Source: Humisphaera borealis (GTDB taxonomy: Bacteria > Planctomycetota > Phycisphaerae > Tepidisphaerales > Tepidisphaeraceae). Taken from it: DNA of 64,000 nucleotides. The stretch spans positions 6,200,001 to 6,264,000 of the forward strand of contig NZ_CP063458.1 of assembly GCF_015169395.1 (NCBI RefSeq), read 5' to 3'. Positions 1 to 64,000 of the stretch are shown here, piece by piece. Numbering within the stretch: the stretch's first letter is position 1; each line of letters begins with the position of its first letter. Made by a program: the position numbers and the translations under genes. Below the pieces are notes generated by a model. The model had not been told where the DNA came from and made no database searches. It worked only from the letters and a program-made list of their open reading frames with translations.

Positions 1-784
1 CACACTCGCGATCGGCGGCGTGCTGGTCCTGACCGCCGGGTTCATCGCGATGGCCCTGGTCGGCCGATCGGCCAACTGGGCGTACAGCACCTGGAGCCTG
101 GCGTCGTCCGTCTGGAACAGCGCCCTGGTCCTCTGGGTCGCCACGCTCACGTGGATGCGTGGCCGGCAGACGCCCCGGCGGGACTGGTCCTGGGCGCTGC
201 CGGCAGGATTGGCCGTCGTCGCGGTCGTCTGGATTTTTCCGGTCGCTTGGGAACTGGGTCTGGTCTACCTGCACCCGCTGATCGCGCTCGTTTTCCTCGA
301 TCGCGAAATCGTCCGCCGCCGGCCCTCCTGGCGGCGGGCGTACCACGTCTGCCTGCTGGCCTTGCCGGTGTGCCTGGTCCTCCTCTGGTGGCGGTTGGCC
401 GGCGCGGCGCCCCTCGCCGGGCAGGACATGCTGACGATGCGCATCACCCAGCACGCCGGCGCCGACATCCTGCACAACCTCTCGCCGCACCTGCTCGTCG
501 CCACGCACACGTTCCTGGAGATGGTTCACTACGGCGTATGGGTCGTCGCGATCCCACTGATCGCGATGAAGACTGCGCCCTGGCAACTGACCAGCGTCCC
601 CCTCGCCCGCCGAAGCTGGCGCTGGCGCACCGCCGTTGTCGCACTGCTGGTCTGCGGCGGCGGGGTCGTCGTCACGCTCTGGGCCGGCTTCATCGGCGAC
701 TACGCGCTCACCCGCGACATCTACTTCACCATCGCGATCGCGCACGTGCTGGCCGAGTTCCCGTTTCTTTTGCGAATGCATTGA
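1..784 (+). CDS. Multi-pass membrane protein, 5' end cut by window edge
   Basis: The reading frame is open to the left edge without a stop, so the first GTG at 20 is probably internal. The visible 254+ residues hold about seven hydrophobic segments separated by short Arg-rich loops, so this is an integral inner-membrane protein. Several histidines lie near the C-terminal membrane segments (motifs HTFLEMVHYGVW and AIAHVLAEFPFLLRMH), which could be functional, but I do not recognise the family. The next gene on the same strand is also a membrane protein, separated by a palindromic repeat that fills the gap. Function unknown. Confidence 0.6.
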   Translation, partial: TLAIGGVLVLTAGFIAMALVGRSANWAYSTWSLASSVWNSALVLWVATLTWMRGRQTPRRDWSWALPAGLAVVAVVWIFPVAWELGLVYLHPLIALVFLDREIVRRRPSWRRAYHVCLLALPVCLVLLWWRLAGAAPLAGQDMLTMRITQHAGADILHNLSPHLLVATHTFLEMVHYGVWVVAIPLIAMKTAPWQLTSVPLARRSWRWRTAVVALLVCGGGVVVTLWAGFIGDYALTRDIYFTIAIAHVLAEFPFLLRMH

Positions 785-789
785 AGAAG

Positions 790-880
790 AGTAGGCAGTA
801 CGCAGTAAGCAGTACGCAGAAAAACAAAGAGAACAGATGGCTTGCCTTCCCTGCGTACTGCTTACTGCTTACTGCCTACT
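790..880. repeat. AGTAGGC-type long inverted repeat
   Basis: A 30-base arm built of AGTAGGC-like heptamers (790-819) faces an inverted arm at 851-880 with one mismatch, leaving a 31-base loop. It fills the gap after the first gene, and the ATG at 837 of the next gene lies in the loop. A close relative lies at 27803-27891. Confidence 0.75.
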
Positions 881-1379
881 TTCCTCCGACCTCTGGCAAT
901 TCCTTCCTCTCGGTTACCTGACGACGATCGCGATCGAAACGCCGATCCTGCTTTTGCTCCTGTCGCGCGGTCATTCCGTCGGACGCCGGCTGCTCGCGGG
1001 GGTCTGGCTGACGGCTTGCACCTACCCGATTGTGATCCTGGTGCTTCCAGTGCTGATCCCGGCGCCAGAGGACCGCTGGCTCTACTTGCTGATCGCCGAA
1101 ACCTTCGCGCCCGTCGCCGAATGTGCCTTGTTCGCCGCGGCGTTTCATCGAAAACGAGTCGGCTGGACTAACGATGGATCGCATTCCAAGCACCCACCGG
1201 ATTCGATGGCAGTTCCGGATCGTGGCGAGAGGCACTTCGATGTTGGCGTAGTCGACTACGCTCCGGCAAATCTCAAGGCCTCACACGTGGAGCCGAATCG
1301 ACTGGTGGACTTCGTCGCCATCACGCTGGCGAACCTGGCATCGTTTGGGATTGGGGAGATCCTGAACCGGTATTGGTGA
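837..1379 (+). CDS. Hypothetical membrane protein
   Basis: A 180-residue protein with about four hydrophobic segments: the N-terminus, LTTIAIETPILLLLL, an alanine/valine-rich stretch with CTYPIVILVLPVLI, and a segment near residue 90-105. A hydrophilic region and the C-terminal tail LANLASFGIGEILNRYW follow. The ATG at 837 is the first usable start, but codons 6-15 are read from the right arm of the palindromic repeat at 790-880, so the natural N-terminus may be repeat-derived or may begin later, near 885. It follows another membrane protein in the same direction and may be co-transcribed. No family recognised. Confidence 0.55.
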   Translation: MACLPCVLLTAYCLLSSDLWQFLPLGYLTTIAIETPILLLLLSRGHSVGRRLLAGVWLTACTYPIVILVLPVLIPAPEDRWLYLLIAETFAPVAECALFAAAFHRKRVGWTNDGSHSKHPPDSMAVPDRGERHFDVGVVDYAPANLKASHVEPNRLVDFVAITLANLASFGIGEILNRYW

Positions 1380-1488
1380 CCGGCCGAAACGACTCGGCGT
1401 TACCATCCTTTCAAGCGTCGAAGTTGCGTCTTGGTCCCCTCCTCCGGTACTCCGGGGGAGGGGACCCTGCGCCGCCACACGCAGGTAC

Positions 1489-1523
1489 AAAAAACCCCGG
1501 AAGTCGGGCAAGAACTTCCGGGG
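1489..1523 (-). terminator. Rho-independent terminator of the RTX-repeat gene
   Basis: A perfect 10-bp stem (1495-1504 with 1514-1523, CCCCGGAAGT) with a 9-base loop is followed on the minus strand by six T. It lies about 50 bases after the stop of the RTX protein gene at 1572. Confidence 0.85.
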
Positions 1524-1571
1524 CGGGGAGGGAGTTGGAGGCTGCTTTTAGGCGTGCGCGGACGCCGGGCG

Positions 1572-2606
1572 TCAGAACCGGAACCGATGGCGGAACATGC
1601 GCAGCGCGGCAGTGATGGTCGAGTCGCCGGTCGTAACGCCGGTGGTGTCGCCGGTCGTGTCGGTCGAATCGTCGGTCGTGTCGTCCGTACCGTCGGTTGT
1701 GTCGTCGCAGTGGCCATCGTGCGGATGGCCTTCGCCAACTGTCGCATCGTCGGTCGTGCCGTCGTCCGTGGCGTCGTCGTGGGCGGTGCCGTCTTCGATC
1801 AGGCCGGCGAACGGTCCGCCTCGGAAGAATCCGCCGCGGCCGAAGAAGTGGCCGGCGATTCCGTCGAGGAAGTCGTGGAAGTGGCCCCATGGTCCGTCGG
1901 AGGTTCCATCATCGGTTCCGTCGTCGGTGGTGTCGGTGGTCGGGTTGACGGTGTCTTCGACATTGGTGACATCGTCGTTGTCGTCGACGATCGCCGAGTC
2001 GCCGGGGTCGTCGGTGGTGGGGGTGTCGTTGGTGCCGCCGTCCACCGTGTCGGTGCCGTCGAGATCGATGGAAATCAGGCGGTCGTTGCCGGCGTCGCCC
2101 ATGAGCATGTCATCGCCACGACCGCCGGCCAGCAGGTCGGCGTCGTCGCCGCCGGCCAGGTCGTCTTCACCGTCTCCGCCGAAGACCTTGTCCTTGCCCG
2201 CGCCGCCGATGAGGGTGTCGTCGCCGCTGCCGCCGAAGATGCGGTCGTCCCCCTCGCCGCCGTCGATGGCGTCGTTGGCGGTGCCGCCGGCAAGGTTGTC
2301 GTTCCCCGCGCCGCCGGCGATCGCCATCGGCAGATTCACTTTACGGGCGGTGCGGATGGTGTCGTTGCCGTCGCCGCCGTTGACGACGATGGAGGTCACG
2401 TCGGCGACATTGAAGGTCGTCTTGGCACGCGACTCGGAATCGCCTTTCACGCCGGTCGAAACGGTCAGCGTCTGGCCGTCGCGAGACTCGGCAATGAAGA
2501 CGTAGTCGTCGCCGGTAGTGCCTTCGATCGTCAGCACGCCGGAAGCGAGGGTGGCCGTCGGGCCGACGGCAAAGAGCTTGCGGTCCTCGAGCGTTTCGAT
2601 GGGCAT
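1572..2606 (-). CDS. RTX-type calcium-binding repeat protein with LEPR-like N-terminus
   Basis: 344 residues. The N-terminus MPIETLEDRKLFA resembles the LEPRxLL signature of planctomycete secreted proteins. Residues about 75-175 contain repeated GGxGxDxL nonapeptides (GGDGNDTI, GGAGNDNL, GGSGDDTL and others), which in the RTX/hemolysin family fold into a Ca2+-binding parallel beta-roll. The second half is very rich in Asp and Thr (about residues 185-335) with one Phe/Gly/His-rich island, and the protein ends in a basic tail (RHRFRF). A secreted or surface role is inferred from the family. The gene is monocistronic with its own terminator. Confidence 0.8.
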   Translation of the reverse strand: MPIETLEDRKLFAVGPTATLASGVLTIEGTTGDDYVFIAESRDGQTLTVSTGVKGDSESRAKTTFNVADVTSIVVNGGDGNDTIRTARKVNLPMAIAGGAGNDNLAGGTANDAIDGGEGDDRIFGGSGDDTLIGGAGKDKVFGGDGEDDLAGGDDADLLAGGRGDDMLMGDAGNDRLISIDLDGTDTVDGGTNDTPTTDDPGDSAIVDDNDDVTNVEDTVNPTTDTTDDGTDDGTSDGPWGHFHDFLDGIAGHFFGRGGFFRGGPFAGLIEDGTAHDDATDDGTTDDATVGEGHPHDGHCDDTTDGTDDTTDDSTDTTGDTTGVTTGDSTITAALRMFRHRFRF

Positions 2607-3049
2607 GGGTGCCTCACAGGTTGGATCCCGGGCGGTGGGTGGGAGCCGGGGTGGGAGCCGCGTTCACACTGACACGCGGCAGGTCAAACGCCGCATTGGC
2701 GTCGCAGTCTTTGTTCCCGGAAGTGAGGCAAATATTCCTGCGCGGCAGGCAGTAGGCAGAGAAAGCAAAAGAGCCGACGGCCTTGTCTTGCTCGGCTTGC
2801 CGCCCAACCCGGACTTATTCACCTCGGAGGACACGGAGTTCACGGAGACGAAGACGGAGAAGGCAACCATGAGCAACCCGAGCGATTAGGCTTTGTCTGA
2901 AAACTTGTTTGGTGTGCCACTTTTCACACAGAGCCTCATTCGGCCTGCACGTCGCGCCGATCGCACTCGGGCAAACTCTCCGTGATTTCTCCGTGTTCTC
3001 CGTGTCCTCCGTGGTAATCCTGCATTTTCCGGGCGACTGCGTACTTCTC
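2607..3049. other. Intergenic region with CACGGAG repeats
   Basis: No convincing gene. It holds two inverted blocks of the intergenic motif CGGAGGACACGGAG: 2825-2860 on the plus strand and 2978-3014 on the minus strand. A fragment of the GCAGTAGGCAG heptamer repeat lies near 2750. Short open frames here are low-complexity translations of these repeats. Confidence 0.6.
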
Positions 3050-4312
3050 TCAATAAAACGCCACGAAGTAGCTGATCTCCTTCGGCTGATCCCCCCTGGG
3101 CGTCAGTCCGGACACGACCACCTCGAACATTGCGCCAGGGCGAAGGGGCAGTGTCTTGGGGCGGGCGATGATGGCGTTGGAAATCCCGAACGGGTCGAGA
3201 TTCACGTTCTGGTAGTTCAGTTCCAGCGGCTCGGCAGACCGCTTGAGCTTCTGATCGACCGCGTAGATCGTCATCTTCGCGCCGGTGCTGACCGTGTGGT
3301 GCTTCGGGTTCACGCTGATGTGCCATGCCTGGCTCGCGCGGAACATGTTCGCCGGGAAATACCCGCGCGGCGGGAACGCGACATAGTCGTAGTCGGGCGT
3401 GTTCTCCCGCTTCGAGTCGAACGAGTACATCGCCGAAAACTTGCCCGGCCCGGCACCGAAGCCGGTGTTGGCCATCCGCGGGTTCAATATCCAGCGGCGA
3501 TGGCCGAGACGGTCGATGTTGCTCCGGTCGCTGTCGTCCATGTAGGCATCGACCGACGCGACGATGTTCGACGAGGTGAAGATGTTGCTGGAGCCGCAGC
3601 CTTGCTTTGCCTTGGCATAGAACTCGTCGCTGACGCCATCGGTCTTTTTTGGCGTGTGCGTCAGTTCGTTGAGCATCGCCATCAGCTCCGCGCCGTGCTG
3701 GCAGAGGTCGATGTAGTTGTCGTCGTAGCCGACATCCCACGCGATATCGCACAGGTAGCGGTAGGTGCGCAGGCGAACCAGCGCTTCGCCATACGATTGG
3801 AGCGAGGGTCCGCCCTTGGGCAACGCGGGGGGATGGGCCTTGAGGTAGTCGGCGGTGTCTTTGAGGATCTGGGCCCGCGTCGCTTCAATGAGCTTCGTCG
3901 ACTTGGGGAACACCAGCCGGCCTTCGTACCAGGTCTCGTCGGTCAGCGGCTTGCCGGTCTCGTCGAACGTCGCGCGAAGCCCGTGCAGCTTGCCGGCGTC
4001 GTACCGACTCTTTTCCTGCACTTTCTTGCCGCCGGGGAAGTAGGCGGTGAAGTCCCCATGCCGCTGGCCGGCGGCATTCAGGCGGACGCGGAACGCGAGC
4101 GTGCCGTCGGGGTGCTTGCCCGATTCTTCGCGCGGGTTGGCGGCAGGTGCCGCCGGTCGGGTGGCCTGGGCGGTCGCGCCGGGTGCGGGTGCGGCGGGTC
4201 GGGGCGTGGTCTCGGCGGCACGGAGCGGATTGGTAACTGCCGATGCCGCAGCAAGTAACGCGAAGGCAGAAACAGCAGCGACAACGAGAGCGGGGCGGTT
4301 CGAGCGGGGCAC
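3050..4312 (-). CDS. Secreted CAP (SCP/PR-1-like) domain protein with MORN-like repeats
   Basis: 420 residues from a GTG start at 4312, chosen because GGAGG lies four bases upstream and the frame then opens with a signal peptide (RPALVVAAVSAFALLAAASAV). Next come a Pro/Ala-rich linker and a YwqK/MORN-like part with DGT..., HGDFTAYFPGGKK and KLHGLRATFDETGKP. The C-terminal half carries CAP-superfamily features: YRYLCDIAWDVGYDD, CQHGAELMAMLNELTHTP, GSSNIFTS and RLGHRRWILNPRMANTGFG. CAP proteins are extracellular; the substrate or role cannot be told from sequence. An ATG further upstream (4363) is possible but lacks a ribosome site. Confidence 0.75.
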   Translation of the reverse strand: MPRSNRPALVVAAVSAFALLAAASAVTNPLRAAETTPRPAAPAPGATAQATRPAAPAANPREESGKHPDGTLAFRVRLNAAGQRHGDFTAYFPGGKKVQEKSRYDAGKLHGLRATFDETGKPLTDETWYEGRLVFPKSTKLIEATRAQILKDTADYLKAHPPALPKGGPSLQSYGEALVRLRTYRYLCDIAWDVGYDDNYIDLCQHGAELMAMLNELTHTPKKTDGVSDEFYAKAKQGCGSSNIFTSSNIVASVDAYMDDSDRSNIDRLGHRRWILNPRMANTGFGAGPGKFSAMYSFDSKRENTPDYDYVAFPPRGYFPANMFRASQAWHISVNPKHHTVSTGAKMTIYAVDQKLKRSAEPLELNYQNVNLDPFGISNAIIARPKTLPLRPGAMFEVVVSGLTPRGDQPKEISYFVAFY

Positions 4313-4709
4313 AAATCCTCCGTCAGGGGTGAGCAGGCACGCGACCAGATGGTCGGCTTGCAACGTTCTAACGGACGCCGATGGAGGACATTAGGACGGC
4401 TTACAAAACGGACGGCGGTACGCGGGCACGGCGGGCAATGGCTCGGAGAAGCTGAGCTGTCGTGACCTCCGGAATCCGCTTGATTCGCGTCGGATTAACC
4501 GTACAATATACTAACATTTATCGATCAGGTAAAGCGCCGTCGGAACGCGTCGTATGTTCACCGCGCGGTAGCCCGGGTCCGGGATTCATGGCGGCACCAT
4601 CGCCGCCGGAAGGGATTGTCATGCGCTCACTGCGTCGAAGCGGCAGGGCCTCGTCGGGTTCGTTCGGCAGAATAGGTGTAACTCGACATCTTGGCAGCGG
4701 CCTGGATTT

Positions 4710-4799
4710 GGGTGGCATGGGCAACGGTACTCCGTTGCCCGTGTCGAACATCGGACGGCGATCGCCACGGGCAAGCGAGTACGCTTGCCCATGCCACCC
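4710..4799. repeat. Double-hairpin palindromic element (GGGCAAGCG family)
   Basis: The outer arms GGGTGGCATGGGCAA (4710-4724) and its exact inverted copy (4785-4799) enclose two internal hairpins: GGGCAACGG-TACT-CCGTTGCCC (4719-4740) and GGGCAAGCG-AGTA-CGCTTGCCC (4769-4790). Two palindromes in inverted orientation give a REPIN-like layout. Confidence 0.8.
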
Positions 4800-4958
4800 G
4801 AAATGGGCTTCACATGAGCGGCGCACTCGAGCCGCGCTGGGTTCGTTCGGCGGCGGCGGAGAGGTCGCGATCTCGGGTTCGTTCGGCGGCCCGTCGTCGG
4901 GTTCGTTCAGCAGGGAGAAGTGAAAGGAGGGATGCGCTGGGTTCGTTCGGCGGATTCC

Positions 4959-5047
4959 ACGCCGGGTCTGAGGTACGCCGAAGACCCGGATGCCCCCTGC
5001 ACACGCGCAGAATCCGGGTCTTCGCGAGTACGCTCAGACACCGGCGT
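4959..5047. repeat. Double-hairpin palindromic element (CCGGGTCT family)
   Basis: The left part (4959-4991) and right part (5011-5047) are imperfect inverted copies; each contains GGGTCT or its complement on both sides of a GTAC-containing loop. A single half-copy of the right part recurs at 62563-62597, showing that it is dispersed. Confidence 0.7.
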
Positions 5048-5108
5048 GTCTAATCTCGGGTTCGTTCGGCGATGTCGCGCTGGGTTCGTTCGGCGAACTG
5101 AGGCCCGG

Positions 5109-6233
5109 TCAGGTTAATCGGCGTTTGCGGCCGCCGACGATCCAGCCGATCGCCGTCGCCGCGACCGCCCATTTCCACCAGCCCGCCTGCGCCTTGCCCA
5201 CGGGGATCGGGGCGGCGGGCAGGCCGGAGACGGCGGCGTCCTGGATCCGGCGAAGCGCCTTGTCCTCCGACGACCGGGCCGGCGTGATCGCGTCTTTGCG
5301 CTGTGGTTCGGCGGTGCCATCGGAGGTGGCATTGGCGGCGGTGAAGTCACGCGTGCCGGGCTTCACCCCCAGCACGGCAAAGTCGAGCACGCTGTTGAGC
5401 TCTGCGCCGATCAGCAGCACCGCCGCCGACAGGTAGAAGAAGAGCAGCAGGATGATCGCCGCCCCCAGCGTGCCGTAGGTCTTGTTGAAGCTGCCGAAGT
5501 TGCTGACGTAGAAGCCGAAGCCGAACCCCATGAGGATCCACAGCGCCACCGTCAGCACCGCGCCCGGCGTGACGGTGTGCCAGCGCTGTTTGATGTTGGG
5601 CCCGAAGTAATAGATGAGGGAAACGCAGGCCAGCAGCAGGAGGATCGCCAGCACGTATCGGAAGATATTGACCGCCAGCGCCGCGACGTCGCCGAGGACC
5701 GCCTGGTCTTTAAAGTGCCGCACGACCGCGCCGCCGACCGGAAGCAGGACCAGGACGATCAGGACCAGAACGATGACGGCAATGGTCAGTCCGATCGCGA
5801 CCAGGCGGTGCTTCAGGAACGATCGCTCGCTTTCGACCTCGTAAGCCTTGTCAAGGGCGGTCATTGTCATCGTCATGCCGCCGCTGGCGCCCCACAGGGC
5901 CAGCAGCAGCCCGAAGCTGAGCAGGCCGCCCTGGGTGTTCTGCATGACGTCGTGGACGTTGCGGACGAGTTGGTCGGCGACCTCGCCGCTCACGGTCTGA
6001 CGGATCGCCGGCTCCAACTCCTTGAGCGCGTCCTGCTTGGCCGATCCTGGCATGTAGGGGGCGAGGGAAAGGAGGAAGATCATGAAAGGGAACAGCGCGA
6101 AGATCCACGAATACGCCAGCGACGACGCCCAGGTGAAGATGGCGTCCTGCTCGATCTCGGTCCACAGCTTTCGGGCGAGCCCCGTAAAGCTCATGGTGCG
6201 AACGACATTGGGAACATCGCGAAGCCTTGCCAT
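5109..6233 (-). CDS. YihY/virulence factor BrkB family membrane protein
   Basis: 374 residues. After an N-terminal helix (LARKLWTEIEQDAIFTWASSLAYSWIFALFPFMIFLLSL) there are about six membrane segments typical of the YihY/BrkB family, including the stretch with GLLLALWGASGGMTMTMTALDKAYEVE, YFGPNIKQRWHTVTPGAVL and FNKTYGTLGAAIILLLFFYLSA. The family was once called RNase BN but is now regarded as membrane proteins of unclear, possibly transport-related function. The C-terminal 85 residues are a hydrophilic tail ending in a hydrophobic patch and basic residues. The gene stands alone beside the repeat nest. Confidence 0.85.
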   Translation of the reverse strand: MARLRDVPNVVRTMSFTGLARKLWTEIEQDAIFTWASSLAYSWIFALFPFMIFLLSLAPYMPGSAKQDALKELEPAIRQTVSGEVADQLVRNVHDVMQNTQGGLLSFGLLLALWGASGGMTMTMTALDKAYEVESERSFLKHRLVAIGLTIAVIVLVLIVLVLLPVGGAVVRHFKDQAVLGDVAALAVNIFRYVLAILLLLACVSLIYYFGPNIKQRWHTVTPGAVLTVALWILMGFGFGFYVSNFGSFNKTYGTLGAAIILLLFFYLSAAVLLIGAELNSVLDFAVLGVKPGTRDFTAANATSDGTAEPQRKDAITPARSSEDKALRRIQDAAVSGLPAAPIPVGKAQAGWWKWAVAATAIGWIVGGRKRRLT

Positions 6234-6477
6234 GGCGGGATTGTGCAGCGTGGGGTGTCGGACTGTCAGCGCTCAATCCGGCAAGCGGCTGTCCCTACGT
6301 TGGTCGGCGGGCGGGGGTACGTCTGGACATACTGAAACGCGTGAAACTCGCCGTCGTCTACCCCGTCGGTGTGGCGTCTGCACCGCACGGTCGCGGGCGA
6401 AAGTTCCATTGCGGGTCGGGGCGCAAGGCGGTAGCCTCGGGACGGTACGGCAGATCTGGACCGGTCCTTCTAACGCC

Positions 6478-7686
6478 ATGGATACGCCACACGCCAATCA
6501 CGCTCAGGGAGCCGGTACGGCCCTGGGGCCACTGCTGGACTGGTTTTCGGGGAATGGCGCTTACCACAACCTGGTCCATTGCATGGGCCACGACTACCTC
6601 TGGATTGGGATCACCATCACGCTGGATGTGGCCGTCGCCGCGGGCTACCTGCTGATCGCCAAGCACTGGTGGAACAACGAGCGGACGCTACCGGACATTC
6701 CCGCCCGACGGGCGCTGGCGAGCATGCGGAACATCTTTCTGTTCTGCGGGATCTGCGGGTACCTGTTCATCCCGGTCAAGATGATCTGGCCGGCCTGGCG
6801 GCTGTACGACATGGTGATGCTGGCGCTGGTCTATTTCACCTGGCGGTATGCGTGGAGCGCTACGAACCTGAAAGTCATTTATGCCGAGCTGGGCAAGGGG
6901 ACGAAGCTCGCCGAGGAATTGGAAGCGACGAAGGAACAGTCGGAGCGGAAGACGTTTTTCCTGAACGCAGTCAGCCACGACCTGCGCACGCCGCTCAACG
7001 GGCTTGTGCTGCAGGCGAGCCTGGCCGGGGTGAGCGCCGAGACCGGCGACCATGAAGGGCTGAAGCAGGCATTGGCGACAATGAAGGCATCGGCGCGGAC
7101 GGCCGGCGAACTGCTCGATTCACTCCTGGACTACGCACGGATGGAAATGGCGACCGAGACCCCGCACACCGATCGGGTCGGGCTGGCGCAACTGATCCGC
7201 CAGGTCTGCGACGCGAACCAGCCGGCAGCGGCCGCCGCGAAGCTGACGCTTCGTGCCAGGTGCCCCGAGGACCTGGTCCTCTTGACCGACCGGGCCAAGC
7301 TCGAGCGGATTCTGGGGAACCTGATCGGAAACGCGCTGAAGTTTACACCCACCGGCGGCGTTCGCGTGGAAGTGGTGTCGACGAAGTCGGCCGTCGAGAT
7401 TCATGTTATTGATACCGGCATCGGAATCACGATGACGGATCGGGCAAAACTGTTCGACGAGTTTTTCCAGGTGAGCAACCATGAACGGGATCGGCGAAAG
7501 GGCTTCGGACTCGGACTTGCCATCGCCCGGCGTCTGGCTCGGCAACTCGGCGGAGACATTACGGTCGACAGCGCCCCAGGGCAGGGCAGTCGATTCTCCC
7601 TGGCACTTCCGGGCGTTTGCGACGTCGGAGCGGCCGGGGATGCCGCCGAACCCGAGCGCGCTGCCATCATCACAGCCGCAGAGTAG
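6478..7686 (+). CDS. Membrane-bound sensor histidine kinase
   Basis: 402 residues from ATG 6478. The N-terminal part has about three or four membrane segments (roughly residues 40-125), then a short coiled coil. The HisKA box VSHDLRTPLNGL has the phospho-acceptor at H167. The HATPase domain shows the N box NLIGNALKFTP, G1 DTGIGI and G2 GFGLGLAIARRLARQLGG, so the kinase looks intact. No extracellular sensor domain is visible; sensing is probably by the membrane part. Its stop lies 47 bases inside the response regulator gene, which is almost certainly its partner. The open frame extends upstream to 6082, but that part is antisense to the YihY gene and not credible. Confidence 0.85.
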   Translation: MDTPHANHAQGAGTALGPLLDWFSGNGAYHNLVHCMGHDYLWIGITITLDVAVAAGYLLIAKHWWNNERTLPDIPARRALASMRNIFLFCGICGYLFIPVKMIWPAWRLYDMVMLALVYFTWRYAWSATNLKVIYAELGKGTKLAEELEATKEQSERKTFFLNAVSHDLRTPLNGLVLQASLAGVSAETGDHEGLKQALATMKASARTAGELLDSLLDYARMEMATETPHTDRVGLAQLIRQVCDANQPAAAAAKLTLRARCPEDLVLLTDRAKLERILGNLIGNALKFTPTGGVRVEVVSTKSAVEIHVIDTGIGITMTDRAKLFDEFFQVSNHERDRRKGFGLGLAIARRLARQLGGDITVDSAPGQGSRFSLALPGVCDVGAAGDAAEPERAAIITAAE

Positions 7687-8062
7687 CCAGAAGGTCGACG
7701 CGGAAACGGCCGACCGCCGGACGATACTGATCGTCGAGGACGACGCGATCAGCGCCCAGGCGATGCGCATTCTGCTCCGACGCAGTGGCTGGCTGGTGGA
7801 GGTCGCGCCGACGATCGCCGACGCCAATGCCTACCTGGACCGCAATACGCCTCACACGATCATCCTGGACCTGATGCTTCCAGACGGCGACGGGTCGCTG
7901 GTGCTGCGGCGGGTGCGCGATCAGGCACTGAAGACGCGGGTCACCGTTACGACCGCGACCGCCGACGCGGGGTGGATCGACCGCGTCAAGGCCCTCAACC
8001 CTCACGCGATACTGCGAAAGCCGATCGAGCTGACGGAACTGATGAACGCACTGTCGTGCTGA
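7640..8062 (+). CDS. Single-domain response regulator
   Basis: 140 residues from ATG 7640, with GGAG nine bases upstream. The body is one receiver domain: acidic pair in ILIVEDDA, phospho-acceptor D77 in LDLMLPDGDG, the switch Thr in VTTATAD, and Lys in LRKPIE. There is no output domain, so it probably acts by protein contact or passes phosphate on. The start overlaps the kinase gene by 47 bases, pointing to translational coupling. A longer start (7481) inside the kinase gene is possible but would add a low-complexity leader. Confidence 0.85.
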   Translation: MPPNPSALPSSQPQSSQKVDAETADRRTILIVEDDAISAQAMRILLRRSGWLVEVAPTIADANAYLDRNTPHTIILDLMLPDGDGSLVLRRVRDQALKTRVTVTTATADAGWIDRVKALNPHAILRKPIELTELMNALSC

Positions 8063-8100
8063 AAGCCCGGCGGAAGTTGCCGTGGTGTTCGAGAAGCACG

Positions 8101-8136
8101 AAAAAAAGCACGACCGCGGCGGACCGCGATCGTGCT
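8101..8136 (-). terminator. Rho-independent terminator of the beta-helix gene
   Basis: A stem of 12 pairs with one mismatch (8107-8119 with 8124-8136) and a CGGA loop, followed on the minus strand by seven T. It lies about 70 bases after the stop at 8205 and also sits just beyond the convergent response regulator gene. Confidence 0.85.
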
Positions 8137-8204
8137 GTGGATGTCGTTGAACAAGATGTCGCTGCCAACGGGGCGGCTGGGAAGCCTCCTCCGCCAGGGG
8201 TCGC

Positions 8205-10322
8205 TTAGTCGTCGTTGACGATGGTCGCCAGGCCTTTGTTGTCGGCGAGGGTCGCGTTGACGACGCTGAGCAGGTTCAGCGAGAAGGTCTCGCTGGACTC
8301 GCGAAGCGTGTCGCCCTTGATCTGGACGGTGATGGTCTTGCTGGTCTGACCGGCGGCGAAGTAAAGCGTGCCGTTTCCGCCGACGTAGTCTTTGCCGACG
8401 ACGGCGGTGGCACCCTTGGTCTCCCACTTGATGGAGACCTGCTTGGCGGCGGCCTTGGTGAGGCTGACCGTGAACGTAAGGTTCTTCACACCCGAACGCC
8501 CCTCGGTCGCGCTGACGTCGTTGACGGTGACGGCAGGCGAGGTCGAGCCGGTTGTCGGGGGAACGGGGGTCGGCGTCGGGATGGGCGACGGCGAGGTCGG
8601 CGGGGTGACTACCGGGGGGGTGACCGTGCTGCTGCCGCGGAAACCACCCTTGAGATAAGAGATCAGCGGGGCACTGGTGTAACGCGTGTCCCAGCCGGCC
8701 TTGGAGAGGTTGCGGGCCCTGGCGAGGTAGTCGCCGGCATAGCTGTTGACCGAACGGTTCTTGTCGGGATAGGCGACAGCGACGTCCTGGGCGCCCGAGT
8801 CGTACGAGCGGGACCAGTTGTCGATCGTCAGGTACTTGTTGCCGACGATGACCGGGCCGGTCTTGTTGCGGGGCACGTTGTACCGGTTGCCGCTCCAGGA
8901 TTGGCCGCTCATCAGGCCGTAGTTGGTGACGACCTGGAAGTGCTTGATGTTCTGGAAGTCGTTGCCACGGATCTGGAGGTTCTTGATGGTGAACCCGCCG
9001 CCGACCGCAATGCCCTGGTTCCAACCGTAGACAGTGTTATTCGTGATATTCAGGCTCTGGATGCCGACCGCCGAGGCGCGGTTGGTCGTGCCGTTGATGT
9101 TGGAGACGGCGATCGCGGGGTTCGGCGTGGTGGTGACGCCGATCTGGAACAGGTTGTCGGTGATGGTGGCGGACTTGATGTTGCTGGTTTCGATGCCGAC
9201 ACCGGCCGGGGCGGCGCCGATGTTGTGACCGCCGTAGAAGATGTTGTTGGCGACGATGCCGGTCACGCCGCCAGGGGTGACGACGCCGGAGCCGTTGACC
9301 AGTCCGTAGGACAGGCCGACGCCGTTGTTGATGAACGCATTGCCGGTGACGGTGCCGCCGGGCCGGGCCTGAAGGCCGTGGCTGGAGGCGTTAGCGAAGA
9401 TGTTGTCGATCGCCGTCAGGCCGCTGCTCTTGGCGGTGATGTAGGCGTTGTGATTGAACATGGTCTGGCCGGCGCCGTTGCCCCAGCCGTTGTGATCAAA
9501 CACGTTTCCTTCGAGAAGCACGCCATGCACGCCGTCGGCATAGATGCCCTGGCTGTGGCTTCCGCGGGACCAGGCGTCGACGACGACGGACCGGCGGACC
9601 TTGAGGTTGTAGCTGGGCCCGAGGAAGGACTCGAAGTCGATGTTGTTGCGGTAGCCTTCGACCTTGGTGTCTTCGATGAGGAAGTTGGTGACCTTGCCGG
9701 TCGAGATGATGCCATCGGGCACTGCGCTGCCGCGGCCGGCGGCCGAGAAGTTCAGTCCGATGATCGCGACGTCATGCACGCCGGCGAACGCGGTGTTGAA
9801 GCCGTTCTTCGAACCGGTCGCGACGAGGGGCCGGTTACCGCTGCCATAGGCACCGATGAGCGTGGGATTGCTGGCGTCTTTGCCGCTGATGTCCCAGTAG
9901 CCGAAGGATTCGCGGAACGTATCGCCGCGCTTGAGAAGGAGCTGGTCACCGGCGCCGCTCCGCATGAGCTTCTTGGCACGGGCGAAGGACATGACCGGCG
10001 AGGACGGAGACGAACCGTTGTTGGAGTCGCTTCCGGAGGAGGTGCTGACGTAGATGGTCTTTGCGCCTGCGGGGGGAGTGATTTCGGTCCAGCCGTTGAC
10101 AATCGAGACCGACATCAATTGCCGGCCCTCAAGCGTATCGACGAGAGCGCGTTGCGTTTCGACCTGACCAGCGCTCAGGGCGCGGGAGAGAAGACGTTTC
10201 AGATTTGTCGGGCGAAGCGAGCTCAGGCGCTTCGAAAACGGTCGTACCACGACCGAGGCAGCGTTCGGCACGAGACCATCCTTGCAAAGGTTTTTGGCTG
10301 TACGCAGGGAGCCAGACCGCAC
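8205..10322 (-). CDS. Secreted right-handed beta-helix protein with Calx-beta domain
   Basis: 705 residues. A basic N-terminal stretch leads to VDTLEGRQLMSVS near residue 62, a LEPRxLL-like planctomycete signature. Residues about 85-560 read as a parallel beta-helix: repeated short strands with NN, GN and HN turns such as LLEGNVFDHNG, TGNAFINN, IVANNIFYGG and LNITNNTVYG, the pattern of pectate-lyase-like and carbohydrate-active proteins. A Pro/Thr linker (about 570-600) precedes a Calx-beta domain (VSATEGRSGVKNLTFTVSL ... LRESSETFSLNLLSV). Probably cell-surface or secreted, binding or cutting polysaccharide; no catalytic residues can be assigned. The true start may be one of several internal codons before residue 40. 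Confidence 0.8.
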   Translation of the reverse strand: MRSGSLRTAKNLCKDGLVPNAASVVVRPFSKRLSSLRPTNLKRLLSRALSAGQVETQRALVDTLEGRQLMSVSIVNGWTEITPPAGAKTIYVSTSSGSDSNNGSSPSSPVMSFARAKKLMRSGAGDQLLLKRGDTFRESFGYWDISGKDASNPTLIGAYGSGNRPLVATGSKNGFNTAFAGVHDVAIIGLNFSAAGRGSAVPDGIISTGKVTNFLIEDTKVEGYRNNIDFESFLGPSYNLKVRRSVVVDAWSRGSHSQGIYADGVHGVLLEGNVFDHNGWGNGAGQTMFNHNAYITAKSSGLTAIDNIFANASSHGLQARPGGTVTGNAFINNGVGLSYGLVNGSGVVTPGGVTGIVANNIFYGGHNIGAAPAGVGIETSNIKSATITDNLFQIGVTTTPNPAIAVSNINGTTNRASAVGIQSLNITNNTVYGWNQGIAVGGGFTIKNLQIRGNDFQNIKHFQVVTNYGLMSGQSWSGNRYNVPRNKTGPVIVGNKYLTIDNWSRSYDSGAQDVAVAYPDKNRSVNSYAGDYLARARNLSKAGWDTRYTSAPLISYLKGGFRGSSTVTPPVVTPPTSPSPIPTPTPVPPTTGSTSPAVTVNDVSATEGRSGVKNLTFTVSLTKAAAKQVSIKWETKGATAVVGKDYVGGNGTLYFAAGQTSKTITVQIKGDTLRESSETFSLNLLSVVNATLADNKGLATIVNDD

Positions 10323-10525
10323 CGGAAGCGCGGTTGGATCGTCAGTGGGGTCTTGGCCGGAGGGGCCACCCGACCCTTGGGGTGAGCGAGGGCGACCTTA
10401 AGGAAAAATCAATGACGTGAAAACCCGTTTAATCCCGGTTTGAGAACTTTTTTTCGCATCACGTCAATAAATGCCACCCGTTACGTGATGAGCACAACAA
10501 TATGCCTGACTTTGTGCAGCGAAAA

Positions 10526-13930
<3,405 letters not shown>

Positions 13931-14157
13931 CGGGTCGCTTGGGGCTGATGCGGACAACGCGCCCGGCCTCGGGTTCGCCGTCTCAGTCCGATGGCACAAC
14001 AGCTTACGCGAACTCGTGGTATTTGGGGCATTTGCCCGTCATTCGGGAGTACCCCAGTTCTTCGGCATTTCGGGACCGAAAGATGAGCAGGTCCCGACGA
14101 CAATCTGGCCAGGAAGCGGCGATTCGGAAACCGTCGATCAGTCACGCGACCAGCGCG

Positions 14158-15048
14158 CTAGAAGCTCGCTTCCACGCTGTTGACGATATCGATCGCATCC
14201 TTGTTGGCTTTGTCAGTGCCCGAACCCCCGGCCAGGAAGTCTTTGATGCCGTCCTTGGAATAGAAGGTATCGTTGCCGTTCTGTCCGAACATCGCATCTT
14301 CCCCGCTACCGCCGTAGATCGTGTCATTACCGTCGCCGCCCTCGATGTAGTCATTTCCGGCATTTCCCTTGAGAATGTTGTTGGACGCGTTGCCGTAGAT
14401 GTAGTCGTTGCCGCTGCCGGCGAAGAGGTTCTCCATTCCTTGGACGCCGTCTGTGATTCCAAGACGGAATAATGGGCCTCCGACCGACGAGTATCCGCCG
14501 GCCAGACCGTTGCGAAGCAGCATGTCGATCGTGGCGCTCGAGTAATCCAGCGTGTCCACTCCCGTCCCGCCGTCGTAGAAGCTCTCTGACGCGCGGGATT
14601 GCTTACTGATCAGGGTGTCGTTGCCGGCCTCGCCGTACAGACTCGACTCGACGCCGAAGTTCTGGAGGGAGTCGTTACCCGCGCCACCGTAGGCCTCGCC
14701 CAAGCTGCTCCGGAGCAGCAGGGTATCGTTGCCGCCACCGCCTCTGAGGATATCGCCATGGAAAGTCGAAGGTCCCGAGTCGAGGAGGCAGGGAATCTTC
14801 ACGGACGGATCGATGGTGACGGTGTCCTCGCCGGCCCGGAGGTAGACCGCGATGTTCTTCACCTTGGAGAGCAGGAAGGTGCTGATTACTCCGTTGTCAT
14901 TGACCTTGAGCGACAAACCGCTGACGTAGGCCGAGATCGTGTCGCCGTTGGCGTGATCGGCATCGTCCTTCCCCATGACAGTCAGGAGTCCGGCCGGGCT
15001 GAGCGAGACGGACATGAGACGTCGTGATTCCAGCGATTCGAGCAGCAT
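14158..15048 (-). CDS. RTX-type calcium-binding repeat protein with LEPR-like N-terminus
   Basis: 296 residues from ATG 15048, chosen because GGAG lies eight bases upstream and the frame begins MLLESLESRRLMSVSLSP, a clear LEPRxLL-like planctomycete N-terminus. The rest has RTX nonapeptides: GGGGNDTLLL, GGAGNDSLQN, GEAGNDTL, GGTGVDTLDYS, and a C-terminal block GNAGNDYIEGGDGNDTIYG. These normally bind Ca2+ in a beta-roll after secretion. It is shorter than the RTX protein at 1572 and lacks the Asp/Thr-rich tail. The open frame reaches 15114, but that leader lacks a ribosome site. Confidence 0.85.
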   Translation of the reverse strand: MLLESLESRRLMSVSLSPAGLLTVMGKDDADHANGDTISAYVSGLSLKVNDNGVISTFLLSKVKNIAVYLRAGEDTVTIDPSVKIPCLLDSGPSTFHGDILRGGGGNDTLLLRSSLGEAYGGAGNDSLQNFGVESSLYGEAGNDTLISKQSRASESFYDGGTGVDTLDYSSATIDMLLRNGLAGGYSSVGGPLFRLGITDGVQGMENLFAGSGNDYIYGNASNNILKGNAGNDYIEGGDGNDTIYGGSGEDAMFGQNGNDTFYSKDGIKDFLAGGSGTDKANKDAIDIVNSVEASF

Positions 15049-15277
15049 GAACCAACTCCATGAGTTTGCGAAGCGACTTCGTGGGGCCCAGGAGTGAACT
15101 CGCGAGCACCGCACCTGCGACCTGATGCGTTACGGGCAGTCTGCGGTCGGTTCGGTGAAGCGGCAATTGACCTGAAAGTGTCTGCCCTGATTGTGGCACT
15201 GCCGGTATCCAGGAATAATCGCGACGCGACGGTCGAACGTGGAGCAGCTTTCCTTGCTGTAGCGGCAAGGCGCTACT

Positions 15278-16441
15278 CTATCGTCCGGGCCGGGGATTGG
15301 ACTCTGGAGGCTGAGCGGTGAAGGCCCCAAACGCAGGTCGGGCGATTCCCTCTTCATCGAACATCGCGAAGGGGGTCCAATTCACCGGGCCCGACGCGTA
15401 CCACTCCGGGCTCCAGTAGTAGACGCCTTCCAACGCGCGATTCCGCCGGGCGATCGCCAGGAAATCCGCCACCCATTTGCCCTGGCCGGCGGCGCTCAGG
15501 TCGTATCCTTCGATCGGTTTGTTCCAGGCCGAGAACTGCCCGTCGAACTTCGCCGATGACGGGTACGCCGTCTCACATACGATCACCGGTCGGCGGATCG
15601 CTTCGTGGATCGCGGTCAGCGTCTGGTCGAAGTAGGCGAGCGTCCGCCGGGCGGGATCTTCGGCCGAGGTGGGGAAATAGCTGATGCCGGCGACATCAAC
15701 CGCGACGCCGGCATCGATCATGTGTTTCCAGAACGCAACGCAGTAGGCGTGCTCCTGCCACTGCGCCAGGTGCAGGATGAAACGCGCGTTCGGCCGGGCC
15801 TTGCGCACGCCGCGCTGGGCGGCGGTCAGGATCGGTGTCATCCGCGGCCAGATGCGCTGGCTCATGTACTCGATGCTCACCCGCTTGGGCCACTCTTCCT
15901 CGAATACGCCGCAGATGCCGAAGTCGATCTCGTTACCGATTTCGAAGAGATCGATGTCGTGGCCGTGACGGCTGAAGTGCCTGGTGACGCGCTCGGCATA
16001 GGCCTCAATCGCGGCGAGTTTCGCGGGCTCGTCCAGGTCCTTCCAGACCGCCGGTGCCGGCTGCTTGACCATGTCCGCCCAGTTTTCGCTGAGAAACAGG
16101 ACCAGGTAGGGGGCCAACCCGTTGTCGCGGGCGCGATTGGCGACGTCCACCGCATAATGCAGCCCGCTCTCCCCCTCGTCACCGGTCCAAAGGCGGACGC
16201 GAGCCGCGTTCACGCCCTGGCGTGCCAGGCCGCTGTAAGGATCGATCGCCTTGCCGTCGTGCGTCCATTTACGTCCGTCCCGCTGCATCTGCAGGGCGTA
16301 GTTCATGTCGACGCCCAAACGGAACGGACGGGTTGCCGGCTTATCCCCCGGCGGCCGTGCCGGCGGATCATTCGCCTGCAACGCGGTTACGAACAACGAC
16401 AACATCAGGCCAGTTGCGAGCACCAGTAGTGAACGGCTCAT
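15278..16441 (-). CDS. Glycoside hydrolase family 53-like endo-galactanase, secreted
   Basis: 387 residues from ATG 16441, which opens with a signal peptide (MSRSLLVLATGLMLSLFVTA). The body matches the TIM-barrel of GH53 arabinogalactan endo-beta-1,4-galactanases: RLGVDMNYALQMQRDG, ARQGVNAARVRLW, the acid/base Glu E171 in FEIGNEIDFGI, and the nucleophile E290 in PVIVCETAYP. Towards the end GVYYWSPEWYASG fits the family's tryptophan-rich strand. It would cut galactan side chains of plant pectin outside the cell or in the periplasm. It lies downstream of the large membrane protein gene on the same strand, separated by a hairpin repeat. Confidence 0.8.
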   Translation of the reverse strand: MSRSLLVLATGLMLSLFVTALQANDPPARPPGDKPATRPFRLGVDMNYALQMQRDGRKWTHDGKAIDPYSGLARQGVNAARVRLWTGDEGESGLHYAVDVANRARDNGLAPYLVLFLSENWADMVKQPAPAVWKDLDEPAKLAAIEAYAERVTRHFSRHGHDIDLFEIGNEIDFGICGVFEEEWPKRVSIEYMSQRIWPRMTPILTAAQRGVRKARPNARFILHLAQWQEHAYCVAFWKHMIDAGVAVDVAGISYFPTSAEDPARRTLAYFDQTLTAIHEAIRRPVIVCETAYPSSAKFDGQFSAWNKPIEGYDLSAAGQGKWVADFLAIARRNRALEGVYYWSPEWYASGPVNWTPFAMFDEEGIARPAFGAFTAQPPESNPRPGR

Positions 16442-16524
16442 GACACTGACGCTAATCGCGGAAGATTTGGCTTTCAATCGAACCGGCCCAACCCCCTCGC
16501 AAAGGCAGTTCACATACACCACCT

Positions 16525-16559
16525 TGGGAACGCCGAGCTCCAGCTCGGCCCTGTTCCCA
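16525..16559. repeat. Hairpin repeat (CCGAGCTCCAGCTCGG)
   Basis: GGGAACGCCGAGC and GCTCGGCCCTGTTCCC pair around a TCCA loop, with one imperfect position. It fills the 45-base gap between two minus-strand genes. It resembles the other single palindromes in the window but has no T-run, so it is a dispersed hairpin rather than a clear terminator. Confidence 0.5.
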
Positions 16560-16567
16560 GATCTAAA

Positions 16568-18448
16568 TCAAACTCGGCGACCGATGCGCGGCAGCCGACA
16601 AAGCACCACAAACCACGACAGCACCGCGACCACGGACAGCCCGACGAACACCCCCATTCCCATCGCGCGAAGCCGCAGCCAGGCCGCGTCCGGCTGCGGG
16701 CGATAGCCGACGCGGTGCGTGCCATCGGGCACATAGACCGCCAACTGCTGGTTCACCTCTCGAACCCGCTCGGGGGAAACGGGCTGGTCATCGACGAACA
16801 TCTGGTTCCACGGAAACGCCAGGACACTCGTCTGCACCCAGCCTCCGGCGTCTTGCTGAACGTCGATCGGCTGGGCGACGCCGAACTGCGACCCGGTTCC
16901 GACCGGCAACGCCACCGCCCGAACTCCTTTCAAAGTGGCGGGCGGTTCGTTGGCGAGCAGGCGAGAATCGTCGGAAACGGCATACGCTTTATGCGCGTGA
17001 TATCGCGCGGGCGCACGGGCGATGAAGTCGGCGTCCTGTTCCCACTGTGCGGACAGCTCCGCCGGTACCAGGGTCTGAAAGGCGTACCTCGTCTTCATCG
17101 CCAGCCCGGTGGCAGACAGACCGATGGCGATCGTCCAGACGGCAAGCGTCATTAACTGAGAACGTCCTGAAACGGGTGAGTTCCCAAGAATCGCGGTTGC
17201 CGCCAACAGTGCCGACAACATCGCCAGGTTGCTGTAGCTGATGAGCCTGTAAGCGTACTGGATGAACGAGAATGCCTTGGGAAGCGCGTGAATCAATGTC
17301 GCGCTCGTCGAGAGCACAAGTGAGATCGCCAGCAACGCCAGCGAAACCCGAAGGAGCGTTCCCCATTGAAACCACTTGATCACCATGCGCCGCCGGTTCA
17401 CGCCCGTAGCGGTGCGACAGGTTCGTGCCAAGCGGAATAACGTCCATCCCAGGAGCACGAGGAGTGGTGAATTGAGCTGTGGGTTGTTGTGAGGCCAGAG
17501 ATCAGGCGACGCATTCAGCGGCAGCGGCATGAGCCTTACCCAGATGCTGTCGTGCAATGGTTCGTGCACCAGGACGCCTGTCATTCCCGCGACAGACACT
17601 CGACCGCCGTAGAGTGCTGTTGCGTGCAGCCACGGGGCGGCCGTTAGTCCAACGACGCCGATGAGCCCCAGCAGCGCCCTGCGGCGCTGGCGCGGTGGTC
17701 GCAACCGCACCTGACCTGGCGAGGCATCCTTCGGACGAGCATCCTGCCGTAACCGTTTCAGTCCGACCGGGAGAGCCGCCAACGCCAGGCACCCCGCGGC
17801 CAGCCCGCCCAGCACCGCCGTGATGCTGTGCGATCCCGCGGCGAGCGCGCCGCACCACGCACATAGCAGAAACAGTGCAACCTTCATCGCCCGCCTGCGT
17901 TCCAGCAGCGCCAGGCATCCCGCGCACAGCGCGCAGGTCAACAGCCCCGTCGCGATGAACTCGGCAAGGCCGCCCCGATGATACAGGTTGTTGAGCGGGT
18001 AGATCGTCCAACTGACCAGTGTCGCAACGCCGATCGACCAGACGGGCCGGCCGCTCACGCATCGGCCGATCCTATAAACGAGGCAAAACTGCAACGCCCA
18101 CACGGCAAGCACGGCCATTCGCAGCGACCCGGCCGCACCGGCGACGTTGCTGATCAAACCCAACCCTGGGAAGAGAATCGGTGCGTAAAAGACCGGTTGC
18201 GCGTTGCCCGCAAATCGCTCACTGTCGATCGCCACCGGAAACTGCTCGTGGACCGAAAAGTATCGACCGCACTGTGCGATCGACCACGCCACGCTATCCA
18301 CGTCGGGATGATTCGGCCACTGAGCCGGCTGAAGCATCGGGATCATCGGCAGCACCGGGATAAGCGCCACCGCCAATGACAGCAGCACGACCAGCAGGGG
18401 TTGCCGGATGCGCGGCCCGGCGGTGCAGGTCGTCCCAGGTGGTTCCAC
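16568..18448 (-). CDS. Large multi-pass membrane protein, PTPS-related/GT-C-like
   Basis: 626 residues from a GTG start. About 11-13 hydrophobic segments are followed by a C-terminal soluble part (about 470-590) and a last membrane helix. The features FYAPILFPGLGLI, LVSWTIYPLNNLYHRGGLAEFIATGLL and AAGSHSITAVLGG resemble the membrane family annotated as PTPS-related (6-pyruvoyl-tetrahydropterin synthase-related), which looks like a GT-C glycosyltransferase fold. Function in sugar transfer or envelope building is inference only. It is divergent from coaD, with about 110 bases between them. Confidence 0.6.
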   Translation of the reverse strand: MEPPGTTCTAGPRIRQPLLVVLLSLAVALIPVLPMIPMLQPAQWPNHPDVDSVAWSIAQCGRYFSVHEQFPVAIDSERFAGNAQPVFYAPILFPGLGLISNVAGAAGSLRMAVLAVWALQFCLVYRIGRCVSGRPVWSIGVATLVSWTIYPLNNLYHRGGLAEFIATGLLTCALCAGCLALLERRRAMKVALFLLCAWCGALAAGSHSITAVLGGLAAGCLALAALPVGLKRLRQDARPKDASPGQVRLRPPRQRRRALLGLIGVVGLTAAPWLHATALYGGRVSVAGMTGVLVHEPLHDSIWVRLMPLPLNASPDLWPHNNPQLNSPLLVLLGWTLFRLARTCRTATGVNRRRMVIKWFQWGTLLRVSLALLAISLVLSTSATLIHALPKAFSFIQYAYRLISYSNLAMLSALLAATAILGNSPVSGRSQLMTLAVWTIAIGLSATGLAMKTRYAFQTLVPAELSAQWEQDADFIARAPARYHAHKAYAVSDDSRLLANEPPATLKGVRAVALPVGTGSQFGVAQPIDVQQDAGGWVQTSVLAFPWNQMFVDDQPVSPERVREVNQQLAVYVPDGTHRVGYRPQPDAAWLRLRAMGMGVFVGLSVVAVLSWFVVLCRLPRIGRRV

Positions 18449-18556
18449 GCGTCAGAGGCTATGACGGCAACGACCGAGGGGCAACTCGAAGGAGGGACAG
18501 TTGGGTGCGACCGATCCACATGTGGGCATGGCGTGGACACGGTATCATCGTCCGCC

Positions 18557-19045
18557 ATGCGACGAGCCGTTTACGCCGGTAGTTTCGATCCCATCACCCT
18601 CGGCCATCTCTGGATGGTCGAACGCGGAGGCGAATTGTTCGACGAGCTCGTCGTCGCGATCGGCGTGAACCCAGACAAGAAGTACCTCTTCGACCTCGAT
18701 GAACGTCTGGCGATGCTTCGGGAATCGACCGCGCATTGCGCCAACGTCACGATCGCCAGCTACGAGAACATGTTCCTGGTGCATTACGCCAAGCAGGTGG
18801 GGGCCGACTTCATCCTCCGTGGGGTGCGCAACGAACAGGACTACGCGTACGAGCGGGGCATGCGTTACGTGAATGCCGAACTCGACAGCGACGTGCGAAC
18901 CGTGTTCATGGTTCCGCCGCGCGAACTGGTCGAAGTGAGCTCCAGTTTCGTCAAAGGGCTGATCGGCCCGGCGGGTTGGAAAACCGTGCTGAAAAAGTAT
19001 CTGCCGCTTCCAGTGTACGAACGCTTTTTGCGGTTGCACCCGTGA
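18557..19045 (+). CDS. coaD: Phosphopantetheine adenylyltransferase
   Basis: 162 residues, the usual length for CoaD, from ATG 18557. It catalyses the penultimate step of coenzyme A synthesis, joining ATP and 4'-phosphopantetheine to dephospho-CoA. Visible motifs: the nucleotidyltransferase start AVYAGSFDPITLGHLWMVERG with TLGH, GVNPDKKYLFDLDERLAML, ADFILRGVRNEQDYAYERGMRYVN, and the C-terminal EVSSSFVKGL in place of the ISSTxVR motif. The frame extends upstream, but only this start gives a normal N-terminus. The next gene begins 61 bases downstream on the same strand. Confidence 0.93.
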   Translation: MRRAVYAGSFDPITLGHLWMVERGGELFDELVVAIGVNPDKKYLFDLDERLAMLRESTAHCANVTIASYENMFLVHYAKQVGADFILRGVRNEQDYAYERGMRYVNAELDSDVRTVFMVPPRELVEVSSSFVKGLIGPAGWKTVLKKYLPLPVYERFLRLHP

Positions 19046-19106
19046 CGCCGGTGGCGTTACTTCTGATGAACAAACGCGACCTGCTTTCCCCGCAACTGGA
19101 GTCTTT

Positions 19107-19583
19107 ATGCACACCAAACCCGAACCGCAACATGCCTTCCTTCAGCAACTCGTCGGTGAATGGACCTACGACGGCGAAGCGCTAATGGGCCCCGACAGCC
19201 CGCCTGAGAAGATGTCGGGGACGGAAACCGTCCGCTCGCTCGGCGGACTCTGGGTGATCGGCGAAGGCAAGGGGAAGATGCCCGATGGCGGCGAGGCCAC
19301 GATGATCGTGACCCTCGGCTATGACCCGGCGCTGGGGAAATACGTCGGTACCTGGATCGGCTCGATGATGGCCAGGCTCTGGGTCTACGAGGTGACCGTC
19401 GAAGGTAACGTGATCAACATGGAATCCGACGGCCCGTCGTTCGCCGATCCGAACAAGACGGTCCGGTATCGCGACGCGATCGAGATCGTCTCGTCCGACC
19501 ACCGCATTTTCACGGCGTCGTTCCTGCCGGATGACGGATCGCGGATCACATTCATGACCATTCACTACCGCCGCAAGAAGTAG
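19107..19583 (+). CDS. DUF1579 family protein
   Basis: 158 residues, with GGAG six bases before the ATG. The sequence fits DUF1579: FLQQLVGEWTYDGEAL near the N-terminus, GLWVIGEGKGKMPDG, MIVTLGYDPALGKYVGTWIG, and a C-terminal FMTIHYRRK. These small beta-barrel, lipocalin-like proteins have no established function. It lies between coaD and an HD-domain gene on the same strand with short gaps, so the three may be co-transcribed. Confidence 0.8.
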   Translation: MHTKPEPQHAFLQQLVGEWTYDGEALMGPDSPPEKMSGTETVRSLGGLWVIGEGKGKMPDGGEATMIVTLGYDPALGKYVGTWIGSMMARLWVYEVTVEGNVINMESDGPSFADPNKTVRYRDAIEIVSSDHRIFTASFLPDDGSRITFMTIHYRRKK

Positions 19584-19606
19584 CCGGTGATCCAACAGGT
19601 GATCGC

Positions 19607-20254
19607 ATGCAGGAGAAGCTCCGCACGGATCTCGAACGCAGCTGGGCGGCCTGCGCCCCGGTGGGCGGTCCGTTGGCCACAGAGGTCTTGGACGAGTTGC
19701 TCACGCTCTGGTCGGCGCCCGCGCGTCACTATCACAATGTCGAGCATCTTCACGAATGCCTGGCGGAGCTCGCGGCCGTCGCCGGTGACCTGAGCACTCG
19801 CGGCCATCGCTCGATCGCCCTGGCGATCTGGTTCCACGATGCGATCTACGACGCCGCCCGTCACGACAACGAAGCCGCCTCGGCAGACCTGGCGGCGGCT
19901 CGGCTGGGTCAGCTCGGCGAATCGCCGGACGTCATCGCGACCGTCGGCAGGCTTATTCTCGATACAGCCCATCGGGCCGAACCGGCGACACCCGAGGGCC
20001 GGCTGATGGTTGACATCGACCTGTCGATTCTCGGCAAGCCCGCCGATCGGTTCGATCGCTACGACGCGGCGATTCGCGCCGAGTACGCTCACGTCCCCTG
20101 GCAGGATTACCGCACGGGCCGGTTGAAGGTGCTGCGGGCGTTCCTGGCCCGGCCGGCAATCTACGGCGCGACCTGTTTCAAAGCCGCCTACGAAGACGCC
20201 GCCCGAGCGAACCTTGATCGTGCGATTTCCCGGCTGGAGTCGGCCAGGAACTGA
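19607..20254 (+). CDS. Predicted metal-dependent HD-superfamily phosphohydrolase
   Basis: 215 residues. The spacing of histidines fits the HD superfamily of COG4339 type: HYHNVEHLHECLAEL near residue 43, then ALAIWFHDAIYDA with the HD doublet near residue 85, followed by a helix bearing LILDTAHRAEP and MVDIDLSILG. HD proteins of this group are thought to be metal-dependent phosphohydrolases, but the substrate is unknown. It starts 23 bases after the DUF1579 gene. Confidence 0.8.
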   Translation: MQEKLRTDLERSWAACAPVGGPLATEVLDELLTLWSAPARHYHNVEHLHECLAELAAVAGDLSTRGHRSIALAIWFHDAIYDAARHDNEAASADLAAARLGQLGESPDVIATVGRLILDTAHRAEPATPEGRLMVDIDLSILGKPADRFDRYDAAIRAEYAHVPWQDYRTGRLKVLRAFLARPAIYGATCFKAAYEDAARANLDRAISRLESARN

Positions 20255-20575
20255 GCCGGGGGAAGATTCTGCCGGGTGGTCGCAACGATGATGGGTTGCG
20301 GGATGCGATGGTTGCGCGCCCACTTGCCGGCTGAACTGCCGGTGTACCCGGCTGTTTCGGTGAGGCCGGCGCATCCGCGCGATCGACACCATCGCCATGA
20401 CCCGGCGCAGAGTGGCTATAATCCCCCAATTGCCACGCCGGGTTGCTAAAACGGCGGCAATCTTGGTTCGTCGCAGCGCCGGCCCGTCGGGCGTGGTAGT
20501 TAGAATCGACCGCACGTAAACGTCTGGCGTTCGCAATCCTCGAACCTGCGGGCGTTCCTGAAAGGACACGCGATC
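20255..20575. other. Intergenic region upstream of the HtrA-like gene
   Basis: No gene seen. TTAGAAT near 20500 may be a -10 element for the protease gene, and GAAAGGAC six bases before the ATG at 20576 is its likely ribosome site. There is no clear terminator for the HD gene. Confidence 0.4.
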
Positions 20576-21712
20576 ATGAAGTTTCGCGCAACGCGTCCCC
20601 TGTTGGCTTCGGTTCTGTCGGCCGTCCTGGCGACGGGGCTGAGTGTCGGCTTCCAAACCTCCACTGTCCTGGCCCAGGATAAGCCCGCCAAGCCGACGAC
20701 CGCACCGGCCAGCAAACCCACCACCAAGCCGGCGACGGCCCCCGCGGTCGAGGTGGGGATCCCCAAGGCCCCGGTGGCTGGCAAGAGCGAACTCAAGTCG
20801 ATCAACGCGATTCCCGAGTCACTCGACGACCTCAAGGCGCTCGAAGCCCGGGTCGCCGAGATCACCAAAAAGGTGCTTCCGGCCGTCGTGGGCGTTCAGG
20901 CCGGTTCCGGACAGGGTAGCGGCGTCATCGTCGGCAGCGACGGCTTCGTGCTCACCGCCGGCCACGTATCCGGCGAGCCCGGTCGCGATATGTCGCTCAT
21001 TCTCACCGACGGCCGTCGCGTTCGCGCCAGGAGCCTGGGCGTCAACTCCAAGATCGACTCGGGGCTCATCAAGATCACCGACAAGGGGACCTACCCCAGC
21101 GTCAAAATCGGCAAGTCGGCCGACCTTAAGAAGGGGCAGTGGGTTCTCGCGCTCGGCCACCCCGGCGGCTACCAGCGCAACCGGCCGCCCGTCCTGCGCC
21201 TCGGCCGCGTGCTTGCGGTCAACGGCTCCGACAACTTCGTCATGACCGACTGCACGCTCGTCGGCGGCGACTCCGGCGGCCCGCTGTTTGATCTCGACGG
21301 CAATGTCGTCGCGATCCACAGCCGCATCGGCCCTTCAACGCTGAACAACATGCACACCCCGTCCGACACCTATGTCGAAACGTGGGACCGGCTCGTCCGC
21401 GGTGAATCGTGGGGCAGCACCTTTGCCTTCCTCACCCCGCGCGGCCCGATGCTGGGCATCGGCGGCGAATCGGCCGAAGGCAACGGCGGGGCGGTCATCG
21501 GCACCGTCACCCCCGGCAGCCCTGCCGAGAAAGCCGGCATCAAGCCCGGCGACATCGTCGTCGGGTTCGATGGCAAACCGGTTCAGTCTCTCGAAGAACT
21601 GGCCCAGTCGATCAGTCGAAAGTCCGTCGGCGACAAGGTCGCGATCGAACTGGTTCGCAACGGCAAGAAGATGGAACTGAGTGCGACTCTGGCACGACGT
21701 CCGCGCGAGTAG
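20576..21712 (+). CDS. HtrA/DegP-like trypsin-fold serine protease with PDZ domain
   Basis: 378 residues. Signal peptide (to about residue 34, ending in VLAQD), a Lys/Pro/Thr linker, a trypsin-like domain (about 95-260) and one C-terminal PDZ domain (about 285-375, with GTVTPGSPAEKAGIKPGDIVVGFDG). The catalytic triad is visible as H130 (LTAGHV), D161 (SKIDSGLIKI) and S233 (GGDSGGPLF). HtrA proteins degrade or refold misfolded exported proteins. It is shorter than E. coli DegP (one PDZ, not two). The gene directly downstream is a paralogue with an altered triad. Confidence 0.87.
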   Translation: MKFRATRPLLASVLSAVLATGLSVGFQTSTVLAQDKPAKPTTAPASKPTTKPATAPAVEVGIPKAPVAGKSELKSINAIPESLDDLKALEARVAEITKKVLPAVVGVQAGSGQGSGVIVGSDGFVLTAGHVSGEPGRDMSLILTDGRRVRARSLGVNSKIDSGLIKITDKGTYPSVKIGKSADLKKGQWVLALGHPGGYQRNRPPVLRLGRVLAVNGSDNFVMTDCTLVGGDSGGPLFDLDGNVVAIHSRIGPSTLNNMHTPSDTYVETWDRLVRGESWGSTFAFLTPRGPMLGIGGESAEGNGGAVIGTVTPGSPAEKAGIKPGDIVVGFDGKPVQSLEELAQSISRKSVGDKVAIELVRNGKKMELSATLARRPRE

Positions 21713-21780
21713 GCGCGCCTGTTCAAGCGAAACAACTGATGGATTCTGGTTCGGGGCCGGTCCCCCATTCAAGGACATTC

Positions 21781-22845
21781 ATGCGTACCTGGAACTCGAA
21801 GTTCAAACTGATGCTCGCCGGTTCGCTCCTGATCGCGGGCCTGCTCGGACAGCCGGCCCAGGCGCAGCGGTTCCGCGGTCCCGACCGGGAATTGTCGAAG
21901 AACGGCAACGGGATCAAGGACGCCTTCAAGGAAGTCGTCAGCTCGGCAAACCTCGCCACCGTCAAGGTGCGGTCCGGCGGAAAAGACATCGCCTACGGCA
22001 CGGTCGTCGCCAAGGACGGCTACATCCTCACCAAGGCGAGCGAACTGACCGGCGACGTGGCAGTCCGCCTGCGCGACGGCACGGAGAAGCAGGCGACCAT
22101 CGTCGGCGTCGCCGAAGACCATGACCTGGCGATGCTGAAGATCGACGCCGAAGGACTGACGGCGATCGCCTGGACGGACGCTAAGAAGGCAAGTGTCGGG
22201 CAGTGGGTGATTACGCCGGGCATGTCCGACTCGCCGATGGCGCTGGGCGTGCTGTCGGTCGATCGCCGAAAGATCCCCGCCCGCAGCGGCTTGCTCGGCG
22301 TGATGCTCGCCGACGGGGCCGGCGGGGCGAAGGTGATGCAGGTGGTCCCCGACAGCCCCGCCGAGAAAGCCGGCCTGCGGGTCGATGACGTGATCGCCGC
22401 CGTCAACGCCAAGGACGTCGGCAGCCGTGAAGCGCTGATCGAGACCATCCGTTCCTACATGCCCGGCCAGACGGTAAAGCTGGCGGTCAAACGCGGCGAG
22501 AAGGAACTGCAGGTCGAAGCCAAGCTGGTCGGCGGGGTCGGCCCTGGTGCCCGGGCCGAGATGATGAACCAGATGGGCGGCGCGCTTAGTCTGCGAAACG
22601 CCAACTTCCCCGCCGTACTCCAGCACGACACGGTACTGACGCCCGCGATGTGCGGCGGCCCGCTGGTCACGCTCGACGGCAAGGCGATCGGCATCAACAT
22701 CGCCCGCGCCGGTCGCGTCGAAAGCTACGCCATCCCGTCCGACGTGATCGAGCCCCTGCTGAAGGACCTCAAGAGCGGCAAGCTGGCCCCTAAGAGCCAG
22801 GAGAAGCCGACGACCAAACCGGCTGAGAAGAAGAACGAGGAGTGA
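21781..22845 (+). CDS. HtrA-like PDZ protein with degenerate catalytic triad (pseudoprotease)
   Basis: 354 residues from ATG 21781 (AAGGAC seven bases upstream), starting with a signal peptide ending in QPAQA. It aligns with the preceding protease, but the catalytic His is replaced by S87 (LTKASELTGDV for LTAGHV) and the catalytic Ser by C291 (AMCGGPLVTLDG for GDSGGPL); the Asp is kept (DHDLAMLKI). The PDZ domain (about 175-265, VVPDSPAEKAGLRVDDVIAAVN) lies between the two halves of the protease-like region, unlike the C-terminal PDZ of the first protein. Probably a non-proteolytic adaptor or regulator of its neighbour; this is inference. The tail is Lys/Pro/Glu-rich. Confidence 0.75.
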   Translation: MRTWNSKFKLMLAGSLLIAGLLGQPAQAQRFRGPDRELSKNGNGIKDAFKEVVSSANLATVKVRSGGKDIAYGTVVAKDGYILTKASELTGDVAVRLRDGTEKQATIVGVAEDHDLAMLKIDAEGLTAIAWTDAKKASVGQWVITPGMSDSPMALGVLSVDRRKIPARSGLLGVMLADGAGGAKVMQVVPDSPAEKAGLRVDDVIAAVNAKDVGSREALIETIRSYMPGQTVKLAVKRGEKELQVEAKLVGGVGPGARAEMMNQMGGALSLRNANFPAVLQHDTVLTPAMCGGPLVTLDGKAIGINIARAGRVESYAIPSDVIEPLLKDLKSGKLAPKSQEKPTTKPAEKKNEE

Positions 22846-22905
22846 AGGGCGGCAATGCCTGCGATGGCACGCGATGATTCCGTCCGGTCCGGTCGATCTG
22901 CTGCT

Positions 22906-24771
22906 CTATTGCCTGGCGTGCTTCAGCACGACATTGTCAATCAGGTCCATTCCACCGCCGCCGACGACAATGCCTACGACATGAACGCCCGCCGGCACGG
23001 GAATGGCCGGCGATTCGAAGTGCTTCCACGCCTCGACAATGTTCGACGCGTCAATCGTGAACACCGTTGCGCCATCCAGCGTGAGGGTCAACGATGCCGC
23101 GGTCTTCTCGTACCCGCGGCGTTTGGCCACATCCAGGCCGATCGTGTAGCTCCCCTTATCGAACGTTACCGCCTGCGATACGCCGTTGCCCTCGCCGCGC
23201 ATAAAAACACAGTGCAGCGTTCCATCGGGGGCGGGGGGCGGATAGCCGGTCTCCGCCAGGTTCTTGATGCCCAGTTCTCCACCGCCGGCCGGCTTGTGAA
23301 ACGTCCAGGTCGTTCCGGTGGGATTCCGACCGAGCGTTTCGTTCCGATCATTGTCCAGGTCGTACCGCTCGAAGCTGGGGCTGGACAGGCCGACGACGCC
23401 GGCCGTCGGAGTGACCTTCACGGTGTAGACCCTGGTCGAGCCGTCGGGTGCCGCGATCGTGTACTTCTGCGGACCGCTGAAGTCCCCCTGGGTGCCCGAG
23501 ACAGGCTTCCCGGTGACCAGCGGTGAACCGGTGTTGTAGACCGGCGCGAGCTTCGTGAGATCGGTAGCAAGGGGCACCTGCACCCGAATCTCGTCGCCGG
23601 CAAACTCGGGTTCGGGCAACCCCGGAAAGACAAAGTCCAGGAGGGTTGCGACGGGGCCACCGGTCAGCTCGGCCACGATCACCGTCGGCTTCTCGCCGTA
23701 CGCCGCAGTGGAAAACTCGGGCACCGTCACCGTCTGAATTCCCGAACCCTTCCGGGTGACGACCAGCGGCTGTTTTTTGGTATCCGCCAGGAACCAGGCA
23801 GCTGAAATCCGTGTCGTCATCGCCGGAAGCGTCAGTTGACGGTCGGCAGGCAACTTGTCGACGCAGAGGTAGAGCAGGTTGTCCCTGGCGGTCACCCATC
23901 CCCACGCCGGCGAGCGCTCGCCCCAGGGAACGAACGGCGGGCGCGACAGCAACTGCGCCGCCTTCGATGGCTCCACGTACGCCGCCAGGTCGCGCATCGA
24001 GATCACGGTGTACTGGTTGTCCTTGAGATACCGGACATACGTTTCAAACACGGCCGGGTCGAGCCCCACGGTCGGGTGTTCACCATCGGCCACTCCGTGA
24101 AACGTCAGGACAACCACCTGTCCCGGTGTCGCTTGTTTCACCGCCTTGTAGAACACTTCGCTGTCCCGCTTGATGTCGCCGTCACTGATGCTGAACGATG
24201 GGGCGTCAAACGGGTTGTCTGCCGTCGGCTTGTAGGGTTTGTTGTGTCCGCCCCGCGCAAACAGATACCCCCTGGCAATCAGCCCGTCGTAAAGGCGGCT
24301 ATTGACGCTGTAGAACGGCCAGCAGAAGGTCGTGGGTCGTGTCACGCGATGGGTGGTGCACTGTTCTTCCAGGCCGGTCACGGCGCGGAGACACCCATCG
24401 AGGCCTGTCGCACTGAGTTGTCCGTGGCCAAGCGTATGGTTCCCGATCTCAAAGCCCATCTCGTCGAGACGCTTGATCTGCTCCCAGGTCATGTACCAGT
24501 CTTTTCGCGTTCGGAACGCGAACGCGTCACTGACATAAAACGTTCCACCGAATCCATACTTCTTGAGGAGCGGTCCGACATACGTCGCATGGCTCGCGCA
24601 ACTGTCGTCGAACGTCAGGACGACCAGCTTTTCAGGAATCGGCTTGCGAAGGATGCCCAACGGATCGCTGGGTGCCGCTTCGGCCGCGTGAACCCGCGAC
24701 CCGGACGCGCCGACGGCAACACAGCAGAACGCCACAACCATCACGAGGCGGCGAAGGGCGGTAGGGGTCAT
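22906..24771 (-). CDS. Secreted polysaccharide deacetylase with C-terminal accessory domains
   Basis: 621 residues from ATG 24771, which begins with a signal peptide. The NodB homology domain (about 48-285) shows the metal/catalytic motifs TFDDS (D55, D56) and GNHTLGH (H112, H116), then RPTTFCWPFYSVN and VVVLTFHGVAD near its end. Such enzymes remove acetyl groups from chitin, peptidoglycan or exopolysaccharide. The C-terminal half is a beta-rich region with a strand pair around YTVKVTPTAGVV and a final domain of about 150 residues that looks like a carbohydrate-binding jelly roll. It converges with the pseudoprotease gene. Confidence 0.83.
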   Translation of the reverse strand: MTPTALRRLVMVVAFCCVAVGASGSRVHAAEAAPSDPLGILRKPIPEKLVVLTFDDSCASHATYVGPLLKKYGFGGTFYVSDAFAFRTRKDWYMTWEQIKRLDEMGFEIGNHTLGHGQLSATGLDGCLRAVTGLEEQCTTHRVTRPTTFCWPFYSVNSRLYDGLIARGYLFARGGHNKPYKPTADNPFDAPSFSISDGDIKRDSEVFYKAVKQATPGQVVVLTFHGVADGEHPTVGLDPAVFETYVRYLKDNQYTVISMRDLAAYVEPSKAAQLLSRPPFVPWGERSPAWGWVTARDNLLYLCVDKLPADRQLTLPAMTTRISAAWFLADTKKQPLVVTRKGSGIQTVTVPEFSTAAYGEKPTVIVAELTGGPVATLLDFVFPGLPEPEFAGDEIRVQVPLATDLTKLAPVYNTGSPLVTGKPVSGTQGDFSGPQKYTIAAPDGSTRVYTVKVTPTAGVVGLSSPSFERYDLDNDRNETLGRNPTGTTWTFHKPAGGGELGIKNLAETGYPPPAPDGTLHCVFMRGEGNGVSQAVTFDKGSYTIGLDVAKRRGYEKTAASLTLTLDGATVFTIDASNIVEAWKHFESPAIPVPAGVHVVGIVVGGGGMDLIDNVVLKHARQ

Positions 24772-24861
24772 GCTCTCTATACTGCGTTCCCTGGAAAGCG
24801 TCGCGTCCGCGTTTCCCCGCGGCGGACGGCGGCAGACGCTGCGCCCCAAGGTGAAGCGTCG

Positions 24862-25086
24862 TCACCCGACCTTTACGCTACCACCCTCAATCGTCACCGC
24901 CTGCCCCCTCTTGATCTTGCACCGCTTGCGCGTCTCGACCACGCCGTCCACCTTTACGCCGCCTTCGGCGATCAGATGCTTGGCGGCGGCACCACTTTCG
25001 GACAATCCCACCAGCTTCAGCAGATCGCACAGCGCGATGTGTTCATGGCCTTCGGTCAGTTCGAACTCGAACGTCATTTCACTCAC
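24862..25086 (-). CDS. Small S4-type RNA-binding protein
   Basis: 74 residues made of one S4 domain: HIALCDLLKLVGLSESGAAAKHLIAEGGVKVDG with the conserved helix-strand pattern, then RKRCKIKRGQAVTI. It resembles the YbcJ/RlbA-like group of stand-alone S4 proteins, which bind structured RNA, probably rRNA. The ATG overlaps the stop of the upstream gene (ATGA, 25083-25086), so the two are translationally coupled. Confidence 0.85.
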   Translation of the reverse strand: MSEMTFEFELTEGHEHIALCDLLKLVGLSESGAAAKHLIAEGGVKVDGVVETRKRCKIKRGQAVTIEGGSVKVG

Positions 25087-25616
25087 GTCTTCTTCTCCTT
25101 CGGGTCGGCGTACTTCGCATGCAGAATCACCGCGATCTGACCGTCATTGGTTTCGACACAGATAAAGCTCACGCCGCTGTTCTGCCAGTTGGGCTTGACC
25201 GCTTCGCGGAGAACGCCGGCATCAATCAGCTTATCACGCAGCAGCGTTCTCTCGGCCTCGACCGGTTCGAACGTAACGGCGTTGAACTCTCCCTTTTTGT
25301 TGAAGCCGTACAGCACATTGCCCGCAACGCCGGCGAGGGTTTCATTGCCGTTGCCCGTCGTCCATCGTCCGGTAGGCCCTTGGGCCGCCTTGGGAAACTT
25401 CGTCTTAAACTTGTCGAGCGGAGTGCCCCAATCGACGCCGTTCCAACCTTTGAGAATCTGGTTGACGACAGGCGCGGGAAACTTAACGGTTTTCTCGGCG
25501 GCCTTGTCGGTCGGCTTCTCCGCCTTGTCGGCGGCAGTCAGCGTCTGCGATGACAGGACGCCGATGCACAGGACCGATACGAATACTCGAACAACGCCGG
25601 TGTAGGTTCGTTTCAT
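25083..25616 (-). CDS. Hypothetical secreted protein
   Basis: 177 residues from ATG 25616, preceded by GGCGGG. An N-terminal signal peptide (VFVSVLCIGVLSSQTLTA) and a short Lys-rich linker are followed by a compact domain: GWNGVDWGTPLDKFKTKFP, NVLYGFNKKGEFNAVTFEP and SFICVETNDGQIAVILH. The WG-x-P-x-x-x-x-K pattern is seen in small bacterial secreted proteins that gauge substrate or mRNA-independent functions not yet known; I cannot name a family. It overlaps the S4 protein gene by four bases. Confidence 0.6.
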   Translation of the reverse strand: MKRTYTGVVRVFVSVLCIGVLSSQTLTAADKAEKPTDKAAEKTVKFPAPVVNQILKGWNGVDWGTPLDKFKTKFPKAAQGPTGRWTTGNGNETLAGVAGNVLYGFNKKGEFNAVTFEPVEAERTLLRDKLIDAGVLREAVKPNWQNSGVSFICVETNDGQIAVILHAKYADPKEKKT

Positions 25617-25742
25617 AATCCCGCCTTGAAGTGGATGGTCTGTCAGCTCAAGCGGCCGCGACACCATGAATCATACACACTGCAACCCTCAACGGACCGC
25701 CAATTTCCATTCCGGTCCTGCCGACGGACGAAAAACACAGGG

Positions 25743-26552
25743 TTACCGCCGGCGCAGCTCGGCGTAGTAGATCGGCAGTCGCTTCCGCACGAACTTCGAT
25801 TCGAACAAGGTCTTCTCGCCGGCGAAGCTGCGGCCCTGCACGTGCTCCATCGCGGCCGGGTCGTTCCAGAAGTCGGCCGACGTCATGGCGATTTCAAACT
25901 GGCTCGCGATGCGGCTACTGGGCCCTGGCACATCCGCTGGCCGCATCAGATCGCGGGCGCGAACCCGTGGCGTTCCATTCTCGACACTCTTCTTCTGCCG
26001 GGCCGCCTCGAACCATGCCGGTTCCGGCAGGCCGAGCAGCCCGAGCACCCACTGGTAGTACCCGGGGTGGTCGGTCTTGATGACCAGAGCTCCGCCCGGC
26101 CGAAGCACCGCATGAACGTCCCCCAGAAACGGCTCGGCGATCAGGCGATTCTTGAGCTGGTTCGGCTCATCACACGGTTCCGGATGGAACACCCACACCT
26201 CGTCGACTTCGCCGTCGGCGAAGATCTGCCGCAGGTCCTGAGCCCGGCCGCGAAGCAGGACGACGTTCTTCAACCCCATCGCGGCGACACGCGACGCGCC
26301 CTCGTTCAGCGACTTCACCTTCCAGTCGATCCCGACGAATCCCATGGTCGGATGCCTGGCGGCGATCGTGCAGAGAAACCCGGCGTCAAAGCAGCCGACT
26401 TCGAAGGTGATTCTTCCGTCAAAACTGTTGCCGATCCTGCATTCGAACTCGTTGCGCCAGGATCCCCGACTCCGAAACAGATCAGAATCGACCCGAACCG
26501 GTTCGGACGCGTGCGCTAAGGCATCATTGGGTGGGCTGGACGATTCTGACAT
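25743..26552 (-). CDS. trmB: TrmB-like tRNA (guanine-N7)-methyltransferase
   Basis: 269 residues. SAM-dependent methyltransferase fold with motif I in FEVGCFDAGFLCTIA, an acidic strand FVGIDWKVKSLNEG, and the TrmB-specific region VDEVWVFHPEPCDEPNQLKNRLI, which replaces the usual FPDPWPKxRHxKxR motif. LRPGGALVIKTDHPGYYQWV is motif IV/V. TrmB makes m7G46 in tRNA. The core motif differs noticeably from the classical sequence (His for Asp/Pro region, no Trp), so substrate could differ; assignment is by overall pattern. Monocistronic and divergent from the sigma factor gene. Confidence 0.68.
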   Translation of the reverse strand: MSESSSPPNDALAHASEPVRVDSDLFRSRGSWRNEFECRIGNSFDGRITFEVGCFDAGFLCTIAARHPTMGFVGIDWKVKSLNEGASRVAAMGLKNVVLLRGRAQDLRQIFADGEVDEVWVFHPEPCDEPNQLKNRLIAEPFLGDVHAVLRPGGALVIKTDHPGYYQWVLGLLGLPEPAWFEAARQKKSVENGTPRVRARDLMRPADVPGPSSRIASQFEIAMTSADFWNDPAAMEHVQGRSFAGEKTLFESKFVRKRLPIYYAELRRR

Positions 26553-27107
26553 GCGATTTCAAGCGAGCGTGCCGCGCACCATACGACCCTTTTAGCGCCA
26601 TCCCCAAGGGATGGGTGTCGCGCGTTGGGCTCATTAGTACGAACCGAGCAGGGGTTGCAAGTCCCCGTGTTTTAGAAACGCTTCCGCGCGCCGCGCATCC
26701 TCCACTGTCGTTTGAACCTTTATCCCTCTACCGCGACTTCACCTGTCGCGGCGCGTTCTGCTCTAAGACTCGCCGGTCCTTTCCCGTAACACGGACGTGC
26801 CATGTTCCTCTCCCCAAGGACTCCCAATGCTGCCGAAACCGAAGCGGATACCCAGGTTAACCACGCCGAAACACCGGAATCCCCCGACGTTGACGCTGTG
26901 CGCCCACGCTGGCATAGTAGCTTGGCCTCGGTAAGCAAGCCGACGCCCGAGCAAACTCCTGCCTCTGACAGCCGGTCAAGGAAGGCCGGCAGGAACTTGC
27001 CTGTGGGTGAAAAGCAGCCCGCCAACGGTCAAAAAGGGCCGCAAACCCTCCGCGAAGAAAGCGCCAGCTTCCGCGGGAACCTTTCGGCTTCTCCTACGTC
27101 TAACCCG
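26553..27107. other. Intergenic region before the ECF sigma factor
   Basis: No separate gene is convincing. CCATCCC and GGGATGG form a short hairpin near 26598-26612. From 26802 the sigma factor frame is already open, so the first 102 codons could be a low-complexity N-terminal extension. No tRNA-like sequence was found. Confidence 0.4.
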
Positions 27108-27800
27108 ATGTCGAGCCTGAGTGGAACCCATGACGACGCGGCCGACCTGATCGACGAAAGCGGCTTGCCCGCTTCCGCCGACCAGGCTGCCCGACCCGAC
27201 GTGGCGATGCTCAGGCGGGCCAAGGCCGGCGATAAGTCGGCGTACGGGCAGATCGTGATCCTGTATCAGGACCGTCTGTTCAACGCCGTCCTTCGCCTGG
27301 TCGGCGACCGCGACGAGGCCCTCGAAGTCACTCAGGAAGCGTTCACCCGCGGCCTGATGAAGATCGAGAGCTTTCGCGGCGACGCCTCGCCGTACACCTG
27401 GCTCTTCCGCATCGCGATGAACCTGGCGATCAGCCAGCTTCGCAAGGTGCAGAGAGCCCGGACCTTCTCGCTGGACGCACCGATGAGTGGTGGCCGGGCG
27501 GGCGGCGGCGGGGCGGGTGGACGAAACGACGACCAGGCCTCGAGCCTGGTCGATCGCGTCGCCCGCCATTCCGACACGCCGGATGCCGAGATCGAGCGGC
27601 GCGAGCGCGACCAGCAGGTGCTGAGCGCGCTGGGCCGGCTCGATGCCGAGTACCGCGCGGTACTGGTCCTGCGCGACATCGAGGGCTTTGACTACCAGCA
27701 GATGGCCGACATCCTCGGCCTGCCGCTGGGCACCCTCAAGAGCCGGCTCTTCCGGGCCCGTCTGGCGCTCCGGGATGAGTTGAAAGCGTATATGACGTAG
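27108..27800 (+). CDS. ECF-family RNA polymerase sigma factor
   Basis: 230 residues from ATG 27108; the frame is open from 26802, so a longer start is possible. Region 2 (about 42-107) reads LYQDRLFNAVLRLVGDRDEA, VTQEAFTRGL, ASPYTWLFRIAMNLAISQLRK. A Gly-rich linker follows (about 125-145), and region 4 (about 170-220) reads LGRLDAEYRAVLVLRDIEGFDYQQMADILGLPLGTLKSRLFRARLAL, the helix-turn-helix contacting the -35 element. ECF factors are normally held by the anti-sigma factor encoded next to them; the gene 97 bases downstream fits that role. Confidence 0.88.
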   Translation: MSSLSGTHDDAADLIDESGLPASADQAARPDVAMLRRAKAGDKSAYGQIVILYQDRLFNAVLRLVGDRDEALEVTQEAFTRGLMKIESFRGDASPYTWLFRIAMNLAISQLRKVQRARTFSLDAPMSGGRAGGGGAGGRNDDQASSLVDRVARHSDTPDAEIERRERDQQVLSALGRLDAEYRAVLVLRDIEGFDYQQMADILGLPLGTLKSRLFRARLALRDELKAYMT

Positions 27801-27802
27801 GA

Positions 27803-27892
<90 letters not shown>

Positions 27893-27897
27893 ATCGA

Positions 27898-30423
27898 ATG
27901 CCCGAGAACCCTCAAGAACAGACCGAAGCCAAGCTGCTGGCCTACATCGAAGGCGAGCTGGATGAATCCGGCCGCGCCGAAATCGAACGCCACATCGAGG
28001 CCAACCCCAAGCACCGCAAGCTGCTGGACGAACTGTCCGCAGGCCGTCGGCTGCTGCGGCTGTTGCCGCGCGAAGTCGCCCCGCTTGACCTCTACGAAAA
28101 TGTCCAGTCTCAGCTCGAGCGCCAGGAGCTGCTGTCATCGGTTTCGACACTGACCGACGGAGCCGGCGGTTCATCGGGAACCGGATACGACATCAACCCC
28201 GAGACGGGAAACTTCCGCCTCAGCCGCTGGGGCCGTATTCGCGCCGCGGCGGCGATCGCACTGCTCGCCAGTGGGATTGGCATCGTCGGCTACAACATCA
28301 CGATGCCGGGCAACTCGCGACCGGTCGCGATCAAGAGCGAACCGGCCTCCCGCGGCAATGGCCTTGCCGAAGCCAGCGGCGCTGGCGCGACCGCCAAGGC
28401 ACAGCTCGCGATCTCCAATACAGCCGTCGACGAGCTTCGGCGTCTCCGCATGGCCGGCGCGGCCGACCACGTGCGCAATCTGGACGAGGTTCGCTCAGCG
28501 CTCGCCGGTGACCGTGTTGCCGCAGCGTCTCCGGAACCCGAACTGCTGCGCCGTTCGGCAACAGACAAGGTGGCAGACAAGGCCGTCCCCGAAGGCGGGG
28601 CCGGCGGCGCCGGTCCCGATACCTCCGGCCACGAACCGTTCTACCTGGTCGTCGCCAGCGGCGACCCGGCTTCCGCCCGCGATGACGTGCTTTCCCTGCT
28701 GTCGGAGAAGGGGCTGACGTACAGCCGGGTCGCGATGACGCCGGCGATGAGGCCCGACGGCCAGTCGGAACGTCAGTTGCAGGGGGACGCGCCAATCGCC
28801 ACGGAGCGCAAGCGGAGCGATGGGAAGTCGGATGAGACATCCGCTGTCGGCGGAGCGGCCGGTGCGACTGCGACGGGTGCCACCGCGCCCGGTGCAACGG
28901 TCGCTGGGCAACTCGCCGACAAGCGGCCTGCCAGACCGCTTGCCCCGTCGGGCAACGCTTTGCCTGACGGTGGTGGCATCGCCAACGGTTCGCCCGCCCC
29001 CGGTGTTGCAGTGGCTGCCACACCAAAGCCAGTCGCCGCGCCGTCTGATCGAGCCGCTGCCAAGGCCGCGGCCGGCCCGGCGGTTGAGGACGTGGTGATC
29101 GTCAGGCGCGTCCCGCGCAGCCGGGCGGCGGAACTGGTCGCCGCGATGAACCGGCCGGCCTCGGCGCGATACGCCTTGGCGTACGGCGACGCCAGCGACG
29201 CAGGCAACGGCACTGCCAAGGGTGGTGCGTTCAAGTCGTCGTTCGGGGCGGCGGCCGCCGCGCCCGCGAAGAAGATTGCCACCGGAGATGCGGCCAAGTT
29301 CACGTCGGCGACGGATGACGGTAATCGCGCCAGGGGCGCGCTCGCCGATGCCACGCCGGGAGCAAAAGATCCCGCCGCCAAGGTCGCTCCGGCCTTGGTC
29401 ACGCCGGCTCCGTCCGAACCGCCCCCCGCGCCCGCTGCCGCTCCGGCGGGCGGCGTGGCAGAGTCATCCCCCGTCGTCCCTTCGAAGGGGGCGGACGGGC
29501 TCGCACCACCCAAGCCGACCGAAGTCGCCGGGGTAGGCCAGACACCGGACGGTAAAACCCGGGGCCAGGCCGTCGAGAAGACGACAGCAAAGAGCAAGGA
29601 TGAAATCGCCAGCGGCTCGCCGAGGCCAGCGCCCGCGGAGGCGGCTCCTACTCCCGCGCCCGAGATGCCAATGGCGGCCGCTCCCACCCAACTGATCACG
29701 CCGTCGACTCCGACACCCGCGCCGATCAGCCAGAACGCCGCCCGCACGGCATCCGCACCAGCACCTGCACCTGCACCATTACCAGCGCCGGCACCACTAC
29801 CAGCGCCCGCACCGGCACCGAAACAGGCTCTCCAGGCCGAACAACGCGCCGCCGCGCCGCTGGCTGCGAACGAAGCGATCGAACTCGTCTACCTGGATAT
29901 GCGGGTCAGTAATCGCCCGGTCACGCAGCCGATGAGAATCTCCGCCAAGGGAACGATTTACGTCGCCGGCTTCGGCGAGTTCTCGCTCGCCGGGATGACG
30001 CCGTCGCAGGCCGCGGAGAAGCTTTCGTCTTCCCTGCGGGCCAAAACCCCGACCTCCAGGGGCGTCGAAATCCGCCGGTCGGCAGAACCGACGGACCCGG
30101 CGGCCGGCGGGCTCGCCCAGGCGGCGCAGGCTCCGGCGCGCGAAGCCCCCGCGATGAAACCCGGCAATACGCCACAGGCGCACGACCCGCAGTCGGGCAC
30201 CGATCCTGCCCCGTTCATGGATCGCACGGCGAGAAAAGAAGCAAGCTCGATGCCGGCGGGCGCCGCCCCGGCAAAGCCGGGCCTTCGGGCCGCGCCCATG
30301 GCCAAAGCATCGCCGGGCGCGGCAGGCCCGTCCGCCGGCGAGGACGACTATGTCGATCTGGTAATTGTCGTACAGCGCGATATGCCCGAATCGGAAAACA
30401 CCAACCCGGTGCCTCCGCGATAA
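27898..30423 (+). CDS. Membrane anti-sigma-like protein with Ala/Pro-rich linker and polysaccharide-export-like C-terminal domain
   Basis: 841 residues. The N-terminal 80 residues form a helical anti-sigma-like domain (LLAYIEGELDESGRAEIERHI), but the zinc Cys residues of the ZAS motif are replaced (HIEANPKH in place of HxxxCxxC). One membrane helix follows (about 114-134). Then comes a 500-residue Ala/Pro/Gly-rich extracytoplasmic stretch with two short predicted folded parts (near 245-285 and 395-425). Residues about 660-735 (ISAKGTIYVAGFGEFSLAGMTPSQAAEKL) resemble the Poly_export domain of Wza-type export proteins. It probably binds the ECF sigma factor encoded before it and senses an envelope state. 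Confidence 0.72.
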   Translation: MPENPQEQTEAKLLAYIEGELDESGRAEIERHIEANPKHRKLLDELSAGRRLLRLLPREVAPLDLYENVQSQLERQELLSSVSTLTDGAGGSSGTGYDINPETGNFRLSRWGRIRAAAAIALLASGIGIVGYNITMPGNSRPVAIKSEPASRGNGLAEASGAGATAKAQLAISNTAVDELRRLRMAGAADHVRNLDEVRSALAGDRVAAASPEPELLRRSATDKVADKAVPEGGAGGAGPDTSGHEPFYLVVASGDPASARDDVLSLLSEKGLTYSRVAMTPAMRPDGQSERQLQGDAPIATERKRSDGKSDETSAVGGAAGATATGATAPGATVAGQLADKRPARPLAPSGNALPDGGGIANGSPAPGVAVAATPKPVAAPSDRAAAKAAAGPAVEDVVIVRRVPRSRAAELVAAMNRPASARYALAYGDASDAGNGTAKGGAFKSSFGAAAAAPAKKIATGDAAKFTSATDDGNRARGALADATPGAKDPAAKVAPALVTPAPSEPPPAPAAAPAGGVAESSPVVPSKGADGLAPPKPTEVAGVGQTPDGKTRGQAVEKTTAKSKDEIASGSPRPAPAEAAPTPAPEMPMAAAPTQLITPSTPTPAPISQNAARTASAPAPAPAPLPAPAPLPAPAPAPKQALQAEQRAAAPLAANEAIELVYLDMRVSNRPVTQPMRISAKGTIYVAGFGEFSLAGMTPSQAAEKLSSSLRAKTPTSRGVEIRRSAEPTDPAAGGLAQAAQAPAREAPAMKPGNTPQAHDPQSGTDPAPFMDRTARKEASSMPAGAAPAKPGLRAAPMAKASPGAAGPSAGEDDYVDLVIVVQRDMPESENTNPVPPR

Positions 30424-30463
30424 CGGTCCCCCTGATTAGCGGTCGCACCGCAGGTGCACTCTC

Positions 30464-30676
30464 TTACTTCCGCCGCCGCAGCATGTCCGCCGGGATGTAC
30501 GCGATGCGGTCCCCCGACGGCGGCGGGGCGGATTTCTCGCCGCCACAACCCTTCGAACAGCAGTTCCCAATCCGGCTTCGCTTCCCGCGAATGGCGCGAT
30601 ACCCCTGCACGCCTACATAACCCAGGCATGCCGCGACGATACTCAAGGCGAGGATGTGCTGGAGGAGCGGAGACAT
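30464..30676 (-). CDS. FeoB-associated Cys-rich membrane protein
   Basis: 70 residues from ATG 30676 (an ATG at 30688 is equally open). One N-terminal membrane helix (HILALSIVAACLGYVGVQGY), a basic turn, then the cysteine cluster NCCSKGCGGEKS, which is the signature of the small FeoB-associated proteins, and a short tail. It lies downstream of feoB on the same strand, as in other feo operons, and probably helps ferrous iron transfer or FeoB assembly. The longer frame to 30823 reads through a palindromic repeat and is not real. Confidence 0.8.
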   Translation of the reverse strand: MSPLLQHILALSIVAACLGYVGVQGYRAIRGKRSRIGNCCSKGCGGEKSAPPPSGDRIAYIPADMLRRRK

Positions 30677-30712
30677 TTCGAGTCCCATCAAATCGGGCGC
30701 CGTGATTCCGTC

Positions 30713-30828
30713 CATCAGTGACACGGGCTTCCAGCCCGTGCGAGCGATGTAGAAGTCGGTCCGTCGTTCGGAACAGGTATCTGAAGCATCACGCACCGCG
30801 CACGGGCTGGAAGCCCGTGTCACTGATG
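30713..30828. repeat. Double-hairpin palindromic element (CACGGGC family)
   Basis: A perfect 30-bp inverted repeat (30713-30742 with 30799-30828). Each arm itself forms a hairpin, CACGGGCT-TCC-AGCCCGTG on the left and its mirror on the right. It sits between feoB and the FeoB-associated gene. The same family occurs at 43119-43193. Confidence 0.85.
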
Positions 30829-30839
30829 CACATTTCGTT

Positions 30840-33365
30840 CTACGTACCCATCAGCCGCGACCCCACCTGATACACGATCAGGCAGACCACATACGCCAGG
30901 ACATTCATGTAAAGCATCATGCCCAGCGGCCAGCGCCAGGTGCCGGTTTCGCGGCGGACGATCGCCAGCGTGCTCATGCACTGCATCGCCAGCACGAACC
31001 AGACGAGCAGGCTGACGGCCACCAGCGGCGTCCAGACCTTGGTGCCGTCGGGGTAGGTGTCGGCGAGAATGTGTTCGCGAAGCGGCCTGTCATCGTCTTC
31101 GACTTCGCCGACGCTGTAGACGACGCCAAGCGACGAGACGAACACCTCGCGAGCGGCGAACGCGGCGACGAGGCCAACGCCCATCTTCCAGTCGTACCCG
31201 AGCGGCTTGATCGCCGGCTCCATGAAGTGGCCGATGCGGCCGGAGATGGAGTATTCGGACTGGGCGGCGGCGACGGCTCTCGCGACTTCGTCATCCTCAT
31301 CGAGGATCGCCTGGGAACGAGCAGCAAAAACTTCGTCGGCGATCGCGCGTCCATCGATTGTCAGATTGATTGGCGAAATCCTCGGCCCTGATTGCTGGCG
31401 TCGCGATTCAAACCAACGATACGCTTCATGGTCAAACGTTACCGTCGTCCCGTTGAGGCGTACCTCAACGACAGTATTGGCAGGCAAGTTGGCAAGGCGC
31501 TCTTCCACGAATGCACGTGAGGCCCGCTGTTGTGCATTTGGCAAGAGCTGATCGCGAATCGTTGCACCCTTGTCCTCCGGCAGCCGCGGGTAATACCCCA
31601 TCGCCCAAAGAATGATGGTCAGGCAGAAAATGATCGTCCCGGCTCGCGTCAGGAACTTGGCGGTGTTGCTCCAGACGACACGGATCACCTGCGAAATCTG
31701 CGGGATCTTGTAGCTCGGCAGCTCGAGAATGAACGCCTGGGCGGGGCCCTTGAGGAACGTGCGTTTGAAGAAGAAAGCCGTGATGACGGCCGCCACGACA
31801 CCCAGCACGTAGCAGGCGAGCATGATGCCGCCTTGCGCCAACGCGCCGTAGCCGGCGAAGAAGGTGCCGATCAGCAGTGTGTAGACCGGCAATCGCGCCG
31901 AGCAGCTCATGAACGGCGCGACGAAGATCGTCGCCAGGCGGTCCCGGCGATTCTCGATTGTGCGGGTCGCCATGATGCCGGGGATCGCGCACGCGAAGCT
32001 CGACAGCAGGGGGATGAATGCCTTGCCGCTCAGGCCGACCTTGCCGAGCAGTTTGTCCATCAGAAACGCCGCCCGGGCGAGGTAGCCGGAGTCTTCCAGG
32101 ATCGCCAGGAACAGGAACAGCATCGCGATCTGCGGCACGAACACGACCACGCCACCCACGCCTTTGAAGATGCCGTCGCTGATCAGGCTCTTGAGCGCGC
32201 CGTCCTCCATCGAACCAGTGAGCTTTTCGCCGGTGCCGGTGATCAGGCCCTCCACCCAGCCCATGATCGGCTCGGCGAGCCAGAAGATGCTCACGAACAA
32301 CGCCGACATGATCGACGCGAAGATGAGCAATCCCCAGATCTTGTGGACCAGGATCGCGTCGACCTTTTCGGTCGTGTTGCTTGTAGGTGTAGCGTACTGG
32401 AGCGTCTTGTCGGCGGACTTGTCGCCGGTCAGGCCCTCACGGGCGTCGGCGAAGGCGCCATCGGTGCGGACGAATGCGCCGCTGGCCCGGGTGACCCGCG
32501 ACGACAGGCCGTCGATCCACTGGTAGTGGGCTTCGATGTCGGCCTGCATCGGGTCGATGCCGCGGACCTTCAGCCGTTCGAACGAGCCTTTGAGAAGGGC
32601 ATCGACACTGGGCCGCGCCAGCAGGGGGGCGACGTCGGGGGCGTGATCGCCGATGAGCAGGCGTTCGGCGATCGCCTCGTAACGCTGAGGGTTGATCGGC
32701 TTGTCAGCGGGAGAGCCGGCGGCTTCCCCCTCGGCGACGGCGAGCCCGCCGGCCAGAAGCAGGAGCTCCTCCCGCATCGCGTCCTTCACCGGCCAGGCCG
32801 GCAGCGGGGCGATCGCGGCCCGGGCGACGGCGGCTTTCAGTTCTTCGATCCCCTTGCGCTTGTGACCGACCACCGGAATCACCGGCACGCCGATCTCTTT
32901 CGACAACGCCTCGGCGTTGACGAAGATCCCGCGCCGCTCGGCGACGTCGGTCATGTTCAGCGCGACCACCATCGGCCGGCCGAGCTCGATGAGCTGGCTG
33001 ACCAGATACAGATTCCGCTGCAGATTGCTGGCATCGACGACGACGATCACGACATCGGGTGCGGGGGTGTCGTTCCGCAAGCCGCGGAGCACCTCCATCG
33101 CGACCTGCTCGTCGGGGCTGCGGCTGATCAGGCTGTAGGTTCCGGGAAGATCGATGACGTCGAGCCAGCGGGCGTCGCCGAGCTTGCACCGGCCGGTCTT
33201 CTTCTCGACGGTGACGCCGGGGTAATTCGCGACCTTCTGCCGCAGGCCGGTCAGGGCGTTAAAGATGGTCGTCTTACCGGAATTCGGGTTGCCAGCCAGT
33301 GCGACCACCAGCGGCTTGTCGGGGGAGACGGGGAGCGGTGTGTACTCGAGCGGGCTGGAGGTCAT
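30840..33365 (-). CDS. feoB: Ferrous iron transport protein B
   Basis: 841 residues from ATG 33365. The N-terminal G domain shows G1 GNPNSGKTT, G3 DLPGTYSL and G4 NMTD, followed by the helical GDI-like domain. About nine membrane segments follow with two Gate motifs (FLAILEDSGYLARAAFLMDKLLGKVGLSG; PFMSCSARLPVYTLL) and the C-terminal EPAIKPLGYDWKMGVGL. FeoB takes up Fe2+ across the inner membrane. A hydrophilic segment of about 100 residues between the gates (with TTVTFDHEAYRWFE) makes it longer than typical FeoB. It follows feoA on the same strand. Confidence 0.93.
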   Translation of the reverse strand: MTSSPLEYTPLPVSPDKPLVVALAGNPNSGKTTIFNALTGLRQKVANYPGVTVEKKTGRCKLGDARWLDVIDLPGTYSLISRSPDEQVAMEVLRGLRNDTPAPDVVIVVVDASNLQRNLYLVSQLIELGRPMVVALNMTDVAERRGIFVNAEALSKEIGVPVIPVVGHKRKGIEELKAAVARAAIAPLPAWPVKDAMREELLLLAGGLAVAEGEAAGSPADKPINPQRYEAIAERLLIGDHAPDVAPLLARPSVDALLKGSFERLKVRGIDPMQADIEAHYQWIDGLSSRVTRASGAFVRTDGAFADAREGLTGDKSADKTLQYATPTSNTTEKVDAILVHKIWGLLIFASIMSALFVSIFWLAEPIMGWVEGLITGTGEKLTGSMEDGALKSLISDGIFKGVGGVVVFVPQIAMLFLFLAILEDSGYLARAAFLMDKLLGKVGLSGKAFIPLLSSFACAIPGIMATRTIENRRDRLATIFVAPFMSCSARLPVYTLLIGTFFAGYGALAQGGIMLACYVLGVVAAVITAFFFKRTFLKGPAQAFILELPSYKIPQISQVIRVVWSNTAKFLTRAGTIIFCLTIILWAMGYYPRLPEDKGATIRDQLLPNAQQRASRAFVEERLANLPANTVVEVRLNGTTVTFDHEAYRWFESRRQQSGPRISPINLTIDGRAIADEVFAARSQAILDEDDEVARAVAAAQSEYSISGRIGHFMEPAIKPLGYDWKMGVGLVAAFAAREVFVSSLGVVYSVGEVEDDDRPLREHILADTYPDGTKVWTPLVAVSLLVWFVLAMQCMSTLAIVRRETGTWRWPLGMMLYMNVLAYVVCLIVYQVGSRLMGT

Positions 33366-33408
33366 GGCGAGTGCTGAGGCGAGAGTGCTGAGTGCTGCGT
33401 AGGAATGA

Positions 33409-33459
33409 GTAGAGCGTATTGCGTAACGTGCCGGGGCCTCGTTACGCAATACGCTCTAC
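33409..33459. repeat. 20-bp perfect inverted repeat between feoA and feoB
   Basis: The arms 33409-33428 (GTAGAGCGTATTGCGTAACG) and 33440-33459 are exact inverted copies with an 11-base loop. It lies in the 133-base spacer between feoA and feoB and may act as an RNA-processing or partial termination hairpin. The left arm begins with GTAG, as in the REPIN-like elements. Confidence 0.8.
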
Positions 33460-33498
33460 GCATCAGGCCTTCTCAAGGCCACGGCGATTCGGTTGCGA

Positions 33499-33777
33499 TT
33501 ACGTTTGTGCGATCGTCACATGCTTGGCCTGTTCGCCACGGAGCGAAAGGTGATAACCGCGTAGGCGGAACTCAATCGGGTCGCCGAGTGGGGCCCGGCG
33601 GATCACTTCGACCGTCGCCCCATTGCAGAAACCCATCTCCAAAAGCCGGCGACGGACTTCAGAATCGCCGCTGACGGAGACCACGTTACCCCGGCAACCG
33701 ATCCCCAAGGTGTTCAGGGCACAGGTCGAGGGACTCTGGCAAACGTTGCAAGTTTCGCTTTGACAAGGCTTTTGCAT
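33499..33777 (-). CDS. feoA: Ferrous iron transport protein A with Cys-rich N-terminus
   Basis: 92 residues from ATG 33777. The SH3-like FeoA core is clear: GNVVSVSGDSEVRRRLLEMGFCNGATVEVIRRAPLGDPIEFRLRGYHLSLRGEQAKHV. In front of it is an unusual stretch with five cysteines within 24 residues (C5, C10, C13, C19, C28; CNVCQSPSTCAL), suggesting metal binding, which most FeoA proteins lack. FeoA assists FeoB in Fe2+ uptake. First gene of the feo operon, behind a Fur-like promoter. Confidence 0.9.
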   Translation of the reverse strand: MQKPCQSETCNVCQSPSTCALNTLGIGCRGNVVSVSGDSEVRRRLLEMGFCNGATVEVIRRAPLGDPIEFRLRGYHLSLRGEQAKHVTIAQT

Positions 33778-33846
33778 TGGAAGGCTCCGAGTGGTCGGCA
33801 GCGGAACGGGCCATGGGGCCGACTCACCCTTATCACTACCATCGGA

Positions 33847-33874
33847 ATTATACGACGTTGAGACTGAGTTGCAA
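33847..33874 (-). promoter_or_regulatory. feo operon promoter overlapped by a Fur-like palindrome
   Basis: On the minus strand TTGCAA (33874-33869) and TATAAT (33852-33847) are 16 bases apart, a good sigma-70-type promoter with a perfect -10. Between them lies TGCAACT-C-AGTCTCA, an imperfect 7-1-7 palindrome like Fur boxes. A repressor here would block polymerase, fitting iron control. The start codon of feoA follows about 70 bases downstream. Confidence 0.7.
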
Positions 33875-34151
33875 TACAAAATGAACTTCGGCTCAAACGT
33901 CAAACGACTGTCATCGGTCACTCGACGAGCCGACCCCCCCATGGCGTGCATTCAACCGATGTTTCATCCTCGAAACTGACGGAGTGCGCTGCTGCATTCT
34001 TAACCATATTCAAGTTGAGTCATGCGAGGGGCATTCCGATGCAGATGCTGGGTCGGTGCGCCAGCGGGGATAGGTCCCCTTGGCGGACGGATTGCCTTGC
34101 TCACGCAGACATCTCGGGAACGTGGCGGTAAGTGAGCCGTGGGAGATCGCA

Positions 34152-34337
34152 ATGCCGGTAAGCAGGAAAACACATCCAGGGCGCTCGGCGACCCTTTTGA
34201 CACTGCGAGATTCCCGCGGCCGCTCGACGTTTTTCGCCCTCGAGATTCCGATCCGCTCCGCCGATCAATCGACCGCCGCCCTGACCGCGTCGTCCGTCGC
34301 CCGCGGCACTTCGACCTGGAAAGGGGTAGCGGCTTGA
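34152..34337 (+). CDS. Possible 61-residue leader protein
   Basis: A short frame whose ATG has GGGAG six bases upstream, and whose TGA stop overlaps the TTG start of the next gene (TTGA, 34334-34337), the arrangement of translationally coupled genes. The product (residues like RSATLLTLRDSRGRS and KGVAA at the end) is basic and Ser/Thr-rich with no recognisable domain. Codon third positions are GC-rich in the second half. It could be a small protein, or the region could just be the extended N-terminus of the GGDEF-EAL protein. Confidence 0.3.
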   Translation: MPVSRKTHPGRSATLLTLRDSRGRSTFFALEIPIRSADQSTAALTASSVARGTSTWKGVAA

Positions 34338-36271
34338 ACCCTGTCCTGCCGTCATCCGTATCGGTCGCATCGGCCTCGCCCCGACGGATCCTTGTCGTTG
34401 ACGACAACGAGGCCATTCATGAAGACTTCCGCAAGATCCTCCTCGACGCGCGGCGGGACGAGGCGATGGAGGACGACGAAGCAGTCCTGTTCGGCGTGAA
34501 GGCGCCGACCGGTCCGACCGTCGAGTTTCGCATCGAATCGGCACTGCAGGGGCAGCAGTCACTCGAACTCGTGGAAGCCGCCGTCCGCGCCGGCGACCCT
34601 TACATGCTGGCCTTTGTCGACATGCGCATGCCCCCCGGCTGGGACGGTGTACAGACGATCAAACGGCTTTGGCAGGCAGATCCGAATCTTCAGATCGTCA
34701 TCTGCACGGCGTATTCCGACTATTCTTGGGAGGAGATCGCCGGCGAACTCGGCCCCACGGACCGGATGCTCATCCTGAAAAAGCCGTTCGATGATGTCGA
34801 GGCCCGGCAGCTCGCCGCGGCGCTGACGCAGAAATGGCTTGCGACCCGCAGCGCCGAGATGAAACTGGTCGAGCTGGAAAGCCTGGTCGTCGCCCGAACC
34901 GCCGAGCTTCGCCAGACTGCGCTACAGGACCGACTCACCGGGCTGGCCAACCGCGAACTGCTGATCGACCGCCTTAACCAGGCGATGCACCAGCGGCGGC
35001 GTGATCCGGCGTACCGATTCGCGCTTCTGTTCATCGACTTCGACCGCTTCAAGGTCGTCAATGACAGCCTGGGGCACGACGTCGGCGACGCTCTGCTGAT
35101 GTCGATCGCCGAGCGGCTTCGCGATTCCACTCGCGCGACCGACTGCCTGGCTCGAACATCGGTCGGCGAGGCCGCGGGCATGCTGCCGGCACGACTGGGT
35201 GGAGACGAGTTCCTGGTGCTTCTGGACGGACTGGCCGCCGAGGTCGATGCCGCACGTGTCGCCGAACGCCTGCTGGCCGATCTGGCCGCTCCGCACGAGA
35301 TCAAAGGGCACCTGGTACACAGCACCGCGAGCATTGGGGTTACATCGTCGTTCGTGAACTACGATACGGCCGAGGCGATGATTCGCGATGCCGACACGGC
35401 GATGTACCGCGCCAAGTTCGCGGGAAAGAACCGCTACGTGCTCTTCGACCAGAAGATGCACGACGACGCAGTCGCCCGCCTGACACTGGAAAATGACCTT
35501 CGCCGAGCCGTCGTCGAGGGGCAGTTCGTGCTTTACTACCAGCCGATCGTTTCGCTGTCGCGCGGCAGGATCGCCGGCTACGAAGCGCTGATCCGCTGGC
35601 GGCGACCGGACGGCAGTATCGTCATGCCACTGGAATTCATTCCGCTGGCCGAGGAGATCGGTGTCATCACCGAGATCGGCAACTGGACGATGCGCGAAGC
35701 CTGCCGGCAACTGGCACAGTGGCGGGGGAGCCATCCGGAGCGGATGGAGGGGGTCACGATGAGCGTGAACCTTTCACGCCGCCAACTGAGCTCGCCGGCG
35801 CTGGTGGACCAGATCCGGCAAGCCTACGGCGATGCCGGCCTGCCGGCGGATCGGCTCATCCTGGAAATCACCGAGAACGCGATCATGCAGGATGCCGAGG
35901 GGGCAGTTGAGGTTCTGAAACAGATTCGCGGCCTGGGCGTCGAACTCCACATGGACGACTTCGGAACGGGGTACTCGTCCCTGAGCTGCCTTCACCGATT
36001 CCCGATCAGCGGACTGAAGATCGATCGTTCGTTCGTACAGAACGTCGGCGAACGACGTGATTATGCCGCCGTCGTGAACGCGATCATCGCGCTGGCGCAG
36101 AATCTGGGGATGGCACTGGTGGCCGAGGGAGTCGAGACGACCGGTCAGCTGGCGATGTTGCAGTCACTGGGGTCGGAGCTGGCGCAGGGTTTCCTGTTCG
36201 CCAAGCCGCTGGAGGCGGGTAAGGCATTGGAGTTCGCGGAGCATCCGACGCGGCTGGCTTTCGCAGCCTGA
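34334..36271 (+). CDS. Response regulator with GGDEF and EAL domains (c-di-GMP turnover)
   Basis: 645 residues from a TTG at 34334 (GGGG eight bases upstream); the frame is also open from a GTG at 34139. Domains: receiver (about 17-165; RILVVDDNEA, AFVDMRMPPGWDGV with the phospho-acceptor Asp, and a Lys in LKKPF), GGDEF (about 195-355; RLGGDEFLVLL intact, with a 12-residue insertion just before it and no RxxD inhibitory site), EAL (about 370-625; YEALIRW, EITEN, DDFGTGYSSL, KIDRSFV, EGVET intact). It could both make and break cyclic-di-GMP under control of phosphorylation. No cognate kinase is adjacent. A convergent terminator follows. Confidence 0.88.
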   Translation: MNPVLPSSVSVASASPRRILVVDDNEAIHEDFRKILLDARRDEAMEDDEAVLFGVKAPTGPTVEFRIESALQGQQSLELVEAAVRAGDPYMLAFVDMRMPPGWDGVQTIKRLWQADPNLQIVICTAYSDYSWEEIAGELGPTDRMLILKKPFDDVEARQLAAALTQKWLATRSAEMKLVELESLVVARTAELRQTALQDRLTGLANRELLIDRLNQAMHQRRRDPAYRFALLFIDFDRFKVVNDSLGHDVGDALLMSIAERLRDSTRATDCLARTSVGEAAGMLPARLGGDEFLVLLDGLAAEVDAARVAERLLADLAAPHEIKGHLVHSTASIGVTSSFVNYDTAEAMIRDADTAMYRAKFAGKNRYVLFDQKMHDDAVARLTLENDLRRAVVEGQFVLYYQPIVSLSRGRIAGYEALIRWRRPDGSIVMPLEFIPLAEEIGVITEIGNWTMREACRQLAQWRGSHPERMEGVTMSVNLSRRQLSSPALVDQIRQAYGDAGLPADRLILEITENAIMQDAEGAVEVLKQIRGLGVELHMDDFGTGYSSLSCLHRFPISGLKIDRSFVQNVGERRDYAAVVNAIIALAQNLGMALVAEGVETTGQLAMLQSLGSELAQGFLFAKPLEAGKALEFAEHPTRLAFAA

Positions 36272-36331
36272 GGCACGATGGCAGGGGGGCGGCGAGGGGA
36301 TAAGGAAAAGAGTGAGCGGTAGCCAAACGAA

Positions 36332-36367
36332 CAACGCCCGGCTCTCGGTGAAGAGAGCCGGGCGTTG
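36332..36367. terminator. Bidirectional hairpin terminator between rRNA and GGDEF-EAL gene
   Basis: A perfect 15-bp stem (CAACGCCCGGCTCTC, 36332-36346, with 36353-36367) and a 6-base loop. It lies between the converging rRNA unit and the GGDEF-EAL gene. On the minus strand it is followed by a moderately T-rich stretch, so it most likely ends rRNA transcription. Confidence 0.7.
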
Positions 36368-36377
36368 GGATGTAAAT

Positions 36378-36488
36378 TGCCGGCAGTGACCTACTTTCCC
36401 GCTGACGCAGTATCATCGGCCCCGCGGGCTTAACGACCGTGTTCGGAATGGGAACGGGTGTGGCCCCGCGGGTATAGCCACCAGCAAA
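36378..36488 (-). rRNA. rrf: 5S ribosomal RNA
   Basis: On the minus strand the sequence reads GCTGGTGGCTATACCCGCG... with the conserved CCCATTCCGAACACGG loop and a GGGAAAGTAGGTCACTGCCGG 3' end. Length about 110 bases. Ends are approximate within a few bases. It follows the 23S gene in the direction of transcription. Confidence 0.93.
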
Positions 36489-36921
36489 GGCCGAGTACAT
36501 CGTTTCCGGTGTACTCGGCTTGTATTGCCAAGTAAATGTAAGGTTCAAGTCGTCGTCCGCGTCACTCGCGTTGCGAGGACGGCAGAGACGTTAATCATAT
36601 GCTTCGTAAAGGGTTCTTCTAATTCAGACTCTTCATCACCGATCGGGTTGCTGATCAGGACAGAACTCTCCGAGCTCATTGCGGAACTCTTCGAACTCTT
36701 GTCCGTTCCAGGCAAGCCGATGGGCTTGTCAAGGATGGATCAGTCGAACCACTCTGCGACCCGCAGGGCGTTAAGCCCTGCGTTTGTATCGTCGAGCGTG
36801 ACGAGCGAGGCACTCAGCAGTGGGAGTCTTTCGACATTGAACGCTTACGCATTGTCTGTCTACTGACTACCGACGACTGACTACTTCAACTCATCGCCTC
36901 TTTTGCAACGATGATCGATAA
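36489..36921. other. 23S-5S spacer
   Basis: A spacer of about 430 bases between 23S and 5S with no tRNA gene seen. It includes a fragment of TGACTAC-type heptamer repeat near 36858-36885. Confidence 0.6.
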
Positions 36922-39779
<2,858 letters not shown>

Positions 39780-40228
39780 TTTATCGATCACCGTCATTCG
39801 GATTGCCAATCGCTCATTGCCGATCGCCGATTGAGTTTCCTCAACCTGCTAACGACCACTTGCTCCTGGCAACTCGAAGGCATCGCAGCCAGACTTGGAA
39901 GAAGTTACTTCCCAAGCCCAACTCGGTGCCACAACGGGCGAGTTGCAACGTCGTCGGAAAACCAGGCCTCGTGCACGAGTGCTTCGATCTCGACCGCCTG
40001 ACCTTTCGATCATTCAATCTCAACCTTCAACACCCGAACCTTCAGCCTGCCGACGCGATTCGATAACGGATCAGTCGCCAAAAAAGGTGCTCGACGACAC
40101 CTCCCCGACCTGTTCCTATAGAACACAGATCAAGACGAAAAGACCTGCTGGCTGGGTGCCAGCTAAAAATGGGGAGGCGTCGCAGAGGTTTACTTTACTT
40201 ACAGTAAACCTTGAACCTTATCATTCAC

Positions 40229-40240
40229 TTGTCAAAGAGC
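40229..40240 (-). promoter_or_regulatory. boxA-like rRNA antitermination site
   Basis: GCTCTTTGACAA on the minus strand closely matches the bacterial rRNA boxA (TGCTCTTTAACA), the site bound by NusB/S10. It lies about 450 bases before the 23S gene in its leader. Confidence 0.65.
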
Positions 40241-40535
40241 TGCATTCATCACCGACCGGTTCGCTTTGCGAACCAGTCGACAATAAATGCTTGTCCGCCA
40301 AACGCGGACGGGAGAGCCGAATACAGTCGGCGGCTTTCCCGTTCGAGTTCTCTGCGAACCTCGATACACTGCAGATTCAGATGTCGTCAGGACTTCGAGT
40401 CGCCGATTTGCCATCGGCAACCCTTACGAGAGGGGCCTTTAGCGGGGTGACCGGCGGTAAGCGTTGGTGTTGACCAAGCAGTTCCTCGTGTAGCCTTACG
40501 TATCTTCGTTGCGTCCCGTTCGTTTCGGGTCGCGA

Positions 40536-40563
40536 ATCTTACCTTTCAATTTCGGTCCGTCAA
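40536..40563 (-). promoter_or_regulatory. Probable 23S-5S rRNA promoter
   Basis: On the minus strand TTGACG (40563-40558) and TAAGAT (40541-40536) are 16 bases apart, followed by a G+C-rich discriminator (TCGCGACCCG), as usual for stringently controlled rRNA promoters. An A-run (near 40578-40583) just upstream could act as a UP-like element. Confidence 0.55.
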
Positions 40564-40821
40564 GCACAGTCACTGCATTTTTTCGCGGACCGTGTCTCGC
40601 GTCGAGTCAGGCTTAAGTGCCTTCCCCAACGCGGGTCGCGGAATATACAGAGTGCGAATCGGTCTGCAAGGGCGCGTGGACAAAAATTAAACGCCACGTC
40701 GCCGCGAATCCTCCGAAAGCACGACGACAAAAGCCGCAATCCGCCGTGGGCACGACGAACAAATGAGACACCAAAAGCAGGTTCCTCACGCGCGTTAAAG
40801 TTCTTGAGGCCTGGCATTCGT

Positions 40822-41205
40822 TCAATGCCGACTCAGATAGATCCAGGCGGCAATCAGCAGCAACTGCAGACCGAAGATTCCCCAGAACAGTCGCTGGAAG
40901 CTCCCCTTGATGGTCTTGTGCCGAAAGAGCCGCTGGCCGCAGAAGGCACCGGGTGTACCGCCGACAAAGGCATGCGTGTGAAGCACTTTCTCAGGGACGC
41001 GCAACCCGCCGGTCGAAGCCTGGCGCTTGTCGAAGCCGTAGAGCAGCAGCGTGGTCACATTGATCGCCGCAAGGTAGGCCCAGACCCCGTGCCATCGCGC
41101 GCCCCAGTAAGCCGTGCAAGCCAGCAGGGCGGTCAGCAGTCCTCCGATGACATAGAAGAGCCGATAGGGAGACACGCGTGCGGAACGAGCTAGATTGCGG
41201 GGCAT
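40822..41205 (-). CDS. DUF1294 family small membrane protein
   Basis: 127 residues from ATG 41205. Three to four membrane segments, and the DUF1294 hallmark DKRQASTGGLRVPEKVLHTHAFVGGTPGAFCGQRLFRHKTIKGSFQRLFW. Members of this family are often fused to or found with cold-shock domains; their function is unknown. It lies just upstream of the rRNA leader on the same strand, but no readthrough evidence is visible. Confidence 0.82.
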   Translation of the reverse strand: MPRNLARSARVSPYRLFYVIGGLLTALLACTAYWGARWHGVWAYLAAINVTTLLLYGFDKRQASTGGLRVPEKVLHTHAFVGGTPGAFCGQRLFRHKTIKGSFQRLFWGIFGLQLLLIAAWIYLSRH

Positions 41206-41287
41206 GCAGCGGTTTTGACCCGCGGCGTAGCCTGGCGTCAAGAGACCGTGCTCGACGGGTTCAGGACATTGCGGGCTCGACGCCGCC

Positions 41288-41325
41288 AAAAAAAGTGCCC
41301 CCGGCGCGGGGAAGACGCCGGGGGC
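41288..41325 (-). terminator. Rho-independent terminator behind the small membrane peptide gene
   Basis: CCCCCGGCG (41298-41306) pairs with CGCCGGGGG (41316-41324) around a 9-base loop and is followed on the minus strand by seven T. It lies about 115 bases after the 29-residue peptide gene and before the DUF1294 gene. Confidence 0.85.
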
Positions 41326-41439
41326 TCAGGGGAGGTAGGGTGCTTATGTGAGAGGCTTAAAGACTCCGTTGTAGCTCTGGCCGAAATCCGCCGCCTCTCA
41401 CGCTGTTTCGTTTGGCCGCTGCCGTGCGGCATCGTCGCT

Positions 41440-41529
41440 TTATTGTAGGCCGCTCAGCAGTCCGCAGAGCATGAGGTACGCGACCACTGCGACCCAACCC
41501 ACCAGCACCGTCGAAAGTTTAGTCTCCAT
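41440..41529 (-). CDS. 29-residue single-span membrane peptide
   Basis: The minus strand reads ATG at 41529 to TAA at 41440, giving METKLSTVLVGWVAVVAYLM and then LCGLLSGLQ. It has a charged start, one hydrophobic span of about 20 residues and a short tail. GAGACGGG lies four bases before the ATG, and a strong terminator follows, so the piece has all the parts of an expressed gene. It resembles in size the accessory peptides of membrane complexes (for example KdpF- or CydX-like), but no family can be named. Confidence 0.55.
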   Translation of the reverse strand: METKLSTVLVGWVAVVAYLMLCGLLSGLQ

Positions 41530-41842
41530 AATCCCGTCTCTCTTTCACAGGCTCGGCTAATTACCGGTCCTCGAAAGAACAGACAGGGGATAAGACGCCT
41601 CGGTTAGTGGGCCCGTTCGTTACAAACGGCTCCGGTTTGTGGAACAGGCATCCACAACGTCAGCATAGGATTGAATGCCGCAAACTGCGGTGCTGCCAAG
41701 GTCACAGGGCCACGGTTTTCAGCGAGAAAAAGACCGATTTGGCAAGATGTAGGGTGTAGGCGACCCCGATAGACCTGATCCGGGCAGTCGGGATCGGAGA
41801 GTGGCGCCGCCGAGCGGCGATTCGGCGTTCCCAAGGACCGGT
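41530..41842. other. Intergenic region upstream of the small peptide gene
   Basis: No gene supported. It should contain the promoter of the 29-residue peptide gene and the end region of the next minus-strand gene; no clear -10/-35 pair or terminator was recognised. Confidence 0.35.
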
Positions 41843-43105
41843 TTATGCCCGATCTTCCGCTTCCTGTCGCTTCTGCACTTTTGCCCACATTGCCTCGCGG
41901 AAAGGCGTGAAATCGGTCGCAACCCGGTCGGCAAACTTCACGTGGTCGCCAGCCTGCCACTCGCAGAGAAGTGCCTTCCCATCGGCGGTGCCGTCGACCT
42001 CCAACGCGTAGTAGAGCACCAGGGGCGACCGCTCTATGACTGCGCCGTCCTGCCGAACGTAGGACCGAAGCACGATGCCGACGTACACCGCCTCGCCCCG
42101 ATCCTTGGCCGGCGGCATCGTGATGATCGCCGACGAGTAGGGGCCGACCTGCGTCATCTCGGCTTCAAGTCCCGTCGGCGGGGCGGCCTGCGGGTCGATG
42201 CCGGCGGTGTGGCAGGTCGCCTCCCAGAGATCACGCAGGTACTTCGTGCCGCCTGCACCCTGAAGGACGCCCACGACTGTTGCGGGATCGCCGACGACGG
42301 CCTTGCGGAGCGTCTGGTGGGCGAAACGGTGGTGGACGATGCGATCGGCGGCGACCGCCGACGCTGGGGCAACACCCGCCGTGCGGGCGGCAACGGGACG
42401 ATCGGAAAATCTGGTGTCGGCCGATGCCGTCGTCACAGGTCCGCCGACATACGACGGCGAGAACATCAGCGATCGAACCGCCGCGACCTGCATAAACATC
42501 GACAAGCCGGCGACGAGAATCGCTACCATGGTCATGGGCGGCGTCACGCCATTCCGCAGCATCGACGCGACGGCCCAGATCGCATAGCCCATCGCCAGGC
42601 CAGTGACCACGACGCCCAGGATCGCTCCGGCACGCCGAACGTTGATGTGCAGGAACGCCAGGTGACCCAGGACACCGACAAGACCCGCAATTGCCAGACC
42701 GGCACCGAGGATGAACAGCGAAGCCTCGCTGGTCATGCCCATCTGCCGGCCGAGGATCTGGGCGTCATACGCCTTGCGGTTCTCGGGGGTCAGCTCGTCA
42801 GGCAGGATCGGCTGGCCGGCCTTGGGGTGGCCGTCTTTCCAGACATAGCCGGTGCCGGTGATCTCGGGATACGCCTCCTTCGAGCCGAGCAGGTGCTTGC
42901 CGTAGTTCATCCCCAGGAACATGAACAGCAGGCCCATGCCGACGGCGAGGAAAATGTCGAGAAAGCCGAGCGGCCCCTCTTCTTCGTAGTCGTAACGGCG
43001 GCGGGTGCCATACTCGAGCGGGTCACGCGGGGCGTCCGCTGTCGGCTGCGCCTGTGGCGTGTTTTCCCGGGTCTTGGAGAGTTTTGGGAGCTTGGAGAGG
43101 TCCAT
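41843..43105 (-). CDS. Hypothetical membrane protein with C-terminal soluble domain
   Basis: 420 residues from ATG 43105. The longer frame to 43156 begins with HGRDARATG, a translation of a palindromic repeat, and is discarded. A Pro-rich N-terminus and an acidic patch (YDYEEEG) precede four membrane helices (about 50-70, 125-150, 155-180, 190-210), then a soluble domain of about 180 residues (HHRFAHQTLRKAVVGDPATVVGVLQGAGGTKYLRDLWEATC...). No family recognised. Divergent from pheS; the gap is filled with two palindromic elements. Confidence 0.65.
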   Translation of the reverse strand: MDLSKLPKLSKTRENTPQAQPTADAPRDPLEYGTRRRYDYEEEGPLGFLDIFLAVGMGLLFMFLGMNYGKHLLGSKEAYPEITGTGYVWKDGHPKAGQPILPDELTPENRKAYDAQILGRQMGMTSEASLFILGAGLAIAGLVGVLGHLAFLHINVRRAGAILGVVVTGLAMGYAIWAVASMLRNGVTPPMTMVAILVAGLSMFMQVAAVRSLMFSPSYVGGPVTTASADTRFSDRPVAARTAGVAPASAVAADRIVHHRFAHQTLRKAVVGDPATVVGVLQGAGGTKYLRDLWEATCHTAGIDPQAAPPTGLEAEMTQVGPYSSAIITMPPAKDRGEAVYVGIVLRSYVRQDGAVIERSPLVLYYALEVDGTADGKALLCEWQAGDHVKFADRVATDFTPFREAMWAKVQKRQEAEDRA

Positions 43106-43118
43106 GGGCGCTTCCCCC

Positions 43119-43193
43119 GTGGCACGGGCGTCTCGCCCGTGCGGCTTGGCCGGCAAAACAGTTCAAAAGACACGGGCGGGAAGCCCGTGCCAC
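43119..43193. repeat. Double-hairpin palindromic element (CACGGGC family)
   Basis: The outer arms GTGGCACGGGC (43119-43129) and GCCCGTGCCAC (43183-43193) enclose two hairpins, CACGGGCG-TCT-CGCCCGTG and CACGGGC-GGGAA-GCCCGTG. It overlaps the upstream region of the membrane protein gene. Related to 30713-30828. Confidence 0.8.
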
Positions 43194-43290
43194 CACAATG
43201 CGAGATGTCCGCTTGACCCGCCTCGCATCCGCCGCAGAATGTACCGCTTCGCCGGGCGGAGGGCCATTTCGCCGGGTGCTGCAGTCCGCC

Positions 43291-43415
43291 GTAGGGTGGG
43301 GTTCACCCCACTAAGCGGCATACGAGAACCTGTTGTGTTGACTTCGCGAGCGGATTTGCCGGCGCGGACACAGCTTGCCAGACCACGCATCGTGGTGGGG
43401 TGATCCCCACCCTAC
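43291..43415. repeat. GTAG-headed double-hairpin element (REPIN-like, GGTGGGG family)
   Basis: The left end is GTAG followed by GGTGGGG, TTCA and CCCCAC (43291-43311). The right end (43394-43415) is the inverted counterpart with a TGAT loop, ending CCCTAC. The right end lies four bases before the pheS ATG. The same family recurs at 63450-63604. Confidence 0.85.
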
Positions 43416-43419
43416 ATTT

Positions 43420-44490
43420 ATGCCCGACGTCTTTGCCGAACTCGACGACCTGTCCCGCCAGGCCGCTGCCGATCTTGCCACCGTCGCCACCAACGACGCG
43501 CTGGAGCAGTACCGCATCAAGTACCTGGGATCGAACGGGATCCTCAAGGCCAAGATGTCGCTCATCGGCGCCGCGCCGCCGGATCAGAAGAAAACGGTGG
43601 GGCAGAAGCTCAACGCGATCAAAGCCGAGATCAACACCGCGTTCGACGCGAAGAAGACCGCGATCACCGACTCGGCCGGCGAGCCAGGCATGGACGTGAC
43701 CGAGCCCGGGCTTCGGCCCGCGGTCGGGAACAAGCACATCCTGATGAAGGTCATTGGCGAGCTGACCGACTTGTTCGGCCGAATGGGTTTCAGCGTCGCC
43801 AGCGGGCCGGAAGTGGAGGATGAGTTCCACAACTTTGTCGCGCTGAACATCCCGGAGAGCCATCCGGCACGGGATCCGATTGATAACTTCTATCTGGATG
43901 TAGGGTCCGCCTTGGCGGACGTTACGAAGGGACCGACAAACTCTTCCGCTACGCAGACGAACGCGTCCGCCAAGGCAGACCCTACGGGGCTCCGTCTTCT
44001 CCGCACCCAGACCTCCACCGTGCAGATTCGCGTTATGGAGACGCAGAAGCCGCCGATCCGGGTGGTGATCCCCGGGCGGGTGTATCGGCCGGACACGGTG
44101 GACGCGACGCACCTGTTCATGTTCCACCAGCTCGAGGCGCTGGTCGTCGACACGAACGTGACGATGGTGGACCTCAAAAGCACGGTGATGCAGTTCGTCC
44201 ACGCCTACTTCGGCCAGGACGCGAAGGTGCGGTTCCGCCCGAGCTTCTTCCCGTTCACCGAGCCGTCGGCCGAAGTGGACGTCTGGTTCGAAGACAAGCA
44301 GCGGTGGATCGAGCTAGGCGGGTGTGGGATGGTCCACCCGAACGTACTGCGCGCGTGCAACATCGACCCGGAGGTCTATTCGGGCTGGGCGTTCGGCTTC
44401 GGTATCGAACGCATCGCAATGCGGAAGTACGGCATCACGGATATTCGCTACTTCATCGAGAACGATGTGCGGTTCTTGCGGCAGTTCTAA
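43420..44490 (+). CDS. pheS: Phenylalanyl-tRNA synthetase alpha subunit with repeat-derived insertion
   Basis: 356 residues from ATG 43420. The coiled-coil N-terminus (about 1-85) is followed by the class II catalytic core: GPEVEDEFHNFVALNIPESHPARDP, then LLRTQTSTVQIRVME and RVYRPDTVDATHLFMFHQLE, FRPSFFPFTEPSAEVDV, and motif 3 GWAFGFGIERIAMRKYGI. It charges tRNA-Phe together with PheT. Residues about 161-189 come from an in-frame REPIN-like element inserted in the loop before LLRTQTS; this loop is naturally variable between species, so the enzyme can remain active. pheT is not adjacent. No ribosome site is visible before the ATG. Confidence 0.92.
   Translation: MPDVFAELDDLSRQAAADLATVATNDALEQYRIKYLGSNGILKAKMSLIGAAPPDQKKTVGQKLNAIKAEINTAFDAKKTAITDSAGEPGMDVTEPGLRPAVGNKHILMKVIGELTDLFGRMGFSVASGPEVEDEFHNFVALNIPESHPARDPIDNFYLDVGSALADVTKGPTNSSATQTNASAKADPTGLRLLRTQTSTVQIRVMETQKPPIRVVIPGRVYRPDTVDATHLFMFHQLEALVVDTNVTMVDLKSTVMQFVHAYFGQDAKVRFRPSFFPFTEPSAEVDVWFEDKQRWIELGGCGMVHPNVLRACNIDPEVYSGWAFGFGIERIAMRKYGITDIRYFIENDVRFLRQF
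43900..43985. repeat. GTAG-headed double-hairpin element inside pheS
   Basis: Left end GTAGGGTCCGCCTTGGCGGAC (43900-43920) in two parts, GTAG and a GTCCGCC-TT-GGCGGAC palindrome; right end the inverted copy ending CCCTAC (43965-43985) with one mismatch. It is read in frame as VGSALAD ... ASAKADPT. Same family as 50890-50977 and 62475-62538. Confidence 0.9.
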
Positions 44491-44510
44491 ATGAAGTGCT
44501 GAGTCGAAAA

Positions 44511-44551
44511 CGCAAACGCACGCGGGACGGACCTTTCGGCCCGTCCCGCGT
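44511..44551 (-). terminator. Terminator between pheS and the kinase gene
   Basis: ACGCGGGACGG (44520-44530) pairs with CCGTCCCGCGT (44541-44551). On the minus strand it is followed by GCGTTTGCGTTTTCG, fairly T-rich, so it most likely ends the kinase transcript; it may also end pheS from the other side. Confidence 0.65.
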
Positions 44552-44604
44552 GGCAATCTCTCCCGATCGATCTTTGTCGTGATGACGACTTATACGAATC
44601 GCAC

Positions 44605-45531
44605 CTAAACCGCGACGGCGCGGACGCCGGTGTCTGTGCCTGCATTGCGTGCCGCCGCGGCGGCGGCAGCGGCCTTCTGAAGCGAGTACAGGATGATCTC
44701 CAGCCGGCGTTCGACGTCGGCCATCTCGGGGCGCTTGTCTACGCGGACGCGGACGCATTCCATCACCAGGTTGCTCAGCGGCTCCGGGCAACGCGGGTTG
44801 AGCTTGGCGGGGGTGTCCATAAGGTCATCCGACAGGATGCTGTTTTCGCCCTTCTTGAGCGTGAACAGCGTCGGCAGGTTCTTGCCCGTCAGGCACCAGA
44901 ACAGTGTCGCGCCGAAGTTGTACACGTCAGTCTTGGCTGACACTGCCTCACATTTCACCTGTTCCGGCGAAATGTAATCCGGCGTACCCTGAATGCGGCT
45001 TTTGATGGTACCCACGGCGCAGGTCTGCCCCAGGTCGATGACCTTCACTTCGCCGTTGCTGCCAACGAGGATGTTGTTGGGCTTCAAGTCGCAGTGGACG
45101 TAGCCGGCCTTGTGAAGGCCCGCCAGCGCCTGGGCCGTCTTGATGAAGATGTCCACCGTCTGACGCAGGCCGATCGGGCGATTGCCCTCCAGCGGCTTGC
45201 CGTCGAACAGTTCCATGATCAGCGCGGCTTCGGTGGTCTTGCGGAGGAGCGTCTTGGTCGCCTTGTAGCTCAGGCACTTGCGCAAGGCCGGATGGCTGAC
45301 CTTCCGGCCGACCTCGTACTCGGCTTCGAGCTGTTCGATGAAGCGTTCGTCCTTGTCCGTCTTGCGGACGACGTGCTTCAACGCGAGCACCTGCCGGGTC
45401 TGAGGTTCGGAAACCACATAGATGAGGCTTCCGGCACCCTGGCCGATGTAGTCCAGCACCTCGTAGCCGAAGAGGTTCTTCGGCATCGACGTGCCACTGG
45501 TCCTGCTGTTCTCACCCTGTTGCATGCTCAT
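44605..45531 (-). CDS. Eukaryotic-like Ser/Thr protein kinase
   Basis: 308 residues from ATG 45531 (45525 also possible; GGGG lies eight bases upstream). Complete kinase fold: Gly loop IGQGAGSLIYVV, Lys in LALKHV, catalytic loop YVHCDLKPNNIL, metal motif as DLG (VIDLGQ) in place of DFG, activation segment with GTPDYISPEQVKCE, and DVYNFGATLFWCLTG. The C-terminus is a helical Ala-rich tail; there is no membrane helix, so it is soluble. It probably phosphorylates cytoplasmic proteins; the target is unknown. Confidence 0.88.
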   Translation of the reverse strand: MSMQQGENSRTSGTSMPKNLFGYEVLDYIGQGAGSLIYVVSEPQTRQVLALKHVVRKTDKDERFIEQLEAEYEVGRKVSHPALRKCLSYKATKTLLRKTTEAALIMELFDGKPLEGNRPIGLRQTVDIFIKTAQALAGLHKAGYVHCDLKPNNILVGSNGEVKVIDLGQTCAVGTIKSRIQGTPDYISPEQVKCEAVSAKTDVYNFGATLFWCLTGKNLPTLFTLKKGENSILSDDLMDTPAKLNPRCPEPLSNLVMECVRVRVDKRPEMADVERRLEIILYSLQKAAAAAAAARNAGTDTGVRAVAV

Positions 45532-46162
45532 AGTGTGTACCCCGCTGGACGTAACGCGACTCCGTTCTTGCAGTCCCCGGCGCGGCTCGGTGTCGCAAAG
45601 GCTGTTCCCAAACGCCTCAGCCACACTCAATACCGCCGATTCGTTCGGATATTTGCCAGGGAATGACTAATTTTCCGGTGCCGTTACGCCAACTTCAGTA
45701 AATCAGGCGACTTAAAGCGATCACAACATTAAGGTTTCCCGAGTTTCTCGCCCAGGCTGATCGACCCACTTGGACGCTCTGGTGGCATCGGTGTTCCCGA
45801 ATGCCCACTTCCTACTCAACATACAACGTATCTCAGATTACGTTCCTACACTCACCCAACTGGGTAACAAGCAACGCGAGGCGAACACCCGTGTGTCCCA
45901 ACGCGACGATGAACCAAAACCTGATCGGGTTGGCAAAATGAAAGATCGGGTGCTCATCGCACCCGATCTTATGGGGCATGTCGATTGTTGCCGCCATCCA
46001 CCCGTTTAGGGCAATGGCGCACTTACGAGGGAAATCCCAGCCTTTTTTGGTCCGAAAAAGAATCCCAACATCATCTTTGGCGACCGATGCAAGTCCACCT
46101 GTTGCAACGGTGTTGCATTACCGGAAGCCTAGGGGCGGCATGGTCTGAACCATTCCCAGGGA
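45532..46162. other. Intergenic region between kinase and atpA
   Basis: About 630 bases without a convincing gene. It contains the terminator of the ATP synthase operon (45942-45970) and probably the kinase promoter. A plus-strand frame at 45770-46009 runs through the terminator and has no recognisable domain. Confidence 0.5.
45932..45970 (-). terminator. Rho-independent terminator of the ATP synthase operon
   Basis: A perfect 12-bp stem (AAGATCGGGTGC, 45942-45953, with 45959-45970) and a 5-base loop, followed on the minus strand by TCATTTTGCC. It lies about 190 bases after the atpA stop, which marks atpA as the last gene of this operon. Confidence 0.8.
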
Positions 46163-47880
<1,718 letters not shown>

Positions 47881-48441
47881 TCAGACCGATGCCGAGGTCG
47901 GCCGGACCGCCAGCATCTTCTGTTTGATCGACGCGAGTTGGCCTCGCACGCTGGTGTCGATCAGCTTGTCCTGCACGCGCAGGATCAGGCCGCCGATGAT
48001 CGATTCGTCCACATACTGATGAACCACCGCGTCTCGCTTCAGTGCGCTGCTGACGGCCTGGCGGACCTGTTCGAGCTGCCAGTCTTCCAGCCGCTGCGCG
48101 ACGGTAACGTCCACTTCGACCTTGCCGAACTGCTCGTCGAGCATGTCGCTGTAGGCGGTGTCGATCGCGCGAAGTTCGCCGAGGCGACCCTTCACGTTCA
48201 GGACGCGGAGGAAGTTCCAGACCAGCGGATGGACTTTGCCTTCGAAGGCCCGCTGCAGAATCGACACGCGGGACGCTTCGCTGATCGCGGGGTTCGACAG
48301 CATCGCCGCAAAGGCCGGCTCGGCGTCGAGCACTTCCTTGATCTGGCTCAGTTCCTGACCGATCTCGGTGGCCTGGCTCTGACCGTTGGCCAGATCCAGC
48401 AGGGAGCGGGCGTAGGCGTTGGCGACTGTTGAAGAACTCAT
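47881..48441 (-). CDS. atpH: ATP synthase F1 subunit delta
   Basis: 186 residues from ATG 48441. It has the delta-subunit features VANAYARSLLDLA at the N-terminus, then LSNPAISEASRVSILQRAFEG, and a C-terminal IIGGLILRVQDKLIDTSVRGQLASIKQKML. It links F1 to the peripheral stalk. It follows atpF after 34 bases and precedes atpA. Confidence 0.93.
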   Translation of the reverse strand: MSSSTVANAYARSLLDLANGQSQATEIGQELSQIKEVLDAEPAFAAMLSNPAISEASRVSILQRAFEGKVHPLVWNFLRVLNVKGRLGELRAIDTAYSDMLDEQFGKVEVDVTVAQRLEDWQLEQVRQAVSSALKRDAVVHQYVDESIIGGLILRVQDKLIDTSVRGQLASIKQKMLAVRPTSASV

Positions 48442-48475
48442 GGGATTTCCAATTGCCGTTGCTGGTGCCACGTCT

Positions 48476-49102
48476 CTAGTTCGAGCTCACGCTCTTCAAC
48501 TGCTCCAGGCTGCTCTGCACCAGGTCCCGCTGATCGTCGGCGTTGAGGTTCCGGCGAAGGATCTTTTCGGCGACGCTGGTCGCGAGATTCGCCGCGTACT
48601 GATGGATCTCGTTGACGGCCTGGTTCTTGGCGGCCTCGATATCGCGGGTCGCGCGTTCCTTGGCCTCTTCCGATTCCTGCTGCGCGTTCATGCGGATGCT
48701 GGTCGCCAGGGCCTGGGCGTCGTTCGTCGCCTTGGTCAGGAGGTCGTTGACCTCCTTTTGGGCGGCGGCGAGCTTCTGCTCGTACTGCTTGAGCAGCGCC
48801 TCGGACTTGGCACGCGACTCTTCGGCGTCGCGGATGTCCTTGCGGATCTTGTCTTCACGGGCCTTGAGACCCGTGACGATCGGACCCCAGGCATACTTGC
48901 CCAGGATGAGCACCAACCCGATGAAGACGATCAACGTCGTCAACGTGGTGATGATCTGCATGGTCCCGGCGGGGGGGATCAGCTCGGGCTTGTGCGCTTC
49001 CTCACCGGCGGCGTTGGCGAACGCCGACGACGCCACCGCCAAAACGGCGACGGCGAGCAGGAGGGGAAGCAGTCGGCGACTCAGTCGCGGCAGGGCGGTC
49101 AT
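48476..49102 (-). CDS. atpF: ATP synthase F0 subunit b
   Basis: 208 residues from ATG 49102, with GGAG seven bases upstream. A signal-like N-terminal hydrophobic stretch (RLLPLLLAVAVLAVASSAFA) precedes the usual membrane helix (TTLTTLIVFIGLVLILGKYAWGPI), then a long charged coiled coil (about 80-200) that is the peripheral stalk. The additional N-terminal hydrophobic segment makes it longer than the E. coli subunit (156 residues). Confidence 0.93.
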   Translation of the reverse strand: MTALPRLSRRLLPLLLAVAVLAVASSAFANAAGEEAHKPELIPPAGTMQIITTLTTLIVFIGLVLILGKYAWGPIVTGLKAREDKIRKDIRDAEESRAKSEALLKQYEQKLAAAQKEVNDLLTKATNDAQALATSIRMNAQQESEEAKERATRDIEAAKNQAVNEIHQYAANLATSVAEKILRRNLNADDQRDLVQSSLEQLKSVSSN

Positions 49103-49174
49103 GACAGCTCCGGTATCAGGCCGAAATCGGCGCGGCGACATACCGCCCGTTTACGGCCGGGGCAATCATCGAAT

Positions 49175-49211
49175 CCGCCCGGCCGGCAATCATCGTTGCC
49201 GGCGCGGGCGG
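49175..49211 (-). other. Strong hairpin in the atpE-atpF spacer
   Basis: CCGCCCGGCCGGCAA (49175-49189) faces its near-exact inverted copy (49196-49211) around a 6-base loop. It lies directly after atpE on the transcript, where a stable stem could protect the atpE message and raise subunit c output; this role is inferred. Confidence 0.5.
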
Positions 49212-49345
49212 TGATGGTTTCGAATCCACATGATTGCGATGGTGCTTCAGGCCTTTCGACCCGCAGGCAAAGCCCGTCAAGGCCGTACCAACACACAACG
49301 CAATGCTGCTGACGCGGACGAAGGGCCCGCATCACAACGCCAACC

Positions 49346-49675
49346 TTACCGAATCAGACAGATCACCAGGGCGAACAGCGTGGCACCTTCGATGAGGGCG
49401 GCGCTGATGATCATGGTGGTGAAGATGCGGGGGCCGGCTTCGGGCTGACGGGCGATCGCGTCGGTCGCCTGACCACCGATCTTACCGATACCGGCGGCAG
49501 CGCCGATGATGACCAGGCCGGCACCGACGGCGGCGCCAAGGACCTTGATGCCGTCGCCCAGACCGGTTTCGGCGGCGAGGATCGACGGACCGGCAACCGC
49601 GACCGGGGTGGCGGCCGACGCCATCGCCGGGAGGACCAGCAGCGTCAGCGCGACGAGAGCGAAAATCTTCTTCAT
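49346..49675 (-). CDS. atpE: ATP synthase F0 subunit c
   Basis: 109 residues from ATG 49675. An N-terminal signal-like extension (FALVALTLLVLPAMASA) precedes the two membrane helices joined by the polar loop ARQPEAGPRI. Helix 2 carries the ion-binding Glu in SAALIEGATLFALV; the following Gly (not Ser/Thr) and lack of other Na+-site residues point to proton coupling. Subunit c forms the rotor ring. The N-terminal extension is longer than in E. coli. Confidence 0.94.
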   Translation of the reverse strand: MKKIFALVALTLLVLPAMASAATPVAVAGPSILAAETGLGDGIKVLGAAVGAGLVIIGAAAGIGKIGGQATDAIARQPEAGPRIFTTMIISAALIEGATLFALVICLIR

Positions 49676-49687
49676 GACTCGAACCAT

Positions 49688-49925
49688 CCTTCTACATGGG
49701 CCGCAAGAGACAATGCCGGCCGGCCCGATCTGCCGTCGGCCCCCGCAAGAGAGGCCGGAACTTTCGTTGTCGAGGGAACGACGTGATCCCTCGTTTTAAG
49801 CTCGAACGACGAAAATCGAATGGCGAATGAAACTCGAACATCCAAACCCGAAACGGTCTATGGATCATTGATTCATTCGGTCATTCATTCGTCATTCGCA
49901 TTTCTTTATTCGTCATTCCCATCAC
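49688..49925. other. atpB-atpE spacer with ATTCATTCG-type repeats
   Basis: A 238-base gap in the operon. Near 49868-49919 it holds a tandem-like run of ATTCATTCGTCATTC motifs. No gene seen. Confidence 0.4.
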
Positions 49926-50885
49926 TCAGCCTGCCATGTGCGACCCGGCCTGGCGGACGTTGTCCGGCAGCGAGTGGTCGATCATGTCTCCCGCGCCAAG
50001 GCTCATATCGTCCTTGCCGTGGTGGGAGTGGGCATGGTCGTCGTGGTCCTCGTGCTCGTGCACGGTGAGCTGACCGATGAACAGCGACGTCAGGAAGGTG
50101 AACAGGTACGCTTGCAGGAAGGCGACGAACACTTCGAGGCACATGATCGCGGTCGCGCCGATCACAGACACCACGCCGACGCCCATGCCCATGCCCCAGC
50201 GGATCTCGCCGCTGGCACTGACGAACGCCGCGGATACGAAGCCGATCAGCACCGCCAGCAGCACGTGGCCGGCGACCATGTTGGCGAACAAACGAATCGC
50301 CAGCGCGAACGGCTTGACGAACATGCCGATGATTTCGACCGGGATCAGGATCGGCGCCATGTAGATGGGCGCGCCGCCCGTGAAATGCTTCAGGTAGTTC
50401 ACCAGGCCGTTGGCCCGAATGCCCGACACCTGCGTGACCACGAACGACACGGCCGCCAAAGCGCCGGTCACATAGATATTTCCGGTGGCGGTCCCGCCGA
50501 TGCCGTGACCGCCGAACACCTGGCCGGTCAGCTGGGCGAGCGGAAGCAGGCCGAGCAGGTTATTGATCAGGATGAAGAAGAACAGCGTCCAAAGGTAGGG
50601 AATGAACTTGTTGGTGTTCTCGGCCAGCACCGGGCGGGCAATGTCTTCCCGGACGTAAATGAGCAGGGCTTCGAAGAAGTTGCGGGTGCCGGTGGGGACC
50701 AGTTCGCCGGAGCGGTAGCGGCGGGTGAGCTTGGGGAAGACCAGCAGCATGATCGCCGCCGTCAGGAACAGCATGAACATGTGGCTGCTGAACCAGTTGC
50801 CGATCAACGGATGGTCGACGACGTGGCTGAGCGGATCGTCGCCCGCGGCCAGCGGCAAGGTAAGAATGTTGGAGAGTGATGCCAT
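49926..50885 (-). CDS. atpB: ATP synthase F0 subunit a with His-rich C-terminal tail
   Basis: 319 residues. Five to six membrane helices; the essential Arg lies in FALAIRLFANMVAGH, with the partner helix CLEVFVAFLQAYLFTFLTSLFIG. It forms the ion channel against the c ring. After the last helix there is an unusual tail of about 45 residues rich in His/Asp (HEHEDHDDHAHSHHGKDD). The ATG stands four bases from the end of a REPIN-like element, so the element provides the leader of this gene; no normal ribosome site is seen between them. Confidence 0.94.
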   Translation of the reverse strand: MASLSNILTLPLAAGDDPLSHVVDHPLIGNWFSSHMFMLFLTAAIMLLVFPKLTRRYRSGELVPTGTRNFFEALLIYVREDIARPVLAENTNKFIPYLWTLFFFILINNLLGLLPLAQLTGQVFGGHGIGGTATGNIYVTGALAAVSFVVTQVSGIRANGLVNYLKHFTGGAPIYMAPILIPVEIIGMFVKPFALAIRLFANMVAGHVLLAVLIGFVSAAFVSASGEIRWGMGMGVGVVSVIGATAIMCLEVFVAFLQAYLFTFLTSLFIGQLTVHEHEDHDDHAHSHHGKDDMSLGAGDMIDHSLPDNVRQAGSHMAG

Positions 50886-50889
50886 TGTT

Positions 50890-50977
50890 GTAGGGTCCGC
50901 CTTGGCGGACCAATCAGGCTTTCTCGCGCTTCGATCGATTCACGTCCACATGACAGGTCCGCCAAGGCGAACCCTAC
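50890..50977. repeat. GTAG-headed double-hairpin element between atpI and atpB
   Basis: The left end is GTAG followed by GGTCCGCC, TT, GGCGGACC (50890-50911); the right end is its inverted copy ending CCCTAC (50956-50977), with one mismatch. It fills the whole gap between the two genes: on the minus strand CCCTAC stands four bases before the atpB ATG, and the TAG stop of atpI (50974-50976) lies inside the other end. Confidence 0.92.
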
Positions 50978-51417
50978 TTCATCGTCCACGTTGCCGCCGC
51001 AACGACCAGCGATTCGGCCGCCAGCACAGTCACATAAAAGACGGCCATCAGCAGCAGCGTGGGCGTCTGCGGGTAGCCGCCGGCGTGAACCGCCAGCATC
51101 GCTCCGCCGATACTCACTGCCAGCCGCACACCCATCGCCAGGAAGTACCCGGCGACGGCGGCATTCAGCGTCCGCCGAACACCCCACAGCAGGGGGATGA
51201 GCGACAGGGCCGACGCCAAGGCCGAGACCACGCCTGCGGCGATGAGGCCGCGCGTCCAATCCGGCTTCTGCACCAGCGTCAGGATCGCCAGGATCGAGGC
51301 GCCGGTGACGAGCAGTGCTCCGACCACCGCAACCACCACCCGGCGAGCCGTCGCCCGCGGCATGGCCGGCGATTGCCCGGCGGTGACGAAGGCGAACATA
51401 CTGGTCAGACTCGGCAT
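50974..51417 (-). CDS. atpI: AtpI-like membrane protein (ATP synthase accessory)
   Basis: 147 residues from ATG 51417. Four membrane segments (VVVAVVGALLVTGASILAILTLV; GLIAAGVVSALASALSLIPLLWG; AAVAGYFLAMGVRLAVSIGGAML; TLLLMAVFYVTVLAAESLVV) in the pattern of AtpI/subunit I, which helps assemble the c ring. Its stop codon lies in the repeat element 50890-50977. It starts 14 bases after the atpZ stop. Confidence 0.8.
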   Translation of the reverse strand: MPSLTSMFAFVTAGQSPAMPRATARRVVVAVVGALLVTGASILAILTLVQKPDWTRGLIAAGVVSALASALSLIPLLWGVRRTLNAAVAGYFLAMGVRLAVSIGGAMLAVHAGGYPQTPTLLLMAVFYVTVLAAESLVVAAATWTMK

Positions 51418-51431
51418 TCGGCGGTTCCGAA

Positions 51432-51737
51432 TCACATCATCTTCCGGGCGGCCTTGATCAGGCTCCAAAGGCCGCTGGTGAACCCGAGGGCACAACCCGC
51501 GATCAGTAGCCACGGCCCGGTCGCGAACTTCTTATCCAGCCACCAGCCGAGCCATGCGAACAACCCGAAGGCGACGATAAACTCGATCCCGACACCCGCC
51601 AGCCGATGCCAGGTCGCCAATTCTTCCGACGACTGCTGGCTCTCGCGGTGCGGGTCTGGCGTCGCCTTTAACAGGTCGTCGGCGTGAGCGCCGGCGTCTT
51701 TTTTTTCTGATTCAGGAGGCCGCGGTGACTCCGCCAT
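51432..51737 (-). CDS. atpZ: AtpZ-like membrane protein (ATP synthase accessory)
   Basis: 101 residues from ATG 51737, with GGAGG four bases upstream. A Glu/Asp/Lys-rich N-terminus, then two membrane helices, ELATWHRLAGVGIEFIVAFGLFAWLGWWLDKKFATGPWLLIAGCALGFTSG, matching the AtpZ/AtpI family (Mg2+/Ca2+ transport or assembly helper). First gene of the operon. The longer frame to 51941 covers the promoter region and is not used. Confidence 0.83.
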   Translation of the reverse strand: MAESPRPPESEKKDAGAHADDLLKATPDPHRESQQSSEELATWHRLAGVGIEFIVAFGLFAWLGWWLDKKFATGPWLLIAGCALGFTSGLWSLIKAARKMM

Positions 51738-51890
51738 ACCGCCTCCGCCGTCTTCCCACGAGCCCGTTATCACTCGTTTTTGCAGTGAAAACACCGACTT
51801 CGTGAAATTTCGCACAAAGTTACGCGCAACCCATCGACCGTGCAAGTCACGTCGGGCAAAAACACCGCCCGCTCCGGTCAAGGGGGCGAC

Positions 51891-51919
51891 AGAGTAGTGG
51901 CGGGTAGGGGAGAGGTCAA
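51891..51919 (-). promoter_or_regulatory. Candidate ATP synthase operon promoter
   Basis: On the minus strand TTGACC (51919-51914) and TACTCT (51896-51891) are 17 bases apart, about 155 bases before the atpZ ATG. A second weaker pair lies closer to the gene, so this choice is tentative. Confidence 0.3.
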
Positions 51920-52002
51920 GGCGACATCTCTTCATGAACATTTCGCTTCATTCTCAGTGACCCAAACAAACCGACTTAGCAACATATTGGAATGGATGGA
52001 GG

Positions 52003-52132
52003 CAGTAGTCAGGGTGACTTGGAAACACCGAGTCGCAGTTTTCTGCCTTCTGACTACTGACTACTGACTACTGACTACTGACTACTGACTACTGACTACT
52101 GACTACTGACGACTGACGACTACCGCCTACCG
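52003..52132 (+). repeat. CTGACTA tandem heptamer array
   Basis: A short inverted arm (CAGTAGTCAG, 52003-52012) is followed, from about 52050, by roughly ten tandem copies of CTGACTA running to about 52110 and ending in diverged units. It looks like an AGTAGGC-type palindrome whose right arm has expanded by tandem duplication. It ends just before the ATG at 52134. Confidence 0.8.
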
Positions 52133-52133
52133 C

Positions 52134-54008
52134 ATGCGATTCACTACACTCTGCCCGATGCCGGGTCCGCGGTCACTTCTTGTATTGCTCCTCTTCTGCG
52201 CCACCGGGGTCTTTCTGACCGGAATCCAGTGGGGTCTGCCCTCGCGCGATGCCGACCGGTATCTCTTTGGCGACAAGACGCCTTGGACCGGTCCGCAGGT
52301 GCAGATGCTCGCCGATCTGGGGTCGGCAACGCCATGGGACGATCCCAGCCGGGGCGCGGACGTTGACGCCAATCCGCTTCGAAAGGCGTTGCAGCTGCGC
52401 AAGCAGATCGACCTCCACGCCGCGACGATCTCGACCTCTCAGCCCGCCTCGCAACCGTCCACCGAGTCGTCCACCGAGTCGCCCGCGACCGTTCCCGTCC
52501 GATCGGGCGATGCCCCTCAATCGACGGCGGCTGTCGTGGAGTCTCAGGTCGAATCGGGCGGAATCGTCGTCAATTCCACCGACTCGGCCCGCGCCGAGAT
52601 CGTCCGTCGATACCGGCTCTTCTCCCATCAGCCCGACGAGTTCATCACCTTCGCCGCGCTGGCCAAAATGCGCCCGGCGAACTTCGACTTCGACCCGCGC
52701 CTTTACCAGTACGGCGGCCTTTGGGTCTACCCCGTGGGCCTGCTGCTGAAAGTCGCTTCGGTCGTGGGGTACGTCGATCTCCGCGGCGGCGGCGGGGGAC
52801 TGAGCTACTACCTCGATCACCCAGACGCCTTCGGCCGGTTTTATGTCGTCGCCCGTTTGTATAGCGCGTTCTGGGGCGTCATCGGGGCCTGGGCGCTGTT
52901 TGCGATCGTTCGCCGGATTACCGCCAGCCAGTGGGCCGCGTTTGCTGCCGGTCTGCTCTTTGTCATCATGCCCGTCGTCGTCAACGCCGCTCATGAAGCC
53001 AAGCCCCACCTGGCCGGGTTCACCCTCACGCTGCTGGCGGTGCTCGCCGCGGCGAGCTACGTGGAAACCGGCAAACTCTCGCACGCGATCGGCACCGGCG
53101 TCGTCTGCGGCCTGGCACTGGGCATGGTGCTATCAGCATTGCCGGTCTTCGCAATCCTGCCGCTGATGGTCCTGCTCCGGCCGATGTCCTGGGGCGACCG
53201 CGGCCGGGTCGCCATCTTCGCCGGGCTCGTCGGTCTGCTGGCCTATGCCTTGACCAACCCCTACGTCGCCGTCCACCTGCTCCGCGGCGGCGGGGCGTTG
53301 CAATCGAACCTGGGCAACTCCAAGGCGTTCTACGACATTCATTCGCCCGTCGAAGGGGTCATCAATGTCGCCCGGCTCATCATCGTCGGCACCAGCCCCG
53401 CCCTGGCAATCGCGGGGGCGCTCGGCACCGTTATCCTTGGTGTTCGCGCCGTGCGGACCCGCCGCGAAACATCACCCCAGGCCGTCCGCCGACGTGCCCA
53501 CGGCCTTCTGCTTGCCGGCCCTGCGATACTGACGGCGATCCAATGGTCATTGGTCGGCGCGGGAAAGCCCGGCGAGTTCGGCCGATTCTTGCTGACGACC
53601 GACGTCTTCCTCGCCGTCGAAGCGGTGGTCCTCATTCAGACGTACGCGCGAAACAAAATCGCCGCCTCGTTGCTGTTTAGTGTGGTGGCCGTCCAGACGT
53701 CGCTGCGCGGGACCTCGTACATCGCCGGCTTCGTCCGCGATAGTGGTGCGCCGACCAGCCGAGACCTCGCGGCGGAGCAGATCGATCAGGCGAGTAAGTC
53801 CGGCGCGCGGCGCATCGTTCTCGCCGCCGAGCCCGCCCCCTACGCAATCCCGCCGATGAACCTGTGGGCCTGGGAGATGGTCGTCCCCCCCAGCGGGCAG
53901 ACGGCGGCGTCGGTCGCCCGACCGGGCGACCGGGTGGTGGAGGCATTGGAAGGGCAAACGCCAATCAGTTGGGCGGATAAGCCGATCGACGTCCGCACGG
54001 CAAAGTGA
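52134..54008 (+). CDS. GT-C fold (GT39/ArnT-like) membrane glycosyltransferase
   Basis: 624 residues. An N-terminal membrane helix is followed by a large hydrophilic loop (about 40-165) that includes GLPSRDADRYLFGDK with acidic residues of the GT-C active site; next come HQPDEFITFAALAKMRPANFDFDPRLYQYGG and PVGLLL, and 9-10 more membrane helices. The C-terminal soluble part has RIVLAAEPAPYAIPPMNLWAWEM. The layout suits transfer of a sugar or lipid-linked group in the envelope; the donor is unknown. Its ATG follows a heptamer repeat array without a strong ribosome site. Confidence 0.68.
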   Translation: MRFTTLCPMPGPRSLLVLLLFCATGVFLTGIQWGLPSRDADRYLFGDKTPWTGPQVQMLADLGSATPWDDPSRGADVDANPLRKALQLRKQIDLHAATISTSQPASQPSTESSTESPATVPVRSGDAPQSTAAVVESQVESGGIVVNSTDSARAEIVRRYRLFSHQPDEFITFAALAKMRPANFDFDPRLYQYGGLWVYPVGLLLKVASVVGYVDLRGGGGGLSYYLDHPDAFGRFYVVARLYSAFWGVIGAWALFAIVRRITASQWAAFAAGLLFVIMPVVVNAAHEAKPHLAGFTLTLLAVLAAASYVETGKLSHAIGTGVVCGLALGMVLSALPVFAILPLMVLLRPMSWGDRGRVAIFAGLVGLLAYALTNPYVAVHLLRGGGALQSNLGNSKAFYDIHSPVEGVINVARLIIVGTSPALAIAGALGTVILGVRAVRTRRETSPQAVRRRAHGLLLAGPAILTAIQWSLVGAGKPGEFGRFLLTTDVFLAVEAVVLIQTYARNKIAASLLFSVVAVQTSLRGTSYIAGFVRDSGAPTSRDLAAEQIDQASKSGARRIVLAAEPAPYAIPPMNLWAWEMVVPPSGQTAASVARPGDRVVEALEGQTPISWADKPIDVRTAK

Positions 54009-54329
54009 TTGTCGCGCACGCGGGTGTATGCACGGGCCCATCCGCTCGGCCGCCGCTGTGACAGGTTAAACTCCCCCTTTCTGCTCACACTTGCTGTTCC
54101 GAATTCGCCGAAGCCACTCTAGAATGCCCGGACTTGGAAGTTCGCGCCCGCCATGCGCTGTTTGTTCGGAGGACCCTGGCGGCGCATTCGTTTTATTCGT
54201 TGGCACGTTCCGGCAGGTTCCGCCTGCCTCGGCCGCGACTCGTCGCGGCACCCGGTTTAGGTTCGGCAACCGTCGCCCGCATGCTCGTGTGGCGTGCTGA
54301 CTGTACGGACCGGGACCGAAGGAGACACC
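54009..54329. other. Intergenic region upstream of the GspE-like gene
   Basis: About 320 bases. Two hairpins are visible near 54212-54250 (GGCAGGTTCCGCCTGCC and GCCGCGACTCGTCGCGGC). No terminator with a T-run and no gene seen. GAAGGAGAC just before 54330 is the ribosome site of the next gene. Confidence 0.45.
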
Positions 54330-56255
54330 ATGGCGCTTCATTCGTTGACCGACGCCCTGACACCCGTGCTCGCCGAGATCGTCAGCGGCGGCGGGTACGT
54401 CAGCATTTTCAAGTCGGTCGTGCTGATCGGCATCCTGCTGCTGTGGTGCAAGCTGCTGGCCTGGGCCAGCACCGACGCCAAGGCGGCTCACCTTTCGCAG
54501 GCCGCGTTCAACATCGGCAACCTCGTCGGCCTGATCGCCGCCTACGCGATCGTCTTCCTGGTGCCGCTCTCGTTCTGGCTGATCGTGCCGATCGTCCTGC
54601 TGATCATGGCGGGCGAAGTCGCGGTCTACCTTCGTGCCCGCAACAAGGTCGCCGGCCTGTCCGACCTCAAGCAGCAGTGGGACGACTACAAGAAGGGCAT
54701 GAAGCGGGCCAAGAAAAGCGATACCCCCGGTGCCGTGCAGCTGATCGCCAAGAGCGGTCCACTGCCGGTTCCCGAAGGTGAATCCCCCGACCGGCCCGCC
54801 TACGACGCGGCACAGTTGGCGCTGGGCGACGCATTGAAGAAGGGTGCCGACCAGATCGACATCTCCCCCTCGGCCGAGGGAATGAAGGTCAAGTACATCG
54901 TCGATTGCGTGTCGTACGACCTCCCGGCTGTGCTCGACGCCGCCGCCGGCCCTGCCGCGATCAGCTACATCAAGGCGGCCGCCGGCATGAACGTCGACGA
55001 GAAGCGCAAACCCCAGACCGGCACGATGAAGCTGACGGTCGAAGGAGGCGAGAAGCGCGACATCAAGCTGCAGTCCGCCGGCACGACGGCCGGCGAGTTC
55101 ATTCGCCTGATGGTCAACTCCGCCAAGCGGCACAGCCGCAAGATGCCGGAGTTGGGGTTCAGCGAAGCGCAGATGAAGGTCATCAAGGAGTCCATCGCCG
55201 ACCGTTCGGGCGTGGTGCTGTTGTGCACCCCCAAGGGGCAGGGACTGACCCAGCTCATGTACGGCGTGATGCGCGGCCACGACGCGTTCATGGAACACAT
55301 GCACTCCATCGAGCGCGATCCGCCGGAAACGATCGAAGGGCTCACGCCCAACGTGCTGGCCGCCAATGCCACCCCCGACGAAGAAGCGGCGAAGGTCGAC
55401 TGGGTCGGCAGCCAGGACGCCGACGTCATCATGATGGACCGCATGGAGAGCCCCAAGTCGGCCGCGTCGGCGATTCGGTACATCACCGAGAGCGAAAGGC
55501 CGCGTCGGCTTTACGTCGGGATGCGAGCCGGCTCGACCGCCGAGGCGATCGAACAGTGGCGCAAACTGCTCGGAACCGAGGGTCAGGCGCAGGGGATGGC
55601 AGTCCTGAAGATGGTGATCTGCGGCCGCGTCCTGCGGAAGCTTTGTGCGGCGTGCAAGGAGTCGTACACGCCGGACCCCAACACGCTCCGCAAACTGAAC
55701 ATGAATCCCGAGAAGGTCTCGACGCTGTTCAAGGCGCGCGAGACACCGCTTCGCGACCCCAAGGGCAACGCGATTCCCTGCGAGTTCTGCAAAGACCTGC
55801 GGTTCACGGGCCGGACCGGTGTGTTTGAAGTGCTGGTCGTGACGGATGAGATTCGCGCCGCGATCGCCGCCGACGGCGGAAAGCCCGGCAGCAACTTCAA
55901 GACCGCGTTTCGCAAGGGCAAGAACCGTTACCTTCAGGAAGAGGCGCTCGGGCTGGTCGAATCCGGCGATACGAGCGTGCAGGAAGTACTTCGGGTGCTT
56001 CGCCCGCCGGAGGAAGCCGCCCGCCCGGCGGCCGCCCCGGCAGCCCGTCCGGCCCAGCGTCCGGCCGCCGCCCCTGGCGCACCCAAACCCGCCGGCACAC
56101 CCAGGCCGGCCGGGACTGCAGCCGCACCGGCGGCACCTGGTGCGCGTCCCGCGGCAGCACCGGGAGCACGCCCACCCGCCGCACAGGGTGCTCGCCCGCC
56201 CGCCGCGCCGGGCAGCACGCCACGTCCGCCGACGTCGCGCCCCAAATCGGGCTGA
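54330..56255 (+). CDS. GspE/PilB-family protein with membrane N-terminus and degenerate P-loop
   Basis: 641 residues from ATG 54330, with GGAG six bases upstream. Two to three membrane helices (about 25-105), then a domain like the N2/ATPase part of type II secretion and type IV pilus ATPases. The Walker A region reads CTPKGQGLTQLMYG, where GPTGSGKTTTLY is expected: the essential Lys is L306. The Asp box and Walker B (DADVIMMDRMESPKSA) are also changed. The four-Cys zinc site is kept (LCAACKE, PCEFCKD) and RTGVFEVL follows. The C-terminus is a Pro/Ala-rich tail (about 565-641). Probably a non-hydrolysing structural homologue in an envelope complex. Confidence 0.75.
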   Translation: MALHSLTDALTPVLAEIVSGGGYVSIFKSVVLIGILLLWCKLLAWASTDAKAAHLSQAAFNIGNLVGLIAAYAIVFLVPLSFWLIVPIVLLIMAGEVAVYLRARNKVAGLSDLKQQWDDYKKGMKRAKKSDTPGAVQLIAKSGPLPVPEGESPDRPAYDAAQLALGDALKKGADQIDISPSAEGMKVKYIVDCVSYDLPAVLDAAAGPAAISYIKAAAGMNVDEKRKPQTGTMKLTVEGGEKRDIKLQSAGTTAGEFIRLMVNSAKRHSRKMPELGFSEAQMKVIKESIADRSGVVLLCTPKGQGLTQLMYGVMRGHDAFMEHMHSIERDPPETIEGLTPNVLAANATPDEEAAKVDWVGSQDADVIMMDRMESPKSAASAIRYITESERPRRLYVGMRAGSTAEAIEQWRKLLGTEGQAQGMAVLKMVICGRVLRKLCAACKESYTPDPNTLRKLNMNPEKVSTLFKARETPLRDPKGNAIPCEFCKDLRFTGRTGVFEVLVVTDEIRAAIAADGGKPGSNFKTAFRKGKNRYLQEEALGLVESGDTSVQEVLRVLRPPEEAARPAAAPAARPAQRPAAAPGAPKPAGTPRPAGTAAAPAAPGARPAAAPGARPPAAQGARPPAAPGSTPRPPTSRPKSG

Positions 56256-56367
56256 TGTCAGCCTCGCCGCACCCGCGATTCGCCGCGGCCGGCAACCGTG
56301 ACCAACGCTTTCGTTCCGACCGATTTCCGTTCCGGCGTCGCCAAACGCCTTACCGCGAGCAATCGCC

Positions 56368-58686
56368 ATGATGTTTCTAATCTTCCTCGGGCTCGTCATC
56401 CTTGCCGTGGCATTCTTCCATTACACGCAGGGGTTCTTCAGTGCGACCATCAGCGCGATCCTCTGCATCTTCGCGGCGGTGCTGTCCATCAGCTACCACG
56501 AGGTCATCGTCGAGAAGTACCTCGGCGGTGCGATGGCCAGCTCGGCGCACGGTGCAGTGGTCCTGGTGCTGTTTGCCCTGATCTACCTGGTGTGCCGGCT
56601 CGTCTTCGACAAGCTCATCCCGGGCAACGTCACGCTGCCGTCCGGTGCCGACAAGGCGGGGGCCGCCGTCATGGGCATCGTCGCTGGATTCTTCGCCGCC
56701 GGCCTCTGTGCCTTTGCGGCACAGAGCATGGGCTTTAAGCCGGCCCTGATGGGCTACGCCCGCCTCGCCTACGAAGAAGACCGCGACGCCACCATTCCGC
56801 AGGAGGGCGGCGGCCGCAATGTCTCGCTCCACATGCACGACTCGATCAACTCGACCGAGCCTCTGCACCTGGCCGCGGAAGTGGACCAGAAAAAGCTCAT
56901 CGTCCCCGCGGACGACATCCTGATCGACATGATCCAGAGCCTCAGCGACGGCGGCGCACTGGCGTCGCGCCCGCTGGCGTCGATCCATCCGAACTGGCTC
57001 AACGAGATGTTCGGGCAGCGCCTGGGCATGCAGGCGGCGGCGAACCGCATCGCGATGAACAAGCCCGACGGAACCCAGACCGACGTCATCGCGATCCCCG
57101 GTACTGAACAGTACAAGGACGCCGGCATCTACTGGCTCGACAAGCAGCTTCCCCAGAAAGTGCACGAGTACGAGACCATCGCCCGCGCCCAGCGCGACAA
57201 GCTCTTCCCCAAGGCCAACCCCAAGCTCGACCCGAGCAAGATCATCCTCATCTTCCGTGTCTACTTCGGCGAGAAGGCCCGCGACAACAAGGACAACATC
57301 ATCCGCCTGAGCATGGGCGCAATCCGACTGGTCGCACAAAAGAAGGTTACCGGCACAGACGGGTACCAGTGGACCAACTACCACCCGCTGGGCACGATCG
57401 AGGAGGGCGTCGAGTTCTGGTTTAACCGGGCCGACGACTTCCTGTTCATCGACGACCGCACGCAGGACGCGAACGTCAAGGACAAGGGCATTGACCTGGT
57501 CTTCCAGGTCGAGAAAGACGGGTTCCTGAAATCCAGCAAGGTCACCGACCCCACTCAGACTGTTATCGCCGATGGCACGTTCATCGAGGTCAAGCGGATG
57601 GCCCGCGTGGACCTCAGCGGCCAGCCCATCCTGCCGATGGCGAAGCTGAAGCCGAACAAGGCCGTTCAGGTCATGCGCAAGACCCTGGTCAAGAAGCCGC
57701 CGAAGGTCTTCAACCCGGCCCAGCCCGCCGACACCGCCGAGACGATCACACAGAAGCTGGTCGGCAAGTGGGAAGCCGGCACCGACGACGGCGGCAAGCT
57801 CCTGATGACGGTGGACCAGGTCCGCATGGAGATGGTCACGCTCGACCCCAGCGGCAAGGAAGCCGTCCGCACCCCCGGCAACTGGAAGATCGTTGCGAGC
57901 GATTCAGGCTTCCAGCTCGAGCATAGCGGGGCGGCCGGGACGAAGGTCTTCAACGATAAGTACGGCATTACCTTCCCGTCCGACAACGAAGTACTGCTGG
58001 AGAACGGGGAGAAAGGGTTCAGCAAGCAGTTCAACCGGCAGGGTGCGGCGCCGCAGCCGTCGGACAATCCGCCGCCGACCACGCCAACGCCCCCGACCAC
58101 ACCGCAGCCCGCGCCCCCGACAACGCCCGCGCCGCCGCCCGCTGCCGCCAAGGCCGATACCAGCCTGACCGTCGTGGAACTGATCGAAAACCGCAAGTTC
58201 TACGCCCCGGTACGCATCGCCGACGGCAGCACCGGCGAGGTGAAGGTGGAAGGCGGATCGGTGACTCTCGAAGACGGCAAGATCAAGGCGATCAACCTGG
58301 CGCCGGTCACCCCCGAGAAGCTCAACGCCGGCACCGGCGAACCGCTGAACCAGCTCGTCGCCGAAACCGGTTCGATCATGGTGCAGCTCGAGTGCACGCC
58401 GGGTGCCGGCAACGGCTGGGCCTGGAAGGATAAGGTCGAGCAGATCACCGTCGCCGACAAGACCGGCAAGAAGTATCGCCCGGTCGGCGTGTGGGCACTG
58501 GTCAACGGCGGAACGGAGATCGTCGCCCGCTACAACGCCGACGGCACCGTCAGCCTCGCCGACTTCACGCCGGCCGGTCCGCCGACCAAGATCTATTTCG
58601 CGTACGTCATCCCCGAAGACCAGCAGGTCACAAAGGTGGATGTGGGCAACGCGCCGCTGAAGGCGTTTAACCCGCCGGTGCCATAG
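56368..58686 (+). CDS. CvpA-like membrane protein with large C-terminal region
   Basis: 772 residues. Residues 1-125 have four membrane helices and the CvpA-like pattern (LVILAVAFFHYTQGFFSATISAILCIFAAVLSISYHE ... SGADKAGAAVMGIVAGFFAAGL). The rest is soluble: a mixed region to about 450, a lipocalin-like block (LVGKWEAGTDDGGKLLMTVDQVRMEMV), a Pro/Thr linker (about 570-590) and a beta-rich C-terminal domain. CvpA proteins are linked to export and envelope stress. It follows the GspE-like gene (112 bases) and precedes a PDZ protein; the three likely form one operon. Confidence 0.65.
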   Translation: MMFLIFLGLVILAVAFFHYTQGFFSATISAILCIFAAVLSISYHEVIVEKYLGGAMASSAHGAVVLVLFALIYLVCRLVFDKLIPGNVTLPSGADKAGAAVMGIVAGFFAAGLCAFAAQSMGFKPALMGYARLAYEEDRDATIPQEGGGRNVSLHMHDSINSTEPLHLAAEVDQKKLIVPADDILIDMIQSLSDGGALASRPLASIHPNWLNEMFGQRLGMQAAANRIAMNKPDGTQTDVIAIPGTEQYKDAGIYWLDKQLPQKVHEYETIARAQRDKLFPKANPKLDPSKIILIFRVYFGEKARDNKDNIIRLSMGAIRLVAQKKVTGTDGYQWTNYHPLGTIEEGVEFWFNRADDFLFIDDRTQDANVKDKGIDLVFQVEKDGFLKSSKVTDPTQTVIADGTFIEVKRMARVDLSGQPILPMAKLKPNKAVQVMRKTLVKKPPKVFNPAQPADTAETITQKLVGKWEAGTDDGGKLLMTVDQVRMEMVTLDPSGKEAVRTPGNWKIVASDSGFQLEHSGAAGTKVFNDKYGITFPSDNEVLLENGEKGFSKQFNRQGAAPQPSDNPPPTTPTPPTTPQPAPPTTPAPPPAAAKADTSLTVVELIENRKFYAPVRIADGSTGEVKVEGGSVTLEDGKIKAINLAPVTPEKLNAGTGEPLNQLVAETGSIMVQLECTPGAGNGWAWKDKVEQITVADKTGKKYRPVGVWALVNGGTEIVARYNADGTVSLADFTPAGPPTKIYFAYVIPEDQQVTKVDVGNAPLKAFNPPVP

Positions 58687-58795
58687 TCGAATGTCGAATG
58701 TCGATCGCTGATTGTGGATCCGAGTCACTCGTCGGGTTCACGATCAGCGATCGACCGTCATCAATCGACGCTCACCCTCCAACCAAGGACTCCCC

Positions 58796-59191
58796 ATGCG
58801 CGGCGCCGTCATGCTCTCGCTTCTGATCGGTGTTGCGATCATGGCATATCTCTGGTCGACCTCCGCCGAGACCGCGTCGAAGGTCAACCGGGATGTGCGT
58901 CAGGAGATGGCCCCCGTCACCGGCCGCGGGCCCGACGGCGGCAGTATCACCGACTCGGCCGAGTTCACCGCCGACCGGGCGGGACTGGCCGTCGCGAAGG
59001 TCAAACCCGGCTCTTATTACGAGGTGTTTTTCGGCCTTAAAGCCGGCGACGTAATCGTCCGCGCCGGCGATATCGACCTCAAAGGGCAGGACGAAACCTC
59101 GGCCCAGACCTTCCTCATGGACGCGGCGCAGAAGAAGCGCGAGCTGGTGGTCATGCGGGCCGGTGCCAGGACGACACTGACCGCGAAGTAG
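58796..59191 (+). CDS. Single-span membrane PDZ protein
   Basis: 131 residues from ATG 58796 (AAGGA seven bases upstream). One N-terminal membrane helix (GAVMLSLLIGVAIMAYLW), a linker, and a PDZ-like domain (about 60-128; AGLAVAKVKPGSYYEVFFGLKAGDVIVRAGDIDL). This layout resembles the PDZ part of GspC, the inner-membrane clamp of type II secretion systems. Context (downstream of a GspE-like protein) supports a link to an envelope export complex, but this is inference. Confidence 0.65.
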   Translation: MRGAVMLSLLIGVAIMAYLWSTSAETASKVNRDVRQEMAPVTGRGPDGGSITDSAEFTADRAGLAVAKVKPGSYYEVFFGLKAGDVIVRAGDIDLKGQDETSAQTFLMDAAQKKRELVVMRAGARTTLTAK

Positions 59192-59197
59192 CTCGAA

Positions 59198-59584
59198 TCA
59201 GACGTGGGTGGGTTCAAGCACCTGCGACACAACCTCTCCAAATGCGGCGGCCGTGAACGGCTTGCGAAGCTGTGCGCAAGCGCCGGCACGACGAAGCTGC
59301 TCCGCCTTGCGGGCATCAACTCGGGCAAGCATCGCCACGACGGGGATGCCGCGTGTTTCAGGCTCCGAACGAATCCGCCCGATGAGTTCCACACCGTCAA
59401 TATCCGTCAGGCGGGGATCAATCAGGATCAGATCAACCCGGTGATGGCCGAGCACCTCGATGGCCTCTTGGCCGGTGGAGGCCTCAACGATCCGCCCGCG
59501 ACCGAACAGCGTCTGGCGAATCGTCCGCTTCAGCAAAGCGCGAGTGGTGGTGGAAGTGTCAATGATGAGATACGAGTAAGACAT
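59198..59584 (-). CDS. Single-domain response regulator with altered acidic pocket
   Basis: 128 residues from ATG 59584, with GGAG nine bases upstream. A receiver domain with phospho-acceptor D56 (LILIDPRLTDIDG) and Lys in LRKPF. The usual acidic pair near the N-terminus (VDD) is LIIDTS, so one of two metal-ligand Asp residues is Thr; phosphorylation may be weak. No output domain. Convergent with the PDZ protein gene, six bases apart. Confidence 0.78.
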   Translation of the reverse strand: MSYSYLIIDTSTTTRALLKRTIRQTLFGRGRIVEASTGQEAIEVLGHHRVDLILIDPRLTDIDGVELIGRIRSEPETRGIPVVAMLARVDARKAEQLRRAGACAQLRKPFTAAAFGEVVSQVLEPTHV

Positions 59585-59923
59585 CCTTGCGGACTCCTGG
59601 CTGCTGGCGATCACATTCGGGCAAGCCGCCGCTGATCGCGACGCCGCCCGACCCTACCGCCCAGACAGGATTCCCCATGCCGATCATTCCAGCCAACAAT
59701 TGGGGCTAATCCGATCGACCCATAACCAGAATTCGACATTTTCGGGTGTCGATTCTGCCGGATAACGCGGTTACGCCGGTTATCTGTCACACCTTAAGAC
59801 ATACGTCGGGGACAAAGGAAAGGATTGAAAAACGGGAAACGCGGATGAGTCTGCTGGCCTTGGCATGCCCTTGGACCGGGATTGCGCTTCCCGCCCGTCA
59901 TCAACAAGGCGATAGTAAGTCTC
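59585..59923. other. Intergenic region upstream of the DUF4159 gene
   Basis: No gene or clear promoter identified. AAGG lies 14 bases before the ATG at 59924, which is a weak ribosome site. Confidence 0.35.
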
Positions 59924-61468
59924 ATGCGGCGACCGCGGCGATCGACCCAGCCTGACCACCTTCACCCGGCGACCCTCGCCGCGCTGCTGATCGTGCCGCT
60001 GCTGGCGACGTCGGTGACGGCCGAGGATTTCGTCAACCCCAAGGCCAACATCCCGCCGCGATCGACGCCGCAGCGTCAGAACGGCGGCGAAGGATTCCCG
60101 CCGTTGCCGCTGCCGGCAACGCCCGTCCGCCGGAGCGAAAAGAAACGCGAGCCGGCACCACCGGCTCTTGTCGGCAACATCACCTTCCCCGAGGCCTACC
60201 TGCGGGCATCGAAAGCGACGTGGGAAACCACGACCATCGACATCGACAACTGGGTGCAGTTCACCAACGGCCAGCTCGGCCAGAACTACCGCTTCGTCGG
60301 CACCGACTTCGCCAGGTTCAGCTACGACCCGGCCGAGTTGCCGATCCTCTACTTCACCGGCTGGAAGCCGCTGCCGGCTTTCGACGACGGCACGATCGGC
60401 CGACTGCGGCAGTACCTGCTCGACGGCGGGACCTGGGTGGTCCACAGCAACTGCGGCCGGCCGGAGTTCAACCAGTCGTTCCGCCGGGAGATCGCCCGCA
60501 TCTTCCCCGACCGCCAGCTCGCGCCGATCGGCGCTGATCACGCGATCTTCTCGAGCTTCCACAAGATCGAGCAGATGCGGATCTACGCCGGCAAGAACCC
60601 GGTGAAGACCGTGCCCACATCCGCCGGCGTTCTGGAGACCGTCAACATCGGCACGCGGGCGGCGGTGATCTTCTCGCCGGTGGACATGAGCTGCGGCTGG
60701 GACGCAAGCCGTAACCCGATCGAAGGGGGCACACTCTTCGACATCAACGATTCGCTGCAAGTGGGCGCGAACATCGTGACGTACTGCCTGGCCGAGTATC
60801 AGTACGGCCGGTTTTTCAGCCACGCCAAGGTCTTCCACCAGGAGAACCTCGCGACGCGCGACCAGTTGGTGCTCGGCCAGGTCGTCCACAACGGCGATTG
60901 GGACGCCACCCCGCACGGCCTGCCGAACCTGCTGAAGTTCATCGACCAGAGCACGACCCTGAAGGTGCAGTTCAAGCGTATGCCGGTGGACCTCGAAAAG
61001 GCCGACATCTTCGCGTTCCCCGTCCTCTACATGAGCGGCCAGCGGGCGGTGACGTTCAGCGAAGCGTCCCGCAAGCGGCTGAAGGAATACCTCGACCGCG
61101 GCGGCACGCTGATCGTCGATTGCGTCGTCGGCAGCAGCGAGTTCGACACCGCGTTCCGCCGGGAGATCAAGGCGATCTACGGCGAAAAACCGTTGAAACC
61201 GCTGCCCGCGAATCACGCCCTGTATTCGTTCGTGCAGGACACGACAAAAGTCAGACTATCGCCGCAAGCCGCCCAATTGCTGGGCGGCGAGATCGCCGCA
61301 CCCGCGATCGAGGCGATCGAAATCGACGGCCGCCTGCCGGTCATCTATTCAAAGCTAAGCCTCAGCGCCGGGTGGGAGCAGTTACCGCGGGCGTACAATG
61401 TCGGCTACGCCGACGCCGATGCGCTGAAGCTGGGGGTAAATGTGTTCATGTACGCGGTGTCGCACTGA
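59924..61468 (+). CDS. Secreted protein with two tandem DUF4159 domains
   Basis: 514 residues from ATG 59924 (a TTG at 59882 would add 14 residues). A signal sequence (LAALLIVPLLATSVTA), a Pro/Arg-rich stretch and then two similar domains (about 80-290 and 300-510). Each contains the DUF4159 pattern: ELPILYFTGWKPLPAFDDG, LRQYLLDGGTWVVHSNCGRPEFNQSFRREIARIFP in the first; ADIFAFPVLYMSGQRAVTFS, LKEYLDRGGTLIVDCVVGSSEFDTAFRREIKAIYG in the second. Function unknown; the fold is ThuA/glutamine-amidotransferase-like. Exported by signal peptide. Confidence 0.8.
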   Translation: MRRPRRSTQPDHLHPATLAALLIVPLLATSVTAEDFVNPKANIPPRSTPQRQNGGEGFPPLPLPATPVRRSEKKREPAPPALVGNITFPEAYLRASKATWETTTIDIDNWVQFTNGQLGQNYRFVGTDFARFSYDPAELPILYFTGWKPLPAFDDGTIGRLRQYLLDGGTWVVHSNCGRPEFNQSFRREIARIFPDRQLAPIGADHAIFSSFHKIEQMRIYAGKNPVKTVPTSAGVLETVNIGTRAAVIFSPVDMSCGWDASRNPIEGGTLFDINDSLQVGANIVTYCLAEYQYGRFFSHAKVFHQENLATRDQLVLGQVVHNGDWDATPHGLPNLLKFIDQSTTLKVQFKRMPVDLEKADIFAFPVLYMSGQRAVTFSEASRKRLKEYLDRGGTLIVDCVVGSSEFDTAFRREIKAIYGEKPLKPLPANHALYSFVQDTTKVRLSPQAAQLLGGEIAAPAIEAIEIDGRLPVIYSKLSLSAGWEQLPRAYNVGYADADALKLGVNVFMYAVSH

Positions 61469-61493
61469 GCTGTGCACAATTTGGGAGGACTAC

Positions 61494-62426
61494 ATGGGAA
61501 TCTGCCGCTCTCAATGGCTAATCGCGGGGTTCGTCCTTGCCTCGCTTCTGTCTTCGGGCTGCCGTGATGAACAAGGCTCGCCCCGCACGAAGCCTTCCGT
61601 CGTCTCAGCTGAGCTGGTAATTGCAGACGCCGAGTCGATTTCGCCGGACACCGTCACGATTCTCAAGCGTGCGCATGCCGAACGAATCGTCTCGATCGAA
61701 TCGTGTGTCTTAACTGTGAAGTGGGCACAGACGCAGAACTGTGCTACGTCGTGGCTCGCTACACTCTCCGCGGAACCGTCCCCAACGGAAGCCGCGGCGA
61801 AGGCGCTCGTCGCCGCGCTCCAGGCAACACCCGTCGCAAAGTCGCCGACCATTCGACTTGAGCTCGCCGACATCGGCAGCGACTCCATCCCTCTCCTCCA
61901 GGCGGTTGGCGATAGTTTCATCCGGACCATAACCGATCAGGAACGGTCAAGACTGCAGGAGGCACGACAGGCCTTTCAACTCGAATTGGACGATGAGGTG
62001 CTGACACAGCTTCGCGAAATTGAGGAGTCGCTCGGCGGCGATGCCGATGGTCTACAGATAGCCTACGACAAGCAGAAGCTGGAACTGGGGAAATTGATCT
62101 ACGACTTCACGTTCACTTGCATTGAACGCGACGGCTTGGCCAGATTACTTAACGCGAAGGAACCGCACGCCGACTCAGAAAACCGTCGAGTCGCCAGTAC
62201 ACGCATCGCCACGCTGACGCGAGAAGCAGATGCAATGGGGAGCCGCATGGAGGAAATCTCACGGCATCTTGGAAATCAAAGCCGGAGCCCGTCCCGGGTC
62301 GGAGTTCTCCGCGAAAAAGCGTCGCGCCTTCGCGTCCGTATAAAGGCGATTGATGATCGGCTTGCCGCAGTCGCGATGGGTCACAGTGCAGTTCGTTGGT
62401 TGCGACATCCAGCAATTGAACCTTGA
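61494..62426 (+). CDS. Hypothetical lipoprotein with coiled coil
   Basis: 310 residues from ATG 61494; GGGAGG lies six bases upstream. The signal peptide ends in a lipobox (LLSSGC), so it should be lipid-anchored. About residues 145-285 are highly charged and helical (coiled coil, QEARQAFQLELDDEVLTQLREIEESLGG). GC content of the gene looks lower and codon use less biased than its neighbours, so it may be younger. No family recognised. Confidence 0.65.
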   Translation: MGICRSQWLIAGFVLASLLSSGCRDEQGSPRTKPSVVSAELVIADAESISPDTVTILKRAHAERIVSIESCVLTVKWAQTQNCATSWLATLSAEPSPTEAAAKALVAALQATPVAKSPTIRLELADIGSDSIPLLQAVGDSFIRTITDQERSRLQEARQAFQLELDDEVLTQLREIEESLGGDADGLQIAYDKQKLELGKLIYDFTFTCIERDGLARLLNAKEPHADSENRRVASTRIATLTREADAMGSRMEEISRHLGNQSRSPSRVGVLREKASRLRVRIKAIDDRLAAVAMGHSAVRWLRHPAIEP

Positions 62427-62474
62427 AGCACGCAGTACGATCCCGAGTTCAGATCAATCAGGAGACCCAGCCAT

Positions 62475-62538
62475 GTAGGGTCCGCCTTGGCGGACGTGTT
62501 GGTGAACGGCGCCGCGCGTCCGCCAGGGCGGACCCTAC
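62475..62538. repeat. GTAG-headed double-hairpin element (short form)
   Basis: Left end GTAG + GTCCGCC-TT-GGCGGAC-type palindrome (62475-62495) and inverted right end (62518-62538) ending CCCTAC, with a central part of only 22 bases. Same family as 43900-43985 and 50890-50977, and the shortest member here. Confidence 0.85.
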
Positions 62539-62562
62539 AAGACTTCGCGATCGCGACGCCAG

Positions 62563-62597
62563 AATCCGGGTCTTCGGGGTACCTCAGACACCGGCGT
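62563..62597. repeat. Single half of the CCGGGTCT-type element
   Basis: AATCCGGGTCTTCG ... CTCAGACACCGGCG matches the right half of the element at 4959-5047, with a shortened centre. It lies immediately after the GTAG element and before the stop of the permease gene. Confidence 0.65.
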
Positions 62598-62605
62598 CGG
62601 TGGAT

Positions 62606-63445
62606 TCATGACCGCCGCACGCGTTTCCCCACGAACACCACCACAAACACCGCGAACAGGATTAGCACGATCGCCGGGCCCGTGGTGAGGAACTGCACCT
62701 GACGGCTGATCAGCACGCCCGCGATCGCGGCGACCAGCGCGAGCGCCACCGAGCCGCCGACGGCGACACTGAGCCGTCGGCTGATCGCCAGGCTGGTCGC
62801 CCCGGGGAGGACCAGTAACGCCGTCACCAGGATCGACCCGACGATACGGCTGCCAATGACGATCGTCGCCGTCACCAGCAGGATCATCAGGTAGTGGACG
62901 AACCCGGCGCGCACGCCCGACGCCTCGGCGGTCTCCGGGTCGAAGCAGTACGCGAAGATCTCCTTGCCCATCAGCCAGACGGTTGCGATCACCGCCAGGC
63001 ATAGCAGCGTGGAGGTGATCGCGAACGTCATGTCGACGTCACGGAACTCGCCGAAGAAGAAGCTCTGCCAGCCGTGCGGCTGCGCCTTGCGATAGAACAT
63101 GTACGCCTCGCGGGCGATGAAACCCCACGCCACCGAGGCGACCATGAAGATGCCGATCGCGGTATCACTCTCGGCCATGCCGTGGCGGGTGACGGCGCCG
63201 ATCGCAAGCGCCGACAGCAGGGCGAAGACGATCACGCCGCAGTAGGGGAGCCACTGCATCTCCGGGCCGTCGAGGGCGGGGAAGATCAGGGCGAGCATCC
63301 AGGCCGTGCCGGCGCCGCCAAAACCGCTGTGGGCGATGCCTTCGCCGATAAACGCCCATCGCCGCGAAACGACGAACACCGACAGCGCCGCACAGGCGAC
63401 GGACAAAGCGGAGGCACAGATAAGGGCGGCGGCGAGGGAGGTCAT
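62606..63445 (-). CDS. Metal ABC transporter permease (ZnuB/MntB family)
   Basis: 279 residues. Eight or nine membrane segments and the family pattern: RWAFIGEGIAHSGFGGAGTAWMLAL, ESDTAIGIFMVASVAWGFIA, FFFGEFRDV, and IVIGSRIVGSILVTALLVLPGATSLAISRRL. It carries Zn2+ or Mn2+ across the inner membrane. Its ATG is four bases from the end of the REPIN-like element 63450-63604. The ATPase gene lies just upstream on the same strand, as usual for this operon; the binding protein is outside the window. Confidence 0.85.
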   Translation of the reverse strand: MTSLAAALICASALSVACAALSVFVVSRRWAFIGEGIAHSGFGGAGTAWMLALIFPALDGPEMQWLPYCGVIVFALLSALAIGAVTRHGMAESDTAIGIFMVASVAWGFIAREAYMFYRKAQPHGWQSFFFGEFRDVDMTFAITSTLLCLAVIATVWLMGKEIFAYCFDPETAEASGVRAGFVHYLMILLVTATIVIGSRIVGSILVTALLVLPGATSLAISRRLSVAVGGSVALALVAAIAGVLISRQVQFLTTGPAIVLILFAVFVVVFVGKRVRRS

Positions 63446-63449
63446 TCTT

Positions 63450-63604
63450 GTAGGGTGGGGTTCACCCCACCAGAAGCCGTTCGAAAACGGGTTGTGTTGA
63501 TTTGCAAATGAGCAGGTCGTGCAGACAACAAGACTCGACGGCGGTCCGGGCGAATCAACACAACTCGCCTACGACGGTTTGCGGTGGGCTGAAGCCCACC
63601 CTAC
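63450..63604. repeat. GTAG-headed double-hairpin element (GGTGGGG family)
   Basis: Left end GTAG, GGTGGGG, TTCA, CCCCACC (63450-63471); right end GGTGGGC, TGAA, GCCCACC, CTAC (63583-63604). Internal TTGTGTTGATT and AATCAACACAA form a further inverted pair, so the whole element is a long palindrome of about 155 bases. It fills the gap between ABC ATPase and permease genes. Confidence 0.88.
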
Positions 63605-63611
63605 GAAGAGA

Positions 63612-64000
63612 TCACGACGCCACGCGCGACCCGACGCCAATCGGCACCAGCGTTTCCGCCGCGCCGTGCGTGCAGACGTGGCCGCCTTTGATGCCCATCG
63701 CCTCGAGGTCGCAAGCGAACATGCGATAGACCAGTTCCGCCGGCAGGTGATCGGGGACGTCGTGGTAGTGCAGCGTTCCGCTCAGGCAAGCGATCCGGTC
63801 GGCGATCGCCGTCACGGCACGAAGGTCATGGCTGACAAAAACCAGCGTAAGGCCGAGCTCCACTTTGAGCTGCTGAATGAACTCGATAAACCGCTGCTGG
63901 CCGCCGCGATCGATACCCACCGTCGGCTCGTCCAGCAGCAGCAGTTTCGGTCGGGGGGCCAGGGCCCGGGCGATGTAGACCCGCTGAAGCTGCCCGCCGG
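63612..64000 (-). CDS. Metal ABC transporter ATP-binding protein, cut by window edge
   Basis: Only the C-terminal part is present (about 129 residues). Seen from the right edge: signature GGQLQRVYIARAL, Walker B LLLLDEPTVGID and the H-loop LVFVSHDLRAV, all intact. The tail ends with Cys/His residues (CDLEAMGIKGGHVCTHG). It is the energy-supplying subunit for the permease gene downstream. The Walker A part and start lie outside the window. Confidence 0.88.
   Translation of the reverse strand, partial: GGQLQRVYIARALAPRPKLLLLDEPTVGIDRGGQQRFIEFIQQLKVELGLTLVFVSHDLRAVTAIADRIACLSGTLHYHDVPDHLPAELVYRMFACDLEAMGIKGGHVCTHGAAETLVPIGVGSRVAS

Follow-up and report, generated by a model that had tools for sequence, protein, structure and literature searches.

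In Humisphaera borealis, a dimer of GTAG-tagged REPs (REPIN) from an abundant family has very probably inserted in frame into a length-tolerant surface loop of PheS, the alpha subunit of phenylalanine--tRNA ligase, and separately into ValS and AroDE, forming an unstructured translated insertion. The pheS element is located at positions 43900..43985 of the window, which is the whole 64,000-nucleotide stretch of DNA analysed (C1:6200001-6264000). The genome is formed of one contig with a length of 7.19 Mb.

The pheS gene and its 29-residue insertion

The pheS gene (43420..44490, plus strand) encodes a protein of 356 amino acids. The equivalog profile TIGR00468 matches PheS over its full length with 320 bits against a cut-off of 237, and the presence of both the N-terminal and the core Pfam domains (PF02912 and PF01409) indicates a complete PheRS alpha subunit. 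A search of the organism's own genome returned a single pheS, and pheT is present elsewhere in the genome. The sequence-only reading of this DNA had named a second, intact pheS as the finding that would expose this copy as a pseudogene, and this objection therefore falls away. With one complete contig, one pheS, and a full-length open frame scoring above the cut-off, a pseudogene or an assembly artefact is extremely improbable; the occurrence of the same event in valS and aroDE also speaks against it.

The PheS proteins of E. coli and Salmonella align unbroken on both sides of query residues 162-190. The alignment ends at query residue 161 and restarts at residue 191, whereas target residues 162 and 163 are contiguous. 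The insertion, previously put at about 29 residues, is therefore exactly 29 residues long. Relative to E. coli PheS, the additional residues are placed between DNFYLD and LRLLRTQTS. In the AlphaFold model of PheS, which matches the fold of solved PheRS alpha chains, almost all of the insert residues 164-189 have pLDDT <50, and the remainder of the fold is predicted with confidence. The structural model that had been suggested as a check thus predicts disorder for the inserted loop. This loop is variable, is probably disordered, and adjoins the LLRTQTS segment, which we take to be substrate-binding, as is established for PheRS.

Organization of the element

The REPIN spans 86 bp and has no assigned strand; its arms were recognized by pattern. 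The arm unit has 21 bp, composed of GTAGGG and GTCCGCC-TT-GGCGGAC, with a stem of 7 bp. The left arm (43900..43920, plus strand) is an exact match to GTAGGGTCCGCCTTGGCGGAC and is read as VGSALAD. It is open in two of its three frames, and the third gives TAG. The spacer of 44 nt (43921..43964, plus strand) is read as VTKGPTNSSATQTN(A) and has no counterpart in other copies, based on the comparison of 47 sampled dimers. The right arm (43965..43985, minus strand), identified by pattern match, is read as (A)SAKADPT. Its single mismatch changes GCG to GCA in the pheS frame, both of which encode alanine. An extra base at position 43986 (plus strand) brings the insertion to 87 nt, or 29 codons, as follows from the frame arithmetic and the 29-residue gap relative to E. 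coli PheS. This agrees with the earlier remark that 86 bp is not a multiple of three and that the junction had to be adjusted. Translated in the pheS frame, the element reads VGSALADVTKGPTNSSATQTNASAKADPT, and the insert, including the stretch VTKGPTNSSATQTNASAK, is presumably present in the protein. Folded as DNA, the element forms a hairpin of -27 kcal/mol (z = -6.2). No target-site duplication was seen, and the element has no match in Rfam.

Two other palindromic repeats precede pheS. A second GTAG REP dimer (43291..43415, no strand assigned), with GTAGGGTGGGGTTCACCCCAC arms (GTAGGGTGGGG...), ends 4 bp before the start codon, and thus takes the position of the ribosome-binding site. This repeat is represented by 21 arms and nine dimers in a contiguous 2.05-Mb sample of the genome. 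Further upstream is a third palindromic repeat dimer (GTGGCACGGGCG...; GTGGCACGGGCGTCTCGCCCGTG...) at 43119..43193, again without assigned strand, with 42 arms and 14 dimers in the same sample. It resembles the type that has invaded ValS in the related genomes G002, G016, and G022. Elsewhere, another palindrome (DTGFQPV...RTGWKPV) breaks the gene of an MMPL-family transporter in frame (C1:6639966-6640064).

The REP family across the genome

Arms of the type GTAGGGTCCGCCTTGGCGGAC, with up to three mismatches, occur 155 times in forward and 144 times in reverse orientation, which gives approximately 299 in 7.19 Mb, and the reversed-pattern control returned 0. The sequence-only reading, which had described a REPIN-like element in frame in pheS, is borne out by these counts and by the sole intact pheS. 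It had also allowed for the possibility that an ordinary PheS loop resembles the repeat by chance. The length of this loop does vary in all relatives, and the loops of the family are unrelated in sequence. Yet the inserted element has one mismatch in 42 arm positions and the correct inverted layout, and the reversed control found nothing in the whole genome, so that the probability of chance resemblance is negligible. The genome of the same genus contains 12 arms of the GTAGGGTCCGCCTTGGCGGAC type, and other relatives have few or none, indicating that the family expanded in the H. borealis lineage.

The copies were classified in the contiguous 2.05 Mb and in 60 regions, mostly around listed exact arms, yielding 95 dimers and 74 single arms, of which 47 dimers and 33 single arms are from the contiguous part. 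Genes for the placement of REPs were called with a hexamer model. The dimers are inverted doublets with a short spacer that form one hairpin (z from -6.2 to -7.5). Nearly all examined REPs are intergenic or positioned over the 3′ end of a gene, where they often overlap the stop codon. Only 1 of 80 is in a divergent gap, versus 247 such gaps among 1494 gene pairs. The GTAG tag, hairpin stem, and high copy number are those of GTAG REPs, as are the extragenic bias, the proximity to 3′ ends, and the scarcity in divergent gaps.

Conserved enzymes are interrupted in frame by about three of the 95 examined dimers, in pheS, valS, and aroDE. The in-frame copy had been called unusual, and this holds insofar as most copies are extragenic; however, it is not singular, given the copies in valS and aroDE, other palindromes in relatives, and prior reports. 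The valS REPIN (C1:1040910-1041004) is in frame in the loop that precedes the TTRPET editing motif; its spacer encodes AANGDNASDANTNVSAD. The identity of ValS is given by NF004349, with 983 bits against a cut-off of 704. In the bifunctional aroDE, the REPIN (C1:1916426-1916519) is in frame in the turn that links ALNTI to YGTSTDY, and its spacer encodes GNGVEESNAEPSNAV. The shikimate dehydrogenase part of AroDE scores just over the cut-off of TIGR00507, and the aroD part just under its own. The insert is absent from relatives at the pheS, valS, and aroDE sites alike.

A single arm is located within the gene of a DUF1549/DUF1553 protein (3516490), and other single arms are near gene ends. Two candidates were rejected: the arm-like match at 5435966 is a natural glycine-rich sequence of an Obg-like protein with a resemblance only, and the internal dimer at 2574477 falls in a probably spurious frame to which no Pfam family matches.

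The fraction of flexible residues (A/G/S/T/N/Q/D/E/K/P) is 0.93 in the spacer of pheS, 0.94 in that of valS, and 0.87 in that of aroDE, whereas 180 open frames read from the spacers of other sampled dimers average 0.57. The shares of these frames that reach the pheS, valS, and aroDE values are 0, 0, and 2%, respectively. The linker-like residues of the genic spacers, which are only three, fit filtering or selection at the protein level. Selection might have favoured the insert for a role in PheS, such as tRNA contact, stability, or partner binding, or as an RNA hairpin that slows translation. The preserved arms with their single, synonymous mismatch, the linker-like spacer, and the strong hairpin would suit such domestication, but the insert is predicted to be disordered, each species has a different loop without cross-species conservation, and young insertions would look the same without any selection. 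Domestication is therefore distinctly improbable.

The PheS loop in relatives

The PheS loop, measured from ..NFY to LRTQ, has six residues in outgroup genomes of the class and 10-35 unalignable residues in the family, in line with the earlier statement that its length varies between species. An alignment revealing the empty site had been proposed; no exact empty pheS site at the DNA level was found in any relative compared. The nearest genome belongs to the same genus, and its PheS (79% identity) has its own loop of 33 residues with a different sequence. The ends of that loop match dispersed repeats of its genome, namely the heptamer-type CACTCAGCACTCAGCACT and a GGAGGG-rich unit. Heptamers (CAGCACT)n, which are usually intergenic, are found in frame in a 1044-aa gene of H. 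borealis (C1:4849836) and in the same-genus PheS. The PheS loops of G006, G019, and G022 have no dispersed copies among the matches listed, and these older loops thus cannot be called repeats.

Since there is no empty site in the DNA of a closely related strain, the REPIN may have replaced an older PheS loop, or its arms may flank one. In the latter case, the spacer would be old, family-specific protein sequence, and the arms alone would be mobile. The spacers of sampled dimers are indeed unique to each copy (2 to 146 nt), whereas the arms are near-identical; the family loops of 10-35 residues are similar in size to the 44-nt spacer; and the central part of the loop in the same-genus PheS (KVGHASAAAGNAA) faintly resembles the pheS spacer. 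However, the valS and aroDE loops of many relatives are short and contain nothing spacer-like, which indicates that the whole dimer arrived there. Furthermore, palindromes of G022 match one another over the full 135 bp, including the spacer, in dozens of copies, so dimers are able to move as units. The addition of arms around a pre-existing PheS loop is accordingly considered rather unlikely.

The ValS loop in relatives

Twenty-two ValS loops of the family were surveyed from the YLRYP strand to ATTRPE. Nine of them are bare loops of 17 residues. The loop of H. borealis, with the GTAG REPIN, has 51 residues. That of G002 contains a GTGGCACGGGTTTTCAACCCGTG dimer (52 residues), those of G016 and G022 contain GTGGCATGGGCGTCTCGCCCATG dimers (39 and 60 residues, respectively), and that of G005 contains inverted GGGTTCA heptamers (43 residues). 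Tandem repeats are present in the ValS loop of G004 and others. The loop of G022 includes a 30-bp exact inverted repeat. The palindromes in the ValS loops of other genera of the family belong to the dispersed types GTGGCACGGG..., GTGGCATGGGCG..., and GGGTTCA heptamers, and the repeats of G002, G016, G004, and G005 have dispersed copies in their own genomes. The G022 palindrome has dozens of full-length copies (94 matches listed). In G022, the GTGGCATGGGCG palindromes are constant in length (~135 bp), and in dozens of them the spacer is partly kept; the spacers of the H. borealis GTAG REPINs are unique.

In a ValS tree, the repeat-bearing genomes are scattered, although several branching points of their clade lack resolution. 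The repeats of H. borealis, of G002/G016/G022, and of G005 are mutually unrelated, so that this one loop was entered independently at least three times, and further entries are likely.

Proposed course of insertion

The REPIN would have entered a surface loop of PheS that already tolerated changes in length, with separate entries into ValS and AroDE. A genic copy would persist only if an open frame of the left arm is used, the total length keeps the reading frame, and the insertion point is in a loop exposed to solvent. The surviving insert would be translated as an unstructured linker, and its effect on the enzyme may be near-neutral. In a broader, tentative reading, which we hold to be plausible but not the likelier outcome, the ValS loop before TTRPET and the PheS loop before LLRTQTS are recurrent landing sites, which unrelated palindromes enter, become flexible linkers, and are remodelled or replaced. 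Mobile palindromes would then be a steady source of change in protein length in the family, with spacers selected at the protein level.

The element may be mobilized by a RAYT-type Y1 transposase. A profile search found 11 Y1_Tnp domain matches in the genome. Eight of these loci were read, and none of them is bordered by a GTAGGG REP. Two near-identical RAYT-like Y1 transposase genes are arranged in tandem at C1:4158951-4160170, without a GTAGGG REP at their borders. REP-flanked RAYT genes are possibly absent from some REP-bearing species (Di Nocera et al. 2013, PMC3733652), and a GTAG REP therefore does not strictly require one.

Comparison with known systems

In-frame intragenic GTAG/CGTC REPs, with tRNA synthetase genes among their targets, were described by Di Nocera et al. 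(2013, PMC3733652), and in-frame palindromes in coding genes are also known as Rickettsia palindromic elements (RPEs; Ogata et al. 2000, 2002, as cited in PMC10969869 and PMC3733652). The pheS copy is thus a further case of a known phenomenon. The H. borealis element resembles RPEs in its in-frame insertion into coding genes (pheS, valS, and aroDE), a likeness of behaviour only. RPEs differ from the 86-bp element in their described length of ~150 bp (PMC10969869) and in having far more genic copies in Rickettsia. With the REPIN/RAYT system (Bertels and Rainey 2011, PMC3116915), the family shares inverted REP doublets, hundreds of copies per genome, and the presence of Y1 transposase genes. In contrast to that system, the H. 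borealis spacers vary freely in sequence and length, and none of the eight Y1 loci read is flanked by this REP.

The closest resemblance is to the REPs of Di Nocera et al. (PMC3733652), which are likewise GTAG palindromes, form dimers with GTAG outside, and provide TAG stops for flanking genes. Those REPs favour the 3′ ends of genes and avoid divergent gaps; their intragenic dimers encode 20-30 residues, and two Xanthomonas species have different REPs at about one and the same position of recB. The main text of that paper does not mention pheS. In the literature searched, which was mainly openly accessible, no description was found of a single ValS loop that unrelated palindromes have occupied repeatedly in different genera. 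Repeat annotation that is confined to extragenic space misses coding copies. Within one bacterial family, the ValS loop occurs bare, with an insert, and with other inserts, which provides a clean comparative system, in which tolerance, protein-level filtering, and later remodelling can be tested directly. Unlike the REPs described previously, those of H. borealis reside in a planctomycete of the Phycisphaerae and interrupt three conserved enzymes of a single genome; across genera, one ValS loop is occupied by at least three unrelated types of repeat. The notable addition is that one loop of a single essential enzyme has taken up unrelated palindromes repeatedly and independently.
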